From positions 1 through 64,000 of the forward strand of contig NZ_WMJX01000005.1 in assembly GCF_009711045.1 (NCBI RefSeq): a DNA stretch of 64,000 nt. Direction: 5' to 3'. This DNA is from Myroides albus. GTDB taxonomy: Bacteria; Bacteroidota; Bacteroidia; Flavobacteriales; Flavobacteriaceae. Of the stretch, positions 1 through 64,000 are shown in pieces (the first letter of the stretch is position 1; every line of letters begins with the position of its first letter). A model generated the notes under the pieces. That model saw only the letters and a program-made list of their open reading frames with translations, had not been told where the DNA came from and made no database searches. The translations under genes were made by a program, and so were the position numbers.

Positions 1-48
1 TCAAAATAGACTAATAGCTTAAGTCGAACTCACGTTATTATAATTCAA

Positions 49-849
49 TTGTGTTTTATTGTTCTTTTCAAAACATCTTCCCCTGTCTTCGTAAATGATC
101 GCGTTGTAGACATGGAAAAAATTACTCATCTAAATCAGCGAATAGATAATATTGCTACAATCTACACTAAGAAAAGAGATACTATTTATCCATTTAATCC
201 CAATTTTATTTCTGACTTTAAAGGCTATTCACTTGGCATGTCTATAGAGGAAATAGATCGTTTATTGTCATTTAGAGCAGAGAACAAATACGTAAATTCC
301 GCACAAGAGTTTCAATCGGTTACAAGAGTTTCGGACGAATGGTTGAAAAAATATAGTGTTTATTTCAAGTTCCCTGATTGGGTGTCTAATCCGAAGCCAA
401 AAGTGAACTATGCAAAGTACAAGGAGGAAAAAGAGAAGGAAATCACACCTACTTGTATCAATGAAGCAACAGAGGAACTTCTGCAAAAAGTAAGAGGAAT
501 AGGACCCTATTATGCAAGTAAAATTGTAAAGGATAGGGAAAAGTACGGAGGATATGTTCATATGGATCAGTTGAGATTTGTGTATGGTCTGAATGATGAA
601 ACGATTAGTGAATTATTTAAATATTTTAAGGTTTTTACTGCTCCAAATGTCGAAAAGATTAATGTAAACGAAGCATCTATTAATGAATTGAAAAAATTAC
701 CCTATTTAAATTATTATATCGCAAGAGAGATCGTTAAATATAGAAGTATGCAAGAGGATTTTGTTAATAAGGAACAATTAAGGCAAATCGAAAACTTCCC
801 CCTTGACAAAATTGACATAATTAGTTTATATTTGAAATTCACGAATTAA
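49..849 (+). CDS. Helix-hairpin-helix (ComEA-like) DNA-binding protein, start uncertain
   Basis: The protein has paired helix-hairpin-helix units: one near residues 135-160 (TEELLQKVRGIGPYYASKIV) and a second near 205-235 (INELKKLPYLNYYIAREIV), plus a more diverged copy earlier (residues 60-80). Such proteins contact DNA through the hairpins; flavobacterial relatives are usually anchored by an N-terminal membrane helix. Here the codons upstream of the first in-frame ATG (position 112) still read as a hydrophobic stretch (VIIIQLCFIVLF), but an in-frame TAG lies at 7-9, so the start must be TTG at 49, another non-ATG codon after 9, or ATG 112 without the anchor. The next gene begins 11 nt downstream, so the two may be co-transcribed. 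Function beyond DNA binding is unknown. Confidence 0.75.
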   Translation: MCFIVLFKTSSPVFVNDRVVDMEKITHLNQRIDNIATIYTKKRDTIYPFNPNFISDFKGYSLGMSIEEIDRLLSFRAENKYVNSAQEFQSVTRVSDEWLKKYSVYFKFPDWVSNPKPKVNYAKYKEEKEKEITPTCINEATEELLQKVRGIGPYYASKIVKDREKYGGYVHMDQLRFVYGLNDETISELFKYFKVFTAPNVEKINVNEASINELKKLPYLNYYIAREIVKYRSMQEDFVNKEQLRQIENFPLDKIDIISLYLKFTN

Positions 850-860
850 AACTATCAACC

Positions 861-2003
861 ATGAATTTTGAATACAATGAAACGCAAGCGATGATTGCTC
901 AATCAATAAGAGACTTTGCTGAGCAACATATTCGCCCATATATAATGGAGTGGGATGAAGCGCAAATATTTCCTGTCGACTTATTTAAAAAGTTAGGAGA
1001 AATGGGATATATGGGTGTTTTAGTTCCAGAGGAGTACGGTGGATCTGGGTTAAATTATCATGAATATATCACTATTGTAGAGGAGATTTCTAAAGTAGAC
1101 TCGTCTATTGGTTTATCAGTAGCAGCACATAATTCACTGTGTACAAATCACATTCTTTCTTTTGCCAATGAAGAACAAAAGAAAAGATGGTTACCTAAAT
1201 TAGCGACAGCGGAGTGGATCGGTGCATGGGGATTGACAGAGCATAATACTGGATCTGATGCAGGAGGGATGAGTACTACAGCTGTAAAAGATGGTGATCA
1301 CTGGATTTTAAATGGAGCAAAGAACTTTATCACTCACGCGATCTCTGGTAACGTTGCAGTAGTTATCGTTCGTACAGGAGAGAAAGGTGATTCTCACGGG
1401 ATGACAGCTTTCGTAGTAGAGAAAGGTACACCAGGATTCTCTAGTGGTAAGAAAGAAAATAAATTAGGAATGCGTGCATCTGAGACTGCAGAACTTATCT
1501 TTGATAACTGTCGCGTACCTGATGCTAACCGTTTAGGAGAAGTAGGAGAAGGGTTTATTCAAGCGATGAAAGTATTAGATGGAGGGCGTATCTCTATTGG
1601 TGCATTATCATTAGGTATTGCTAAAGGAGCTTATGAAGCAGCATTAAAATACTCAAAAGAGAGAGTTCAATTCGGAAAACCAATTAGCCAATTCCAAGCT
1701 ATCGGTTTTAAATTAGCGGATATGGCTACAGAGATTGAGTGTTCTGAGCTATTATTACACAAAGCAGCTTTTTTAAAGAACAACAACAAACCGATGACTA
1801 AGATTGGAGCTATGGCGAAGATGTATGCGTCTGAAGTATGTGTGAAAGTATCTACAGAAGCGATCCAGATCCACGGTGGATATGGATATACTAAGGACTT
1901 CCCAGTAGAGAAGTTCTTCCGTGATTCGAAGTTGTGTACGATCGGAGAAGGAACTACAGAGATTCAAAAATTAGTTATCTCTCGTAATATTTTAAAAGAC
2001 TAA
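861..2003 (+). CDS. Acyl-CoA dehydrogenase (short-chain/butyryl-type)
   Basis: This is a 380-residue flavoprotein of the acyl-CoA dehydrogenase family, the normal length. It oxidises acyl-CoA to the trans-2-enoyl-CoA and passes electrons to electron-transfer flavoprotein. The N-terminal helical domain (residues 1-115), the beta domain with the family signature AWGLTEHNTGSDAGG (about 123-137) and the C-terminal helical domain with IHGGYGYTKDFPVEKFFRD are all present. The catalytic glutamate lies in IGEGTTEIQ near the C terminus, the position used by short- and medium-chain enzymes rather than isovaleryl-CoA dehydrogenase. ATG start; a strong hairpin terminator follows at once. No other beta-oxidation gene is adjacent, so the chain-length preference is an inference. 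Confidence 0.93.
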   Translation: MNFEYNETQAMIAQSIRDFAEQHIRPYIMEWDEAQIFPVDLFKKLGEMGYMGVLVPEEYGGSGLNYHEYITIVEEISKVDSSIGLSVAAHNSLCTNHILSFANEEQKKRWLPKLATAEWIGAWGLTEHNTGSDAGGMSTTAVKDGDHWILNGAKNFITHAISGNVAVVIVRTGEKGDSHGMTAFVVEKGTPGFSSGKKENKLGMRASETAELIFDNCRVPDANRLGEVGEGFIQAMKVLDGGRISIGALSLGIAKGAYEAALKYSKERVQFGKPISQFQAIGFKLADMATEIECSELLLHKAAFLKNNNKPMTKIGAMAKMYASEVCVKVSTEAIQIHGGYGYTKDFPVEKFFRDSKLCTIGEGTTEIQKLVISRNILKD

Positions 2004-2024
2004 TCAGATTAGATGATATAGAAG

Positions 2025-2053
2025 AAAGGGAAGCTACTGAGCTTCCCTTTTTT
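2025..2053 (+). terminator. Rho-independent terminator after the acyl-CoA dehydrogenase
   Basis: An 11-bp stem (2025-2035 with 2040-2050), tetraloop ACTG and a T run form a classical terminator. The stop codon of the convergent symporter gene (2034-2036 on the minus strand) sits inside the hairpin. Confidence 0.85.
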
Positions 2054-3212
2054 GTTGTCGTTCGTGAAAGGCTGTTGCCATAAGGCTTAAAGCGCCATCC
2101 CCCACTATATTACACGCAGTGCCAAAACTGTCTTGTAGTGCGAATATGGTTAATACTAATGCTATCCCAGTATCATCGAAGCCTAGCATAGAGGTTATTA
2201 ATCCTAAAGATGCCATTAGCGCTCCGCCAGGTACACCAGGTGCTCCTAAGGCAAATATACCTAGTAAAAGCACAAAGAGAATCAATGTACTAATATCAGG
2301 TAAATGCCCATAAAGGACTAAGGATACGGTCATCACAAAGAAGGTCTCTGTAACCATAGCACCACATAAATGTACATTCGAGAAGAACGGAATAGTGAAG
2401 TTCGTAATCTCTGGCTTTAATACCTTGCTCTTATGTGCTGATTGCAGTGCTACACCTAAGCTAGCCGCTGAAGACATCGTCCCTAATGCTGTTAGATAGG
2501 TCGGTCCATAATGTCTGAGTACTTCCCATGGGTTCTTTTTAGCGTACAGACCTGCGATCGTGTATAAGATGGTGATCCATACGATATGAGCTAAAATCAC
2601 GATGATAATCACGATTAAGAAGATAGGTAATTGGGACTGTATGCTGCCTACATAACTAAGCAAAGCAAAATTACAGGCAATGTATAAGGGTAATAGGGGA
2701 ACTAGTACTCTATTGACTAAGAGTAACACGATCTCTCTAAAGTGATCGAAGGCTACTTCTAATGGTTTAGACTGTGTCCATAGAATACCTAAACCTATCA
2801 TGAGTGCAAGTACTAAGGAAGTCATCACATCGAATATAGGTGGAATGTCTAGTTTAAAGAGCATCTCTGGTAATGTTCTTCCCGTAGTAGCAGTAGAGGG
2901 TATGTCTAGCCAAGGTAATATAGTGTATCCTAATGAACCACTGAATAACCCTGCTCCGACACTCGATATATAAGCTATAGCTAAGGAAAACCCTATAATA
3001 ACAGAGGACTTCTGATCTAGCTTAGCAATAGACGATACGATAAATCCTAAGATAATTAAGGGGACTAAAAATAAGATGAGTTGCCCTAAAATATGTTTTG
3101 TAGATAAGATGACTTGAAGTAGAATATCATTTAGATAAGGCCCTACTAATAGACCGATGATTACTCCTGATAGTAGCCTAACGATAGTATTGTTTACTAA
3201 TTTCTTTAGCAT
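2034..3212 (-). CDS. Dicarboxylate/amino acid:cation symporter (DAACS family), copy A
   Basis: This is a 392-residue integral membrane protein with about eight transmembrane segments and two re-entrant hairpins, typical of sodium- or proton-coupled symporters for glutamate, aspartate or C4-dicarboxylates. The serine-rich hairpin is visible as LGTMSSAASLGVAL, and the C-terminal substrate-binding helix as ALQDSFGTACNIVGDGALSL, which matches the family D...NVTGD block. The usual NMDGT cation-site motif is replaced by NVHLCG, so substrate and coupling ion are uncertain. It lies 48 nt downstream of a close paralogue on the same strand; the pair looks like a tandem duplication. The C terminus is longer than in copy B and charged (HERQQKREAQ). 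Confidence 0.88.
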   Translation of the reverse strand: MLKKLVNNTIVRLLSGVIIGLLVGPYLNDILLQVILSTKHILGQLILFLVPLIILGFIVSSIAKLDQKSSVIIGFSLAIAYISSVGAGLFSGSLGYTILPWLDIPSTATTGRTLPEMLFKLDIPPIFDVMTSLVLALMIGLGILWTQSKPLEVAFDHFREIVLLLVNRVLVPLLPLYIACNFALLSYVGSIQSQLPIFLIVIIIVILAHIVWITILYTIAGLYAKKNPWEVLRHYGPTYLTALGTMSSAASLGVALQSAHKSKVLKPEITNFTIPFFSNVHLCGAMVTETFFVMTVSLVLYGHLPDISTLILFVLLLGIFALGAPGVPGGALMASLGLITSMLGFDDTGIALVLTIFALQDSFGTACNIVGDGALSLMATAFHERQQKREAQ

Positions 3213-3230
3213 AATATAGAGGTATAAAAA

Positions 3231-3252
3231 AGGGAAAGCACAGGCCTTCCCT
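3231..3252 (-). terminator. Hairpin between the two symporter genes
   Basis: AGGGAA (3231-3236) pairs with TTCCCT (3247-3252). On the minus strand the stem is followed by a run of six T, so it could end part of the transcript from the upstream copy before the downstream one. Confidence 0.5.
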
Positions 3253-3260
3253 CATTATCT

Positions 3261-4415
3261 TTATTTATCACTGTATTTTGTTACCATAAGGCTAAGTGCT
3301 CCATCTCCTGTAATATTACACGCGGTACCGAAGCTATCTTGTAATGCAAATATCGTTAAGGTCAGTGCGATACCAGCATCGTCAAAACCTAGTACTGAAG
3401 CAATGATACCTAATGAGGCCATTACAGTACCTCCTGGTACACCAGGTGCTCCGATAGCGAAGATACCTAATAGTAGTACGAATAAGATCATTGTCCCCAT
3501 AGTTGGCAATCCGCCATATAATACTTGAGATACGGTCATCACAAAGAATACTTCTGTCAATACTGATCCACATAAGTGTATATTAGAGAAGAACGGTATA
3601 GTGAAGTTCGTGATCTCAGGCTTCAGTACTTTACTCTTGTGTGCAGACTGTAGTGCTACACCAAGAGAAGCCGCTGAAGACATCGTACCTACTGCTGTTA
3701 GATAAGCAGGAGGATAATGTTTAATTACTTCCCATGGATTCTTCCCAGAGTATATTCCCGCTATCGTATACAACACACCTAACCAAATGAAGTGTGCTAC
3801 TATCACGATAAGTATCACAGTTAAGAACACAGGTAGCTGTGACTGTATAGACCCTTCATAGCTAAGTAATGCAAAGTTCGCCATGATATAGAATGGCAAT
3901 AGTGGGACTAATACTCTATTCACTAATAACAATACGATATCTTTAAACGAATCGAAGGCACGCTCTAATGGTTTAGATTCTGTCCATAGAATACCGATAC
4001 CGATCATTAAGGCAAGTGTCAGAGAAGTCATCACTCCGAATACAGGTGGAATGTCTAACTTAAAGAGCATTTCAGGTAATTCTTTCAGTGTCTCTACATT
4101 TTTCTCTATCTGTAAGTGAGGGATAATATTAAAACCTAATGTACTACTAAAGAATCCTGCTCCGATACTAGATAAGTAAGCAATAACAATAGAGAAACCG
4201 ATTATGCTAGTCTTTCCCTTATCCAGTTTAGCGATAGAGGATACAACAAATCCCAAGATGATAAGAGGAACTAAGAATAAGATTATCTGCCCCAAGATAT
4301 GTCTTGTAGATAGTGTTATCTGTAAAAGACTATCTGTAAGGTATGGACCAATTAATAACCCTGCTATTACGCCTAAAAGAAGTTTTACTATTGTATTACT
4401 AAAGAATTTCTTCAT
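3261..4415 (-). CDS. Dicarboxylate/amino acid:cation symporter (DAACS family), copy B
   Basis: This is a 384-residue paralogue of the next gene downstream, alike along its whole length (clearly more than half the residues identical), with identical stretches such as the LGTMSSAASLGVALQSAHKS segment. Predicted to be an inner-membrane symporter for organic acids or acidic amino acids. It also carries N-I-H-L-C-G where classical members have NMDGT, and retains ALQDSFGTACNITGDGALSL near the C terminus. The loop around residues 100-115 (HLQIEKNVETLKE) is where the copies differ most, which would suit altered gating or substrate range. It is the promoter-proximal gene of the pair. Confidence 0.88.
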   Translation of the reverse strand: MKKFFSNTIVKLLLGVIAGLLIGPYLTDSLLQITLSTRHILGQIILFLVPLIILGFVVSSIAKLDKGKTSIIGFSIVIAYLSSIGAGFFSSTLGFNIIPHLQIEKNVETLKELPEMLFKLDIPPVFGVMTSLTLALMIGIGILWTESKPLERAFDSFKDIVLLLVNRVLVPLLPFYIMANFALLSYEGSIQSQLPVFLTVILIVIVAHFIWLGVLYTIAGIYSGKNPWEVIKHYPPAYLTAVGTMSSAASLGVALQSAHKSKVLKPEITNFTIPFFSNIHLCGSVLTEVFFVMTVSQVLYGGLPTMGTMILFVLLLGIFAIGAPGVPGGTVMASLGIIASVLGFDDAGIALTLTIFALQDSFGTACNITGDGALSLMVTKYSDK

Positions 4416-4850
4416 GTTCTGACACCTATATTTTTGATTAAAGTACTAAATTATTCAAAGCAAAGATATTTATAAACCTTGTTTTTTATTAGTCATTTTC
4501 AGAATATACCATATATATGGTAGTGGAGGTGGCACGGTATAATATAGGATGTTCGTAATGATATGTTTTTCTGGATATAGTTTGGTTCGGAGACAGATTT
4601 AGTATCGTTCGCAAAAGGGGTCTTTATCCTACTAAATACCGAGGTTTTTCCGAACAGCTTCCGAACAAAGTGCTTAGTAAGGCGTAACAGATTTCTTATA
4701 AGCCTTGTCAATAAAGAGGTGATAAGGATTATCGTTTTTTTTATGGTTATAAGTTAGCAAGAATAAATAAGCATCTCAAGATGCCTAGCTATAGTTTATA
4801 CACATCACTAAAACTGAGAACCGTTAACCGAAAACTGTTAATTAATCTCC
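4416..4850. other. Non-coding interval upstream of the TonB receptor operator
   Basis: No convincing gene is present. A 70-codon minus-strand reading frame (4499-4711) is composition-driven. Two short repeats, AACCGTTAAC (4819) and AACTGTTAAT (4833), lie just before the operator-like block that starts at 4851. Confidence 0.5.
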
Positions 4851-4918
4851 GTTCGCGCAGTAAATACTCCCATTCACGCACTCATTTTTTCAGAAGTTGT
4901 GTTGTCAGATTACGTTTG
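4851..4918 (+). promoter_or_regulatory. Promoter with paired operator-like repeats (putative LytTR site)
   Basis: GTTCGCGCAG (4851-4860) and ATTCACGCAC (4872-4881) form a direct repeat with a 21-bp period, the spacing usual for LytTR-domain regulators. A perfect -7 element TACGTTTG follows at 4911-4918. No good TTG box lies at the right distance, only a T6 run, which fits an activator-dependent promoter. The downstream repeat is 39 nt from the -7 element, exactly as in the promoter at 7112. Transcription from here would begin near 4922, which places the receptor start at ATG 4942. Confidence 0.5.
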
Positions 4919-4941
4919 TGATAGAATTAATCAAGAAAAAG

Positions 4942-7074
4942 ATGAGAACACTACTATGTTTGTTATTAACCTTATGTGTAGGTGCTGTGCAGGCACAACA
5001 GATTCTGCTATCGGGTACAGTGGTAAACGATAAGAATAAACCAATCGAGAATGTGAATGTGTACCTTGAAGATAGCTTCGAGGGAGCATTGACTGATGCG
5101 AAAGGGTATTTCAGTTTTATAGTTACAGATACAGTAGTGAGTGGTGTGCTGAAGTTAATGCATGCACAGTATGGCAATCTCGATGTAGAAATCAATACAA
5201 AGGAGAATTATAATGAACATTTTGTGTTAAGTAGTCAAGATGAGGTGATGGGAGAAATCCTTATCATCGCGAATAGCAAGAATAAAAGAGAACGCGCAGA
5301 GAGTATTGGGTTAAATGCAATGGATGTAGTGAGTACTGCTGGGAGTCCCGGTAATATTATGGGAGTACTAAGTACCATGCCAGGGGCGCAGACGAATGGA
5401 GAGGATGGGAGACTACTGATACGTGGAGGTAGAGCAGAGGAGAGTGGTATATTCGTCAATGGTGTAAGAGTGTTTCAGCCTTATACTTCTTCTGTAGGTA
5501 ATGTACCTGTGCGCTCTAAGTTTAATCCGTTTCTGTTTAAGGGAATATCTTTCTCAGCAGGGGGGTATAGTGCAGAGTTTGGAGATGCGTTATCGGGAGT
5601 ATTACAGTTAGATACATCAGATGAGATAGATCCATCGCGTAGAGACTACTCTATCTCTACTGTAGGAGGGAGCTTCGCACAGACACATCAGTGGGGCAAG
5701 AACTCACTGTCGTATAGTCTAAACTATCTAAACTTAGGAGCCTATACTGCAGTGGTAAAGCAGCGATATAATACTAAAAAACCTTTCTCTACAGCTTCTG
5801 GGGAGATGATGTATAAGCGCGAGATTAAGGATGGTGGATATAAACTATATACTGCTGTGGACTTCTCTACCATCAAGTATGAGCAAGAGATACAGCCAAG
5901 TAATCGAGTAGATACACTAGGCTTTAAGTCGAGTAATGTGTATATGAATAGTGTGTTCTTTAAGAAGCTTACTCCTTATATGCGACTTGATATTGGTACA
6001 GGGTTAGGGTATATGGATTATACAGGAGATAGCAATGATCTGAGCTTAAAGAAGATTAGTTGGGATGTGAATCAGAAGGTGAAGTTTTCTTATCAGTGGA
6101 ATGGGCAGTTTCTGTCTTTTGTAGGGGTAGATGTACAGGCTTCTAAATTAGATTTGACGAGAAGTGAAGGGAGTAGAGCAGAAGCCTTTGGTACAGATAC
6201 TAATAGATGGGCACTGTTTTTTGAGAACAATTGGAAGATAACGTCAGACTTGTCATTGAGGGCAGGTTTGAGAACGAGTAAGTATTCAGAAATATCAGAT
6301 TGGACAGTAGAGCCACGTGCGATGTTGACTTATCAGGTGACACCTAAGCATCAGATGTCTTTTTCGTATGGGGTGTTTAATCAGGCTGTGAACTTAGAGC
6401 AGTCATTAGCAGTGAAACAAGAAGACTGGATGCAGGCTAACCATTATATACTGAACTATACTTATGAGTTTAGAAAGCGTCTATTGAGAGCAGAGATGTT
6501 CTATAAAGATTATAGTAAGTTGCTCTTAACGCCATTAGGTAAGCCAAGTGAGTATGCACAGTTAGGAGAGGGATATGCAAAGGGATTTGACTTGTTTTGG
6601 AAAGATAATATCACGTTTAAGAATTTTAGCTATTGGGTAACTTATACTTATATAGACTCTCAACGCAAAGAGATGTATTGGAACGAATGGATACAGCCGT
6701 CTTATGTAGTAAAGCACAACTTCTCTGTGGTGACGAAGTACTGGATAGATCAATGGAAATCTCAGGTGAGTATGACGTATAACTACAGTAGTCCACGTCA
6801 CTTCTACGATATGAATACTACTAATAAAACTACTTATGAGAGTAGTCCGATACACAATGTGAGTATGAGTTGGGCTTATCTATTCAGTGGGCAAAAGATA
6901 GTGTACTTATCAGTAGATAATTTGTTAGGTAGAAATCCTGTATACGCTTATCAGTTTAATCAACGTGGAGGACAACCAGATGTAACGAATGCCTCTGCGA
7001 AGCGATTTATATATGTAGGATTTATGTGGACGATAAGTGCAGATAAAAAGAAGAACCAATTGGAGAATTTGTAA
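4942..7074 (+). CDS. TonB-dependent outer membrane receptor with CarbopepD-like N-terminal domain
   Basis: About 710 residues from ATG 4942. A longer in-frame reading starts at 4897, but it would cross the predicted promoter, and the clean signal peptide MRTLLCLLLTLCVGAVQA begins at 4942. After the signal comes a carboxypeptidase-regulatory-like beta domain (LSGTVVNDKNKPIENVNVYLEDSFEG), then a plug domain (GSPGNIMGVLSTMPGAQTNGEDGRLLIRGG, FSAGGYSAEFGDALSGVLQLDT) and a 22-strand-type barrel. It lies in the outer membrane and imports a ligand using TonB energy. It is shorter than SusC proteins and has no SusD partner; its neighbours are a secreted helical protein and a LytS/LytTR pair, so the ligand cannot be named. 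The tail after the last strand (SADKKKNQLENL) is unusually long and polar. Confidence 0.88.
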   Translation: MRTLLCLLLTLCVGAVQAQQILLSGTVVNDKNKPIENVNVYLEDSFEGALTDAKGYFSFIVTDTVVSGVLKLMHAQYGNLDVEINTKENYNEHFVLSSQDEVMGEILIIANSKNKRERAESIGLNAMDVVSTAGSPGNIMGVLSTMPGAQTNGEDGRLLIRGGRAEESGIFVNGVRVFQPYTSSVGNVPVRSKFNPFLFKGISFSAGGYSAEFGDALSGVLQLDTSDEIDPSRRDYSISTVGGSFAQTHQWGKNSLSYSLNYLNLGAYTAVVKQRYNTKKPFSTASGEMMYKREIKDGGYKLYTAVDFSTIKYEQEIQPSNRVDTLGFKSSNVYMNSVFFKKLTPYMRLDIGTGLGYMDYTGDSNDLSLKKISWDVNQKVKFSYQWNGQFLSFVGVDVQASKLDLTRSEGSRAEAFGTDTNRWALFFENNWKITSDLSLRAGLRTSKYSEISDWTVEPRAMLTYQVTPKHQMSFSYGVFNQAVNLEQSLAVKQEDWMQANHYILNYTYEFRKRLLRAEMFYKDYSKLLLTPLGKPSEYAQLGEGYAKGFDLFWKDNITFKNFSYWVTYTYIDSQRKEMYWNEWIQPSYVVKHNFSVVTKYWIDQWKSQVSMTYNYSSPRHFYDMNTTNKTTYESSPIHNVSMSWAYLFSGQKIVYLSVDNLLGRNPVYAYQFNQRGGQPDVTNASAKRFIYVGFMWTISADKKKNQLENL

Positions 7075-7111
7075 AACAACAATACAAACAGTAGAGACAT
7101 TGGAAACAACA

Positions 7112-7158
7112 GTTCGCGCAGTTCGTTTTTTAAGGGTTTAATCGTCAGTGTAGATTTA
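7112..7158 (+). promoter_or_regulatory. Promoter sharing the operator block of the TonB receptor
   Basis: GTTCGCGCAG (7112-7121) is followed by a T-rich run, GTCAG at 7144 and the -7-like element TAGATTTA (7151-7158). Without gaps this aligns to the TonB receptor promoter (4872 onward) at about 30 of 49 positions, with the same 39-nt spacing from repeat to -7 element. The upstream partner repeat (7091-7100) is poor here. Confidence 0.45.
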
Positions 7159-7182
7159 TTGTGTAATTAAATAATTAGAAAG

Positions 7183-7803
7183 ATGAGAAAGTTATTAATT
7201 TTATTATTCGGTGTATTTAGTGTAGTGAGTTTCGGACAATCTAAATACGAAGCAGGAATGCAAAAAGCGATGCAACAATGGCAAAGTGGGCAATCGAAAG
7301 AGGCAGTGGCTATGTTAGACCGTATAGCGATGTCTGATAAAGAGAACTGGATACCGGTGTACTACAAGGTGCTTATTAGTATCACAGGAGGGTTTAGTAA
7401 TCCACAGGCTGATGCCGTAGAAGATATCGTGATGGCTAATCGCGTACTAATAGACCAATGGTTAGAAACAGGGGGAAGCGAGTGGTATGTACTGAAGGGA
7501 ATGAATGAGACACTAGAGTTGATTACAGATCCGATGAATAAGGGGATGGTGCAGACTCCAATTATCAATAAAGCGTATGATAAGGCGATAGAGTTAGACC
7601 CTACTAATCCGAGAGCAGTGTATTCTGTGGCAAGTTTTCAGATTAATAGTGCTAAGTTTATGAAAGTAGATATGGATTATTACTGTAAGATGCTAGAGAA
7701 GTCGATAGAGCTATTCGATAAACAGGAGAGTGATGTGCCATTCTATCCATCATGGGGAAAAGATTGGGCATTAAAAACACAAGAAATGTGTAAAGTGAAG
7801 TAA
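7183..7803 (+). CDS. Secreted protein with TPR-like helical repeats
   Basis: This is a 206-residue protein starting with a signal peptide (MRKLLILLFGVFSVVSFGQ), so it is exported to the periplasm or outer-membrane periplasmic face. The mature part is helical, with pairs such as YEAGMQKAMQQWQSGQSKEAVAMLDRIA and NKAYDKAIELDPTNPRAVYSVASFQI that read as tetratricopeptide-like units. No catalytic motif is visible. It lies between the TonB receptor and a two-component system, has its own operator-type promoter, and is 28 nt upstream of the kinase gene, so it may be part of the sensing or uptake unit. I do not recognise a named family. Confidence 0.8.
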   Translation: MRKLLILLFGVFSVVSFGQSKYEAGMQKAMQQWQSGQSKEAVAMLDRIAMSDKENWIPVYYKVLISITGGFSNPQADAVEDIVMANRVLIDQWLETGGSEWYVLKGMNETLELITDPMNKGMVQTPIINKAYDKAIELDPTNPRAVYSVASFQINSAKFMKVDMDYYCKMLEKSIELFDKQESDVPFYPSWGKDWALKTQEMCKVK

Positions 7804-7831
7804 ATTAGATGAGTTTGTAGTAAATTAGTAT

Positions 7832-8929
7832 ATGAAAAAAGTAGAAATGAATGTTAATTGGCGTAGACATATTGTATTGGCCTGTAGTATATCGGTACTG
7901 ATCAGTTTGGTTATTTCGTATTTTACTTTTCGTAATAGCGAGTTAAGCTTGGGTGAGCTATTGATAAATTATCGTTTTTTGAAAAATACGTTTTTGTCTT
8001 TTGTATTGTCGATGTTGATTTACGCAGCTAATGTATTAACGAGTGCATGGGTGTGTAGGGTAATGGATAAACGAGATGCTAAAAATGAAATAGCTATGAG
8101 TAAGATTACTCGTAACGCTGTTTTTTTTGTCAATGGCATTTTGACATCTATAGTTTCTTATTACTTATTCTTGGCGCTAATTTTGAATTTATTTTATAGC
8201 TTGTCTTTTAAAGCTTTCTTTCTTGGGCAACATTTAAGTTTTGGCAATTTTTTAGGAGCATTGTTATTAAGTACTTTTATTTTGCTTATTGTGTTTACGT
8301 TTGCCTATCACGATGAACTTAGGTTGTTAGAATTAAAGAATAGAGAGATGGAGATAGAGCTACAAAAAAGTCAAATAGAAGGGATGAAAGAACAACTGTC
8401 TCCCCATTTCTTGTTTAACAATATGAATGTACTCATCAGTACAATCCAAGAAGATCCAGTAAAGGCAGAACAGTTTGCCCGTTCGTTCTCTAAGATATAT
8501 AGATATGTATTAGAGAAGTTAGATTATCCCTTGTGTAACTTATCTGACGAAGTATCTTTTATAAGAGATTATGTCTATCTACTCAATGTGAGATATGATA
8601 ATGCAATAGCATTTAGCATTAGTGAAGAGGTGATGAAGTATGATGATGTAGAAGTGCCTACCTTGAGTTTGCAACTATTGATTGAAAATGTAGTAAAGCA
8701 CAATGTAATTCCTTCGGAGGGAAGTATTAGAGTAGAATTGCGTATAGAAGAAGGAGGGTTAGTACTGTGGAATGAAAAATATGCTAAGCCCAAAGAAGTG
8801 TATTCATCTGGACTGGGATTACAGAATTTGTCTAAGCGCAATAAGTTAATGGTGAAGCAAGATATTGAGATAAGTGATTTGGAAGATAGTTTTAGTGTTA
8901 GAATTCCTTTAGTTAGAATAGAGAGTTGA
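7832..8929 (+). CDS. Sensor histidine kinase, LytS/YehU type
   Basis: This 365-residue inner-membrane kinase has four predicted transmembrane helices in residues 10-170 and essentially no periplasmic domain, followed by a coiled stretch (LELKNREMEIELQKSQIEGMKEQ). The His_kinase signature LSPHFLFNNMN carries the phospho-accepting histidine at about residue 191. The ATPase domain shows the N box (LLIENVVKHN) and a glycine box (SSGLGLQNLSKRNKL). Its stop codon overlaps the ATG of the response regulator (TGATG), so the pair is translationally coupled. The signal is unknown; such kinases often sense membrane or envelope states. Confidence 0.93.
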   Translation: MKKVEMNVNWRRHIVLACSISVLISLVISYFTFRNSELSLGELLINYRFLKNTFLSFVLSMLIYAANVLTSAWVCRVMDKRDAKNEIAMSKITRNAVFFVNGILTSIVSYYLFLALILNLFYSLSFKAFFLGQHLSFGNFLGALLLSTFILLIVFTFAYHDELRLLELKNREMEIELQKSQIEGMKEQLSPHFLFNNMNVLISTIQEDPVKAEQFARSFSKIYRYVLEKLDYPLCNLSDEVSFIRDYVYLLNVRYDNAIAFSISEEVMKYDDVEVPTLSLQLLIENVVKHNVIPSEGSIRVELRIEEGGLVLWNEKYAKPKEVYSSGLGLQNLSKRNKLMVKQDIEISDLEDSFSVRIPLVRIES

Positions 8930-9672
8930 TGAAAATAGTAATTATAGAAGATGAGAAACCTGCAGCGAGACTGCTGACAAGAGAGCTGGAGAAGTTAGGA
9001 TTCGAGGTACAGCAGATATTGTATTCTGTAGGAGAGGCTATACTTTGGTTGATGCAACATGAGCATCCAGATTTGATATTTGCTGATATACAGTTAGCAG
9101 ATGGATTATCTTTAGAGATATTCGAGCAAGTAGAGGTTAAGAGCGCTATTATCTTTGTCACAAGTTTTGATCATTATGCGATTAAGGCATTTAAGCTAAA
9201 TAGCATTGATTATTTATTAAAACCGATAGAGCCAATAGAGTTGTTGGGTGCTATTAATAAATACAAGGCACAACAACGCAGTACAACACAGACGGTAGAG
9301 AGCCTCAGACACAGTATAGGGGGGAGTAACTATGCAAAACGGCTGATGATAAAAGTGGGAATGCAGATAAAGATGGTGTTGGTGGATGAGGTAGTATGTT
9401 TTTATAGAGAGGATAGAGGAGTATATATTTCGACAGTGGAAGGTAAGACTCATCTGTTAGATGAGGAGTCTCTAGAGGCTGTTATTAAAACGGTTAGTCC
9501 GAAGAAGTTCTTTCGGGTGAATAGATCTCAAGTAGTGAGCATCGATTATATAGAACAGATTATACAATTATCTACTTCTCGGTTAAAACTAACGATGAAG
9601 AATTATACAGCTGAGGTGATTGTGAGTAGAGAAAGAGTGGGTGAATTTAAGAGCTGGTTAGCGGAGAATTAG
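8929..9672 (+). CDS. LytTR-family response regulator
   Basis: 247 residues from ATG 8929; the TTG three bases earlier is unlikely because the stop/start overlap TGATG is typical. The receiver domain (1-120) has acidic residues IEDE near the N terminus, phospho-acceptor D53 in FADIQLADG, and the conserved lysine in DYLLKPIEP. The LytTR DNA-binding domain occupies about 145-245 (VDEVVCFYREDRGVYISTVEGKTHLLDEESLEAV, KKFFRVNRSQVVSIDYIEQI). LytTR proteins bind pairs of roughly 10-bp direct repeats 21-22 bp apart. Repeats of that kind lie ahead of the TonB receptor, and a related site precedes the TPR-like gene, so these are its likely targets. Confidence 0.94.
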   Translation: MKIVIIEDEKPAARLLTRELEKLGFEVQQILYSVGEAILWLMQHEHPDLIFADIQLADGLSLEIFEQVEVKSAIIFVTSFDHYAIKAFKLNSIDYLLKPIEPIELLGAINKYKAQQRSTTQTVESLRHSIGGSNYAKRLMIKVGMQIKMVLVDEVVCFYREDRGVYISTVEGKTHLLDEESLEAVIKTVSPKKFFRVNRSQVVSIDYIEQIIQLSTSRLKLTMKNYTAEVIVSRERVGEFKSWLAEN

Positions 9673-9724
9673 TTAGAAGTAAAACGAAAAATGCTGATGC
9701 TGAATAAAAAAAGTTGTTTTTTTA

Positions 9725-9754
9725 TTGTGTTAGATAAAAAAAGCTTTACTTTTG
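9725..9754 (+). promoter_or_regulatory. Promoter of rpsU
   Basis: TTG (9725-9727), a 19-nt spacer and TACTTTTG (9747-9754) match the Bacteroidota sigma factor consensus exactly. Confidence 0.7.
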
Positions 9755-9785
9755 CACCACTAAATGAGAGGAGGTGTATGAAAAC

Positions 9786-9980
9786 ATGTTGATCATTCCA
9801 ATTAAAGACGGAGAAAATATCGATAGAGCACTAAAGCGCTATAAAAGAAAATTTGACAGAACTGGGACATTACGTCAGTTAAGATCTCGTCAGCATTTCA
9901 CGAAACCGTCTGTACAAAAAAGAGACAAAATGCAAAAAGCTGCATATATCCAACACTTAAGAGATTCAGTAGAAATCTAA
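9786..9980 (+). CDS. rpsU: 30S ribosomal protein S21
   Basis: 64 residues from ATG 9786 (MLIIPIKDGENIDRALKRYKRKFDRTG), the usual length and start for flavobacterial S21; an in-frame GTG at 9774 would add four residues not seen in the family. S21 is a small basic protein of the 30S platform near the anti-Shine-Dalgarno region. The AGGAGG-like run upstream is notable because Bacteroidota genes seldom use one. It is followed by a hairpin terminator that merges with the start of the recombinase gene, a standard neighbour in this phylum. Confidence 0.96.
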   Translation: MLIIPIKDGENIDRALKRYKRKFDRTGTLRQLRSRQHFTKPSVQKRDKMQKAAYIQHLRDSVEI

Positions 9981-10003
9981 GATAGGGTTGTGAATAAAAA
10001 GCT

Positions 10004-10046
10004 AACCGTTGTAATAAAGTATTAACTTTGTTGCAACGGTTTTTTT
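10004..10046 (+). terminator. rpsU terminator that overlaps the recombinase promoter
   Basis: AACCGTTGTAA (10004-10014) pairs with TTGCAACGGTT (10031-10041) through 11 pairs including one G-U, followed by a T tract that runs to the next ATG at 10047. The loop (10015-10030) contains TAACTTTG (10023-10030), a perfect -7 promoter element. Confidence 0.8.
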
Positions 10047-10949
10047 ATGGAAGAAAGTTTACAGAGATTTTTAGCGTATTTAGACAAGGAAAAGAATTAT
10101 TCAGACAAGACGATTATTGCTTATAAGCGAGATATCGAATCTTTTATGGCTTTTTTGGAAGTCGAATGTGTGAGTTATAAGGAGGTAACTTATGATCAGG
10201 TTAGAGGCTGGTTGGTAGGGCTTGCAGAATCCGGTATTCAAAATAGATCTATTAATCGAAAGGTTAGTGCATTGCGCAGTTATTATAAATTCCTGATGCA
10301 GGTAAAAGAAGTTGAGTTGAATCCTCTTCAACTGCATCGCTCGTTGAAAGTGAAAAAGAGATTACAGTTGCCTTATAGTAAACAAGAGATTGAATTGGTG
10401 AGGGAAAGATTAGTTGCGGAAGAAGGATTTGATAGTTTGAGGGATTTGGTTATTGTAGAGTTGTTATATGGGTTGGGGTTGCGCCGAGCAGAGTTGGTAA
10501 ACTTGAAAGTGAATGATATTGACTTCGACTTGCATCAAGTGAGAGTTGTGGGAAAAGGCAATAAGCGAAGAAATATACCAATGATAATGGAGTTAGAAGA
10601 ATTGTTGAAAAGGTATATTAAAGTTAGGGATTTGGAAGTGAGTGAGATAGCTTGTGGAGGAGAGTTATTACTAAATAAAAGGCGGAATAAAATTGATGAA
10701 ATGTTTGTTTATGGCGTAATAAATCGCTACTTTAGTGATACAACAAGTAAGGAAAAGAATAGTCCTCACGTGTTGAGACATTCGTTTGCAACTCATTTAT
10801 TGGAGAATGGAGCGGATATAAATTCAATTAAAGAATTAATGGGGCATGAAAGTTTGTCAACTACACAAATGTATGCGCAAGTCAATTTATCTGAATTGAA
10901 GAAAGTGTATAAGGCGACACATCCCCGAACGAAGAAGAATAAAGATTAA
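10047..10949 (+). CDS. xerC: XerC/XerD-type tyrosine recombinase
   Basis: This 300-residue tyrosine recombinase has an N-terminal SAM-like core-binding domain (residues 1-85, LQRFLAYLDKEKNYSDKTIIAYKRDIESF) and a catalytic domain with all active-site residues: arginine in GLGLRRAELVNL, lysine in VGKGNKRRNIP, H-x-x-R in SPHVLRHSFATHLL, histidine in LMGHESL and the nucleophilic tyrosine in TTQMYAQVN. This family resolves chromosome dimers at dif together with FtsK. Its location between rpsU and hpf is conserved in Bacteroidota, so it is a housekeeping enzyme and not a mobile-element integrase. Whether it is XerC or XerD cannot be told from sequence alone. The leader would be only about 10 nt. 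Confidence 0.9.
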   Translation: MEESLQRFLAYLDKEKNYSDKTIIAYKRDIESFMAFLEVECVSYKEVTYDQVRGWLVGLAESGIQNRSINRKVSALRSYYKFLMQVKEVELNPLQLHRSLKVKKRLQLPYSKQEIELVRERLVAEEGFDSLRDLVIVELLYGLGLRRAELVNLKVNDIDFDLHQVRVVGKGNKRRNIPMIMELEELLKRYIKVRDLEVSEIACGGELLLNKRRNKIDEMFVYGVINRYFSDTTSKEKNSPHVLRHSFATHLLENGADINSIKELMGHESLSTTQMYAQVNLSELKKVYKATHPRTKKNKD

Positions 10950-10967
10950 CCTTTAAAATCGTTAGTT

Positions 10968-11264
10968 ATGAAAGTAAACATTCAGGCTGTAAATTTCAAT
11001 GTAGATCGCAAGTTGGTAGATTTTGTCAATGAGCGTTTGGCTAAAGTGGAAAAATTTTATGATAAAGTAGTTTCAGTTGATGTTTTTCTAAAATTAGAGA
11101 ACTCTAGTGATAAGGAAAACAAAACGGCAGAGATGAAATTGTTGGTGCCAGGTGATGAGATGATAGTGAAAAAAACAAGTAAAAGTTTTGAAGAGAGTGT
11201 GGACTTAGGAGCCGACGCTTTAGAGCGTTTAGTTGTGAAATTCAAAGAAAAACAGAAGTTATAA
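10968..11264 (+). CDS. hpf: Ribosome hibernation-promoting factor (short HPF/RaiA family)
   Basis: This is a 98-residue protein with the beta-alpha-beta-beta-beta-alpha pattern of HPF/YfiA proteins (MKVNIQAVNFNVDRKLVDFVNERLAKVEKFYDKV, DLGADALERLVVKFKEK). It binds the 30S decoding centre and inactivates ribosomes in stationary phase. It lacks the C-terminal dimerisation domain of long HPF. It begins 19 nt after the recombinase stop, so it is probably co-transcribed. The next promoter drives the tRNA cluster. Confidence 0.93.
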   Translation: MKVNIQAVNFNVDRKLVDFVNERLAKVEKFYDKVVSVDVFLKLENSSDKENKTAEMKLLVPGDEMIVKKTSKSFEESVDLGADALERLVVKFKEKQKL

Positions 11265-11285
11265 TAATTGAAAAAAATAAGTAAA

Positions 11286-11319
11286 TTGTTTTTTTTAATC
11301 AATAAAATATATACATTTG
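11286..11319 (+). promoter_or_regulatory. Promoter of the tRNA-tuf transcription unit
   Basis: TTG (11286-11288), a 23-nt spacer and TACATTTG (11312-11319) precede the first tRNA gene by about 40 nt. Confidence 0.65.
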
Positions 11320-11360
11320 CAGTCCGTTAGAAATAGCGGACTTTTTCTATTGAGTCAATT

Positions 11361-11434
11361 GCCGGTGTAGCTCAGCTGGCTAGAGCAGCTGATTTGTAAT
11401 CAGCAGGTCGTGGGTTCGAGTCCCTCCATCGGCT
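11361..11434 (+). tRNA. tRNA-Thr (TGT)
   Basis: 74 nt. The acceptor arms GCCGGTG and CATCGGC pair with one G-T. The anticodon loop TTTGTAA gives anticodon TGT at 11395-11397, and the T arm GTGGGTTCGAGTCCC is standard. CCA is not encoded. Confidence 0.97.
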
Positions 11435-11464
11435 CAAGGAAAAGCAATATCAAACACAGTTTGA

Positions 11465-11545
11465 GGGGAGATACTCAAGCGGCCAACGAGGACGGACTGT
11501 AAATCCGTTGGGAAACCTTCGCAGGTTCGAATCCTGCTCTCCCCA
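11465..11545 (+). tRNA. tRNA-Tyr (GTA)
   Basis: 81 nt plus an encoded CCA (11546-11548). The acceptor GGGGAGA pairs with TCTCCCC. The anticodon loop CTGTAAA carries GTA, and the long variable arm marks it as a class II tRNA. Confidence 0.96.
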
Positions 11546-11567
11546 CCACTAAATATAAGAGACAAAA

Positions 11568-11639
11568 GCCGGTGTAGCTCAGGGGTAGAGTGCTTCCTTG
11601 GTAAGGAAGAGGTCACGGGTTCAAATCCCGTCATTGGCT
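11568..11639 (+). tRNA. tRNA-Thr (GGT)
   Basis: 72 nt. The acceptor GCCGGTG pairs with CATTGGC. The anticodon stem CTTCC/GGAAG encloses loop TTGGTAA with anticodon GGT, so it is a second threonine isoacceptor and not glycine as the TTCC stem might suggest. Confidence 0.95.
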
Positions 11640-11652
11640 CAGGTTTTTTTAT

Positions 11653-11660
11653 TATATTTG
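11653..11660 (+). promoter_or_regulatory. Possible additional -7 element for tuf
   Basis: TATATTTG fits TAnnTTTG 37 nt before the tuf ATG. The nearest TTG (11634-11636) lies within the acceptor arm of tRNA-Thr at a short 16-nt spacing, so a tuf-only promoter is possible but weak. Confidence 0.35.
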
Positions 11661-11697
11661 AACACTAATTATATAACTAAGATTAAATTATTAAATC

Positions 11698-12885
11698 ATG
11701 GCAAAGGAAACTTTTGATCGTTCGAAGCCGCACTTAAACATCGGTACTATCGGACACGTTGACCACGGTAAAACTACTACTACAGCTGCTATTACTAAAG
11801 TATTAGCTGATGCAGGATTCTCTGAGGCTCGTTCATTTGATTCAATTGATAACGCTCCAGAAGAAAAAGAGCGTGGTATTACAATTAATACTTCTCACGT
11901 AGAGTACCAAACAAAAAACCGTCACTATGCGCACGTTGACTGTCCAGGTCACGCGGATTACGTGAAAAACATGGTTACTGGTGCTGCTCAAATGGATGGT
12001 GCTATCTTAGTAGTTGCTGCTACTGATGGACCAATGCCACAAACACGTGAGCACATCCTTTTAGGACGTCAGGTAGGTATTCCAAGAATCGTTGTATTCT
12101 TAAACAAAGTTGACTTAGTTGATGATGCTGAGTTATTAGAGCTTGTTGAGATGGAAGTAAGAGATTTATTATCTTTCTACCAATACGATGGTGATAATGG
12201 ACCAGTAGTTAAAGGTTCTGCTTTAGGAGCTTTAAACGGAGAGAAACAATGGGTTGATGCATTATTAGAGTTAATGGAAGAAGTTGACAACTGGATCGAA
12301 GAGCCAGTACGTGATAACGAGAAACCATTCTTAATGCCAGTAGAAGACGTATTTACAATTACAGGACGTGGAACTGTTGCTACAGGACGTATCGAAACTG
12401 GAGTTGCTAATACAGGAGATGCTGTTGAAATCATCGGTATGGGAGCTGACAAATTAACTTCTACAATTACAGGAGTTGAGATGTTCCGTAAAATCTTAGA
12501 CCGTGGAGAAGCTGGAGATAACGTAGGTTTATTATTGAGAGGTATTGACAAAACTGATATCCGTCGTGGTATGGTTATTTGTAAACCAGGTTCAGTAAAA
12601 CCACACGCTAAATTCAAAGCTGAGGTTTATATCTTGAAAAAAGAAGAAGGTGGACGTCACACTCCATTCCATAACAACTACCGTCCTCAATTCTACGTTC
12701 GTACAACTGACGTAACTGGAACAATCCAATTACCAGAAGGAACTGAGATGGTTATGCCTGGGGATAACTTAACTATCACTGTTGAGTTGTTAAGCCCAAT
12801 CGCTTTATCAGTAGGTTTACGTTTCGCTATCCGTGAAGGTGGTAGAACAGTAGGTGCTGGTCAGGTAACTGAAATTTTAGACTAA
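11698..12885 (+). CDS. tuf: Elongation factor Tu
   Basis: This is the 395-residue GTPase that carries aminoacyl-tRNA to the ribosomal A site. The G motifs are intact: GHVDHGKT (residues 19-26), [13 protein letters not shown] and NKVD; domains 2 and 3 follow with the usual [11 protein letters not shown] and [10 protein letters not shown]-type (here [10 protein letters not shown]) blocks. It is read from ATG 11698 in the tRNA-tuf-tRNA unit. Codon use is clearly biased, as expected for one of the most abundant proteins. Confidence 0.99.
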
Positions 12886-12907
12886 TTTATTAGTATAAAT
12901 AAATTTT

Positions 12908-12938
12908 AAAGTCAGCGGGACTACCGCTGACTTTTATT
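12908..12938 (+). terminator. Hairpin terminator after tuf
   Basis: A perfect 11-bp stem (12908-12918 with 12924-12934), loop GACTA and a T-rich tail lie between tuf and tRNA-Trp. Partial read-through may supply secE. Confidence 0.85.
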
Positions 12939-12943
12939 AACAA

Positions 12944-13014
12944 ACGGGTGTAGTTCAAGGGTAGAATAGCGGTCTCCAAAACCGTTGATGGGGGTTCGAA
13001 TCCCTCCACCCGTG
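12944..13014 (+). tRNA. tRNA-Trp (CCA)
   Basis: 71 nt. ACGGGTG pairs with CACCCGT. The anticodon loop CTCCAAA gives CCA. It lies 15 nt ahead of secE, the conserved position in this phylum. Confidence 0.96.
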
Positions 13015-13029
13015 CAAAAAAGATTTATC

Positions 13030-13224
13030 ATGAAAGTTTTTAATTACATATCAGAGTCTTTTACAGAACTTAAAACAAATGTAACTTGGTCACCATGGTC
13101 GGATGTACAACGTTATACAATTATTGTAGCTATTTTTGCAGTATTGTTTTCGCTGGCAACTTGGGGTGTGGATACACTTTTTGCAGATTTGTTAGGTATA
13201 TTCTATAAATGGGCTAAAGCATAA
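13030..13224 (+). CDS. secE: Preprotein translocase subunit SecE
   Basis: 64 residues from ATG 13030 (MKVFNYISESFTELKTNVTW); longer readings would start inside tRNA-Trp. It is the single-helix bacterial form: an amphipathic N-terminal helix ending in VTWSPWSDVQRYT, then one transmembrane helix (IIVAIFAVLFSLATWGVDTLF). SecE clamps SecY in the inner-membrane translocon. It stands 11 nt upstream of nusG, as in most bacteria. Confidence 0.95.
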   Translation: MKVFNYISESFTELKTNVTWSPWSDVQRYTIIVAIFAVLFSLATWGVDTLFADLLGIFYKWAKA

Positions 13225-13235
13225 GAAAAAATATT

Positions 13236-13790
13236 ATGGCTGATACAAGCGTAAAAAAATGGTATGTAATCAGTACAGTCAGCGGACATGAATTGAAGGT
13301 TAAGAATTATATCGAAACTGAGATTGCTCGCTTAGGACTTTCTGATTATCTATCTCAAGTCTTAGTGCCTACCGAGAAGGTTGTTAGTGTTACTAAAGAT
13401 GGAAAAAAGAAAACGACAGAACGTGTATATTTTGCAGGATATGTTTATATCGAAGCTAATTTAACAGGTGAAGTTCCTCACGTTATTAAATCAATACCAA
13501 GTGTAATTGGTTTTTTAAGCGAGAAAAAAGGAGGAGAGCCATTGCCAGTTAGAGAGGCTGAAGTTAATCGTATCTTGGGAAGAGTAGACGAGCTTTCTGT
13601 TAAAGTTGACATGGGTGTTATACCATTCAAAGAAGGAGAGAATGTAAAAGTGATTGATGGTCCATTTAATGGATTTGATGGAGTTGTTGAAAAGATTAAC
13701 GAAGAAAAACGCAAGTTGGAAGTTATGGTTAAGATTTTCGGAAGAAAGACTCCATTAGAGTTGACTTTTACGCAAGTTGAAAAATTATAA
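13236..13790 (+). CDS. nusG: Transcription termination/antitermination protein NusG
   Basis: 184 residues. The NGN domain (KKWYVISTVSGHELKVKNYIE to about residue 120) binds RNA polymerase, and the C-terminal KOW domain shows FKEGENVKVIDGPFNGFDGVVEKIN. NusG links polymerase to Rho or the ribosome. ATG at 13236. The order secE-nusG-rplK is canonical. Confidence 0.97.
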   Translation: MADTSVKKWYVISTVSGHELKVKNYIETEIARLGLSDYLSQVLVPTEKVVSVTKDGKKKTTERVYFAGYVYIEANLTGEVPHVIKSIPSVIGFLSEKKGGEPLPVREAEVNRILGRVDELSVKVDMGVIPFKEGENVKVIDGPFNGFDGVVEKINEEKRKLEVMVKIFGRKTPLELTFTQVEKL

Positions 13791-13844
13791 TGTTACATAT
13801 AAACGCATCTTGCTTCCAAAAGAGATGTGCTAAATTTTTGAAAA

Positions 13845-14282
13845 ATGGCAAAAGAAATTAGTAAAGTAGTTAAACTACAAGTTAAGGGAGGTGCTGCGAA
13901 CCCATCGCCACCGGTTGGACCTGCTTTGGGGGCTGCTGGAGTTAATATCATGGAGTTCTGTAAGCAATTTAATGCTAGAACACAAGATAAACCTGGCAAA
14001 GTGTTACCAGTACAAATTACTGTGTACAAAGACAAATCTTTTGATTTTGTTGTTAAAACGCCACCTGCTGCTGTTCAATTATTAGAGGCTGCGAAAGTGA
14101 AATCTGGATCTGGAGAGCCAAATAGAAAAAAAGTAGCTAGCGTAACTTGGGATCAAGTTCGTGCTATTGCAGAAGATAAAATGCCTGACTTAAATGCATT
14201 TACAGTTGAAGCAGCTATGAGTATGATAGCTGGTACTGCAAGATCTATGGGTATATCAGTAACAGGAAATGCTCCTTTTTAA
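13845..14282 (+). CDS. rplK: 50S ribosomal protein L11
   Basis: 145 residues. The N-terminal domain has the proline-rich stretch [25 protein letters not shown] that faces the GTPase centre; the C-terminal RNA-binding domain ends with [17 protein letters not shown]. It binds 23S rRNA in the GTPase-associated region and is needed for RelA activation. It is the first ribosomal gene of the rplKAJL-rpoBC unit, 54 nt after nusG. Confidence 0.98.
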
Positions 14283-14300
14283 TTGTAAAAGAAAGAAGAA

Positions 14301-14990
14301 ATGGCAAAATTAACGAAAAAGCAAAAAGAAGCAGCTGCTAAGATCGAGAAGAACAGATTATATTCTTTAACTGATGCATCTGCGTTGATTAAAGAAGTTG
14401 CATCTGCAAAATTTGACGAATCTGTAGATATCGCTGTGCGTTTAGGTGTAGATCCTCGTAAAGCTAACCAAATGGTTCGTGGAGTTGTAACTTTACCACA
14501 CGGAACAGGTAAAGACGTTAGAGTATTAGCATTAGTAACTCCTGATAAAGAAGCGGAAGCTACTGCAGCTGGAGCTGACTATGTAGGACTTGACGATTAT
14601 TTACAAAAAATTAAAGATGGTTGGACAGATGTTGATGTTATCATCACTATGCCTGCTGTAATGGGTAAATTAGGTCCTTTAGGACGTGTTTTAGGTCCAA
14701 GAGGTTTAATGCCTAACCCTAAGACTGGTACAGTAACTATGGACGTTGCGAAAGCAGTTCAAGAAGTGAAAGCTGGTAAAATCGATTTTAAAGTTGATAA
14801 AACTGGAATTGTTCACGCGGCTATCGGAAAAGCATCTTTTGATGCTGAGAAAATCGCAGACAACGCAGCTGAATTAATTCAAACATTAATCAAATTAAAA
14901 CCAACTGCAGCTAAAGGTACTTATATCAAGTCTATTCATATATCTAGTACTATGAGCCCTGCTATTGCTTTAGATCCTAAAGCAGTATAA
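14301..14990 (+). CDS. rplA: 50S ribosomal protein L1
   Basis: 229 residues, normal length, with the L1 signature [16 protein letters not shown] near residues 130-148 and the segment [25 protein letters not shown]1 forms the mobile stalk at the E site and in many bacteria represses translation of rplK-rplA by binding the mRNA. It starts 18 nt after rplK, consistent with translational coupling. Confidence 0.98.
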
Positions 14991-15012
14991 TTGGTAGATA
15001 AAAATTACACGT

Positions 15013-15501
15013 ATGACTAGAGAACAAAAAGCAGTAGCGATAGAGGATTTAAAAGCTAAATTAGCTGATAATAACATTATTTACATCGCTGATATTTCGG
15101 GATTAAATGCAGAGGTTACTTCTGGATTAAGAAAAGCTTGTAACAAAGCTGGAATTAAGTTAGAGGTTGTTAAAAACACATTGCTTGCAAAAGCTATGGA
15201 ATCTTCTGATAAGAACTATGAAGAGCTTCCTTCTACTTTAAAAGGAAATAGCGCTATTATGTTTGCTGAAGTAGCTAATGCTCCAGCAAAAGTTATTAAA
15301 GATTTCCGTAAAAAAGGTGACAAACCTCTTTTTAAAGGAGCTTACATCAACGAAGAAATTTATGTTGGAGATAACTTATTAGATACATTAGTAGCTATTA
15401 AATCTAAAGAAGAAGTTATTGCAGAAATCATTGGATTACTACAATCTCCAGCTCAAAGAGTTATTTCAGCTCTACAAAATCAATCAAAAGACGAAGAATA
15501 G
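15013..15501 (+). CDS. rplJ: 50S ribosomal protein L10
   Basis: 162 residues. The N-terminal part (MTREQKAVAIEDLKAKLADNNIIYIADISGLN) binds 23S rRNA and the C-terminal helix (SKEEVIAEIIGLLQSPAQRVISALQNQ) holds L7/L12 dimers at the stalk base. Only 22 nt separate it from rplA, so any autoregulatory L10 leader structure would overlap rplA coding sequence. Confidence 0.97.
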   Translation: MTREQKAVAIEDLKAKLADNNIIYIADISGLNAEVTSGLRKACNKAGIKLEVVKNTLLAKAMESSDKNYEELPSTLKGNSAIMFAEVANAPAKVIKDFRKKGDKPLFKGAYINEEIYVGDNLLDTLVAIKSKEEVIAEIIGLLQSPAQRVISALQNQSKDEE

Positions 15502-15586
15502 TATATCTATTGAAAGTCTTTCATTGTTCACATAACGAACGCACATTAATAAATTATATTTTTACAAATCATTAAAAGATAGAAAA

Positions 15587-15955
15587 ATGGCAGATTTGAA
15601 ACAATTCGCAGAACAATTAGTTAACTTAACAGTTAAAGAAGTTAACGAATTAGCAACTATATTAAAAGACGAGTACGGAATCGAACCAGCTGCTGCAGCA
15701 GTAGTTGTTGCTGGTGGTGCTGACGGTGGTGCTGCTGAAGAGCAAACTGAATTTACAGTTGTATTGAAAGAGGCAGGAGCTTCTAAATTAGCTGTAGTTA
15801 AAGCTGTTAAAGAATTAACAGGTTTAGGATTAAAAGAAGCTAAAGATATCGTAGATTCTACACCAGCTAACATCAAAGAAGGAGTTTCTAAAGATGAGGC
15901 TGAAGGTCTTAAAAAATCATTAGAAGAAGCTGGAGCTGTAGTTGAGCTTAAATAA
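15587..15955 (+). CDS. rplL: 50S ribosomal protein L7/L12
   Basis: 122 residues. The N-terminal dimerisation helices ([33 protein letters not shown]) lead to an alanine-rich hinge and the globular C-terminal domain with [27 protein letters not shown], which recruits elongation factors. The 85-nt gap after rplJ contains a small GTTC/GAAC hairpin. A large hairpin follows before rpoB. Confidence 0.98.
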
Positions 15956-15977
15956 GCTTTCTTTCTAAAATATTCTA

Positions 15978-16014
15978 GGTTTAGGCCTTGGGAGCATTCC
16001 CAATGGCCTAAACC
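15978..16014 (+). promoter_or_regulatory. Large rplL-rpoB hairpin (attenuator or processing site)
   Basis: GGTTTAGGCC (15978-15987) pairs with GGCCTAAACC (16005-16014), extended by TTGGGA (15988-15993) with TCCCAA (15998-16003), loop GCAT and one bulged T. Only ATTTTG follows, so complete termination is unlikely. In E. coli an attenuator and RNase III site occupy the same interval; homology of function is an inference. Confidence 0.65.
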
Positions 16015-16078
16015 ATTTTGCGTATAAAGCGATTTGTACGCTATTATTCAAATTCTAATCAAAATTTTTTGTCCATTG

Positions 16079-19000
16079 ATGATCACAAATCAGACTGAAA
16101 GATTAAATTTTGCTTCTACGAAGAATATTCCTGCTTACCCAGATTTCTTGGATATTCAGGTTAAATCCTTCAAAGATTTCTTTCAATTAGAAACGAAGTC
16201 CGAAGAGAGAGGCAAAGAAGGTTTGTACAATACCTTCATGGAGAACTTCCCGATTACTGATACAAGAAACCAGTTCGTGTTGGAGTTCCTTGATTATTTT
16301 GTTGATCCTCCTCGTTATTCTATTGAAGAATGTATTGACAGAGGACTAACTTACAGCGTTCCGCTAAAAGCGCGCTTGAAGTTATACTGTACTGACCCTG
16401 AACACGAAGATTTTGAAACTATCGTTCAAGATGTTTATTTAGGAACAATACCGTATATGACTCCAAGTGGTACTTTTGTAATCAATGGAGCTGAGAGAGT
16501 CGTTGTTTCACAGTTACACCGTTCACCTGGTGTTTTCTTTGGACAATCATTTCATGCTAATGGTACTAAATTGTATTCAGCGAGAGTTATTCCTTTTAAG
16601 GGATCATGGATTGAGTTTGCTACCGATATTAATAGCGTGATGTATGCTTATATCGATAGAAAGAAAAAGTTACCAGTGACAACTTTATTCCGTGCTATCG
16701 GATTTGAAAGAGATAAAGATATCCTTGAGATTTTCGATTTAGCGGAAGAGGTTAAAGTATCAAAAACTGGTTTAAAGAAATACATCGGCCGAAGACTTGC
16801 TGCTCGTGTTTTAAACACTTGGCATGAAGACTTCGTAGATGAGGATACTGGAGAGGTTGTTTCAATTGAAAGAAATGAGATTATCTTAGACCGTGATACA
16901 GTCCTAGATAAAGATAATGTCGAAGAAATCATTGAGGCTAACGTTAAGACTATCCTTATACATAAAGAGGACAATAATCAGGCAGATTATGCCATCATAC
17001 ATAATACTTTACAAAAGGACCCTACTAACTCTGAAAAAGAGGCAGTAGAGCATATCTACCGTCAGTTGCGTAATGCTGAACCGCCTGATGAGGAGACTGC
17101 ACGTGGTATTATTGACAAATTGTTCTTCTCTGATCAACGTTACAATCTAGGTGAAGTTGGTCGTTACAGAATGAACAAAAAACTTAATCTTGATACCCCT
17201 ATTGATAAACAAGTTTTAACAAAAGAAGATATTATCACTATTGTTAAGTACTTGATTGAATTAATTAACTCAAAAGCTGAGATTGATGATATTGACCACT
17301 TATCTAACCGTCGTGTTAGAACTGTAGGTGAGCAATTATCTGCTCAGTTTGGTGTTGGTTTAGCTCGTATGGCTAGAACAATTCGCGAGCGTATGAATGT
17401 ACGTGACAACGAAGTGTTTACTCCTATCGATTTGATTAACGCTAAGACTTTATCGTCAGTTATTAATTCATTTTTTGGAACAAATCAGTTGTCTCAGTTT
17501 ATGGATCAAACGAACCCATTGGCTGAGATCACTCACAAACGTCGTTTATCTGCTTTAGGACCTGGAGGTTTATCTAGAGAGAGAGCTGGTTTCGAGGTTC
17601 GTGACGTTCACTATACTCACTACGGACGTTTATGTCCTATTGAGACTCCTGAGGGACCAAACATTGGTCTTATTTCTTCTTTAGCTGTATACGCTAAAGT
17701 AAATAATATGGGATTCATCGAGACTCCTTATCGTCCTGTAGTTGATGGTAAAGTAGATATCGTTAATGAGCCTGTTTACTTAAGTGCAGAAGAGGAAGAA
17801 GGAATGTTAATTGCACAAGCAAACGTTCCTGTTGATACTGAAGGAAGAATGACGGAAGAAAGAGTAGTTGTTAAAGAGGAAGGGGATTTCCCTGTGGTTG
17901 AACCTAAGGATATACATTATACCGACGTTGCACCAAACCAAATTGCTTCTATTTCTGCTTCATTGATTCCTTTCTTAGAGCATGATGATGCGAACCGTGC
18001 GTTGATGGGATCTAACATGATGCGTCAAGCTGTTCCTTTATTACGTCCAGAATCTCCAATTGTAGGTACTGGTTTAGAAAGACAAGTTGCTTCTGATTCA
18101 CGTGTTTTAATTAATGCTGAAGGAGATGGAACTGTTGAATATGTAGATGCTCAGAAAATTATTATTAAGTATGATCGTACGGATGATGAGCGATTGATTA
18201 GCTTTGATCCAGATGAGAAATCTTATAATTTAATTAAGTTTAGAAAAACGAATCAAAGTACTTGTATTAACCTAAAACCAATCGTTAGAAAAGGTGATAG
18301 AGTAACTAAAGGTCAAGTGCTTTGTGATGGATACGCTACCCAAGCTGGAGAGTTAGCATTAGGTCGTAATCTACAAGTGGCTTTTATGCCATGGAAAGGT
18401 TATAACTTTGAGGATGCTATCGTAATCTCTGAGAAAGTAGTGAGAGAGGATATCTTTACATCTATTCATATCGATGACTATACTTTAGAAGTTAGAGATA
18501 CTAAATTAGGTAATGAAGAATTAACTAATGATATTCCTAACGTTTCTGAAGAAGCAACAAAAGATTTGGATGAAAACGGTATGATCCGTATTGGTGCTGA
18601 AGTGAAACCTGGTGATATTTTAATTGGTAAGATTACTCCTAAAGGAGAGTCAGATCCAACACCAGAAGAAAAATTACTTCGTGCTATTTTCGGTGATAAA
18701 GCTGGGGATGTTAAGGATGCTTCATTAAAAGCTTCTCCTTCATTAAGAGGAGTTGTATTAGATAAAAAGTTATTTGCACGTGCAGTAAAAGATAAACGTA
18801 AACGTTCTAAAGATAAAGATGAATTGGCTTTACTTGAAACTAAGTTTGAAGTTAAGTTTAACGAATTGAAAGAGCGTTTAGTTGAGAAATTATTCTTTAT
18901 CGTAAATGGAAAAACATCTCAGGGGGTGTTAAACGATTTAGGAGAAGAAATTTTACCAAAAGGTAAGAAGTTTACTCAAAAAATGCTTTATGCTGTTGAT

Positions 19001-19891
19001 GACTTTGCTCATTTAACAAAAGGTCAATGGACAACTGATGAGGATGCTAATGATATGATTACTGATTTAATCCACAATTACAAGATTAAATTGAATGATC
19101 TACAAGGGGTACTTAGAAGAGAGAAATTCATGATTACTGTTGGAGATGAGTTACCATCAGGAATTCTTAAATTAGCAAAAGTTTACATTGCTAAGAAAAG
19201 AAAACTACGTGTGGGAGATAAAATGGCAGGACGTCACGGTAACAAAGGTATCGTTGCGAGAATCGTTAGAGACGAGGATATGCCATTCTTAGAAGATGGT
19301 ACACCAGTTGATATTGTGTTGAACCCATTAGGGGTACCTTCGCGTATGAACATTGGTCAGATTTATGAAACAGTTTTAGGTTGGGCAGGTCTTAAATTAG
19401 GTAAGAAGTATGCTACACCAATCTTTGACGGTGCAGAATTAGATCAGATTAATGAGTTAACTGATGAAGCTGGTATTCCAAGATTCGGACACACTTACCT
19501 TTATGATGGAGGTACAGGTGAGAGATTCCACCAAAGAGCTACAGTGGGTGTTATCTACATGTTGAAATTAGGTCACATGGTTGATGATAAAATGCACGCA
19601 CGTTCTATTGGTCCTTACTCGTTGATTACTCAACAACCATTAGGAGGTAAGGCTCAATTTGGAGGTCAACGTTTTGGAGAGATGGAGGTATGGGCTTTAG
19701 AGGCTTATGGTGCATCAAGTACATTACGTGAGATTTTGACGGTGAAATCAGATGACGTTATTGGTAGAGCGAAAACTTACGAAGCTATCGTTAAAGGGGA
19801 AACTATGCCAGAACCAGGACTACCTGAATCATTCAATGTATTAATGCATGAATTAAAAGGTCTTGGATTAGACATCAGATTAGAAGATTAA
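16079..19891 (+). CDS. rpoB: DNA-directed RNA polymerase subunit beta
   Basis: 1270 residues from ATG 16079 ([13 protein letters not shown]), the usual start in the family; an in-frame TTG at 16034 lies in the hairpin leader and is unlikely. Subunit of the core polymerase. Standard blocks are present, including [34 protein letters not shown] and [12 protein letters not shown]. The rifampicin pocket reads [25 protein letters not shown], with the D, H and S residues that are altered in common resistant mutants all in the sensitive form. Confidence 0.98.
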
Positions 19892-19902
19892 ACTAAGATA
19901 AT

Positions 19903-19932
19903 AGAGTAAGCAGTACTTTACTGCTTACTCTT
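19903..19932 (+). promoter_or_regulatory. Intergenic hairpin between rpoB and rpoC
   Basis: A perfect 11-bp stem (19903-19913 with 19921-19931) and 7-nt loop, with no proper T tract. It may stabilise or process the mRNA between the two subunit genes. Confidence 0.55.
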
Positions 19933-19963
19933 AATATCATACACTTTAACAAGTAAGTTTACC

Positions 19964-22900
19964 ATGAATAAAAATAAAGAGAAAAATACCGTTAAAAGGT
20001 TTAATAAAATCTCAATCGGTTTAGCTTCACCTGAATCGATTCTTGCTGAATCAAGAGGGGAAGTTTTAAAACCAGAAACTATTAACTATCGTACTCATAA
20101 ACCTGAGAGAGATGGTCTTTTCTGTGAACGTATTTTCGGACCTGTAAAAGATTATGAGTGTGCTTGTGGTAAGTATAAAAGAATCCGTTACAAAGGGATC
20201 GTATGTGACCGTTGTGGGGTTGAAGTTACTGAGAAAAAAGTACGTAGAGATCGCGTAGGACACATTAACTTGGTTGTTCCAATCGCTCATATCTGGTACT
20301 TCCGTTCTCTTCCAAATAAGATTGGTTATATCTTAGGATTACCATCTAAGAAATTAGATATGATAATCTATTATGAGCGTTATGTTGTTATCCAAGCGGG
20401 TATTGCAAAAGACGCTGAAGGTGAACCTATCAAACGTTTAGATTTCTTAACTGAAGAAGAGTATTTGAATATCTGTGATACTCTTCCGATGGAAAATCAA
20501 TATTTAGATGACAATGATCCTAATAAATTCATCGCTAAAATGGGTGCTGAATGTATTATGGATTTATTGGCAACTACTGACTTAGATGAATTGTCATATA
20601 CACTGCGTCATGCTGCTAATAATGAAACATCTAAGCAAAGAAAAACTGAGGCATTAAAACGTTTACAAGTTGTAGAGTCTTTCCGTGAATCAAATTTGAA
20701 TCGCGAGAACAGACCTGAGTGGATGATCTTGAAAGTTATTCCAGTTATTCCACCTGAATTACGTCCATTAGTTCCATTAGATGGAGGTCGTTTTGCAACT
20801 TCTGATTTGAATGACTTATATCGTCGTGTAATTATTAGAAACAACCGTTTAAAACGATTAATGGAGATTAAAGCTCCTGAAGTTATTTTGCGTAATGAAA
20901 AACGTATGCTTCAAGAAGCTGTAGATTCTCTATTTGACAACACAAGAAAATCTTCTGCTGTTAAAACTGAATCTAATCGTCCATTAAAATCTTTATCTGA
21001 TTCGTTGAAAGGTAAACAAGGTCGTTTCCGTCAGAACTTATTAGGTAAACGTGTTGACTATTCTGCTCGTTCAGTAATTGTTGTTGGACCTGAGTTAAAG
21101 TTATACGAGTGTGGATTGCCAAAAGATATGGCTGCTGAACTTTACAAACCTTTTGTTATTCGTAAGTTAATAGAAAGAGGTATCGTAAAAACAGTAAAAT
21201 CTGCAAAGAAAATTATAGATAAGAAAGAGCCTGTTGTTTGGGATATCTTAGAGAACGTGATTAAAGGACATCCAGTTCTTTTGAACCGTGCTCCTACGTT
21301 ACACAGATTGGGTATTCAAGCTTTTCAACCTAAGTTGATTGAAGGTAAAGCAATTCAGTTACACCCATTAGTGTGTACTGCATTTAATGCCGATTTCGAT
21401 GGTGACCAGATGGCTGTGCATTTACCATTAGGACCTGAAGCTATTTTAGAGTCTCAATTGTTAATGTTAGCTTCTCACAATATCTTGAATCCTGCAAATG
21501 GTGCTCCTATTACTGTACCTTCTCAAGACATGGTACTTGGTCTATACTATATGACTAAGTTACGTAAGTCTACACCAGAGGAAATTGTAAAAGGAGAAGG
21601 TCTTACTTTCTATTCTGTAGAAGAAGTACACATTGCTATTAATGAGGGTAAATTAGATTTGAATGCAGGTGTTAAAGTTAGAGCTAAAGACTATAACGCT
21701 GAAGGAGAGTTAGTTTATCAAATTATTGAAACTACAGCTGGTAGAATCTTATTTAACGAGGTTGTACCTGAGGTAGCAGGATATATTAATGAAGTATTGA
21801 CTAAGAAATCTTTAAGAGATATTATTGGTCGTATTTTAAGTATCACTGATGTGCCTACTACGGCAGCATTCCTTGATGATATTAAGAACATGGGATACGG
21901 TTACGCATTCCGTGGTGGTTTATCATTCAGTTTAGGTGATATTATGATTCCTGGACGTAAACAAGAATTAATTGATGATGCGAACCAACAAGTAGATCAT
22001 ATTACGATGAACTATAACATGGGTCTTATCACAAATAATGAGCGTTACAATCAGGTAATTGACGTTTGGACATCTACAAACGCAATGTTAACTGAGCTTG
22101 CGATGAAGAATATCCGTGAGGATAAACAAGGGTTTAACTCTGTGTACATGATGCTTGATTCTGGAGCGCGTGGTTCTAAAGAGCAGATTCGTCAGTTAAC
22201 TGGTATGCGTGGTTTGATGGCTAAGCCTAAAAAATCTACTGCTGGTGGTGGTGAGATTATTGAAAACCCAATTCTTTCTAACTTTAAAGAGGGACTTTCG
22301 ATTTTAGAGTACTTTATTTCTACGCACGGTGCACGTAAAGGTCTTGCCGATACGGCATTAAAAACTGCGGATGCTGGTTACTTAACTCGTCGTTTACACG
22401 ATGTTGCACAAGATGTAATTGTAAATAGTGAAGATTGTGGTACTTTAAGAGGAATCGAAGTTAAAGCTCTTAAAAAGAATGAGGAAGTTATTGAATCATT
22501 AGGAGAAAGAGTATTAGGTCGTGTTTCATTGAATGATGTAGTGAATCCATTAAACTCTGAAATCATTGTACACGCAGGTCAAGAAGTTAGTGAAGCAATT
22601 GCTAAAGCTATTAATGCTGCACCAATTGAGTCAATCGAGGTTCGCTCTCCATTAACTTGTGAGGCTAAAGCTGGTATTTGTTCTCAGTGTTATGGACGTA
22701 ACTTAGCTACTGCTAAGATGGTTCAAAAAGGTGAGGCAGTTGGAGTTGTTGCAGCTCAATCTATTGGTGAGCCTGGTACACAGTTAACATTAAGAACGTT
22801 CCACGTTGGGGGTACTGCAGGTAATATTTCAGAAACTTCAAGTATCAACTCTAAGTTTAAAGGTCGTCTTGAAATGGAAGACTTAAAAACAGTTAAAGGA

Positions 22901-24235
22901 GAGGATAATGAAGGGAAAGTTATTGATATCGTTATTTCTCGTTCGACTGAGGCTAAATTATTTGATGTTAATACAGGTATTTTATTAACTACGAATAATA
23001 TTCCTTACGGTTCTACAATCTATGTTGAGGATGGAGCTATTGTTGAAGAGGGAACTACTATCTGTAAATGGGACCCTTATAATGGTGTAATTGTTTCTGA
23101 GTTTACTGGTAAGATTGCTTACGAAGATATCGAGCAAGGACAAACGTTCATGGTTGAGATCGATGAGCAAACTGGATTCCAAGAGAAAGTTATTACTGAG
23201 TCAAGAAATAAAAAGTTAATTCCTACTTTATTAATTTATGGTAAAGATGGTGAGTTAATACGTTCTTACAACTTACCAGTAGGGTCACACTTAATGGTAA
23301 ATGATGGTGAGAAAATTAAAGCTGGTAAAGTTTTAGTTAAGATTCCTCGTCACACATCTAAAGCTGGGGATATTACAGGAGGTCTTCCAAGAATTACAGA
23401 GTTATTAGAAGCTCGTAATCCTTCAAACCCTGCTGTTGTTTCTGAAATAGATGGTGTTGTATCTTTTGGTAAGATTAAGAGAGGTAACCGCGAAATCATC
23501 GTTGAGTCTAAAACAGGTGATGTTAGAAAATACTTAGTTAAGTTATCTAATCAAATTCTTGTTCAAGAAAATGACTTCGTTAAAGCTGGTATGCCATTAT
23601 CTGATGGAGCTATTACTCCGGAAGATATCTTAAGAATTCAAGGGCCTTCTGCTGTTCAACAGTACTTGGTTAATGAAATTCAAGAGGTTTACCGTTTGCA
23701 AGGTGTAAAAATTAGCGATAAACACTTCGAGGTTGTTATTCGTCAAATGATGCGTAAAGTGCAGATTCAAGATCCAGGGGATACTTTATTCTTAGAGGAT
23801 CAATTAGTACACGCAAGTGATTTTATCGAAGAGAACGATAGATTATTCGGAATGAAAGTAGTTGAAGATGCTGGTGAATCTGAAAATCTAAAAGAAGGAC
23901 AAATTGTTACAATGAGAGAGTTACGTGATGAAAACTCTTTATTAAGACGTGAAGATAAGAACTTAGTTGTTGCGCGTGATGTAATGCCAGCTACAGGTAC
24001 TCCAATTCTTCAAGGTATTACTAGAGCTTCATTACAGACAAAATCATTTATCTCTGCTGCTTCTTTCCAGGAAACAACAAAAGTATTGAACGAAGCTGCT
24101 GTTGCTGGTAAGGTTGATACATTAACAGGATTGAAAGAGAATGTTATTGTTGGACATAGAATCCCTGCTGGTACAGGTATGAGAGATTACGACAATATTG
24201 TTGTAAGTTCTTTAGAGGAGGATGGTATCCTTTAA
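19964..24235 (+). CDS. rpoC: DNA-directed RNA polymerase subunit beta'
   Basis: 1423 residues. The N-terminal zinc site [20 protein letters not shown], the magnesium-chelating catalytic loop [15 protein letters not shown] and the trigger-loop/bridge-helix segments ([19 protein letters not shown]) are all present. A second cysteine cluster ([15 protein letters not shown]) forms the other zinc site. Normal length for Bacteroidota, which have one long beta' subunit without a split. It is the end of the core operon apart from the small DUF3467 gene 21 nt downstream. Confidence 0.98.
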
Positions 24236-24256
24236 TAATTAAATAAATATAAGATT

Positions 24257-24562
24257 ATGAGTGAAGATCATAAATTTGACATTGAGCTTGATGAGCTAAC
24301 TGCCGAGGGTACTTTTAGTAATCTTGCAATAATTAATCATTCAAACACTGAGTTTGTTGTTGATTTTGCTAGTGTTATGCCTGGAGTTCCTAAAGCTAAG
24401 GTGAAATCTCGTATTATTTTAACTCCCCATCATGCTAAGCGATTAGCAAATGCCTTGTTAGATAATCTACAAAGATTTGAAGCAGCTAATGGTGAGATTA
24501 ATGACAGTGGTAGTGTTTTTGATCCGAACTCTGTAAGCTTTGGACCTAAAGGAAAAGCATAA
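24257..24562 (+). CDS. DUF3467 family protein
   Basis: This is a 101-residue acidic protein with the DUF3467 pattern: NLAIINHSNTEFVVDFASVMPGVPKAKVKSRIILTPHHAKRLANALLDNLQRFEA. The function is unknown. Members often lie next to rpoC in Bacteroidota, which suggests co-expression with RNA polymerase. It starts 21 nt after rpoC and is followed by a strong terminator, so it closes the operon. Confidence 0.9.
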   Translation: MSEDHKFDIELDELTAEGTFSNLAIINHSNTEFVVDFASVMPGVPKAKVKSRIILTPHHAKRLANALLDNLQRFEAANGEINDSGSVFDPNSVSFGPKGKA

Positions 24563-24580
24563 TTTTATATCATCATATCT

Positions 24581-24617
24581 AAACCCCCTATTCATTTGAG
24601 TAGGGGGTTTTCTTTTT
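24581..24617 (+). terminator. Terminator of the rpoBC-DUF3467 operon
   Basis: AAACCCCCTA (24581-24590) and TAGGGGGTTT (24601-24610) form a perfect stem with a 10-nt loop, followed by TTCTTTTT. Confidence 0.92.
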
Positions 24618-24626
24618 ATAAAATAA

Positions 24627-24656
24627 AAAGGGCGCTTATGGTATAGCGCCCTTTTA
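24627..24656. terminator. Bidirectional hairpin terminator
   Basis: AAAAGGGCGCT (24627-24637) and AGCGCCCTTTT (24646-24656) with an 8-nt loop give T runs on both strands. It can serve the convergent superoxide dismutase transcript as well as back up the rpoC terminator. Confidence 0.85.
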
Positions 24657-24811
24657 AATTGTAAAAAAATAAAGCAAAAAAAATAAAATAATACTTGTGC
24701 TTGCCTTACATAAATAGAGGTTTATGGCTTTCTCTTTGTACTTTCTGTACCTATTATGTCATACAAACTATAATCTTTATTTTCTTACAATTAGTTATAT
24801 ATAATGAAGAT

Positions 24812-25201
24812 TTATTCGAAATTACATTGCAGTTTTATCGTTGCAAGTATAGTTTTTAGCCTACCAAAATTTGTTGGCTCTTTTGAGATACTGTCTATGT
24901 TTTTTTCGTAGAATTCTATTAGCTCTATTGCTTTTCGATAGTATTTTTTCGAGTTACTATAATCTTTAAGATCATAGCTGAGCTGACTTATTCTGATGCA
25001 TGATTCGATGTAGTAACTATAGATAGGAATATTGCTCAATAAACATTTCCAATAGTTAGTCTGCATCAGTTCTGCTCTAGTAAAGGCTTCAATGTATGAA
25101 TACAGGGCTTCTTCTTTTTTGCCTGTCTCTATCAGTTTGTCAGCTGTAGCTTGTTTAAGCTTCCAAGATTCTTCTACAAATTTTAGACAGTTTATACTCA
25201 T
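24812..25201 (-). CDS. Small helical (TPR-like) protein of unknown function
   Basis: This 129-residue protein is predicted all-helical, with alternating pairs such as KQATADKLIETGKKEEALYSYIEAFTRAELM and QLSYDLKDYSNSKKYYRKAIELIEFYEKN that read as tetratricopeptide-like repeats. It has no signal peptide or membrane helix, so it is probably cytoplasmic. Its start overlaps the superoxide dismutase stop by one base (TAATG), indicating translational coupling. I do not recognise the family; a link with superoxide stress is inferred only from position. Confidence 0.75.
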   Translation of the reverse strand: MSINCLKFVEESWKLKQATADKLIETGKKEEALYSYIEAFTRAELMQTNYWKCLLSNIPIYSYYIESCIRISQLSYDLKDYSNSKKYYRKAIELIEFYEKNIDSISKEPTNFGRLKTILATIKLQCNFE

Positions 25202-25791
25202 TATAATAAATTTTGGTTAGCAAATTCCCAATTGATTATTTCCCAAAAGCCTTCAATGAATTTTGGTCTTGCGTTTCTGTGATCTATGTAGTAGGCATGC
25301 TCCCATACATCTATAGTTAGTATTGGTTTCATGTTTTTTATTAATGGCGTGTCAGCGTCTTTCATTGGTAATATTTCAAGCTGTCCATTCATATTTAATG
25401 CTAACCATACCCAACCTGCTCCGAAAAGTTTTGTCGCTATTTCAGTGAATTGTTTTTTAAATTCTTCTATGGAATTAAAATCTCTTTCTATTAGTTTTTT
25501 TATTTTTCCATGTGGTTGCTCTGTCTTTTGGGGAGTTAAACACTTCCAATAGAATGAGTGATTAAAGTGTTGTGCTGCATTGTTGTAAATACCTGTTTCG
25601 CCTTTGTCAAAACTGACTTTGATAATGTTCTCTAAACTCTCATTCTCATATTGAGTATTTGTTATCAAATTATTAAGGTTGTTTACATAAGTTTGATGAT
25701 GCTTTCCATAGTGATATTCAAATCCTTCTTTTGAGATAATAGGCTCAAAAGCTGTAGTTTCATATGGTAACTGTGGTAATGTGAATGTCAT
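25201..25791 (-). CDS. sodB: Superoxide dismutase, iron type
   Basis: 196 residues, the standard length. It converts superoxide to oxygen and hydrogen peroxide in the cytoplasm. Metal ligands are visible: a histidine in YHYGKHHQTYV, a histidine in NNAAQHFNHSFYW, and aspartate and histidine in DVWEHAYYIDHRNARP. The glutamine in NNAAQ is where iron-type enzymes carry their second-sphere residue, so iron is the likely cofactor, though cambialistic use cannot be excluded. It is the first gene of a two-gene unit. Confidence 0.94.
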   Translation of the reverse strand: MTFTLPQLPYETTAFEPIISKEGFEYHYGKHHQTYVNNLNNLITNTQYENESLENIIKVSFDKGETGIYNNAAQHFNHSFYWKCLTPQKTEQPHGKIKKLIERDFNSIEEFKKQFTEIATKLFGAGWVWLALNMNGQLEILPMKDADTPLIKNMKPILTIDVWEHAYYIDHRNARPKFIEGFWEIINWEFANQNLL

Positions 25792-26011
25792 ATCGTTGTT
25801 AGTTTTAAATTAGTTGTGTAAAAATATAAATTTAGACTCAACTAAAAAAATAATTAAGGGATTAATTGAAGATAAAATCTCTTAATGATTTCTTCATATT
25901 GGTTAACAGAGACTTAATCTGGAATTTTAAATTTTCATTTTAGAAATTATGTTATTTGTGATGCATTTGAATAGTTACTATTTGAATTATTAACAACACA
26001 AATAAGTAGAA

Positions 26012-29000
26012 ATGAAAAAAGTTATTAGAAGTGGGCATGTTTTTTATTTTCTTGTAGGTACCTTGAGTTTATGTTCTATTCAATCAAGTTACGCCAATGA
26101 TGATAAGCATTCCAACCACGTACATCAAAGTGTAATCAATGATGATCTTCAGCAACAGAATTTTATTGGGCAAGTTATTGACAATTTTGGTATCCCTTTA
26201 CCTGGTGCTACTGTTTTACATTTAAAGTCAGGTAGTGCAACCAGTACTGAACTTGATGGACGTTTTAAATTTGAAAATTCATCGAATACTGAAAGTATTG
26301 AAGTAGAAGTTTCTTTTATTGGTTTCGAAACTCAACGTGTTACGTTACAAAAGGGTAAGTTTCTAAGAATAAACTTAAAGGAATCGAGTAATATGCTTAA
26401 TGAGGTGGTTGTTACTGCACTTGGAATTAAGCGAGAGGAAAAGAAACTTGGTTATTCTCAACAAACTTTGAAGAATGAGGACCTTGAAAGAGCGCGATCT
26501 AATAGTTGGTCAGATGCATTAAAAGGTAAAGTAGCAGGAATGACTATGTTGTCTTCCAGTTCAGGACCAATGAATTCTACTCAGATTAAGCTTCGTGGTG
26601 ATCGGTCATTAGATATGTCGAGTAATGGTGCTCTTGTTGTAATCGACGGAGTGGTTATGAATAATGATCTTTGGGATAGTGGAGCAAGTAGCTCATATAT
26701 TAGTAATGATGCACCAGTTGACTATGGAAATGGAATTGCTGATATAAATCCAGATGACATAGAATCTATTACTGTTTTAAAAGGGCCAGGTGCAGCAGCT
26801 TTGTATGGTTCACGTGCTTCTAATGGTGTATTGATGGTAACAACAAAATCAGGTAAAAACCAGAAAGGTGTAGGAATTTCATTTAATTCTAATGTTAGTT
26901 TTGACGTAATTCAGCGTTGGCCAGATTATCAGTATAAGTATGGTCAAGGATCAGGGAAGAGTTTCGACAAGGATGGTAATCCATACTACTCATATGGCTT
27001 GTCTGAGGATGGTGGTAACACAGGAAGTACAAGTAGTGCTTTCGGACCTAAGTTCGACGGACAGTATTTCTTCCAGTATGACCCTCTAACAGAAGGGCAG
27101 GGAGAGGAACGCACATTGTGGCGACCTTACAAGAACAATATCAAAGATTTTTGGAGAACGGGAATGACTATGACGAATTCTTTGAGTCTTTCTGGGGGAA
27201 GCGACAAAGGAGATATCCGTTCAACGATCACGCATTCTAAAAATGAATGGATCATGCCAAATACAGGTTTTGATCGTACAACTGTGTCTACAAAGGCTAA
27301 ATACGATATATCTAAAGGTGTAACGGTTAATGCCAATATGAGTTATACAAATAGAAAGAGTGATAACTTACCAGGTACAGGTTATGGAAACCATACTATA
27401 GGGTACTTTATGATATTTCAAAATCCCAATGTCGATTTAGATTGGTATCGTCCCATTTGGAAAAGTGGATATGAACAAATCGATCAGATACACCCTTTTA
27501 GTTCTTATATAGAAAACCCATATTTAATTGCCTATGAAACTACAAATCCTCTAAATACGAATACCTTAACAGGTAGTTTATCTGCCGATATTGATCTTGC
27601 TCCTAAATTAAAGTTAATGGTTCGCGGGGCTCTTAATTCTCGAAATGATAATAGAGAACAAAAGCGACCGTATAGTACTACTAAGTTTGGTAAAGGATAC
27701 TATAAAACACAACAAATTAATTTCCAAGAAATCAATACAGATTTCTTATTGTCATATACCAATGATGATTCGGATTTATACAGTTATAGTGCGTCTTTTG
27801 GAGGGAATATGTTGAACTCTAAATACCACAGTGTGTCAGCTTATGTAGATGGGCTTGTAACCCCAGGAGTATATATGTTGGCAAATGGGATTAATAATCC
27901 AACTACGAATGTTAGCGATAGGGATTATAAAGTTAACTCTCTTTATGGGACAGCTTCATTTGGGTACAAGAATAAAGTCTTTGTAGATGCAACTTTGAGA
28001 AATGATTGGTCAAGTACACTTCAAAAGGGAAATTGGTCATTCATGTATCCTTCTGTTAATACAAGCTTTATTTTAAGTGATATTTTTAATCTACCTTCTG
28101 TGATAGATTACTCTAAATTGCGATTTTCTTTTGCTGAAGTAGGTAATGGTACTAAGCCATATCAAACGTTGCTGTATTATAGCAATAGTGCATTTGCAAG
28201 TTCTGCTACTTCACCTACAACCTTACACAATGATGACTTAAAGCCAGAACGCACAAGAAGTTATGAAATTGGTTATGAGCAAAGGATGTTCAAGAATCGC
28301 TTATCTTTTGACGTTACCTTGTATAAAACTAATACCGAGAACCAGATTTTAACGGTGCCTTTAAACTACGCAACAGGTTATAGTAAGAAAGTTTTGAATA
28401 TGGGTGATATTCAGAACAAAGGTATCGAATTGATGGTGAGTGGTACTCCTGTTAAAACAAAACATTTCTCTTGGAGAACCTCTTTGAATTGGGCGAAGAA
28501 TGAGAATAAGATATTGAGTTTGGCAGAAGAGTTTGAAGGAGGAGATGAACAAGTAATTGCTCAATCGGGTACAGCTTCAATCATTGCGAAGGTTGGAGGA
28601 AGTACAGGTGACTTATATGGAGCTAAGTTTGTTCGAAATGACCAAGGTCAAATTATCTACAATGACAAGGGATTGCCAGAACAATCGAATGATTTACACT
28701 ATATCGGTAGCGCTTATGCTGATTGGACGATGGGATGGACGAATACATTAAAATACAAGAATGTAACTTTTAGCTTTACAATTGATGGACAGTATGGTGG
28801 AAAAGTTTATTCTCAATCGCATCACAAGATGAGTGAGCAAGGTAAGTTGAAACATACCTTATACGGTCGTGAGCAAGGGTACATCGTTGGAGATGGAGTA
28901 GTGCAAAATGGCGATGGTTCATTTTCTCCCAATACAACTCAAGTTGCACCAGCTGATTATTATAAAGAGTATTACCGTAGAGCTAATTTAGAGTCTAATA

Positions 29001-29254
29001 CATTTGATGCCTCTTATGTGAAGTTAAGAGAGGTAAGCTTAGAGTACAGTTTTCCTAAAACTGTTTTAGATAAGTTGAGATTAAAAAAGTTAAGCTTATC
29101 AATCTTTGGACGCAACTTAGCTATGTTGTCAAATTTCCCTTTGTTTGATCCAGAAACGGCTGCTCTAAATGGTGGGTCGATGATGCCTGGAGTAGAGATG
29201 GGACAGATGCCTTCTCCTGCTACCTATGGTTTTAATTTGAAACTTGAAATATAA
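26012..29254 (+). CDS. SusC/RagA-family TonB-linked outer membrane protein
   Basis: 1080 residues. After an N-terminal signal region (to about SSYAND) there is a CarbopepD-like domain ([38 protein letters not shown]), then the SusC linker [25 protein letters not shown], a plug domain ([37 protein letters not shown]) and a barrel to the C terminus. It forms the transport channel of a SusCD pair, with the lipoprotein encoded 11 nt downstream as lid. No glycosidase, sigma/anti-sigma or protease gene is next to it, so the ligand (glycan, peptide or other) is unknown. Confidence 0.95.
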   Translation: [1080 protein letters not shown]

Positions 29255-29265
29255 TATATAAAGAC

Positions 29266-30711
29266 ATGAATTTTAAAAAGATATTTATAGCAATTGTTGG
29301 TGTATGTTCGATTGCAAGTTGTACTTCTGATTTTGAAGAAACAAATACTGATCCCAATCGTCTACAAGCGATTTACCCTTCTACCTTATTAAGCCCTATT
29401 ATATATGAAGTGGCAAGTCATGGGATGTATAGAAGTTGGTCACACAACAATCACTTTATGCAAGATATTGTTGCCTTTCCAAGTAATACAGATGGAATAC
29501 AACGATATGATTTTTCTGACGACATAGGTTCTTCTTCTTGGAATGCTTATTTCAGATGGATGAAGAATGCTCGTGATATGGAGGCTGAAGCAGTAAAGGT
29601 TGCTGATCCAAACTATCAAGCAATTGCCATTACACTGAGAGCATGGATGGCATCTAACCTAACAGATCTTTTTGGACCTATTCCTTATTTTGATTCTTCT
29701 AAAGGAGATGAGGGAGTATTGAAACCAAAATTTGACAAGCAAGAAGAAGTGTATAAAAGTTTGCTTGAGGAGTTAGAATATGCTAATTCATTGTACGATG
29801 TAAAGCGTCCTATGAACTTTAGACCTGACATATTATTTGTCGATCAGAGTACTTATTGGTTGCGTTGGCAAAAATTCACGAATAGCTTACACTTGCGTTT
29901 ATTGTTAAGAGTATCGAACAAAGCTGAGATGAATGCTTATACAAAGATGGCAAACATTATCAATGATCCTATAAAGTATCCAGTAATAGAGAATAACCAA
30001 GAATCTGTTATTTTGGATATAACAGGAGTTACACCTAATGTATCGCCTTGGAGTCGTATTCAAGATTTTACGTTAAGTAGAAAAATGGCATCTTTCTTCC
30101 TTGACAATTTAGTTGACTTTAAAGATCCGCGTTTGCCTTTGTATGCTACAGAGGCTTATAGAGTTGTAGATAAGAAAAAGGTTTATATCGGATATAAGGG
30201 AATACCAAGTGCATGGGATGGACCAGACTCTCAATTTGATTATGAGGCTTCAGGGTTGAACAATATTATAGCAAAGAATCCTACTAAAGCACCAATTTTG
30301 ACATATGCGGAATTGATGTTTATCAAGGCTGAATTGGGAGTTAAAGGTTATTTGAGTGATGCTAAACTGCATTATGAAGAAGGGGTGAAGTCAGCAATAA
30401 CTCAGTATGGAATTGAAGTGCCAGCAGACTATTTTGAGAATGAAAAAGCAGCTTTTGACGGTACTTTAGAGAGAGTAATGTTGCAAAAGTACTATGCATT
30501 GTATATGGTTGATTATCAACAGTGGTTTGAGCATAAGCGTACAGGGTTGCCAAAATTACCTAAGACGCAGTCTATGTTGAATGACGGTAATATGCCTAAT
30601 CGCTTTCCTTATCCTTTGTCTATTCGCAGTCAGAATAAAGATGAATATGAGAAGGTTAAAGCAGAGATGGGTGGAGATGATATTAATGTAAAAATGTGGT
30701 GGCAAAATTAG
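29266..30711 (+). CDS. SusD/RagB-family nutrient-binding lipoprotein
   Basis: 481 residues. The lipoprotein signal MNFKKIFIAIVGVCSIASC ends in a lipobox with cysteine at 19. The body has SusD-like helical features: DFEETNTDPNRLQAIYPSTLLSPIIYEVA near the N terminus, RAWMASNLTDLFGPIPYFDSS, and LTYAELMFIKAELGVKG near residue 345. This belongs to the SusD-like branch that usually pairs with peptide- or mixed-substrate SusC proteins; that substrate remark is an inference. It sits on the cell surface as the lid of the SusC channel encoded just upstream. Confidence 0.94.
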   Translation: MNFKKIFIAIVGVCSIASCTSDFEETNTDPNRLQAIYPSTLLSPIIYEVASHGMYRSWSHNNHFMQDIVAFPSNTDGIQRYDFSDDIGSSSWNAYFRWMKNARDMEAEAVKVADPNYQAIAITLRAWMASNLTDLFGPIPYFDSSKGDEGVLKPKFDKQEEVYKSLLEELEYANSLYDVKRPMNFRPDILFVDQSTYWLRWQKFTNSLHLRLLLRVSNKAEMNAYTKMANIINDPIKYPVIENNQESVILDITGVTPNVSPWSRIQDFTLSRKMASFFLDNLVDFKDPRLPLYATEAYRVVDKKKVYIGYKGIPSAWDGPDSQFDYEASGLNNIIAKNPTKAPILTYAELMFIKAELGVKGYLSDAKLHYEEGVKSAITQYGIEVPADYFENEKAAFDGTLERVMLQKYYALYMVDYQQWFEHKRTGLPKLPKTQSMLNDGNMPNRFPYPLSIRSQNKDEYEKVKAEMGGDDINVKMWWQN

Positions 30712-31298
30712 ATAACGCGATATGAGTTTAAGACACAGCGTTATAAAGATTTTCTTTTCCTTGGATTTAGTGAAGTTGTAGTAAGCACTAATTTAAAATC
30801 TTAGAAGGATAAAGCCTTTTTTTACCAGTGAAATACACTTATAGTAATGAAAAGTATAGGTTATAAGTAATGATCCTTTAGGTGTAGTATTACACAAAGG
30901 AGTAAAAATATTGGAGAGAATAATAATAGGGAGAGCCTGAATTGATTAATCACCTATTTTTATTATCTCCAGCTTCCCAAGCGAAGTCAGTTGTTGTAGA
31001 AATTATAGATAGGTTTGGTAATATTTATAGTGAAATGTATTCTAATCAAGTAATACATGAAGTTTGGTTGTGGTTTTTTTGGCCCAGGAGATTTTTTCTT
31101 CTGGGCCTTGTTTTGTTTAGTCAATGTTAAAGGTGAGTTCACCCTGAAAAATGGCAAAAGGAAATAGTGGCTAATGTTTTAAAGCTGTTAGTATAGCTTC
31201 TTTTTATTTGTGTAGTCTATTAGGTATTATTCCGGAAATTAATGAAGAATCAGGTGAGATTTCAAAGGCATATTTATATGTTTTAGTATAGGAGTGGC
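30712..31298. other. Non-coding region after the SusCD pair
   Basis: ATAACGC (30712-30718) and GCGTTAT (30738-30744) form a weak hairpin just after the SusD stop, a possible terminator. Otherwise I see no gene here. A 62-codon frame at 30942-31130 runs into a terminator hairpin and has no ATG start. Confidence 0.5.
31081..31114 (+). terminator. Hairpin terminator in the SusCD downstream region
   Basis: GGCCCAGGAG (31081-31090) pairs with CTTCTGGGCC (31098-31107) with one G-U, followed by TTGTTTT. It lies 370 nt beyond SusD and would end any RNA made across this interval. Confidence 0.75.
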
Positions 31299-31403
31299 TT
31301 GCACTTTGTTGGGGATTACTGGCACTTTTCTTGGGGTTTCCTCGCCCAGAGAGAGGTTTTCTCGAAGAAAGGTGCAAGAAAGGTGCAAGAAAAGTGAGTG
31401 CAA
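31299..31403. repeat. Repeat-rich inverted structure (candidate structured RNA)
   Basis: GAAAGGTGCAA occurs twice in tandem (31367-31377 and 31378-31388), followed by a longer variant (31389-31403). CACTTTTCTTG (31323-31333) pairs perfectly with 31386-31396, and TTGCACT (31299-31305) pairs with AGTGCAA (31397-31403), giving nested stems; the tandem copies offer an alternative partner for the same 5' arm. No gene covers it. Confidence 0.5.
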
Positions 31404-31769
31404 CACGCAAGCAATCTCCACGCGAATTGGTGTCAAACTATGGAGTACTTGAAGCTTTACTTGTATGAGGTGTGGCATCATAAGCAATATATTCGTAAAA
31501 TAGGAACTAATAGAAGCGCTTATTTGTAGTGTAAAACGAGTCAGATAAAGTAAGAAGGGAGTTATATTTTGTTCTCTAAGACTAACTTAGCTGTGTATTT
31601 AGTGGTATGTATGTTTAGAAGGTCTTAAAACGAGAAAAGGCAATTACGATAAAAGTATAATTAGGTATAAAATAGTAAAAAAGTTTAAACAAAATCATAA
31701 AATTTATATATATAATCTGTTGAGTTCTAAAATAGAGAAAATAAATTTTCCTATGTAAAGTAGATGTGC
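31404..31769. other. Non-coding AT-rich interval upstream of pdhA
   Basis: No convincing gene. A 29-codon frame from ATG 31439 is too short to support. Confidence 0.5.
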
Positions 31770-31853
31770 TACTTTTGTTGCTCCACACTATTGTGGGATA
31801 TTGAAACAGTCTGTATTTTAAGCGGTCACGCCGCAGATGAAAAGTAAAGTCAT
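31770..31853 (+). promoter_or_regulatory. pdhA promoter element and leader
   Basis: TACTTTTG (31770-31777) matches the -7 consensus. The leader of about 70 nt contains two small hairpins, CCACA/TGTGG (31783-31796) and GCGG/CCGC (31822-31834). No clear TTG box was found. Confidence 0.45.
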
Positions 31854-32852
31854 ATGAAAGAAATTACAAAAGAAGTTTATCTAAAATGGTATGAAGACAT
31901 GCTGTTTTGGAGAAAGTTTGAAGACAAACTTGCCGCACTATATATTCAACAAAAAGTTAGAGGATTCTTACATTTATATAATGGGCAAGAAGCTGTTTTA
32001 GCTGGAGCTTTACATGCAATGGATTTGTCAAAAGACAAAATGATTACGGCATACAGAAATCACGTTCAGCCTATAGGATTAGGTGTTGACCCAAAAAGAA
32101 TCATGGCTGAGTTATTAGGAAAAGCAACTGGTACTTCACAAGGTTTAGGAGGATCAATGCATATCTTTTCGAAAGAGCACCGCTTTTATGGAGGACACGG
32201 AATCGTAGGAGGACAAATTCCTTTAGGAGCAGGGTTAGCATTTGCAGATAAGTATTTTGACCGCAACGCAGTAACTATGTGTTATTTTGGAGATGGTGCT
32301 GCTCGCCAAGGTTCATTACATGAGACATTCAATATGGCTATGAACTGGAAATTGCCAGTAGTATTCTGTATCGAGAACAATGGATATGCTATGGGTACAT
32401 CAGTAGAGCGTACAGCAAACCATACAGATATATGGAAATTAGGTTTAGGTTATGAAATGCCTTGTGGACCTGTTGATGGGATGAATCCTGTGAAGGTTGC
32501 AGAAGCGATGTACGAAGCTATTGAAAGAGCTCGTCGTGGAGATGGACCTACATTATTGGAAATAAAAACGTATCGTTATAGAGGACACTCAATGTCTGAT
32601 GCTCAACATTATCGTACGAAAGATGAAGTTGAGGAGTACAAAAAAATCGACCCTATTACTCAAGTGTTAGATGTTATCAAAGCAAATAACTATGCTACAC
32701 AAGAGGAAATAGAAATCATGGATCAAAGAGTAAAAGATCTTGTATCTGAGTGTGAGAAATTCGCAGAAGAGTCTCCATTCCCAGATAAGAATGTTATGTA
32801 TGACGTAGTATACGAACAAGAAAATTATCCTTTTTTACCTCATAGATTATAA
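31854..32852 (+). CDS. pdhA: Pyruvate dehydrogenase E1 component, alpha subunit
   Basis: 332 residues, normal length. It decarboxylates pyruvate with thiamine diphosphate and passes the acetyl unit to the E2 lipoyl arm. The thiamine-binding block runs from GDGAARQGSLHETFNMAMNW to ENN (about residues 143-174), and the regulatory loop RYRGHSMSDAQHYR is present. The E2 gene follows after 9 nt. The E1 beta gene is not in this window; in many flavobacteria it is encoded elsewhere. Confidence 0.96.
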   Translation: MKEITKEVYLKWYEDMLFWRKFEDKLAALYIQQKVRGFLHLYNGQEAVLAGALHAMDLSKDKMITAYRNHVQPIGLGVDPKRIMAELLGKATGTSQGLGGSMHIFSKEHRFYGGHGIVGGQIPLGAGLAFADKYFDRNAVTMCYFGDGAARQGSLHETFNMAMNWKLPVVFCIENNGYAMGTSVERTANHTDIWKLGLGYEMPCGPVDGMNPVKVAEAMYEAIERARRGDGPTLLEIKTYRYRGHSMSDAQHYRTKDEVEEYKKIDPITQVLDVIKANNYATQEEIEIMDQRVKDLVSECEKFAEESPFPDKNVMYDVVYEQENYPFLPHRL

Positions 32853-32861
32853 TAAAATAAT

Positions 32862-34499
32862 ATGGCAGAAGTAATTACAATGCCACGCTTAAGCGACACG
32901 ATGACAGAAGGTGTTGTTGCGGCATGGTTAAAGAAAGTTGGAGACAAGATTTCAGAAGGAGATATCTTAGCTGAAATTGAAACAGATAAAGCAACAATGG
33001 AGTTTGAATCTTTCCATTCAGGTACATTGTTATATATTGGATTACAAGAAGGAGAATCTGCACCTGTAGACTCTTTATTGGCTATTATTGGAAATGAAGG
33101 TGAAGATATATCTTCTTTAATCAATGGAGGAGGTGCTAAAGCTACAACTGCTGTAGTGAAAGAAGAAGCTACTCCCAGTGCTGAAACATCAAAACCTGTT
33201 TCAAAAACTACTGAACTTCCTGCGGGGGTGAAAATAGTTACTATGCCTCGTCTAAGTGATACAATGACAGATGGTACAGTTGCAACTTGGATTAAGAAAG
33301 TAGGAGATAAAGTAGAAGAAGGAGATATTTTAGCAGAGATTGAAACAGATAAAGCAACGATGGAATTTGAAGCTTTTGAATCTGGAACACTTCTTTATGT
33401 AGGTATTGAAGAAGGACAATCAGCACCAGTAGATAGTGTACTTGCTATTTTAGGACCTGCGGGAACTGATGTTTCTGCTGTTGTAGAGTCTGTTAAAAAT
33501 GGTGGTTCTATTGGAGGAGATGTAAAAGAAACAGCTGCTGAGGCTCCAAAAGCTCAAGAGCAAACATCAAATGCTGCTGCAGCTGCAACAACAACATCAA
33601 ATACAGGTGGTAGAATATTTGTTTCTCCATTAGCGAAGAAGATCGCAGAAGAGAAGGGAATTAACTTAGGAGATGTAAAAGGTAGTGGAGAGAATGGTCG
33701 TATTATCAAACGCGATATCGAAAACTTCGTACCAGCTGCAAAAACAGTTTCTACATCAGCACCAGCTGCAGCTACTGCTACAGTGAATGAAGTAAAACCT
33801 TTTGTTCCTGCTGGAGAAGTTAGTGTAGAGGAAGTGAAAAACTCTCAAATGCGTAAGACTATTGCGCGTCGTTTAGCAGAGTCTAAGTTTACTGCTCCTC
33901 ATTACTACTTAACTATAGAAATCGACATGGATAATGCAATAGAATCTCGTAAAGTAATCAATGCTCTACCTGATACTAAAGTATCATTCAATGATATGGT
34001 GGTGAAAGCTTGTGCAATGGCATTGCGCAAACACCCACAAGTAAATACACAATGGAGAGATGATGTAACAGTATATAACAACCATATCGCTGTGGGAGTT
34101 GCTGTAGCTGTGGAAGACGGATTGGTAGTACCTGTATTGCCTTTCACTGATCAAATGTCATTGACTCATATTGGTGGTAAAGTAAAAGAATTGGCTGGAA
34201 AAGCTAAATCTAAAAAACTTACACCAGCTGAAATGGAAGGAAGTACTTTTACTGTATCTAACTTAGGTATGTTTGGTATTCAATCTTTCACTTCAATCAT
34301 TAACCAACCGAACTCTGCAATTTTATCAGTAGGTGCTATTGTTGAGAAACCTGTTGTGAAAAACGGACAGATTGTTGTTGGTAATACGATGACAGTTACA
34401 TTAGCTTGTGATCACAGAACTGTTGATGGAGCTACAGGAGCTCAATTCTTACAAACTCTTAAGAGTTATATAGAGAATCCTGTAACTATGCTTGCATAA
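32862..34499 (+). CDS. pdhC: Pyruvate dehydrogenase E2, dihydrolipoamide acetyltransferase
   Basis: 545 residues. There are two lipoyl domains (residues 1-80 and 125-205), each with the lipoylated lysine in ETDKATMEFE, joined by an alanine/threonine-rich linker. Next comes a peripheral-subunit-binding domain (FVSPLAKKIAEEKGINLGDVKGSGENGRIIKRDI, about 247-285), then a second flexible linker and the catalytic domain ending with the active-site motif DHRTVDGA. It forms the core of the complex. A strong terminator follows, so pdhA-pdhC is a two-gene operon. Confidence 0.96.
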   Translation: MAEVITMPRLSDTMTEGVVAAWLKKVGDKISEGDILAEIETDKATMEFESFHSGTLLYIGLQEGESAPVDSLLAIIGNEGEDISSLINGGGAKATTAVVKEEATPSAETSKPVSKTTELPAGVKIVTMPRLSDTMTDGTVATWIKKVGDKVEEGDILAEIETDKATMEFEAFESGTLLYVGIEEGQSAPVDSVLAILGPAGTDVSAVVESVKNGGSIGGDVKETAAEAPKAQEQTSNAAAAATTTSNTGGRIFVSPLAKKIAEEKGINLGDVKGSGENGRIIKRDIENFVPAAKTVSTSAPAAATATVNEVKPFVPAGEVSVEEVKNSQMRKTIARRLAESKFTAPHYYLTIEIDMDNAIESRKVINALPDTKVSFNDMVVKACAMALRKHPQVNTQWRDDVTVYNNHIAVGVAVAVEDGLVVPVLPFTDQMSLTHIGGKVKELAGKAKSKKLTPAEMEGSTFTVSNLGMFGIQSFTSIINQPNSAILSVGAIVEKPVVKNGQIVVGNTMTVTLACDHRTVDGATGAQFLQTLKSYIENPVTMLA

Positions 34500-34522
34500 G
34501 CAGTTTGTTTTAAGATAATTTG

Positions 34523-34557
34523 AAGTCCCGTCTTTTTTGTAAAGACGGGACTTTTAT
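34523..34557 (+). terminator. Terminator of the pdhA-pdhC operon
   Basis: A perfect 13-bp stem (34523-34535 with 34541-34553), 5-nt loop and trailing T residues. Confidence 0.9.
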
Positions 34558-34650
34558 GTTCTATTTATTTGTAAAAAAACTAATAAGTATAATGGCTTAT
34601 GTACGATATATGAGGTTGGATTTTTGTATTTTTGATTAAATTTTTGAGAA

Positions 34651-35589
34651 ATGAGAGTTTTAGGATTATTTATGTGTTTGTTATTGCTTAGCTGCGGTGG
34701 AGTAAAACAACCTGCTAAAGCGGATGTTAGTGCAAACATGAAGAATATTGAGGAGACAGTATATTTCCTTGCAAGTGATGAGATAAAAGGGAGAAATACC
34801 AGTACGTATGAGAATCAAGTAGCTGCTAAGTATTTAGCTGATAAATTGAATGAATATCACATCAAACCGTTTTTTACGTCTTATAACGATACTTTATCTA
34901 CAATAAAAGATACTTGGAATGTTGTTGGTGTAATCGAAGGTACTGACAAAGAACTGGCAAGTGAATATGTTGTTTTGGGAGCGCATTACGATCATATAGG
35001 AATTGTATCTAAGTTAGTAGAAGGTGATTCTATTGCCAATGGCGCAAATGACAATGCCGCTGGGACTGCAATTTTATTAGAGTTATCGAGAAACTTAGCT
35101 AAGCTTAAAGAAAGTAAAAGAAGTGTGATCATTGCCTTTTTTACAGCAGAAGAAATAGGATTAGTGGGCTCAAAACACTTAGCTACTCGATTGAAAGAGG
35201 CTAATGTAAATGTCGTTTCGATGTTGAATTTCGAAATGCTTGGTTTATCTATGAATCGCGATTATATGGCTTATTTGACTGGGTACGATTTATCTACTTT
35301 AGCAGAGCGATTAAATCACTATGCTGGTGAAGCTTTGGTAGGGAAATTAGAGAAAGCTGAGGAATACCAACTATTCAAACGTTCGGACAATTATCCTTTC
35401 TACGAAGCGTTTAAGATACCAAGTCAAACTTTCAGTTCATTTGATTTTGAGAACTATGAGTACTATCACCATGTAAAGGACGAAGCTCATTTGATGAACT
35501 ACGAGTTTATGACTGAGTTTACCAATAAAGTAATTCCTGTAGTGAGTAAAGTGATTAACGCTCCACAGGGAGAAATAAGAATGAAATAG
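34651..35589 (+). CDS. M28-family metallopeptidase lipoprotein
   Basis: 312 residues. The signal MRVLGLFMCLLLLSC gives a lipoprotein with cysteine 15. The M28 aminopeptidase fold shows zinc ligands in VLGAHYDHIG, the bridging aspartate in NGANDNAAGTAILLEL and the catalytic glutamates in FFTAEEIGLVGS; the later ligand position reads LNFEML with glutamate in place of the common aspartate, and the last histidine is in YYHHVKDEAHLM. It likely removes N-terminal residues from peptides in the periplasm. It is the first gene of a compact four-gene unit (gaps of 6, 11 and 8 nt). TATTTTTG (34627-34634) is a plausible -7 element. Confidence 0.9.
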   Translation: MRVLGLFMCLLLLSCGGVKQPAKADVSANMKNIEETVYFLASDEIKGRNTSTYENQVAAKYLADKLNEYHIKPFFTSYNDTLSTIKDTWNVVGVIEGTDKELASEYVVLGAHYDHIGIVSKLVEGDSIANGANDNAAGTAILLELSRNLAKLKESKRSVIIAFFTAEEIGLVGSKHLATRLKEANVNVVSMLNFEMLGLSMNRDYMAYLTGYDLSTLAERLNHYAGEALVGKLEKAEEYQLFKRSDNYPFYEAFKIPSQTFSSFDFENYEYYHHVKDEAHLMNYEFMTEFTNKVIPVVSKVINAPQGEIRMK

Positions 35590-35595
35590 TATAGA

Positions 35596-36276
35596 ATGAA
35601 AAATATTATTGTAACTGGTACAAGTAGAGGTATCGGTTTAGAATCTGTGAAGATATTTGCTGCAATGGGTTACCAAGTGTTAGCGATTTCGAGAAAAATA
35701 TCAACTGAATTAAGTACCCTTGAGAATGTACATTGTCTTTCAGTTGACCTTACAAAAGAAGATGATCTAAAGCAAGTTTGTGAATTTATAGAACAAAGAT
35801 GGGCTGGTAAAGTCGATATCTTGGTGAATAATGCAGGTAAACTTATCAATAAACCATTTGAAGAATTGACCAAAGAGGATTTCTTAGAAGTTTATAATGT
35901 CAATGTATTTGGAGTTGTAGGTCTTGTACAAGTTTGTATACCGTTTATGTCTGTAAATAGTCATGTGGTAACGATCAGTAGTATGGGAGGTGTGCAAGGA
36001 GCAATGAAGTTTGGTGGACTTGCTGCTTATAGTTCAAGTAAAGGGGCTGTGAGTATATTGAGCGAGCTATTAGCAGAGGAATATAAAGATAGAGGTATAT
36101 CATTTAATGTTATTGCTTTAGGAGCTGTGCAGACTGAGATGTTAGAGGAAGCTTTCCCTGGCTATCAAGCACCATTAATGCCTGAAGAAATGGCGGAGTA
36201 TATCTGTGATTTCGCCTTGAACGGAAATAAATATTTTAATGGTAAAGTACTGCAAGCATCGAGTACAACACCATAA
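35596..36276 (+). CDS. Short-chain dehydrogenase/reductase
   Basis: 226 residues, a classical SDR. The cofactor motif TGTSRGIGLES lies at residues 7-17, NNAG near 83-86, and the active site has serine in ISSMGG and Y-x-x-x-K in YSSSKGA. It probably uses NADP(H), since an arginine follows the glycine motif. The substrate is unknown. It starts 6 nt after the peptidase stop and 11 nt before the SprT-like gene. Confidence 0.9.
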   Translation: MKNIIVTGTSRGIGLESVKIFAAMGYQVLAISRKISTELSTLENVHCLSVDLTKEDDLKQVCEFIEQRWAGKVDILVNNAGKLINKPFEELTKEDFLEVYNVNVFGVVGLVQVCIPFMSVNSHVVTISSMGGVQGAMKFGGLAAYSSSKGAVSILSELLAEEYKDRGISFNVIALGAVQTEMLEEAFPGYQAPLMPEEMAEYICDFALNGNKYFNGKVLQASSTTP

Positions 36277-36287
36277 ATTAGATTGAT

Positions 36288-36911
36288 TTGATAGAGAAGT
36301 TAAAACCATATTTACCTGAACACGCTGTCGAGCCCGTTTTTGAGTTGATTAAAGCATATCAAATACACTTAAAAATCGTGAATGAACGCGTTACAAGACA
36401 TGGGGATTATACAAGGAGGTATGATGGCAAGCATTTGATAACAGTAAATGCAAACCTTAATCCATATCGTTTCTTGATGACGCTAATACACGAGATAGCT
36501 CATTTGGTAGCTTATCAAAAGTATGGGGGGCGTATTAAGCCACATGGGGTAGAATGGAAGTCAACTTTTCAATTGTTAATGGTACCTTTTATACGGCCTG
36601 AAGTCTTTCCAAATAAGTTATTGCCTTTATTGGCTAATCACTTTAGAAATCCCACAGCGAGTAGTGATACAGATGATAGATTATCTATCGCTATGCGTAT
36701 GTATGATAAACAGGAGAAAGGAGATCATGTGTGTTTCGTTTACGAGATACCTTTGGGCAGTCATTTTAGAATTAGAAATGGCAAGATATTTAAACGTGGA
36801 CCATTGCGAATAAAGAGATTTGAGTGTCAAGAAGTTTCTACGGGTTTATTATACACTTTTAAAGCAAATGCAGAAGTGGAATTGTTGACCCATTATGTTG
36901 TAAAAAGATAA
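36288..36911 (+). CDS. SprT-like zinc metalloprotease domain protein, TTG start
   Basis: 207 residues. The zinc-binding motif [14 protein letters not shown] with a later histidine in [11 protein letters not shown] is the SprT signature. Eukaryotic relatives (Spartan) cut DNA-protein crosslinks, but the role of bacterial SprT proteins is poorly known. The start is TTG at 36288: the conserved N terminus ([40 protein letters not shown]) has no ATG and the first in-frame ATG lies within the catalytic domain. The manC gene follows after 8 nt, so it is expressed with cell-surface sugar synthesis, probably without a direct link. Confidence 0.88.
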
Positions 36912-36919
36912 GTAAATAT

Positions 36920-37999
36920 ATGAGTTCGAATTATTATGCTGTTGTAATGGCTGGTGGAGTTGGGTCGCGCTTTTGGCCAGTAAGTACTCCTGATTTTCCA
37001 AAACAGTTTCATGATATGTTAGGTACGGGGGATACATTGATCCAGAAGACCTTTAAAAGGCTTTCTCTTTTGATCCCTAAAGAGAACATCTTAATCCTAA
37101 CACACGAAAACTATAGAGATATTGTACGAGAGCAATTGCCATCAGTAGAGTTAGAGAATATAATTCTTGAACCCGCTATGCGTAATACGGCACCTTGTAT
37201 TTTATATGCAGCAATGAAGATTAAGAAGATTAATCCTGATGCTGTTATGGTGGTAGCGCCAAGTGATCACTGGATTGAAGATGAAGTGCAGTTTATCAGT
37301 AATTTACAGCGTACATTTGATGTTTGTGAGAGAGATAGGGTATTGATGACTTTGGGTATATTACCTACGTTTCCCAATACTGGATATGGATATATCGAAT
37401 TCAATAAGCTGGATTCACGACCGATTAAGAAAGTTGTACAATTTAGAGAGAAGCCAGATTATGTGACTGCGCGAAAGTTTATTCAAAGTCGTCATTTTCT
37501 TTGGAATGCAGGGATATTCGTATGGAGTGTACAAGCTATTATAGAGGCTTTTTCTGAGTTTCAACCCAAGATGATAGAGTTATTTAACAAGGGGAATGAT
37601 TTGTATAATACAAATGGTGAAAAGTCCTTTATTAACGAACATTATCCTTTGGCAGAGAATATCTCTATTGATTATGCTATCATGGAAAAGGCAAATAACG
37701 TCTATGTCTTACCTGCAACATTTGATTGGAATGACTTAGGTACTTGGGGGTCTTTATACGATAAGTTACCGAAAGATTGCTCAGAGAATGCAGTAGTGAA
37801 TGCTAAGGCATTTTTTAATAATGCTACGAATAATATTGTTCGAACAGATAGTGATAAGCTTGTAGTGGTGGACGGATTAAGTGATTATATTATCGTAGAT
37901 AAAGAAGGGGTTTTGCTTATTTACCCTAAAAAGAAAGAACAGGAGATAAAGACAGTAAGTCACTATATTGAAGATAAGTTAAAAGAGGAAAACAAATAA
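36920..37999 (+). CDS. manC: Mannose-1-phosphate guanylyltransferase
   Basis: 359 residues, a single-domain GDP-mannose pyrophosphorylase. It makes GDP-mannose from GTP and mannose 1-phosphate. The nucleotidyltransferase signature VMAGGVGSRFWPVSTPDFPKQF is at residues 9-30, VVAPSDHW near 113-120 and the sugar-binding segment FREKPDYVTARKF near 174-186; DWNDLGTWGS is also typical. It lacks the C-terminal isomerase domain of bifunctional enzymes. GDP-mannose feeds polysaccharide and glycoprotein glycans; a glycosyltransferase and flippase lie 2-4 kb downstream. Confidence 0.93.
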   Translation: MSSNYYAVVMAGGVGSRFWPVSTPDFPKQFHDMLGTGDTLIQKTFKRLSLLIPKENILILTHENYRDIVREQLPSVELENIILEPAMRNTAPCILYAAMKIKKINPDAVMVVAPSDHWIEDEVQFISNLQRTFDVCERDRVLMTLGILPTFPNTGYGYIEFNKLDSRPIKKVVQFREKPDYVTARKFIQSRHFLWNAGIFVWSVQAIIEAFSEFQPKMIELFNKGNDLYNTNGEKSFINEHYPLAENISIDYAIMEKANNVYVLPATFDWNDLGTWGSLYDKLPKDCSENAVVNAKAFFNNATNNIVRTDSDKLVVVDGLSDYIIVDKEGVLLIYPKKKEQEIKTVSHYIEDKLKEENK

Positions 38000-38002
38000 G
38001 GT

Positions 38003-38054
38003 TTATAAAAAGTAAAAGGGATTGACAATTGTCAATCCCTTTTACTTTTTATAA
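38003..38054. terminator. 52-bp perfect palindrome, bidirectional terminator
   Basis: Positions 38003-38028 are the exact reverse complement of 38029-38054. It lies between the convergent manC and ABC ATPase genes. T runs occur on both strands, so it should end both transcripts. Confidence 0.88.
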
Positions 38055-38062
38055 TAGAAAGA

Positions 38063-38842
38063 TTATTTATTCTTTTCATTTCCAATGTGACGTATAGCGT
38101 CGCGAACCATTCTGAATAATTCTGAAGAATAGACGAAGTCAACTACGTCTTCATTGTCCGTTTGGATGATTTCCTTGTTGTTTCCAGACCAAGCAAGAAC
38201 ACCGTTTTTCAAGAATACAATATGTTCTCCAATCTCTAACACAGAGTTCATGTCATGTGTATTAATTACAGTAGTTATACCGTATTCATGTGTAATCTCT
38301 TGGATAAGGTTGTCGATGACAATTGCTGTTTTGGGATCTAATCCAGAGTTAGGCTCATCACAGAACAAGTATTTAGGGTTGTTTACTATTGCACGAGCAA
38401 TGGCTACCCTTTTCTGCATACCTCCAGAGATCTCAGCAGGTTTTTTCTTGTTTGCATTGATTAAGTTCACTCGGTTAATTACCTCGTTTACACGTTGCAT
38501 GATTTCAGCATCAGATTTGTCTGTAAACATTCTCAGTGGGAAGGCGATATTTTCTTCTACTGTCATAGAATCAAACAAAGCACTACCTTGGAATACCATG
38601 CCGATTTCTGTTCTTAGGTTTCTTTTTTCCGATCTGGATAACTCACTATATACTCTGCCATCGAAGGCAATAGATCCATTATCACTTTGGTGAATACCCA
38701 ATAAGGTTTTTAACAATACTGTTTTACCTGAACCACTCTGACCGATAATTAAGTTGGTCTTACCTTTCTCAAAAGTGGTAGAAATGCCTTTAAGAACTTG
38801 AGTTCCTTCGAACGACTTTTCAATGTTTTTAACTTCGATCAT
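38063..38842 (-). CDS. ABC transporter ATP-binding protein, MlaF-like
   Basis: 259 residues. Walker A GQSGSGKT (about 33-40), Q loop MVFQGSALFDSMTVEENIAFPLR, signature ISGGMQKRVAIARA, Walker B YLFCDEPNSGLD and the switch histidine in INTHDM are all present. The closest named family is the ATPase of the Mla-type lipid transporter, supported by the permease encoded 2 nt upstream. The complex would move phospholipids between inner membrane and periplasm to keep outer-membrane asymmetry. The substrate-binding MlaD-type (MCE) gene is not here. Confidence 0.92.
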   Translation of the reverse strand: MIEVKNIEKSFEGTQVLKGISTTFEKGKTNLIIGQSGSGKTVLLKTLLGIHQSDNGSIAFDGRVYSELSRSEKRNLRTEIGMVFQGSALFDSMTVEENIAFPLRMFTDKSDAEIMQRVNEVINRVNLINANKKKPAEISGGMQKRVAIARAIVNNPKYLFCDEPNSGLDPKTAIVIDNLIQEITHEYGITTVINTHDMNSVLEIGEHIVFLKNGVLAWSGNNKEIIQTDNEDVVDFVYSSELFRMVRDAIRHIGNEKNK

Positions 38843-38844
38843 GA

Positions 38845-39591
38845 TTAGTTACTTAATAATAGAGAGGTTAATATATAGTTTGTTAAGATAATGGCTACAC
38901 TCGTCCATACAAATGACGTTGTGCTGGCTTTACCCACTTCTAAAGCTCCACCTTTCATATAATATCCAAAGTAGGAAGGAATAGTAGCTAATAGGAATCC
39001 GAATATAAAGGTTTTGATAAAAGCGTAGGTGATGTGAAAAGGAATAAATGTGTCTTGTAATCCAATGATAAATTGTTCTGAAGTAACAAAATTACCCATT
39101 ACTCCTCCAAACCATCCTCCAAGTATTCCTAAGAACATACTGATTCCAATCACAAAAGGATAAAGAAAAACCGCTACAAGTTTAGGGAATACTAAGTAGT
39201 TAAGAGAACTTACTCCCATTACTTCTAAGGCATCAATCTGTTCGGTTACACGCATAGTACCTATGCTCGACGTGATGAATGACCCCATTTTACCTGCCAT
39301 AATAATAGAGATAAAAGTAGGTGCAAACTCTAAGACAACGGATTGTCTGGTAGCAAAACCAATTAAATATTTTGGAATTAATGGGTTTGTTAAGTTTAAT
39401 GCAGTTTGTATTGCTACAACCCCTCCTACGAAGAAAGATAAGAAGCAGACAATACCAAGTGAGCCAATAATTAAATCGTCAATTTCTTTGAAGATTAGTT
39501 CCTTCATCACCTTCCATTTGGTCATCTTGCTGAAGATTTCTTTCAACATAATGAAGTACTGACCTATATTTTTTAATCCTGATTTTATCAT
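38845..39591 (-). CDS. MlaE-family ABC transporter permease
   Basis: 248 residues with five or six transmembrane helices and the MlaE-family core VLEFAPTFISIIMAGKMGSFITSSIGTMRVTEQIDALEVMGV. It is the membrane subunit partnering the ATPase just downstream (2-nt gap). Sequence order permease-ATPase is typical in Bacteroidota. An MCE-domain protein encoded elsewhere would complete the lipid transporter. Confidence 0.92.
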   Translation of the reverse strand: MIKSGLKNIGQYFIMLKEIFSKMTKWKVMKELIFKEIDDLIIGSLGIVCFLSFFVGGVVAIQTALNLTNPLIPKYLIGFATRQSVVLEFAPTFISIIMAGKMGSFITSSIGTMRVTEQIDALEVMGVSSLNYLVFPKLVAVFLYPFVIGISMFLGILGGWFGGVMGNFVTSEQFIIGLQDTFIPFHITYAFIKTFIFGFLLATIPSYFGYYMKGGALEVGKASTTSFVWTSVAIILTNYILTSLLLSN

Positions 39592-39660
39592 ACAAAAATT
39601 AATATCCGGCTAAATTACCAATTACAAATGAGTTTTTAAGTGTGAATTGCTAAAAAATGC

Positions 39661-40518
39661 CTACCTCAGTTTTGCCTTTATCTTGTTCCAACGGTATTTG
39701 CGAATAAAGATTCCTTGTTCTTCCGTAACTAAATAGGGCATTTTAGCTTTTTTAGCTTTCCTAAAACCTGAGAGATAGTCTATGAACAAGAGCGTCTTTT
39801 TCTTTTTAAAAGCAAGTTTAAGCGAAGCGATGAGTGTAATGACGAACCCGTAATGAAGTCTGTAAAAAGCCTCTCCTTGTTTGTATCTTGATGCTTTGTT
39901 GTACATTGCTCCTGTGGGTTTTAAATGCTTCACTTTCAAAGTCTCATCGGTTTTTATTTTCCAATTGTAGAAATGACATAATAGCTCATCTACTGTATCC
40001 CAACCCATAGCGGGCTTTAGCCCTCCAATTTGCTGAAAGCACGAGACTCTATAAGATTTAAAGGCTCCTCTAATATGGTCTTTGTCAGTTAGATTTTCTA
40101 ATATCCAACTCCCGTCTTTCTCGATATAAGCGAAACCTCCAACCATGCCGATTGTAAGATCTTGTTTAAAGTGGTTACTTACTTTTTCAAAGTAATTTGA
40201 GGGCAAGATTAGATCTGCATCTAACTTGACGATAAATTCAAATTCCTCAAGGTTTTCTATTGTATCTAAGCCATAGTTGAAAGCTTGGATTACTTTGCTA
40301 CCAGGCAAGTGAATATTTTCAGAATCTTTATTGACAAGTGTTATCCAATGATAGGTCTTAGCAAAAGAGTTAACTATTTCAGCTGTATGATCAGTGGAAT
40401 TGTCATTAACGACAATAAGCCTGTGAGGTAATAAGCTTTGCAAAACAATGCTATCAAGGGTTTTGGCGATGTAATCTGCCTCATTGTAAGCAGGCATTAC
40501 AACTATGTATTTTGTCAT
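39661..40518 (-). CDS. Family 2 glycosyltransferase
   Basis: 285 residues. The GT-A fold is shown by MPAYNEADYIAKTLDSIVLQSLLPHRLIVVNDNSTD at the N terminus and a DxD-type motif in KLDADLIL near residue 100; GWDTVDELLCHF gives the acceptor-side acidic residues. It is predicted cytoplasmic or membrane-associated, transferring a sugar from a nucleotide donor to a glycan or lipid. It is transcribed away from the flippase gene (130 nt apart), and manC is nearby, so it may serve a mannose-containing surface glycan; that is an inference. Confidence 0.88.
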   Translation of the reverse strand: MTKYIVVMPAYNEADYIAKTLDSIVLQSLLPHRLIVVNDNSTDHTAEIVNSFAKTYHWITLVNKDSENIHLPGSKVIQAFNYGLDTIENLEEFEFIVKLDADLILPSNYFEKVSNHFKQDLTIGMVGGFAYIEKDGSWILENLTDKDHIRGAFKSYRVSCFQQIGGLKPAMGWDTVDELLCHFYNWKIKTDETLKVKHLKPTGAMYNKASRYKQGEAFYRLHYGFVITLIASLKLAFKKKKTLLFIDYLSGFRKAKKAKMPYLVTEEQGIFIRKYRWNKIKAKLR

Positions 40519-40648
40519 TTTATGTAGGTTTAGACACGATGAGATTCAACTCATAAAATAGGGTGGTCAGATTACAAATGTAAAAAAAATGTAGTTAAAC
40601 GTTGAATAGCAAGTATATTTGTAAGTAAGAAAGTCTATTTAAATAGTA

Positions 40649-42124
40649 ATGAAAGCTAATATCTCTACAAAACAAGCACTGTTGTTTACTGTTATCAATT
40701 ATATTGGAGTAGTAATAGGTGTAGTATCAACTATATTGATTTATCCGCAAGATAAAGAGATGTTAGGTGTTATACGATTTGTAGATGCCTGTGCTCAGAT
40801 AATGTATCCCATTATCGTTTTGGGTAGTACACATGCATTGATTAATTACTATCCAAAGTTAAATGAGCGATTGCAAAGCAAGCTATTTAGTTTCTCTTTG
40901 TTGTCTTTGTTTAAACTCGCACTTTGTCTGGGAATTGTACTCTTTATTGGTATGTTCTTTTATCAAGGAGAAGATATGAAATTTATTTTGTATGCTTATC
41001 CCTTAGCTTTTTCGATGGCTTATATAGAGCTTTTTCGCAGGCAAGCAACAAATCTCCAGAAGATCTCTTTTCCCACTTTCTTTGAAAAGATAATCCCTAA
41101 AATAACGCTGCCTACCGTATTCTTATTAGTAATTTATTTGCAATACAGTATCTCTAAGGCACTTGTATTGTATATATTATCTTATTTCTTAATAGCCTTA
41201 GTGATTGGTTGGTATATCTATCGATATTTTAAATTTAAGTGGCATTGGTCTTATAGTGATCTATTTACAGATATTAGTAAAAGGGAGTATTATCAATATA
41301 GTTTATTTGCATTTGCAGGAAGCTTTGGCTCTTTCTTTGCGTTTAGAGTTGATTCGTTGATGATTCCCTATTTTATATCCTATGAAGCAAATGGAACCTA
41401 TAATATTGGTGTTGCTTTAGCTTCCACACTGGCGATACCAGCCACAGGAGTTTTTGCGTTGTATGCGCCAGTCATATCAGAGTTGTTAAATAAAGGCGAT
41501 TTGCGCACCTTGAATTACAAGTATAAAGAGGTCGCAAGGAGTATGTTTTTTATAGGTATGTTTTTATTTAGTTGCACAGTAGTGGGAATTGCGGATTTGT
41601 TTCAACTCATGCCGACTTATGATAAGTTAGCTCCTTCACTTCCTATTATTTATTTGTTAGGTATAAATGTAGTTATAAACATGTCCACAGGATTTAATAC
41701 GGAGATTATTTCCTATTCCAAGTATTATAGGTTTAATTTAGTTTCTATCTTATGCTTGATGGTATTGAATGTGCTACTGAATATTTATTTTTTAACGCAA
41801 ACCACTTACGGCATTTTAGGTGTAGGAATTGCTTCGATGCTCTCATTAACTTTGTTTAATGTCGGTAAAACTTACTATATCTATAAGAAGATGAGGTTGT
41901 GGCCTTTTGACAGCATGTTTATGAAGTTATTCTTTGTGATGATTGGGATCTGTTTACTTGTTTTCTATTTGCCCTCTGTTGGTAGTCATATCGGGGATTT
42001 GCTTGTCAAAGTATTCCTTGTTCTATGTTTGAACTTGTATGTCCTATTTAAAACACAATGGGCTGAAGGGTTAAGAAGTCAAGTGGTTAAAATATTAGTT
42101 AGAATATTTAATTTAAAAATGTAA
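40649..42124 (+). CDS. Polysaccharide flippase-like membrane protein (Wzx/MATE superfamily)
   Basis: 491 residues with about 12-14 transmembrane segments throughout and charged short loops, the pattern of lipopolysaccharide or O-antigen flippases (MOP superfamily). The N terminus (KQALLFTVINYIGVVIGVVSTILIYPQDKEMLG) fits the first helix. It would move lipid-linked oligosaccharide across the inner membrane. It stands alone, followed by a strong terminator, next to a divergent glycosyltransferase gene. Confidence 0.87.
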   Translation: MKANISTKQALLFTVINYIGVVIGVVSTILIYPQDKEMLGVIRFVDACAQIMYPIIVLGSTHALINYYPKLNERLQSKLFSFSLLSLFKLALCLGIVLFIGMFFYQGEDMKFILYAYPLAFSMAYIELFRRQATNLQKISFPTFFEKIIPKITLPTVFLLVIYLQYSISKALVLYILSYFLIALVIGWYIYRYFKFKWHWSYSDLFTDISKREYYQYSLFAFAGSFGSFFAFRVDSLMIPYFISYEANGTYNIGVALASTLAIPATGVFALYAPVISELLNKGDLRTLNYKYKEVARSMFFIGMFLFSCTVVGIADLFQLMPTYDKLAPSLPIIYLLGINVVINMSTGFNTEIISYSKYYRFNLVSILCLMVLNVLLNIYFLTQTTYGILGVGIASMLSLTLFNVGKTYYIYKKMRLWPFDSMFMKLFFVMIGICLLVFYLPSVGSHIGDLLVKVFLVLCLNLYVLFKTQWAEGLRSQVVKILVRIFNLKM

Positions 42125-42130
42125 TGACAT

Positions 42131-42166
42131 AAAAAAAGCGATAACTCATTGTTTATCGCTTTTTTT
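42131..42166. terminator. Bidirectional terminator between flippase and EamA genes
   Basis: A 14-bp stem (42131-42144 with 42153-42166) with 8-nt loop and A7/T7 flanks acts for both convergent genes. Confidence 0.9.
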
Positions 42167-42171
42167 ATAAT

Positions 42172-43089
42172 TTATAGTTCCGGTTCGGGAAGTACTTTCT
42201 TCTTAATCTTTGTAAGTAGTAGGATTGTCGTGATGATACACAAACTACCTATCCAGTCAAAATAGTGAAATTGTACTCCGAAGTAAGTAATCGCAATGAA
42301 TGTAGCTGATAAAGGTTCAGCACAAGCTAATAAACTTGCTCTCTGAGGACCAATATTCTTAATTGCAGTTAAGAATATATAGAAAGGGATCAGAGTTCCT
42401 AAAAATACAATGAATGTAACAGCAGCAAATGTTTCACCATCCCATATTCCTTCTAAGTGGTGTGGTGGGTGGATAATACTCATTGCAATACCTGCGATTA
42501 ACATACTCCATCCGATGATTGAGATAGGACTGTATTTTTCTAACAAGTGGACAGGCATAATTGTATATGCTGCCAAAGCGATAGCTGAAGCCATACCCCA
42601 TATTAAGGCAGTAGGGTTTATGCTAAGCTTAGAAGTATCACCATGTGTAACCATTAAGAATGTACCTAACATGGCTAAGCCGATAGCTAAGAATTCAATT
42701 GGTTTGGGCCATTTCTTTAATCGTAGTGCAATGTAAACAGCTATAAATACAGGCCCTGTATATTGTAATACAGTTGCAGTAGCAGCGTTTGAATGAAAGA
42801 TAGTGACAAAGTAAGTATATTGTACTGTCAGCATTCCCAAGACGCTAAATAGCAATAGTTGAATAGCATCTTTTTTATTTTTCCAAATACCTTTTACATC
42901 TGGATTTCTTTGCATTATACCAAAGAATAACATCAGAACTCCCGAGATTAATAAACGGACTGTTACTAACCATTCGGCATTGAACTCTTTCTTGTCAAAA
43001 AGGAACTGTGCAAAAGCACCTGAAACTCCCCAAAGCATCGCTGCAAATATAGCAGATGCAAAGCCTAAAAATTTTTTATTTGATTGCAT
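42172..43089 (-). CDS. EamA/DMT-superfamily transporter
   Basis: 305 residues with ten predicted transmembrane helices arranged as two EamA repeats (about residues 8-145 and 160-290). Conserved segments include AAMLWGVSGAFAQFL in the first repeat and the ASLLACAEPLSATFIAITYFG stretch in the second. Members export amino acids or metabolites; the substrate cannot be predicted. Transcribed alone. Confidence 0.88.
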   Translation of the reverse strand: MQSNKKFLGFASAIFAAMLWGVSGAFAQFLFDKKEFNAEWLVTVRLLISGVLMLFFGIMQRNPDVKGIWKNKKDAIQLLLFSVLGMLTVQYTYFVTIFHSNAATATVLQYTGPVFIAVYIALRLKKWPKPIEFLAIGLAMLGTFLMVTHGDTSKLSINPTALIWGMASAIALAAYTIMPVHLLEKYSPISIIGWSMLIAGIAMSIIHPPHHLEGIWDGETFAAVTFIVFLGTLIPFYIFLTAIKNIGPQRASLLACAEPLSATFIAITYFGVQFHYFDWIGSLCIITTILLLTKIKKKVLPEPEL

Positions 43090-43350
43090 TTTATTTGATG
43101 TACTACAAGTACACTATGGTTAAAGAAATAATTTACTACTTTTATTTATAGACCTAATTATGTTGCAAAATTACTGATAATAATGACTGTTTTTATCTCT
43201 TTTTTAAGTCAAGAAGTGAATTTACTGACATCTTAGTGAAGTCAATAATTTCGCATCGTTTATAGCATTGTTTTTTAGGTAATTGTGTTTTTTTGATAAC
43301 AAAATTGTTTTATTGTTGATAGGAGGGAATTTTTGAGGATTTTGTAAAAT
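43090..43350. other. AT-rich spacer between two transporter genes
   Basis: No gene is visible. It must contain the promoter of the EamA gene on the minus strand, but I found no perfect -7 element. Confidence 0.4.
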
Positions 43351-43401
43351 GAAAAAAGAGTAAATAAAGCCTTTTTTAATTACTTTATTTACTCTTTTTT
43401 C
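43351..43401. terminator. Terminator with 19-bp perfect stem
   Basis: Positions 43351-43369 pair with 43383-43401 with a 13-nt loop and T runs on both sides. It follows the MFS gene on the minus strand. Confidence 0.85.
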
Positions 43402-43455
43402 GTGTTATTAACTTGTGTTATTGATAATTTACTAAAGCTGTTTTTGTATTTGAAT

Positions 43456-44664
43456 TTATTTTAACAGTTTTTTATTTGCTTGAACAATGAGTAAAATGGT
43501 AGAAAAAAGCAATAGAGAGATAATTATATATCGAATGCTTAATTCCATTTGTCCTGAGATGTTCCCCGTTGATGAAATGACAAAACTTGATATGGAGGTA
43601 ATAACGTAAACAAGTCCTCCCATTAATCCACCTGCAGTTCCCGAGTTTTCTGGAAAGGTCAACATTGTTGAAGTAAAGAAATTATTGAACAGTGTACCCG
43701 AGCAGATGTGAATAAGAAATAAAAAGGGCATCATAACCCAAATGTTTTCTAAGAAGTAACTCATTGCAATAAGCCCACCAATCAAGATAAGCTGTACTAT
43801 TGCGGGTTGTTTTACTCTTGGTTCAAATTCGAGATAGATTCGCCTTTTACCAACAAATCCTCCTAACATCCACGAAAAGCCAAGGATTAATGTACAATAG
43901 CCTATTACAACAGAATTATAGTGAAAGGTATTTTCAATTATAAAGGGCCCTGCAATATTGAAGATCATAACAATGGAATAGCTTAAACCTAAAATGATAA
44001 TACCTAACATGAACATTTTATTTTGAAGCATGGTTGAATACAATTGAACTGTGTTTTTAAGATTAAACTTTTTCTTCTCTGGAATACTCTCTCCACTGAT
44101 TGCCAAGTCTAATATTAATAGTATTCCCGCATAGATAGCAAGGAAAAAGAAATTAGCTTGCCAGTTGAATAGCTTTTCCAAGTATCCACCAAGAAATGGA
44201 GCTAATATCGGACCACAAGACCATACTACTGTAAAGTAACTCAAGTAGTGTGCTCTCTTTTCGGTATCATATAGGTCCATGAATAGAGCTCTTGTTGCAA
44301 CAACTAAGATAGAGATACCTATCCCCTGAACTATTCTAAGTAAGCAGATATAAAAGATATTATCTAAGTAGGCAATACTTATGCTTGTAATAACTAAGGT
44401 AAATAAAGCAATAAGCCGTGGCTTATATCTACCAATGCTATCCAATAAGCTACCTACAAATAGCTGTGAAATACCATAACTCAATAAGTAGCAGGTAAGC
44501 GTAAGTTGTATCTCTTTTTCCAAGACATTCAAATCCTTTGCCATAGAAGGGAATGACGGTAAGTAAATGTCAGTGACAAAACCTGAAAGAGGTATGGAAA
44601 TAAAAGCCAAAGCGGTTATCAATTTCTTTCGTTGTTCTGATGTGTTTTTAAGCATAAAGTACAT
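43456..44664 (-). CDS. MFS transporter, Bcr/CflA-like drug efflux family
   Basis: 402 residues, 12 transmembrane helices. The N terminus has the family pattern ALAFISIPLSGFVTDIYLPSFPSMAKDLNV and the helix 2-3 loop GSLLDSIGRYKPRL (MFS motif A). A second ATG three codons in (MLKNTSEQ, 44655) is an equally good start. TAATTTTG on the minus strand (44680-44687) is a perfect -7 element upstream. Predicted proton-driven exporter. An AraC-type regulator gene lies immediately upstream on the same strand, so it may control this pump. Confidence 0.9.
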   Translation of the reverse strand: MYFMLKNTSEQRKKLITALAFISIPLSGFVTDIYLPSFPSMAKDLNVLEKEIQLTLTCYLLSYGISQLFVGSLLDSIGRYKPRLIALFTLVITSISIAYLDNIFYICLLRIVQGIGISILVVATRALFMDLYDTEKRAHYLSYFTVVWSCGPILAPFLGGYLEKLFNWQANFFFLAIYAGILLILDLAISGESIPEKKKFNLKNTVQLYSTMLQNKMFMLGIIILGLSYSIVMIFNIAGPFIIENTFHYNSVVIGYCTLILGFSWMLGGFVGKRRIYLEFEPRVKQPAIVQLILIGGLIAMSYFLENIWVMMPFLFLIHICSGTLFNNFFTSTMLTFPENSGTAGGLMGGLVYVITSISSFVISSTGNISGQMELSIRYIIISLLLFSTILLIVQANKKLLK

Positions 44665-44748
44665 TGTTGTTTAGACGTGCAAAATTAACAGCTAATGCCT
44701 TTATGGCTTTTATTGACTCAAAGGGATAATTACGAAAATCAAAGATTG

Positions 44749-45663
44749 TTAGAGGGTGTTCTTAAATTGCAAGGGGGTTATTGAGGCGTATTTTTTAAAG
44801 AAGTTATTAAAATGGGTAGGGTGATCGAAGCCGAGTGTATAACCTATTTCTGCTATGTCCCAGGTTGTGTGTTTAAGAAGGTTTTTTGCTTCCTCGAATA
44901 CTCTGTTTTTGATTACTTGGGTAGTTGTATTTCCTGTGTTTTTTTTGACGATTGCATTTAAGTGATTTACATGTACGTTCAGTAGTTGAGCAAAGTCTTT
45001 GGGTGTTTTCAACAACAGAGGATAAGCAGGAGAATCTAAAGGAAACTGATTATCTAAGGCATTGTCAAACAAACGGTATAGTCTATCGGCAGGAGATTGC
45101 TCTTGTATGTGAATATCTTCTGCTTTTAACTGTAGGGCTTTGTGCAAGACAATAGCTACTAAGTTTCGTATGATTTCGTACTTTAAAGGGTAAGAGCTTT
45201 GTGCCATTTCATACATCTGCATAAAGTAGTTATTAAGGCTTTCTACTTCTGCGTCAGCTAAGAATATAAACGGCTTGCTCCATTCCTTGAATAAGGATGT
45301 TTTTTTAAATAGTTCAAGAGACGCATCTGAGTGAAAGAATTCCTTGTTGAATAAACAGAAGTATCCCTCTTGGTTTTCTGAGCATGATTCCCATTCATAA
45401 GGTATTGTTGGACAAGGAAGGAATAGAGTAGGTTTGTCTATCACTAAGGTGTGTTTACCATATTTGAACTTCCCTTGTCCAATAATTAAACAGATTTTAA
45501 AAAAGTCTCTCCTGTTGTAGGGAGTGCTGAAGTGACAATGTTTACGCGTATTTATATTAAAGTGAGACTGTCCATCTTGATAGTTGTTGATATCAAAACC
45601 GTAGTTTTTGCCTGTGATAGTATATTTGTAATAATCCTTTATGGTTTCTAAATCTTTACTCAT
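44749..45663 (-). CDS. AraC-family transcriptional regulator
   Basis: 304 residues. The N-terminal 190 residues fit a cupin-like sensor domain. The C-terminal AraC DNA-binding domain has two helix-turn-helix units: FAQLLNVHVNHLNAIVKKNTG and WDIAEIGYTLGFDHPTHFNNFFKKYASITPLQFK. It is 84 nt upstream of the MFS exporter gene on the same strand, which suggests control of that exporter in response to a small-molecule ligand. Confidence 0.92.
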   Translation of the reverse strand: MSKDLETIKDYYKYTITGKNYGFDINNYQDGQSHFNINTRKHCHFSTPYNRRDFFKICLIIGQGKFKYGKHTLVIDKPTLFLPCPTIPYEWESCSENQEGYFCLFNKEFFHSDASLELFKKTSLFKEWSKPFIFLADAEVESLNNYFMQMYEMAQSSYPLKYEIIRNLVAIVLHKALQLKAEDIHIQEQSPADRLYRLFDNALDNQFPLDSPAYPLLLKTPKDFAQLLNVHVNHLNAIVKKNTGNTTTQVIKNRVFEEAKNLLKHTTWDIAEIGYTLGFDHPTHFNNFFKKYASITPLQFKNTL

Positions 45664-45707
45664 ATCATTCCTAAATTCAAGTGTGTAAAGTTACTAAAAT
45701 CAAATAT

Positions 45708-47096
45708 TTAAAAATAGGCTGTTAATCTAAATCCTAAACTCATATAGTTAAATGGTTGATGAAAAGTATTGATCTGAGAATCACCTTCTTCTAATATTGA
45801 TTTGTTGATTGTATATTTCATTTTCGCTTGGCTGTGATTAAAGTCAGAATATAGAGTTACACCTAAATTATCTGTTATATTGTAAGTCAGAGCCATACCA
45901 GCAGTAAATTGGAATGTGTCAGCTGGTTTGTATGATGCAATTTGCAGTTGTCCATTCTCCAAGTCTGGAATATCGATATCAGATGAACGTACTTTTAAAG
46001 AGATGTTTCCATCTGCTCCTGTGCTATATCCTCCTAAAGCCTTAAGCATAAGGTTCCACTTTTCTCCGAAGTGAAAAGCATAGTAAGGCCCCACAGAGAA
46101 GGTTAGGTTACCCATTGATTCAGATAGTACTTTTGCATCAATTTGATGATTCTCTGGTGCGCTTAGTTTTTCTTCGGAAAAGGGAAAACTCGCTACCATT
46201 ATTTGCCCTCCGATTCCCCAATGCCTATTGAAGAAATAAGCACCTTCCAATCCTGCTTCCCATCCCATTTTGGCAAGTGATTCATTATCTTCTGTTTCTA
46301 CTAAGCTGGCTAAGCCACTTGTGTAACCTACTTTAATGGATAAGAAAGAGGGGTTTTCATTACCTTCATATTTAGAGAGTAAGCTCAAGTTGTCGCCTTT
46401 GTTTCCATAAATTTTATCTACAAAAAAGTAAGCTAATTGGGTAGATAATATACCAATACCTGCGCCCGCTAATACATCTGGTGCCCAGTGGCGATTGTTT
46501 AGGCTTCTTCCTACTCCTGTCATCGTCGCTATTCCATATCCTCCTATAGCATACGCAGGATTGACAAGACCATATTCTTTGTCTAAAAATGCTGCATTGG
46601 CAAATGCCATGGCTGTATGACCTGATGGAAATGAGTTTTTCGTGGATCCATCTGGTCGTTCAACTTTGGCTGTATATTTAATACCATTTACAAGAATAGC
46701 CATTATAGCCATACTTGTAGCATAGGATATTGTAGTTCTTTTTATGTTATTTCTTCCTTGTACGCCAGCTGCCTTTAGTCCAAAAGTTGCAGCTGCTGGT
46801 ACGTACTGGAAATAATCGTCATATTTGTATTTGAAAGTTGGAATATAGCGATTTCTTATTTCGCGTATATCTTCTTTGCTGTGCCAAGTTGCAGCTGAAG
46901 CTCCAAAGAATACGGTAGGTACTAAGGCAATTTTAGTTACCTCACGATCCCAGAAGTTTTTGTTGTTGGCTACTGACAGATTTAATTTCTCCGCAGTTAA
47001 TTCTTTTACAAGATCTTTATCTGATTGTTTTATATGTTGTGCGAACGATTTTGTTCCCAATAAGATTATAACGAATAGATAACACTGAATCTTCAT
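45708..47096 (-). CDS. PAP2-family phosphatase with C-terminal outer-membrane barrel
   Basis: 462 residues from ATG 47096 (MKIQCYLFVIILLGTKSFAQ, a signal peptide). A TTG six codons earlier is excluded because it lies in the -7 element. The PAP2 motifs are complete: KVERPDGSTKNSF, PSGHTAMAF and RSLNNRHWAPDVLAGAGIG (residues about 145-215). From about residue 250 the sequence turns to alternating strands (WEAGLEGAYFFNRHWGIGGQIMVASF) and ends in FRLTAYF, as in outer-membrane beta-barrels. It probably dephosphorylates lipid phosphates (lipid A, undecaprenyl or phospholipid) at the outer membrane; which one is unknown. Confidence 0.87.
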   Translation of the reverse strand: MKIQCYLFVIILLGTKSFAQHIKQSDKDLVKELTAEKLNLSVANNKNFWDREVTKIALVPTVFFGASAATWHSKEDIREIRNRYIPTFKYKYDDYFQYVPAAATFGLKAAGVQGRNNIKRTTISYATSMAIMAILVNGIKYTAKVERPDGSTKNSFPSGHTAMAFANAAFLDKEYGLVNPAYAIGGYGIATMTGVGRSLNNRHWAPDVLAGAGIGILSTQLAYFFVDKIYGNKGDNLSLLSKYEGNENPSFLSIKVGYTSGLASLVETEDNESLAKMGWEAGLEGAYFFNRHWGIGGQIMVASFPFSEEKLSAPENHQIDAKVLSESMGNLTFSVGPYYAFHFGEKWNLMLKALGGYSTGADGNISLKVRSSDIDIPDLENGQLQIASYKPADTFQFTAGMALTYNITDNLGVTLYSDFNHSQAKMKYTINKSILEEGDSQINTFHQPFNYMSLGFRLTAYF

Positions 47097-47111
47097 ATTG
47101 CTTTTTTTGTG

Positions 47112-47119
47112 CAAATGTA
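47112..47119 (-). promoter_or_regulatory. -7 promoter element of the PAP2 gene
   Basis: TACATTTG on the minus strand, 15 nt before the ATG, so the mRNA leader would be about ten bases. Confidence 0.55.
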
Positions 47120-47325
47120 GTTGGATATTTGTTTTTTAAATGATTGTTTTACAGTGTTTTATATAGATGGTTTTAGTGTTTTTTTAAATGCTTTTGTCTA
47201 AAACAAATGCCATTTAAGGTCTTGTGAAAAGCTAATAATTGGCATAATAATTGGTCTATAAGTAGCTAATAACTATACAATTCGTATAGTTGCATGGCTA
47301 TTTATTAACTAAAGGTATATAAGTG

Positions 47326-47505
47326 ATGGTAAGTAAGAGTTCTGTTAAGCGAAGTTTAGCCCTTGTTATCCTTGTCGTTATTATTATCCTGATCTTGGAC
47401 TTGTTTGACGTGTTCAAGAAGTATAAGTTTAGCATTAGTATTTTCTGCTATATAGTATTGTTGATTGCGATTGGTTACTATATCTATAAGATGAAGAAGA
47501 AATAA
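47326..47505 (+). CDS. Small membrane protein, unknown function
   Basis: 59 residues from ATG 47326 (a GTG sits just before). There are two hydrophobic helices (LALVILVVIIILILDLF and FSISIFCYIVLLIAIGYYIY) separated by a short basic loop, with lysines at both ends, so both termini are likely cytoplasmic. It is followed by a perfect terminator hairpin 1 nt after the stop, which supports expression. No family recognised. Confidence 0.6.
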   Translation: MVSKSSVKRSLALVILVVIIILILDLFDVFKKYKFSISIFCYIVLLIAIGYYIYKMKKK

Positions 47506-47537
47506 AAAAGGTCTATGAACAATTTCATAGACCTTTT
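47506..47537. terminator. Bidirectional terminator
   Basis: A perfect 14-bp stem (47506-47519 with 47524-47537), loop CAAT, between the small membrane protein and the convergent KAS III-like gene. Confidence 0.9.
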
Positions 47538-47542
47538 GATTT

Positions 47543-48601
47543 TTATAGTTGATAAACAAATGCGTTTATATTCATACCTGCACCTACTGATGCAAATAGT
47601 AATATATCTCCTTTTTCAAGTTGATGATGATCAATTTGTTTATTAATAATCATATCATATAGGGTTGGGAGAGTAGCGACACTACTATTGCCTAATTTGT
47701 GAATATTCATAGGCATGACATATTCAGGCATCTCCATATTGTATAATTCAAAAAAGCGCTTAACGATGGCTTCATCCATTTTCTCATTGGCTTGGTGAAT
47801 CATCACTTTCTTAATTTTCGATATCGGCACCCCACTTTTGTCCATACAGGCTTTCATAGCCAGTGGTACACAAGTAAGAGCAAATTCGTATATCTTTCGC
47901 CCGTACATTTTGATGTATTTTGTATCAGGATCTAAGTCAGGATGATATGATTTGCCGTAGTGTATAAAGAAAGCTTCTTCTAATGTGTAGCTTGCACTGT
48001 TTACTGCAAGAATACCACCTTCTTCAGTTTTACTTTCAAATATTGTCGCTCCAGCACCATCAGCGTAAATCATTGAATCTCTATCGTGTAAGTCTATTGT
48101 GCGAGACAATGTCTCCGCTCCAATAATCAAACAGCGTTTGGCTAAACCGGATTGCATCATGGCATAAGCATTAATCACTCCTTGTAACCATCCCGGACAA
48201 CCAAACAGCATATCGTAGGCAATACAGTTGGGGTTTTTGATTTTTAAATTGTGTTTGACACGCGATGCTAAACTTGGGACATTGTCCGATTGTATTGTAC
48301 CGTGTTTAATATCACCAAAGTTGTGCGCAAAAATAATTTGATCTATCGTCTCAGGGTCGATGTGAGCATTTTCGATTGCTTTTTGTGCTGCAATGGTTCC
48401 TATATCAGAAGTGGTTAGATTGTTTTCAACATATCTGCGTTCTTCTATTCCCGTAATCATTTGTAGCTTCTTAGCTATTCTCTGATTGTTGTCGTTGAAT
48501 GGCTTACCGCTCTCATCTCTAAAGTCAAATTGGTCAAAATCATTATTGGTGATTACTTGAGTTGGGATGTAGCAGCCTGAGCCAATAATTTTTATATTCA
48601 T
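47543..48601 (-). CDS. Beta-ketoacyl-ACP synthase III-like protein
   Basis: 352 residues from ATG 48601 (MNIKIIGSGCYIPTQVITNND); a 5' extension of 21 codons is not typical of the family. The KAS III triad is present: cysteine in LFGCPGWLQGV, histidine in VMIHQANEKMDEA and asparagine in HKLGNSSVATLP. It condenses an acyl-CoA with a malonyl carrier. It is far from other fab genes and differs from housekeeping FabH, so it may start a special lipid or secondary-metabolite chain; that remains an inference. Confidence 0.88.
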   Translation of the reverse strand: MNIKIIGSGCYIPTQVITNNDFDQFDFRDESGKPFNDNNQRIAKKLQMITGIEERRYVENNLTTSDIGTIAAQKAIENAHIDPETIDQIIFAHNFGDIKHGTIQSDNVPSLASRVKHNLKIKNPNCIAYDMLFGCPGWLQGVINAYAMMQSGLAKRCLIIGAETLSRTIDLHDRDSMIYADGAGATIFESKTEEGGILAVNSASYTLEEAFFIHYGKSYHPDLDPDTKYIKMYGRKIYEFALTCVPLAMKACMDKSGVPISKIKKVMIHQANEKMDEAIVKRFFELYNMEMPEYVMPMNIHKLGNSSVATLPTLYDMIINKQIDHHQLEKGDILLFASVGAGMNINAFVYQL

Positions 48602-48733
48602 AATTATAGGAGGTTGTTTTTGTTTCTTATCCGTAAACTTAGCGTAATTATCATATAATGACAAGATAATAGTTATTTTATTTAGAAGTTGATGAGGTTT
48701 TTATATGCAGAGCAAGAAGTTGTGAAAATGTGT

Positions 48734-49777
48734 TTATTTTTGATGTAATTTGTCTCTATATTGTTCAAAGTACTTTACTGTGTCTTGCTCATCCATCTTT
48801 TTGTAGTAGTCAATGATGTAGTTTAAGTAAGCTTCATTAGGCTTAAATTCAAAGTGCATTTTTTGGCTAAAGCTTTTGTAGTTTTCTTCGACTAATTTTG
48901 GGTTCTCTTTTATTTGCTTGAAATTTATACCAAATCCTTCAAAGATATATCTAAGTCCGTCTAAGTTTCCTTTTAAGGGAATGCTTCCGTGATCCTCTCC
49001 TTCGTATTGAACGTATTTATAACTTAAATTTTTTAGTTTCGTCTTAGTCATATACTGGTTGTATTCTTGAATACTTGAGTAATGTTCTTTTTGTCCACCT
49101 TTATTTTGAGATTCGTCTACTTGTGTCACAAAGAGTTTTCTATTTTTAAAATCTTTGGTTGGGTTCAACTCATATTGCTTTAACATATACTGCCCATCCC
49201 ACCAGATACTTGGGTCATGTACGATATAGGCATGAAACATATCGGTGTAGTTTAACAAGTTGTTAAGTGCAGTAATTCCTCCAAAGGAATGTCCAATTAG
49301 TACGTTATAGCCCATAGTTCTATAATTCTCATTGATGTAAGGCATCAATTCTTTTTCTATAAAGCTAAAGAAGTTCGCATTACCGCCGCTTTCTCCCTTG
49401 ATTTTACTCTTTTGAGCCTCTGTCATATTTTCTTCTTTTCGCGTACTCGGGGTAAGATCTCTCGTGCGATTAGTATTTACAATACCTACGACAATCATTT
49501 CAGGAATACTTGGATAAGGGTACTTCGAAAGTTTTTCGACATAAGCAGTTAAATAGTTGAAGTTTGATTCACCGTCAAGTAGGTAAATCACGGGATATTG
49601 TTGAGGTGTAATGGTTGTGTCTGTATAACTTTTAGGCAAGTAAATTTGTATTTCTCTGTCTTCGTTAAGTTGCTTAGAGTTTAGTTTATACATTTTGCCA
49701 ATTGCAATGTCATTTTGTGCTTTTGCAGCTATTGTACTTAAAGAAAGTACTGCTAATAATAATAGTTTTCGAAACAT
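48734..49777 (-). CDS. Secreted alpha/beta-hydrolase esterase (putative esterase family)
   Basis: 347 residues with signal peptide MFRKLLLLAVLSLSTIAAKA. The nucleophile elbow GHSFGG lies near residue 162; YPVIYLLDGESNFNYLTAYVEKLSKY and IVVGIVNTNRTRDLTPS are typical of the esterase-D/IroE-like family, which cleaves esters such as siderophores. The last third (after about residue 275) is a helical extension with a possible TPR-like pair. Transcribed alone. Confidence 0.87.
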   Translation of the reverse strand: MFRKLLLLAVLSLSTIAAKAQNDIAIGKMYKLNSKQLNEDREIQIYLPKSYTDTTITPQQYPVIYLLDGESNFNYLTAYVEKLSKYPYPSIPEMIVVGIVNTNRTRDLTPSTRKEENMTEAQKSKIKGESGGNANFFSFIEKELMPYINENYRTMGYNVLIGHSFGGITALNNLLNYTDMFHAYIVHDPSIWWDGQYMLKQYELNPTKDFKNRKLFVTQVDESQNKGGQKEHYSSIQEYNQYMTKTKLKNLSYKYVQYEGEDHGSIPLKGNLDGLRYIFEGFGINFKQIKENPKLVEENYKSFSQKMHFEFKPNEAYLNYIIDYYKKMDEQDTVKYFEQYRDKLHQK

Positions 49778-50657
49778 AATAAGTGGTTTTATCCTTGCAA
49801 ATATAATTGTTTAAAACAATTCTAAATAACAAAATGAGATTAAATAGCCGTTTTTGTCTCTCTACTCTTTCTGTAAACTGGCATAATGTGGTTTTTAAGA
49901 CAGCTATATTTTGTCACAATTATGCACACTACTTTTTAGTTGATTATTGTCGTTTAAGTATAGAGCAGAAGTTCCGTTTCTCTTGATGAGTAGAATATCT
50001 GTTTTTTATTGTAATTGTTTTAGTTCCAAAAGGTGGAATCGCTAAAGTCATCCTCTGATTTAGTCAGTCGCAGTTTCCTTTTAGGGATTTCCTATGAGGA
50101 ATACTTTAAAAAAAAGAAGGATGTTTTTTTATAGAATTGTAGTTTTATATCACTGTTTTTTTAGAAAAACAGGTGTTTTGTCTTGTTTTTGTTTCTTTAA
50201 TAGCTGCTTTTGTTGTCTTTTATTTCTTAAAAGCAAAAAAAAGGGTTTTTTTTTTATTGTATTATTTGGTGTAATGTACTGTTTTTTAGGTAATTAATGT
50301 TGTTGTTGGTAAATATGTTGATTTGAAATAAGGCTCTTATCCTTAGTAAATAGGCGGGTTGCAGCGAGATCGTAGGACACTTCTGGGACAATAGTAGGAC
50401 AATAACGCGAAAAATAGGGCTTTTGCCCATTCATTGTCCTATTATTAATGGTTGATGGATTTATTATATTTTATACACCTCTGAAGGTATATGGATGTAG
50501 GTTTGTCGTATTACTGGTTGATTAACTGTGTTTTTTAGGATGCAATTGTCTTTCTGCTTTGGGTTCTCTATTGGCAGTATTGCTTTTTGTTTTTTAAATC
50601 ACTTTGTATACTGTGTAAGTACAGTATATACTCTTATTTTTGTGATATAATTACGCG
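49778..50657. other. T-rich non-coding region upstream of the nuclease-helicase
   Basis: About 880 nt without a gene that I trust. A 67-codon frame from ATG 50094 is Cys/Phe-rich because of poly-T runs. At 50390-50446 there is a 14-bp imperfect inverted repeat around a small GGGC/GCCC hairpin, described separately. The base composition differs from neighbouring spacers, suggesting acquired DNA. Confidence 0.5.
50390..50446. repeat. Inverted repeat with nested hairpin
   Basis: 50390-50403 pairs with 50433-50446 over 14 bp with one G-T, and GGGC (50417-50420) pairs with GCCC (50425-50428) inside. It contains a second copy of a GGGACAATAG/TAGGACAATA-like run at its left edge. Confidence 0.55.
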
Positions 50658-53600
50658 ATGATGAAACTTAGGAACTCTACTGACTTTTTCTTTTCTTCTC
50701 TGTGTGAAATCGCACAGAAAGTCGAAGGCACTTCCATACGATTGAATTACCTTCGATTAAAAGGGCTTTTAGATAAGGTTACCAAAGAGATTGTAAGAGA
50801 TGAGAAGATTGTTTTTTCCAATTTGTTTAGTCGACTGGCTTTTATTTGTAGTAAGTATAAAGTATCCACGGTAATTCACGAATTTAGAATTGTTTCGAAT
50901 GAGATTTACCGCTATGATGAAAGGGATTTAGAATCTTGGTTTATTACATATTGGAAGGATGTTAACTTGTTTTTATCTCAAGTAAGCGGTGTACCAGTAC
51001 CTTATGTAAATACTTGCTTTTTCTCCGAAGTCGATTGTAGGAAAGCAAGTGCGACTAAGTATTTTGATAGCTATTTGGAACGGGTAAAGGTGTCGTTGGT
51101 CAATAGAGATGACAATTTTATTTATTGTCTTAGATTGGATATCAACGAAGTCATAAAGGTAAAAGTTCACGATGGAGAAATGAGTACACCATTTACTTCT
51201 CTGCCTCACTTTCCATTGCAATCCTTACTCTATTTAGTACATATTCACATCGATAGCAATGATGTTTATTATCCTTCTGTGATCGTTTTAGAGCCTGATT
51301 ATCTTATAGATGTATCTGCAATAGCGGAGTGTAATCAAGATTTTGGATTATCTCCTTTACTTTTCTTGAAATCAAAGATGGATGCGATTCCCAATACCAA
51401 GCACCTATTGATCGGTAACTTTGCTAACTTGGTAATGGATGAGGTTGTGAATAATTTTTACAATCAAGGAGTGAACTTTGATTCTCTATTTCAAAAGCAC
51501 TTTGAGAATTATCCATTTGAACATTTGTTTTGTAGGGATATTCAATCAGTGGAGCATTTTAGGGAATATCAAGAGGCTTGCCAAATGCACTTTAGACACA
51601 TATCTAAGGTAGTTCAGGAAGACTTTACCTACTATGGTTTACGCGATATTGATAATATTGCTCTGGAACCTTCATTTTTGAATAATGTATTTGGGTTACA
51701 GGGTCGTTTGGATCTGTTCTACGATAATCCCAATAACGATCGGTCTGCTGTCATTATTGAACTCAAATCAGGAAGTACTGCATATCCTGACTACGGTACA
51801 AATATTAAGGATAATCACAATACACAGTTATTTTTATACTACTTGATGATTAGTGAATCATTGGGGATTTCGTTTAAGAATATTGCCAATCAACAATATA
51901 TTAAGGGGTATATTCTATATAGTAAGGTTAGTTCTAACAATCTTCGTTCTGACCATATTAATTTAGAAAGAGTACAGGAGATTTGCGAACTTAGAAATCG
52001 CATTATCTTGAATGAGAAGATGATACAGAGTGGAGATCTCAATAAGGTAAGCGCGGTATTTCGCGGTTTAAACGTAGAGTCTATTGTAAACAAACCGACT
52101 AATGACAAGTTTAAGAATATTTTAGAAAAGCAATACAAAGCATTTGTAGAGCCGATCTATGGGGCAACGATTTTACAACAAGCTTATTTTTACAGTTTTT
52201 ACAGTTTTGTAGCTCGCGAACAAAACCACAGCAAATTAGGAGATGGTCGTAGAGAAGGGGTTTATTCTCTTGCAAGTCTTTGGAATCAAACATTTCATGA
52301 GAAAGAAGATGCATATAGTATTTTTTATGATTTAGTTATTAGTCAGAACGAAGTGGATACTGATCAAAAAAAGATAGTCTTTAAAAGACCTCTTATTGGC
52401 GATGGTTTTGCCAGTTTTAGGGTTGGCGATTCTTGTGTTTTATATCCATTTGAGAGCACTGAGGATACAGCTGTAAAGCACCGTATTTTTAAAGTCGTGA
52501 TTAAGAGTATTACACAAGAGAGTATTGAAGTTGCACTGAGATATAGGCAGAATAATAAAGCTTATTTCAACCGATATCAAAAATGGGCATTAGAAAAAGA
52601 CTTTATGGACTCTGGCTTTAATAGTATGTATCGCAGTCTATACGAGTTTATGAAAGGCAGTTCACATAAGAAAGACCTTTTATTAGGGGTAGAAAAACCT
52701 AAGCAAAAAACTCCTTATGCTTTTCACAAAGACTATCTGTCTGTAGAGCAAAACAGGATTCTCACAAATATTCTTTCTTGTGATGATTACTTTATTCTGA
52801 ATGGGCCTCCGGGAACAGGAAAGACCTCTCATATTATCAAAGAGTTAATCAAGGAGCTTTACCAAAATTCTCGTGTAAATATCTTGGTGTTATCTTATAC
52901 AAATCGGGCGGTCGATGAGTTGTCATCTGCCGTATGCGAGGCATTGTCTGATTATGATGTAGAATACCCCTTTATTCGCATAGGAAGTGAACATTCTTGT
53001 GAGGTTGATTATCACAAGTATTTGCTTAAAAATACGATTGCTATGAAAAAGGAAGCTCTGGAACTTCAAGGCAAAACATTTTCGCGAAAAAGTTTGATGC
53101 ATTTGGTTCAAGCGCAACGTGTTTTCTTGTCAACTGTAGCTACTATCAATAATCAGTCAGACTTGCTGGCCATGAAGAAGTTTGATATGATCATTATTGA
53201 CGAGGCATCACAAATATTAGAACCTCAAATAGTGGGGATTTTGGCTAATTGCAAGCGATTTGTTATGATTGGGGATCACAAGCAATTGCCTGCTATTGTT
53301 TTGCAAAATGATGAATTAGCAAAGACTAATAACACTATGCTTGAAGGCATAGGTCTGTACACGCATAGCAATTCCCTGTTTGAACGCCTGTATAATTATT
53401 GTGTGAAAGAGCGATTAGATTATGCTTGTGACACGCTTACTTTTCAAGGACGTATGCACAAGTCTATTGCTGAGTTTCCCAATGAGGTATTTTATGACGG
53501 TATTTTGAAAGAGGCTTTTGAGTTGAGTAATTTGTCACAAGAGGCCAAAGGGTACTTGGCAAGACAAGTCAGAATGATGGACTTCAAACCCTGTAGTGCA

Positions 53601-54125
53601 AATGCGTTAGATCAATTATTAGCTTCTAAGCGAATGCTATTTTTAGACGTAGAAGATCAAGCAGGTCAAAGTTTTGCTAAAGCCAATGAATTAGAGGCTG
53701 ATTTGGTGGTCGAGGTGATTAAGCGGCTAATCTCCTTATATGATGTTAATCAACGACCTCTTGATGTCATCAAGCAAATTGGCGTTATTGCACCTTTTAA
53801 GAATCAAATAGCACTTATTAGATCAAAGTTGGAATCTCTGAATATCGCTAATAGCAACGAACTGATAGTCGATACAGTGGAGCGTTTTCAAGGAGGTCAA
53901 AAGGATATTATTATCTACTCGCTGACAGTAAGTGACCCTTATCAACTGGAGAGTTTGGTGAATCTCAATGAGGAGCAATCTGTTGATAGGAAACTAAACG
54001 TAGCTCTGACTCGTGCCAAAGAACAGATGATTATCGTGGGTAATAGTAAAGTGGTTAGTGAAGATCCCATATATATGCAATTAATTGAGTATCTAATTTC
54101 TAATTCAAGTTATCAACAATTGTAA
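50658..54125 (+). CDS. Dna2-like nuclease-helicase (PD-(D/E)XK plus superfamily 1 helicase)
   Basis: 1155 residues. A RecB/Cas4-type nuclease core lies at about 345-395: GLQGRLDLFYD (GxxxRxD-type), IIELKSG and a downstream HNTQLFLYYLM (QxxxY). The C-terminal half is a UPF1/Dna2-type SF1B helicase: Walker A GPPGTGKTSHII (about 714), DEAS box (848), GDHKQLPAIV (871), FQGRMHKSIAEFPNEVF, VERFQGGQKDIII (1072) and ALTRAKEQM (1115). The four-cysteine Fe-S cluster of many such nucleases is not evident. The first 330 residues match nothing I recognise. It precedes an HNH-like gene across a repeat-rich spacer. Role in repair, plasmid control or anti-phage defence cannot be decided from sequence alone. 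Confidence 0.87.
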   Translation: MMKLRNSTDFFFSSLCEIAQKVEGTSIRLNYLRLKGLLDKVTKEIVRDEKIVFSNLFSRLAFICSKYKVSTVIHEFRIVSNEIYRYDERDLESWFITYWKDVNLFLSQVSGVPVPYVNTCFFSEVDCRKASATKYFDSYLERVKVSLVNRDDNFIYCLRLDINEVIKVKVHDGEMSTPFTSLPHFPLQSLLYLVHIHIDSNDVYYPSVIVLEPDYLIDVSAIAECNQDFGLSPLLFLKSKMDAIPNTKHLLIGNFANLVMDEVVNNFYNQGVNFDSLFQKHFENYPFEHLFCRDIQSVEHFREYQEACQMHFRHISKVVQEDFTYYGLRDIDNIALEPSFLNNVFGLQGRLDLFYDNPNNDRSAVIIELKSGSTAYPDYGTNIKDNHNTQLFLYYLMISESLGISFKNIANQQYIKGYILYSKVSSNNLRSDHINLERVQEICELRNRIILNEKMIQSGDLNKVSAVFRGLNVESIVNKPTNDKFKNILEKQYKAFVEPIYGATILQQAYFYSFYSFVAREQNHSKLGDGRREGVYSLASLWNQTFHEKEDAYSIFYDLVISQNEVDTDQKKIVFKRPLIGDGFASFRVGDSCVLYPFESTEDTAVKHRIFKVVIKSITQESIEVALRYRQNNKAYFNRYQKWALEKDFMDSGFNSMYRSLYEFMKGSSHKKDLLLGVEKPKQKTPYAFHKDYLSVEQNRILTNILSCDDYFILNGPPGTGKTSHIIKELIKELYQNSRVNILVLSYTNRAVDELSSAVCEALSDYDVEYPFIRIGSEHSCEVDYHKYLLKNTIAMKKEALELQGKTFSRKSLMHLVQAQRVFLSTVATINNQSDLLAMKKFDMIIIDEASQILEPQIVGILANCKRFVMIGDHKQLPAIVLQNDELAKTNNTMLEGIGLYTHSNSLFERLYNYCVKERLDYACDTLTFQGRMHKSIAEFPNEVFYDGILKEAFELSNLSQEAKGYLARQVRMMDFKPCSANALDQLLASKRMLFLDVEDQAGQSFAKANELEADLVVEVIKRLISLYDVNQRPLDVIKQIGVIAPFKNQIALIRSKLESLNIANSNELIVDTVERFQGGQKDIIIYSLTVSDPYQLESLVNLNEEQSVDRKLNVALTRAKEQMIIVGNSKVVSEDPIYMQLIEYLISNSSYQQL

Positions 54126-54271
54126 ACAAATGATGTTTATAAGTGTTGATAAGATAGGGATAAGATGTTGATAAGTATAAGTGTATTTGTTTATAAAGTT
54201 CTTAATTAATTGAAATTTAGTATTATATGAGTTTTTTAGTTATTAACATATTAGAAAGGCTATGTTGATAA
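54111..54271. repeat. Cluster of four TGTTGATAA / TTATCAACA nonamers
   Basis: TTATCAACA at 54111-54119 (plus strand) and its reverse complement at 54144-54152, 54166-54174 and 54263-54271. Two copies are 22 bp apart. The nonamer is one mismatch from the DnaA-box consensus TTATCCACA. No other copy was found in the window by eye. Confidence 0.55.
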
Positions 54272-54303
54272 CTAAAAGTAGCGGTTGTCTATTCTTTGTA
54301 AGT

Positions 54304-54373
54304 CATTCACAATTAAAGCTCATTATTTGATTGTCATATTTATTTAGCGTTACAATATTTTATATTGTGAATG
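54304..54373. promoter_or_regulatory. Palindromic operator candidate before the HNH-like gene
   Basis: ACAATAT-TTT-ATATTGT (54352-54368) is a perfect 7+7 palindrome. In addition CATTCACAAT (54304-54313) is repeated inverted as ATTGTGAATG (54364-54373). The pair lies 45-115 nt before ATG 54418. Confidence 0.45.
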
Positions 54374-54417
54374 TTTTTTGTAGTTAAAACATTGAATTGA
54401 TAAATAAATGAGAGATT

Positions 54418-55128
54418 ATGAATGAAAAAATTGATTTTGTTTGGCATGAGGCTGCAAATAGGTGTGCTATTTGCAAAGCTGAATTAGCCAAAAACGAAAC
54501 AGAGAACTCTACTACTAATGCGTCAGGAGTCATTTTAGAATATAATACTCATTTAGAAGTAACTGAAGATATAAGTTCTGACGAACCTGATATGGTACTT
54601 CTTTGTCAATCTGACTATGACTATGTCAGAAGAAACTCAGATACTTTTGACCGGGATATTCTCGATATCTTAAAGCGAAAACACGAGTTGTGGGTGTATA
54701 ATTTTTTATATAGTAAGAAAGAGCAGGGAATTAATGGAATTTACTTCGATGAAATTGTTTCAGTGGATCGGTTGTTAAGTCTTTTAGATCAAGCAGAAGG
54801 TTACTTTTTGGATTCTAATCTTCAGAGAAGTAGTATCAACAACGTAGTCTGCCGAAAGCTGTTTAAGGCAATAAATGAGTATGAAACGACAGATAAAGAA
54901 ATAGCTCTTGAGAAGAGAGAAAATGTTTTAAATGCTTTTAATATATTGGTTAAGAAATGGGTTAGAGTTTTTGGAAAAGTTGTTTTGCAGGATGTTTATC
55001 AAAAGGCAAGTAGTGATTATCGAACGCTGAGTATTTGTTTTATAGTAGTCTTGAATAAGAATACATCTCTAAATCACTTTAATGGAAAGAAACTGATCTA
55101 TCATATACCAAGTGGCTTGGCATTTTAA
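54418..55128 (+). CDS. Protein with degenerate HNH-like zinc module
   Basis: 236 residues. The first 100 resemble HNH endonuclease domains: W-E-A-A-N-R-CAIC (zinc-ligand pair), then EYNTHLEVTEDISSDEPDMVLLCQSDYDYVRRNSDTFDRDILDILKRKHELWV, which follows the family pattern ending in LLC and K-x-x-HE. But the second half of the active site has SDYD where nucleases carry a pair of histidines, so catalysis is doubtful. The remaining 135 residues are helical and unrecognised. It is 292 nt after the nuclease-helicase, with a palindromic operator-like site before it, and may form a functional pair with it. Confidence 0.7.
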   Translation: MNEKIDFVWHEAANRCAICKAELAKNETENSTTNASGVILEYNTHLEVTEDISSDEPDMVLLCQSDYDYVRRNSDTFDRDILDILKRKHELWVYNFLYSKKEQGINGIYFDEIVSVDRLLSLLDQAEGYFLDSNLQRSSINNVVCRKLFKAINEYETTDKEIALEKRENVLNAFNILVKKWVRVFGKVVLQDVYQKASSDYRTLSICFIVVLNKNTSLNHFNGKKLIYHIPSGLAF

Positions 55129-55196
55129 TTAGATCATTTTTTTTAATGCGTTTTTATTTTTCCAATGTAAGTTTGCGGAAATTTAAAAAGGATAGG

Positions 55197-55685
55197 ATGA
55201 GAAAGTATTTTATTTTATTTCTCGTGAGTAGCTTGTTTATGGTTAGTTGCGACAATCGCGAATCTGATTTAGGTTACAATGTATCGGTTTGGAATACGGT
55301 AGTGACTAAAGTTAATGATGTTGTAGGTATTGAGCAGAGCATTGTGAGCCTGGATGGATATTCGATGTTTAGTCAAAGGGGAGAATCTGCTCAGGAGTAC
55401 ATAAGGGAAGCTATTGAGGAGTATGCTAAGATGGATGTCAAGGAAGACGTTGTACCAATGAGAGAGGCTTTGATTTCGTATATGAAAGAATGCGATAAAT
55501 TATTGGATATTTACTTATCGTTAAGTAAACAGTCAGTAGATAAGGTTCTCACAGAGGAGGTAGTTGAGGAAAGCTATTTACACATCGAAAGTGTATTTAT
55601 GGAAATGGAGAAGCTGTCAGAGCAAGTAACTTTGGAACAAAAAGCCTTCGCTAAAAAACATTATATTACAAGATATGTATTGTAG
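55197..55685 (+). CDS. Small lipoprotein with coiled helical body
   Basis: 162 residues from ATG 55197; a longer frame starts at 55146 but the lipoprotein signal MRKYFILFLVSSLFMVSC begins here, with cysteine 18. The mature part is acidic and helical (SAQEYIREAIEEYAKMDVKEDVVPMREALISYMKECDKLLDIYLSLSK). No family recognised. It follows the HNH-like gene by 68 nt on the same strand, so it may belong to the same accessory unit. Confidence 0.72.
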   Translation: MRKYFILFLVSSLFMVSCDNRESDLGYNVSVWNTVVTKVNDVVGIEQSIVSLDGYSMFSQRGESAQEYIREAIEEYAKMDVKEDVVPMREALISYMKECDKLLDIYLSLSKQSVDKVLTEEVVEESYLHIESVFMEMEKLSEQVTLEQKAFAKKHYITRYVL

Positions 55686-55876
55686 TAAGTATTGTGTTTA
55701 ACCCCAAATCCGCATTCGCTAAATACTGCAAAGTAATTCGACTTTGCAATTCCACTATTAGCTATTGTAGCATACTATAGTATATGTGTATTGTTAATTC
55801 TGACCTATTCAGTATCATTTAATAGCTTCTCTATCTAATGCGTATTTTGGGTAAAATACAAGTGATTGCAATACAA

Positions 55877-55907
55877 AAAAGGCTGTCCTCAAGGACAGCC
55901 TTTTCCA
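55877..55907. terminator. Bidirectional terminator
   Basis: AAAAGGCTGTCC (55877-55888) and GGACAGCCTTTT (55893-55904) with a 4-nt loop, between the lipoprotein gene and gcvP. Confidence 0.9.
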
Positions 55908-55925
55908 TTTATAATTATTCAGATA

Positions 55926-58775
55926 TTAGTTTTCTAAATAAGCTTCGATAGGAGCACAAGAACAAATTAAGTTTCTGTCACCGTAAGCATCGTCAATACG
56001 ACGTACAGTAGGCCATAATTTGTTTTCAGCTACATAAGGAAGTGGGTAAGCCGCTTTCTGTCTTGAGTATGGAAGATCCCAGTTATCAGCAGTTAATAAT
56101 GCTAATGTGTGAGGAGCATTCTTAAGCTCGTTCACAGGGTTTTCGATAGTTGCATTCTCAATCTCTTGACGGATAGAAGCCATAGCATCACAGAATCTAT
56201 CAAGTTCTTCTTTGCTCTCACTTTCAGTTGGCTCGATCATTAATGTACCAGCTACTGGGAAAGATACTGTAGGAGCGTGGAAACCGTAGTCGATAAGACG
56301 TTTAGCGATATCTGTTACCTCGATACCTTTTTCTTTAAACTCACGTACGTCTACGATCATCTCATGTGCAGCACGTCCTTTCTCACCTGTATAAAGGATA
56401 GAATAATGCTCCTCTAAACGAGATTTCATGTAGTTAGCATTTAAGATAGCTTGTTGTGTTACTTTCTTCAGTCCTTCAGTTCCTAACATAGCGATGTAAC
56501 CGTAAGAAATTAAACACACTAATGCAGATCCATAAGGAGCAGCAGAGATAGCAGTGATTCCTTTCTCTCCACCTACCTTAACGATAGGGTTAGTAGGTAA
56601 GAATGGTACTAAGTGCTCAGCCACACAGATAGGTCCTACACCAGGCCCACCACCTCCGTGAGGAATAGCGAAAGTCTTGTGTAAGTTTAAGTGACATACA
56701 TCAGCCCCGATATTAGCAGGGTTAGTGATTGCCACCTGTGCATTCATATTAGCACCATCCATATATACTTGTCCTCCGTTATCGTGGATGATTTGAGTAA
56801 TCTCCATGATAGCAGACTCATATACACCATGTGTAGATGGGTAAGTCACCATAAGACAAGATAAGTTATCTTTATATTGTTCAGCTTTAGCTTTTAAGTC
56901 AGCCACGTCGATATTCCCTTCAGGTGTAGTTTTAGTCACGACTACTTTCATACCAGCCATAGCAGCAGAAGCAGGGTTAGTACCGTGTGCAGAAGCAGGA
57001 ATAAGTGCGATATCGCGTTGGAAGTCACCTCTTGAGTGGTGGTATGCACGGATAGCCATAAGACCAGCGTACTCTCCTTGAGCTCCAGAGTTTGGTTGTA
57101 ATGTAGTACCAGCAAAACCAGTAATCACATTTAACTTCTCTTCTAATCCGTGTAGCATCTCTAAGTATCCTTGTGCTTGATCAGCAGGTACGAATGGATG
57201 AACGTTGTTCCACTGTGCATTACTCAATGGTAACATCTCAGCAGCAGCATTCAATTTCATTGTACAAGACCCTAAAGAAATCATAGAGTGGTTAAGCGCT
57301 AAGTCTTTACGCTCTAATTTTTTGATATAACGCATTAACTCAGTCTCAGAGTGGTAGCTGTTAAATACAGCGTGCTCTAAGAACTTAGAAGTACGTTTTA
57401 GTTTATCTTGGTATTTAATTTCAGTGCTTAATGCAGTTACTTCTGTAGCTGTCTTACCAGTAGCTTGAGCGAATACATTAACAATAGCATTGATATCAGC
57501 TAATTCTACAGTCTCGTTTAATGAAATAGAGATAGTGTTAGCATCGATATAGTTAAAGTTAATAGAATTAGCTTCAGCGATAGGTTTTACTTTAGCAGCA
57601 TCCGCTTTCACTAAGATTGTATCAAAGAAGTTAGCATTAAGTTGTTCAATACCTAATTTACCTAATTCAGTAGCTACAGTTACTGCTTTTGCATGGATTA
57701 AAGAAGCGATGTTAGTCAATCCTTTAGGTCCGTGGTAAACAGCGTAGAAACTAGCCATAACAGCTAATAATACTTGAGCAGTACAGATATTAGATGTAGC
57801 CTTCTCACGTTTGATATGTTGTTCACGAGTTTGTAAAGCCATACGCAGTGCGAAGTTGTCATCAGCATCTTTAGATACTCCGATGATACGACCTGGCATG
57901 CTGCGCTTATATTCTTCTTTAGTAGCGAAGAAAGCAGCGTGAGGACCTCCGAATCCTAATGGAATACCAAAACGTTGAGTAGTACCTACTACTACGTCAG
58001 CACCCATTTCTCCTGGAGGAGTTAATAATACTAAAGACATGATATCAGCAGCTACAGCTACTTTAATGTCTTTTGCTTTTGCTTGGTTTATAAAGTCAGC
58101 ATAGTCAGCTACGATACCGTGTTTACCAGGGTATTGTAAGATAGCACCGAAGAATTCTTCTGAGAAGTCAAACTCTTCGTGGTTACCTACTACTAACTCT
58201 ACACCAAATGGAGTAGCACGAGTCTGTAATACTGATAAAGTCTGTGGTAAGATTTCTTCAGAAACGAAGAATTTCACTACGTTATTTTTCTTTTGATCTC
58301 TTGTTCTTACGTCGAATAATAAGATCATAGCTTCAGCAGCTGCAGTTGATTCATCTAATAGAGAAGCATTTGCAATCTCCATACCAGAAAGCTCGATAAC
58401 AGTAGTTTGGAAGTTTAATAAAGCTTCTAAACGACCTTGAGCTACTTCAGCTTGGTAAGGAGTATAAGCTGTATACCATCCTGGGTTTTCAAATACGTTA
58501 CGGATAATAGCAGCAGGAACTACTGCCTCATTATATCCTAAACCAATGAAAGAACGGAATATTTTATTTTTGTTTCCTAATGCTTGAATGTGAGATAAGT
58601 ACTCATACTCAGTCATTGCAGGGGCAAGGTTTAAATCTTCTTTAAGACGAATAGCGTCTGGGAAAGTTTCGTTGATTAATTGTTCGATGCTATCAGCTTT
58701 CACTGTTTTAAGCATCTCTGCGATATCCTCAGGACGAGGACCAATGTGTCTTAGAGCAAATGCGTTTGTTTTCAT
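55926..58775 (-). CDS. gcvP: Glycine dehydrogenase (decarboxylating), P protein
   Basis: 949 residues, the single-chain form that contains both halves. It decarboxylates glycine with pyridoxal phosphate and transfers the aminomethyl unit to the H protein of the glycine cleavage system. The PLP-binding lysine lies in NLHKTFAIPHGGGGPGVGPI in the C-terminal half; the N-terminal half has FIGLGYNEAVVPAAIIRNVFENPGWYTAYTPYQAEVAQGRLE. Other gcv genes are not adjacent. ATG start at 58775; terminator downstream. Confidence 0.97.
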   Translation of the reverse strand: MKTNAFALRHIGPRPEDIAEMLKTVKADSIEQLINETFPDAIRLKEDLNLAPAMTEYEYLSHIQALGNKNKIFRSFIGLGYNEAVVPAAIIRNVFENPGWYTAYTPYQAEVAQGRLEALLNFQTTVIELSGMEIANASLLDESTAAAEAMILLFDVRTRDQKKNNVVKFFVSEEILPQTLSVLQTRATPFGVELVVGNHEEFDFSEEFFGAILQYPGKHGIVADYADFINQAKAKDIKVAVAADIMSLVLLTPPGEMGADVVVGTTQRFGIPLGFGGPHAAFFATKEEYKRSMPGRIIGVSKDADDNFALRMALQTREQHIKREKATSNICTAQVLLAVMASFYAVYHGPKGLTNIASLIHAKAVTVATELGKLGIEQLNANFFDTILVKADAAKVKPIAEANSINFNYIDANTISISLNETVELADINAIVNVFAQATGKTATEVTALSTEIKYQDKLKRTSKFLEHAVFNSYHSETELMRYIKKLERKDLALNHSMISLGSCTMKLNAAAEMLPLSNAQWNNVHPFVPADQAQGYLEMLHGLEEKLNVITGFAGTTLQPNSGAQGEYAGLMAIRAYHHSRGDFQRDIALIPASAHGTNPASAAMAGMKVVVTKTTPEGNIDVADLKAKAEQYKDNLSCLMVTYPSTHGVYESAIMEITQIIHDNGGQVYMDGANMNAQVAITNPANIGADVCHLNLHKTFAIPHGGGGPGVGPICVAEHLVPFLPTNPIVKVGGEKGITAISAAPYGSALVCLISYGYIAMLGTEGLKKVTQQAILNANYMKSRLEEHYSILYTGEKGRAAHEMIVDVREFKEKGIEVTDIAKRLIDYGFHAPTVSFPVAGTLMIEPTESESKEELDRFCDAMASIRQEIENATIENPVNELKNAPHTLALLTADNWDLPYSRQKAAYPLPYVAENKLWPTVRRIDDAYGDRNLICSCAPIEAYLEN

Positions 58776-58898
58776 TTGGACAATAAATAAAAGTTGTGTT
58801 TAATCACACAAAAATAACCATTAATCTGACAATTGTGTCTTTATATCAATTAATTTTGAAAAGTGTATAAGCATAACAGTAGAAGACTGATAAATAAT

Positions 58899-59729
58899 AT
58901 GGATTTGTTAAAAAATAGAATAGTTGCTCTTTATTTAAACGGAAGTATTCACGTTTCCTTAGCAGTATTTGCTTTGGCACAAATGACATTTTATTTCTGT
59001 CACCTTCCATTTGATGCAGTTGTGTCTGTATTGGCTTTTACAGGAACATTGTTTTCGTACAACTTCATTAAATATGCTGAGGTAATCTATAGGCATAAAA
59101 CTCCATTTACGCTTCGGTTAAAGGTCATTATTGGGATAAGTATTATTGCGTTGCTGATAGGGACTATGGCTTTCTTTATGTTGAAATGGAAGGCACAGTT
59201 GGTCACTTTGAGCTTATTGGTGTTGTCAGTTTTATATGCTATACCTATTAGTAGTAATCGAAGTAATCTGCGCAACCTGGCAGGGCTTAAAGTATATATC
59301 GTCTGTCTGTGTTGGGCTACTGTAACGCTTATAGTACCGGTGATGAATGCGGATATACCGGTCAGTTGGGATATTGTAGTTAAGTTTATACAGCGTTTTA
59401 TCTTAGTGTTTATTCTAATCGGGATATTCGAAGTTGTTGACTTACAATACGACGACAAGTATTTAAAGACCTTACCTCAGATGCTTGGAATAGCTAATAC
59501 CAAGTGGTTGTTGGGATTGTTATTAATTCCTTTTTATGTTATCGAATTTTTTAAGGTAGGGTATCAACCTATACAAGCGTGGAATAACTTATTGATTGTT
59601 CTTCTTACGCTGTTCTTTATTTATTATGCATCTCCTAAGCGCACCAAATTCTTTACGCTATTTTGGGTAGAGAGTGTGCCTATTGTTTGGTGGTTAATTG
59701 TTGTAGTTCAGGGAAATGCCAGTTTATAA
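58899..59729 (+). CDS. UbiA-superfamily-like membrane protein
   Basis: 276 residues from ATG 58899 (MDLLKNRIVALYLNGSI); a longer frame starts at 58863. Eight or nine transmembrane helices. It keeps the second aspartate motif of UbiA prenyltransferases (DLQYDDKYLKTLPQMLG, about residue 188) and the YAIP...NLAGLKVYIV...W segment, but the first Asp-rich motif is replaced by YNFIKYAEV. It may therefore be a distant or inactive relative rather than a polyprenyltransferase. Orientation is divergent from gcvP. Confidence 0.72.
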   Translation: MDLLKNRIVALYLNGSIHVSLAVFALAQMTFYFCHLPFDAVVSVLAFTGTLFSYNFIKYAEVIYRHKTPFTLRLKVIIGISIIALLIGTMAFFMLKWKAQLVTLSLLVLSVLYAIPISSNRSNLRNLAGLKVYIVCLCWATVTLIVPVMNADIPVSWDIVVKFIQRFILVFILIGIFEVVDLQYDDKYLKTLPQMLGIANTKWLLGLLLIPFYVIEFFKVGYQPIQAWNNLLIVLLTLFFIYYASPKRTKFFTLFWVESVPIVWWLIVVVQGNASL

Positions 59730-59752
59730 GAATAAGAAAGACCAAGCAGTGC

Positions 59753-59962
59753 TCAGTCTTCATTTACATATTCTAGTATATCAGCTGGTTGACAATCTAA
59801 CTCTTTACAGATTGCCTCCAATGTACTAAAGCGTATGGCTTTTGCCTTATTGGTCTTGAGTATGGATAGATTACTCACAGTGATACCTACACGCTCAGCC
59901 AACTCATTAAGCGATATCTTTCGCTTAGCCATCATGACATCAAGGTTTACTATTATTGGCAT
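59753..59962 (-). CDS. XRE-family regulator (YozG-like)
   Basis: 69 residues, a single helix-turn-helix domain: MPIIVNLDVMMAKRKISLNELAERVGITVSNLSILKTNKAKAIRFSTLEAICKELDCQPADILEYV. This HTH_26-type group is usually paired with a DUF2975 membrane protein, as here (10-nt gap). It is presumed to repress its own operon; the membrane partner may modulate that. Confidence 0.92.
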   Translation of the reverse strand: MPIIVNLDVMMAKRKISLNELAERVGITVSNLSILKTNKAKAIRFSTLEAICKELDCQPADILEYVNED

Positions 59963-59972
59963 ATCGTGGGGG

Positions 59973-60599
59973 TTATATGGTTAGATCTGCATCTTCTTTT
60001 AGACGCAAATGTTGTTTCAATACTTCTACAATCATCAACAAAATTAAGGGAATAAAGAATAATGTGATGTCGTATGCTGTAGTTTTAACAAGTGTTAAGT
60101 TATAGAAACTGGCAATACTCTGTTGTTCAAGTTGAGTGAAGTACACGATAGTGTTCCCTATTATAGCGAATGTAATTTGTATATAGGCTAAGAATTTTAG
60201 ACGTCCTATTTGATCAGCATCTACAATAGTTCCCTTGTATAAATTCTTAAAGAATTTGAATAAAACAATTAATAGCATAGGTATTATAAAGAGACTTATT
60301 AGACCTAATAATCCCAATAAAAAGCTTGTCATTGTTGATTTTGTTTCAGAAACTTCAAATGTGATAGTTTCTTCTACAGTTGTCACTTGTGCCGTGATTG
60401 ATTGGCTGTTTTCTTTACTAACTAACGTTTTGTTTAAATTAGGTGTTTTATCTGATTTCACCACTATAGTGGCATAGTCTTTTCCTTCTTTAAATGCATT
60501 ATTTCCTTCCTTTAATCCTTCTGTAAAATCTTTGAAGTGAGAGGTAAATGAAAAAATATAGGCAATTAAGAAAAGTACAGTAAGTAGTTTTAGTTTCAT
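59973..60599 (-). CDS. DUF2975 membrane protein
   Basis: 208 residues with four predicted transmembrane helices, one at the N terminus (LKLLTVLFLIAYIFSF), a soluble loop of about 70 residues that is probably periplasmic, then three more (FLLGLLGLISLFIIPMLLIVLFKF, FLAYIQITFAIIGNTIVYF, ITLFFIPLILLMIVEVL). The pattern and its gene pairing fit DUF2975. The function is unknown. A 24-codon hydrophobic ORF ends 12 nt upstream, and the XRE gene starts 10 nt downstream. Confidence 0.88.
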   Translation of the reverse strand: MKLKLLTVLFLIAYIFSFTSHFKDFTEGLKEGNNAFKEGKDYATIVVKSDKTPNLNKTLVSKENSQSITAQVTTVEETITFEVSETKSTMTSFLLGLLGLISLFIIPMLLIVLFKFFKNLYKGTIVDADQIGRLKFLAYIQITFAIIGNTIVYFTQLEQQSIASFYNLTLVKTTAYDITLFFIPLILLMIVEVLKQHLRLKEDADLTI

Positions 60600-60611
60600 A
60601 GTATTGATTTT

Positions 60612-60686
60612 TTAAAATACGATATCAATTACCCATTCACAAAACGCTACTAAAAGTGTCACCCAATAGAATAATAATTTAATCAT
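60612..60686 (-). CDS. Very small hydrophobic peptide upstream of DUF2975
   Basis: 24 codons: MIKLLFYWVTLLVAFCEWVI plus DIVF, then TAA. One continuous hydrophobic helix with two tryptophans and an internal cysteine-glutamate. The start lies about 30 nt after a perfect promoter and the stop is 12 nt before the DUF2975 ATG, so it would be the first cistron. It could be a membrane peptide acting with DUF2975, a toxin-like peptide or a translated leader. Not confirmed by homology. Confidence 0.45.
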   Translation of the reverse strand: MIKLLFYWVTLLVAFCEWVIDIVF

Positions 60687-60717
60687 AGTAGTTTATTTGT
60701 TTGGTTTTACAATGCTT

Positions 60718-60747
60718 CAAAAGTAATAGTTTTTTTTTATAAAACAA
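60718..60747 (-). promoter_or_regulatory. Promoter of the DUF2975-XRE operon
   Basis: On the minus strand TTG (60745-60747), a 19-nt A/T-rich spacer and TACTTTTG (60718-60725) match the Bacteroidota consensus perfectly. Confidence 0.65.
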
Positions 60748-60866
60748 GAATAATTTATTGTTATTCGATAAATAGTTATCTTTAAACGTAAAATATATCT
60801 ATTAGAATATTTATGGATTAGATTAGAGTTTTGCGGAAAGCTCTTTTTTAGTTGTGTCTAAAAATG

Positions 60867-60874
60867 TATCTTTG
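60867..60874 (+). promoter_or_regulatory. -7 promoter element of leucyl aminopeptidase
   Basis: TATCTTTG lies 18 nt before the ATG; a T run at 60844-60849 occupies the upstream-box position. Confidence 0.45.
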
Positions 60875-60892
60875 TTGTAAATTATAAAAAGG

Positions 60893-62284
60893 ATGATAAA
60901 ATTAATTAACGAGCTAAAAACAAATAGTAATATTGTTTTTGTTATTGGAAAAGAAACGATTGATACTACAAATTTTCCTGTAGTAATTTTTGATTTTGCA
61001 AAAGAGTTTCAAGCAAGCGATAAAGAGGAGGACTTTGCAAAGATTGGTGGTCAGTATTTCTTCTTTGTCAAAGAAAATGAGAACTTAGAAAAGATGCGTT
61101 TGGCAGGTTTTAACGTTCGCAAACAGCTTGACAAGAAAGCTAATAATATCACAGTGGTAGGTAATGGCACTGGGACGTTGGCAGTGGTAGAAGGATTAGC
61201 TTTATCAAATTATCAATTCTTAAAGTACTTTAAAGAAGCAGCTGAAATGAAGTATGCCTTAGAAACAATTGAGGTTAAAGGGCAGTTTTCAGTTAAGGAA
61301 ATAGAAGATCTTCAAAACACGATAAAAGCAGTTTATTGGGCTCGTACAATGGTAAATGAACCAGTAAACTTTTTGAATGCTACACAGTTGGCAACTGAAA
61401 TAGAAGTTTTAGGTAAAGAAGCGGGATTCAGTGTGAAAGTTATGGAGCGCAAAGAAATCGAAGACCTAAAGATGGGTGGTTTATTGGCAGTTAATAGAGG
61501 TTCTGTAGAGCAACCTACTTTTACGATTATGGAATATAAGCCTGCTAAACCAGTAAACGCTAAACCGATAGTTTTAGTTGGAAAAGGTGTGGTATATGAT
61601 ACAGGGGGATTGAGTTTGAAACCAACAGCAGGATCAATGGATTCTATGAAGAGTGATATGGGAGGAGCTGCTTGTATGGCAGGTACTATCTATGCTGCTG
61701 CTTTGAACAAATTGGACGTACACGTGATTGGGTTAATTCCAGCTACTGATAACCGTCCAGGAGGAGATGCTTATGCACCAGGAGATGTGATCACGATGTA
61801 CGATGGAACAACAATCGAGGTGTTGAATACAGATGCTGAAGGACGTATGATTTTAGCAGATGCTATTGCTTATGCGACTAAGTATGATCCACAAGTGATT
61901 ATTGATGCAGCTACACTTACTGGAGCAGCATTAGTAGTGGCTGGAGATACGGCATCTTGTATTATGGGTAACGATGAGCAGATTATCGATGCTATCATCG
62001 CTTCAGGATACAATGTACACGAGCGTTTAGCTAAGTTACCTTTCTGGGATGACTATAAAGACTTGTTGAAATCTAACGTAGCAGATATGAAGAATATCGG
62101 TGGACGTTTTGCTGGTACTATCACAGCAGGTAAGTTCTTAGAACACTTCGCAAAAGCACCTTATGTACATATCGATATCGCTGGTCCAGCATGGATGGAT
62201 GCACCAAGAGATTACAAAGGTAATGGTGGTACAGGAAGTGGAGTACGTACTCTAGTTGACTTCTTGACTAACTACAAAGGATAA
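60893..62284 (+). CDS. Leucyl aminopeptidase (M17 family)
   Basis: 463 residues. The C-terminal catalytic domain carries the M17 signature NTDAEGRMILADAI (about residue 308) and metal/substrate residues in VGKGVVYDTGGLSLKP and MKSDMGGAACMAG. The N-terminal domain is diverged, as usual. It is a cytoplasmic two-metal peptidase removing N-terminal leucine and similar residues, normally a hexamer. It stands alone and ends with a strong terminator. Confidence 0.95.
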   Translation: MIKLINELKTNSNIVFVIGKETIDTTNFPVVIFDFAKEFQASDKEEDFAKIGGQYFFFVKENENLEKMRLAGFNVRKQLDKKANNITVVGNGTGTLAVVEGLALSNYQFLKYFKEAAEMKYALETIEVKGQFSVKEIEDLQNTIKAVYWARTMVNEPVNFLNATQLATEIEVLGKEAGFSVKVMERKEIEDLKMGGLLAVNRGSVEQPTFTIMEYKPAKPVNAKPIVLVGKGVVYDTGGLSLKPTAGSMDSMKSDMGGAACMAGTIYAAALNKLDVHVIGLIPATDNRPGGDAYAPGDVITMYDGTTIEVLNTDAEGRMILADAIAYATKYDPQVIIDAATLTGAALVVAGDTASCIMGNDEQIIDAIIASGYNVHERLAKLPFWDDYKDLLKSNVADMKNIGGRFAGTITAGKFLEHFAKAPYVHIDIAGPAWMDAPRDYKGNGGTGSGVRTLVDFLTNYKG

Positions 62285-62306
62285 TATCTGATTAGGATAT
62301 AAAGTA

Positions 62307-62334
62307 AAAGGCGTTCGAAAGAACGCCTTTTTTT
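62307..62334 (+). terminator. Terminator of the leucyl aminopeptidase gene
   Basis: A 10-bp stem (62307-62316 with 62321-62330), GAAA tetraloop and seven T residues. Confidence 0.93.
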
Positions 62335-62336
62335 GT

Positions 62337-63227
62337 TTATTTTTTCACAAGAACTTTAATTGTTTTGTAAGTGTATTTTATCTCCGATACTTTACCTCTA
62401 TTATTTACTGTGCTTATTACAGTCGAAGTTTCTAGATAATCATCCTTATCATATGTGTTTTGATGAGTAAACTTATCATTGTAAGTTTGGTCTGAAGGCT
62501 TATAATCAAAGGTAGTTCCTGTTACGTTGTGAGGACTACGAATTAAAAACTGCTCTTCAGTTTCAAAAAATTCTATTGAATAGGCTTGATCGCTTATATT
62601 CATATTAGTATAAGGGGATTTTTTGTCGTCATAAGTGATAAGTTCTATTATTCCATTACTATTAACTTCAATAAGATTTCCTCTATCGTCATATTTGTAA
62701 GTCGTTTCTTGATCAGTTTTGTCTGTGGAATTTTTTGTTCGAATTAGCTGTCCTTTTGGATTGTAATAGAATGAGTATAATGATTTATTTCCTTCAGTTT
62801 CATTTGTAATTGCATCTGCTTTAACTATTCTATTATTTTCATAAATGTACTGTAAATCCCAATATTCGTATTTTTTATCAGTAGTGTAGGTTTCTAATGT
62901 CATAGCAAAAGGGAGATTATTCTCATATGTGTATGTAAGTATTTCTTTTTCTACTTCATTTTTTCCATCAAAGGATTTAGTGATTTCCTCTGTATTATTA
63001 ACAGTACCATCTTCATTGTAAAAGAATGTAATAGTGATATCTTCAATGTGTTTTTCATTATCATATGAAGAGTATACGAAGTTGTCTATTACTTTTAATT
63101 CTTTGATCTCTATACCTGGATCTACTTCTTCTTTGCCTGGTTCTGTAATAGAATTGTCATCAGAGGAACAGTTTACCGCAAACATACCTACTAGGCATAG
63201 TGCTAGTATTCTTAAATTGTTTTTCAT
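62337..63227 (-). CDS. Lipoprotein with YD/RHS-like repeats
   Basis: 296 residues from ATG 63227 (MKNNLRILALCLVGMFAVNC, lipobox with cysteine 20, then SSDDNS, a common surface-export signature in Bacteroidota). The body is a series of beta strands with RHS-like turns, for example YSFYYNPKGQLIRTKN and YKYDDRGNLIEVNSNG. Probably a cell-surface lipoprotein of unknown function. An ATG-less extension upstream (to 63245) is not needed. Confidence 0.85.
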   Translation of the reverse strand: MKNNLRILALCLVGMFAVNCSSDDNSITEPGKEEVDPGIEIKELKVIDNFVYSSYDNEKHIEDITITFFYNEDGTVNNTEEITKSFDGKNEVEKEILTYTYENNLPFAMTLETYTTDKKYEYWDLQYIYENNRIVKADAITNETEGNKSLYSFYYNPKGQLIRTKNSTDKTDQETTYKYDDRGNLIEVNSNGIIELITYDDKKSPYTNMNISDQAYSIEFFETEEQFLIRSPHNVTGTTFDYKPSDQTYNDKFTHQNTYDKDDYLETSTVISTVNNRGKVSEIKYTYKTIKVLVKK

Positions 63228-63351
63228 ATTTAAATTTTTTAACAAAATTAACTAAAATATCCTTATTGTCAAAAGAAGGGTAAATTTTGTATCTATAAGC
63301 CGAGTTCAGTGTATTTATCATATTTTTGTCATCTTATAAAAAATTATAACA

Positions 63352-63864
63352 ATGATTAACTTAGCAGAAACAACCACGTTTATACCTGTAGATAAAGATA
63401 ATATACACTTAATTCTTCCTTTAGCAGAGAAGATATGGGAGGATACTTACCTTCATATTATCGGGCAAGAACAGATAGACTATATGCTACCGATGATGTA
63501 TAGTGACGAGCGTATCTTAGGTGAACTAAAAGAAGGGTACCAATGGGAACTGTTAATGCAAGGGGATGAGTTATTAGGCTACACGAACTATAAGCTTATG
63601 GAGGACAATCGTGTGTTTCTTTCTAAGTTGTATACTAATGTGTATAAACAGGAAAAAGGCTTGGGGCATTTTATGTTTCAGCATGTAGTAGACTATGCTA
63701 AACGAGAGGGAGCTACTGCTGTATATCTTACAGTAAATAAAAATAACCAACGCGCTATAGATTTCTATATCCGCAATAATATGAAGTGTATAGAGTCTAA
63801 GACTTTTGATATCGGTTGTGGATATGTAATGGATGATTATATCTATCAGTTAGATTTATTATAA
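63352..63864 (+). CDS. GNAT-family N-acetyltransferase
   Basis: 170 residues. The acetyl-CoA binding region has YKQEKGLGHFMFQHVVDYA (about residues 98-116, R/Q-x-x-G-x-G type), followed by VYLTVNKNNQRAIDFYIRNNMKC, the usual strand-helix of motif B. The substrate is unknown. A terminator follows at once. Confidence 0.92.
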   Translation: MINLAETTTFIPVDKDNIHLILPLAEKIWEDTYLHIIGQEQIDYMLPMMYSDERILGELKEGYQWELLMQGDELLGYTNYKLMEDNRVFLSKLYTNVYKQEKGLGHFMFQHVVDYAKREGATAVYLTVNKNNQRAIDFYIRNNMKCIESKTFDIGCGYVMDDYIYQLDLL

Positions 63865-63866
63865 CA

Positions 63867-63896
63867 AAAAAGGTTAGCCATTGGCTAACCTTTTTC
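63867..63896 (+). terminator. Terminator of the GNAT gene
   Basis: AAAAAGGTTAGCC (63867-63879) and GGCTAACCTTTTT (63883-63895) with a 3-nt loop. Confidence 0.9.
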
Positions 63897-64000
63897 TATT
63901 TTACCACTGTTTTATTTGTTTATCGAAAAGAGTTAAAAGGATCTACATGTGATAAAAGATTGTTGGTTTATTATTTTTATTTAGTTTAAATAATTTATTA

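What the first reader, a model, noticed from the sequence alone, without database searches (positions are those of the whole stretch)
4851..7158. Shared operator-promoter block ahead of a TonB receptor and a secreted protein, next to a LytS/LytTR pair
GTTCGCGCAG/ATTCACGCAC (4851, 4872; 21-bp period) and GTTCGCGCAG (7112) each lie 39 nt before a -7 element (4911 and 7151), and the two promoters align without gaps at about 30 of 49 positions. LytTR regulators are known to bind direct repeats with this period, and a LytTR regulator is encoded 1.8 kb further on. Neither promoter has a good upstream TTG box, which fits activation. This would be a one-locus signalling and uptake module with an undescribed operator.
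Basis: partly seen in the sequence, partly recalled or inferred. Interest (0 to 1): 0.62.

Follow-up and report, generated by a model that had tools for sequence, protein, structure and literature searches.

The report
Conserved LytTR switch for haem-like uptake
A paired DNA address, set at a fixed distance from the gene start signal, most likely lets a two-component regulator switch on an outer-membrane importer and its secreted partner (a relative of a known haem-scavenging protein), and the same arrangement recurs in many related bacteria.

Summary
The repeats are real, correctly placed, and conserved well beyond this Myroides-type genome. Upstream of the TonB receptor in 48 orthologous loci, a 21-bp-period tandem of LytTR-type half-sites lies exactly 46 nt before the TTTG of the -7 box in 44 (27/27 Flavobacterium-type, 12/14 Myroides-group, 5/7 others); any other distance gives at most 2 per group. 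Held-out loci: 13 of 35 at that distance, at most 3 at any other. Operator presence tracks the response regulator (14/16 against 1/18). The secreted protein belongs to the family of HusA, the P. gingivalis haemophore (E 4.7e-31; TM 0.77). Best reading: HK/LytTR activation of a Hus-like uptake operon, with autoregulation. Twist: a sister LytTR system in the same genome keeps the ancestral operator (ACARYTCRT-type), while the window's has diverged (CCRTTCRCGCA-type). DNA binding, phosphorelay, expression and ligand are untested.

The parts
4848..4856 (+). tonB operator, half-site 1 (TCCGTTCGC; extended form CCGTTCGCGCA 4849-4859), inferred about -75 to -67
   Evidence: conserved columns
4869..4877 (+). 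tonB operator, half-site 2 (CCCATTCAC; extended form CCATTCACGCA 4870-4880), 21 bp after half-site 1, inferred about -54 to -46
4911..4918 (+). -7 box TACGTTTG, first base 42 nt after half-site 2 start; inferred transcription start near 4923
   Evidence: box position -12 to -5 from a passage of PMC9723704
4942..7074 (+). TonB-dependent receptor with CarboxypepD_reg-like, plug and barrel domains (HusB-like position)
   Evidence: Pfam PF13715, PF07715, PF00593
7109..7117 (+). husA-like operator, half-site 2 (ACAGTTCGC)
7151..7158 (+). -7-like box TAGATTTA, 42 nt after half-site 2 start; inferred transcription start near 7163
7183..7803 (+). secreted TPR-like protein, HusA (haemophore) family
   Evidence: hmmsearch 4.7e-31 to PG_2227/HusA; Foldseek rank 1, TM 0.77
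7832..8929 (+). membrane histidine kinase (His_kinase PF06580); 28-bp gap after the husA-like gene, so probably the same transcript
   Evidence: spacing
8929..9672 (+). response regulator with receiver and LytTR DNA-binding domains; start overlaps the kinase stop
   Evidence: PF00072 and PF04397

Best explanation
4848-4918 and 7088-7158 are two copies of one operator-promoter unit. A dimer of the LytTR response regulator encoded at 8929-9672, once phosphorylated by the adjacent kinase, binds two half-sites 21 bp apart at about -75 and -54 and helps RNA polymerase start at promoters with a good -7 box (TAnnTTTG) and a poor -33 box. This raises the TonB receptor and the HusA-family secreted protein together and, because kinase and regulator follow the husA-like gene closely, the system raises itself. 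The pair works like HusB/HusA: the secreted protein catches a porphyrin or related ligand and hands it to the receptor. Shown: operator, fixed spacing, its conservation, co-occurrence with the regulator, HusA homology. Inferred: binding, activation rather than repression, phosphorelay, co-transcription, porphyrin as ligand.
For: Distance: TTTG exactly +46 from half-site 2 in 27/27, 12/14 and 5/7 tonB upstreams, at most 2 per group at any other distance 34-59. Period: pairs of generic LytTR half-sites (consensus recalled) peak at 21 in the Flavobacterium-type set (mean 13.39; other periods 11.57-12.39; shuffles 11.99) and in the others (13.43; 11.71-12.86; 11.86). Held-out loci: 13/35 at +46 against at most 3. 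Specificity: Myroides-type tandem 20 hits in 10 genomes, one at tonB in each, 0 reversed-control hits; Flavobacterium-type tandem 33 against 4 control hits in 10 genomes, both module promoters hit in 9 of 9 Flavobacterium-type genomes. Second operator in 28/31 loci and in 30 of 49 further loci. Regulator orthologue in 14/16 operator-positive and 1/18 operator-negative genomes, Fisher 1.2e-6. The sister LytTR system on contig C62, with no tonB or husA beside it, has the operator in front of its own kinase operon. HusA family.
Against: In the Myroides set the generic consensus alone does not single out period 21 (12.8, against 12.93 at period 12). With TTTG fixed, other periods also give up to 17 of 27 hits in the Flavobacterium-type set. 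The husA operator is missing in 5 of 14 Myroides-group loci (L033, L116-L119), in 3 of 31 Flavobacterium-type loci and in 19 of 49 further loci. 22 of 35 held-out tonB upstreams lack the strict operator. HusA groove residues V124, W130 and Y164 are not conserved in the window protein (against passages of PMC6173696). All loci are related, so counts are not independent events, and the regulator-orthologue rule was set after seeing the data. No binding or expression data.
Confidence: 0.82

Rival explanations
1. The operator is read by another factor (another LytTR paralogue of the cell or a non-LytTR regulator), and the adjacent LytTR pair is a bystander.
For: The genome holds 6 LytTR matches; the window half-sites depart from the classical consensus; in some held-out genomes the closest regulator is not beside the operator.
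Against: Operator presence follows this regulator lineage (14/16 against 1/18), including two single-contig genomes (G446, G531) where the regulator lies more than 2 Mb away; the C62 paralogue has the ancestral operator at its own operon; 11 held-out loci without the tandem carry another, inverted-repeat block instead, and none of the 7 of these whose downstream side was read has a kinase next to the husA-like gene.
Confidence: 0.1
2. The regulator represses from the operator and is relieved by signal.
For: AgrA, a LytTR regulator, also represses one promoter, from a site downstream of it (PMC4227749, passage); the sign cannot be read from sequence.
Against: Site at about -75 to -46 (inferred), comparable to the activated agr promoters with the proximal repeats near -60; TTG at the -33 distance in only 6 of 13 and 4 of 27 tonB promoters.
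Confidence: 0.15
3. The ligand is not a porphyrin: the HusA fold is kept, the ligand changed.
For: V124, W130 and Y164 of HusA are replaced in the window protein; HusA's paper says close homologues are limited to Porphyromonas (passage).
Against: Groove positions F80, L122, L123 and P126 are kept or stay hydrophobic (window F71 nearly invariant and P117 invariant in 13 rows); a TonB receptor is adjacent, as in hus.
Confidence: 0.4
4. The repeats are a chance similarity of two AT-rich promoters.
For: In the window alone the 1-mismatch 10-mer count is matched by 3 of 100 shuffles; one half-site of the husA operator is weak.
Against: 29/49 identity, none of about 200,000 random pairs; conservation at fixed distance across genera.
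Confidence: 0.02

Closest known systems
AgrA-type LytTR operators (Staphylococcus agr P2/P3)
   Same: Two direct repeats bound by a LytTR dimer just upstream of the promoter, proximal repeats centred near -60 (PMC4227749, passages)
   Different: Bacteroidota -7 promoter; half-site 2 centred near -50 (inferred); half-site CCRTTCRCGCA in Myroides; targets are an uptake pair
LytTR Regulatory Systems (LRS), including operons of B. thetaiotaomicron and B. ovatus
   Same: Tandem repeats upstream of TATCTTTG promoters in Bacteroides and proposed autoregulation (PMC6193735, passages)
   Different: LRS pair a LytTR regulator with an inhibitory membrane protein (no receiver domain, as I recall); Bacteroides repeats there are 11 bp with 11-bp spacing and another sequence; here a kinase and a receiver-LytTR regulator with an uptake regulon
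P. gingivalis Hus haem uptake system (HusA PG_2227, HusB TonB receptor)
   Same: HusA-family secreted protein beside a TonB-dependent receptor (PMC10100897, passages)
   Different: Ligand groove only partly conserved; a LytTR kinase pair and shared operator attached; homology to HusB itself not tested
Flavobacterium-type HK-2TM/LytTR loci (e.g. L136)
   Same: tonB, DUF2141, husA-like, kinase with 2TM tail, 2TM proteins, LytTR regulator
   Different: No paper on them in the listings I saw; the Myroides module lacks DUF2141 and the 2TM proteins

Membership tests
LytTR operator (tandem direct repeat) | two 9-bp half-sites 12 bp apart (period 21) | tested here: met
   not singled out by the generic consensus alone in the Myroides set
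LytTR operator (tandem direct repeat) | half-site fits [TA][AC][CA]GTTN[AG][TG] (consensus recalled) | tested here: met
   core relaxed to [GA][TC]T: Flavobacterium-type pairs 14-16 of 16, most Myroides-group pairs 13-15, L035 and L111 12 worked by hand, window tonB pair 13
LytTR operator (tandem direct repeat) | fixed place upstream of the promoter | tested here: met
LytTR operator (tandem direct repeat) | bound by a LytTR protein | not testable with these tools
   only co-occurrence
LytS/LytTR two-component pair | His_kinase-domain kinase next to receiver-LytTR regulator | tested here: met
   PF06580; PF00072 and PF04397
LytS/LytTR two-component pair | LytS-type membrane sensor domain (recalled) | tested here: not met
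   Pfam scan of the kinase gives PF06580 only at E up to 0.001
LytTR Regulatory System (LRS) | LytTR regulator paired with an inhibitory membrane protein instead of a kinase | tested here: not met
   receiver domain present, partner is a kinase
Hus haem uptake (HusA/HusB) | HusA-family secreted protein | tested here: met
Hus haem uptake (HusA/HusB) | adjacent TonB-dependent receptor | tested here: met
Hus haem uptake (HusA/HusB) | receptor homologous to HusB specifically | not tested
   no HusB sequence at hand; no PDB match for the receptor at E up to 0.01; a search in Porphyromonas could not be set up
Hus haem uptake (HusA/HusB) | porphyrin-groove residues | tested here: inconclusive
   F80, L122, L123, P126 kept or similar; V124, W130, Y164 changed; L157 and Q160 not compared
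Hus haem uptake (HusA/HusB) | expression responds to iron/haem | not testable with these tools
   no expression data

The most novel reading that the evidence does not exclude
Myroides carries two LytTR systems that look like copies of one ancestor and has split their DNA codes. The sister system on contig C62, in the neighbourhood that the Flavobacterium-type locus L150 also has, keeps the genus-wide operator ACARYTCRT-n12-ACARYTSRG in front of its own kinase operon. The window system has tonB and husA and a new code, CCRTTCRCGCA-n10-CCRTTCRCGCA; its pattern with up to 3 mismatches hits tonB in 10 of 10 Myroides-group genomes, the G080 husA promoter, and 9 places elsewhere. Regulator residues near the DNA contacts changed with it (S160R, N162D, K163R, K200 to S/Y/H, F201Q, N216T). 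This would be a natural case of LytTR specificity rewired after duplication to insulate two parallel pathways.
Probability: 0.5. Interest if true: 0.75.

Novelty: new variant of a known kind. Interest (0 to 1): 0.62.

Why it matters
LytTR domains are numerous in this group (23 matches in one same-genus genome, G158), and in the paper listings I saw only the Bacteroides LRS repeats were described as operators there. Here is an operator with half-sites, spacing and promoter geometry defined by conservation, a named regulator and a small predicted regulon, so binding and activation can be tested directly. It ties a HusA-family protein, characterised in a haem-requiring oral pathogen, to a regulator in other Bacteroidota. 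The two diverged operators in one genome make the base-reading code of LytTR domains testable by swapping a few residues.

Tried and rejected
Chance resemblance: rejected, though the window-only count is not extreme. Generic LytTR consensus as the only test: weak in Myroides, so distance and held-out tests were added. The Pfam TPR label of the secreted protein (E 0.0004, below cut-off) led nowhere; a profile search of the PDB gave HusA. The TonB receptor had no PDB match. The third Flavobacterium-type operator (G131, G345, G079, G388) sits before a 351-aa gene without a Pfam family above cut-off; G404's extra hit lies inside an ORF. The F. johnsoniae coevolution kinase/LytTR pair was considered as this module: two candidate LytTR loci of G158 (L174, L175, chosen by an estimate of position) have no tonB or husA match and only 25-34% local identity to the regulators; so probably another system. 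R. anatipestifer RS09735/RS09740 is described as a PhoR/OmpR-type pair (passages). Simple co-evolution of regulator residues and operator is not clean: L120 (G215) has all five changed residues 160, 162, 163, 201 and 216 but an operator without GCGCA. Relaxing TTTG to TTT in the held-out set gives 16 of 35 at +46 but 11 at +45, so that form is less specific.

Rows dropped or missing: L113 and L115 (same contigs as L033 and L034) left out from then on, but still; L120 was counted with the Flavobacterium-type set and with the Myroides group; L046, L102 and L001 gave no usable tonB upstream; L121, L124, L125 and L145 had no tonB hit; L240, L255 and L261-L263 had no tonB start; G717 was not. Loci were picked from match lists, preferring high scores and good assemblies, not at random. 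'Flavobacterium-type' is my label for unnamed same-genus genomes outside the Myroides group plus L043.
Full report
OBSERVATION. The three 10-mers and the two -7-like boxes are at the stated coordinates. 4872-4920 and 7112-7160 agree at 29 of 49 positions; none of about 200,000 random window pairs reached that. The exact 10-mer occurs five times in the genome; the other three copies lie inside ORFs. In the register used here (first base of the 9-mer half-site) the -7 octamer starts 42 nt on at both promoters, and its TTTG or TTTA 46 nt on.

GENES. Pfam gives a TonB-dependent receptor (4942-7074), a protein with no family above cut-off (7183-7803), a PF06580 kinase (7832-8929) and a receiver-LytTR regulator (8929-9672). 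The five closest regulator relatives (82-88%) are from M. odoratimimus, M. marinus, M. pelagicus, Myroides sp. N17-2 and an unnamed Flavobacteriaceae MAG; all five have the same four genes in the same order.

CONSERVATION, MYROIDES GROUP. Upstream of tonB the window and these five loci keep two C[CA][AG]TTC repeats with period 21 and a TAnGTTTG box. Ahead of the husA-like gene a 21-bp pair 42 nt from a TAnnTTT[AG] box is found in 9 of 14 loci, including the window, and not in L033 and L116-L119.

CONSERVATION, SAME GENUS AND BEYOND. The secreted protein is found in 296 of 398 genomes drawn from the window's GTDB genus. Forty loci were fetched from such matches; 36 of them had a tonB match. In the loci mapped in detail the Flavobacterium-type order is tonB, often DUF2141, husA-like, kinase with a 2TM tail, small 2TM proteins, LytTR regulator. 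Their tonB promoters show ACARYTCAT-n12-ACARYTSRG-like pairs. With pairs scoring at least 13 of 16, TTTG lies exactly 46 nt after half-site 2 in 27 of 27 Flavobacterium-type, 12 of 14 Myroides-group and 5 of 7 other tonB upstreams; no other distance from 34 to 59 exceeds 2 in any group. The two Myroides misses, L035 and L111, have the repeat by eye but score 12 by hand. With TTTG fixed at +46, period 21 gives 27, 12 and 5 hits; other periods reach 17 (Flavobacterium-type, period 13), 6 (Myroides group) and 1 (others). A second operator lies between tonB and the husA-like gene in 28 of 31 Flavobacterium-type loci, not in L121, L125 and L145.

HELD-OUT TESTS. Forty further loci, none from the window's GTDB genus, were fetched after the rule was fixed. 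Of 35 with a tonB start, 13 have the operator at +46; other distances give at most 3; period 21 gives 13 and other periods at most 7. The other 22 do not have it in strict form. Ahead of the husA-like gene, 30 of 49 loci L177-L225 have a pair of at least 14 with TTTG at +46: 30 of the first 32 (misses L190, L199) and 0 of the last 17, the most distant ones; L181 is a locus seen before as L142.

CO-OCCURRENCE WITH THE REGULATOR. With TTT at +46 as the test, 16 of 35 held-out tonB upstreams have the operator. Counting a regulator orthologue as one within 10 kb of the husA-like gene or at least 55% identical to the L150 regulator, 14 of these 16 genomes and 1 of 18 operator-negative genomes have one (Fisher 1.2e-6). 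Of the 14, nine are linked, two are in single-contig genomes more than 2 Mb away (G446, G531) and three are on other contigs (G502, G719, G711). Exceptions: G535 (weak site, no regulator at E up to 1e-30), G738 (49%, 45 kb away), G853 (linked regulator; a tandem is there by eye but its box ends TTTCG). Many operator-negative genomes do hold LytTR regulators of up to 46% identity. The rule was set after seeing the data and the genomes are related. In 11 loci (L230, L233, L236, L242, L243, L245, L247, L251-L254) a different block with an inverted repeat, GGTTTATATTATAAAC-like, covers the promoter; the downstream side was read for 7 of these genomes and none has a kinase next to the husA-like gene. 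Three operator-positive genomes (G502, G531, G446) also lack one there.

GENOME-WIDE SPECIFICITY. The Myroides-type tandem with up to 3 mismatches gives 20 hits in 10 genomes: one at tonB in each, one at the husA promoter of G080, nine elsewhere; the reversed control gives 0. G000 has only the window site. The Flavobacterium-type tandem with at most 1 mismatch gives 33 hits against 4 control hits in 10 genomes: 18 are the two module promoters of 9 Flavobacterium-type genomes, 1 is C62 of G000, 4 precede a 351-aa gene, 10 are elsewhere.

TWO SYSTEMS IN ONE GENOME. G000 has exactly one Flavobacterium-type operator, C62:26537-26566, upstream of a 59-aa ORF, a kinase with a 2TM-like tail and the C62 regulator, 50-51% identical to the window's. 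Among 12 Myroides-group and related genomes this pattern gives 23 hits against 9 control hits; all six hits without mismatch, and two with one, precede the same kinase (L162, L166-L172). Four other fetched hits (L163-L165, L173) do not. G098 and G290 have a further similar site that was not inspected; G080 has none at that kinase in this search and G018 has no hit. The C62 neighbours match those of L150. In the regulator tree the 16 Myroides module rows (two of them duplicates) form one group (100/99); their joining with C62 and L020 has support 94/75, below the strong mark. Twenty-six alignment columns are fixed in eight Myroides module regulators and different in C62 and nine Flavobacterium-type ones; they include 160, 162, 163, 201 and 216 in the LytTR domain, and position 200 varies as S/Y/H against K. 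AgrA R198, N201 and S202 contact DNA (PMC4227749, passage); by my reading they align with window R196, R199 and S200. Against a simple story, L120 has the five changed residues but not the GCGCA operator.

FUNCTION. A profile of 13 secreted proteins finds P. gingivalis PG_2227, E 4.7e-31, which is HusA (6BQS/6CRL; PMC6173696, abstract and passages). An AlphaFold2 model (mean pLDDT 88.1) matches HusA first, TM 0.77, E 3e-6; the next hit has 3e-3. The hus operon encodes the TonB receptor HusB and its expression depends on iron and haem (PMC10100897, passages). Groove residues are partly kept, so porphyrin is plausible, not shown.

MECHANISM. In F. psychrophilum the -7 box spans -12 to -5 (PMC9723704, passage), which would put the half-sites near -75 and -54 and the starts near 4923 and 7163 (inference). 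A poor -33 box and this position favour activation. The 28-bp gap and overlapping frames suggest that husA-like gene, kinase and regulator form one transcript and so are autoregulated (inference).

LITERATURE. Ten searches were made. In the listings shown (searches listed only part of the matching papers) I saw no paper on this operator or on a LytTR regulator of Hus-like genes; only open-licence PMC papers are held. Papers were seen as listings and searched passages, one also as outline and abstract (PMC6173696), none in full. Tandem LytTR repeats before TATCTTTG promoters in Bacteroides are described in PMC6193735 (passages).

Noticed in passing
L230, L233, L236, L242, L243, L245, L247, L251-L254, tonB promoters: A different shared block with an inverted repeat (TTTGGTTTATATTATAAACTAnTTTACrTTTG-like) covers the tonB promoter in 11 held-out loci instead of the tandem operator, as if another regulator had taken over.
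   Followed up: partly
L157, L158, L159, L160 (genomes G131, G345, G079, G388): A third copy of the operator lies upstream of a 351-aa protein with an N-terminal membrane segment (motif LLGEIHG) and no Pfam family above cut-off: a candidate extra regulon member.
   Followed up: partly
L151:3038-5787 (contig C62 of the window's genome): Sister LytTR system with a 59-aa ORF, a kinase with 2TM-like tail, a 119-aa membrane protein and a regulator, carrying the ancestral operator; signal and further targets unknown.
   Followed up: partly
PMC10197871 (passages), F. johnsoniae FJOH_RS09515/RS09520: A LytTR regulator and the adjacent kinase were hit in 5 of 5 lines coevolved with B. thailandensis (regulator in two, kinase in three); the authors call the contribution of the LytTR mutations unknown. 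Probably not this module.
   Followed up: partly
window 2034-4415: Two tandem dicarboxylate symporter (PF00375) genes on the minus strand, diverging from tonB; one or two copies are kept at this place in the five close Myroides-type loci.
   Followed up: no
L033 / L113 (Myroides sp. N17-2), husA-like gene: The husA-like gene has one in-frame stop and its upstream region lacks the operator, so the secreted partner may be decaying in this strain.
   Followed up: no
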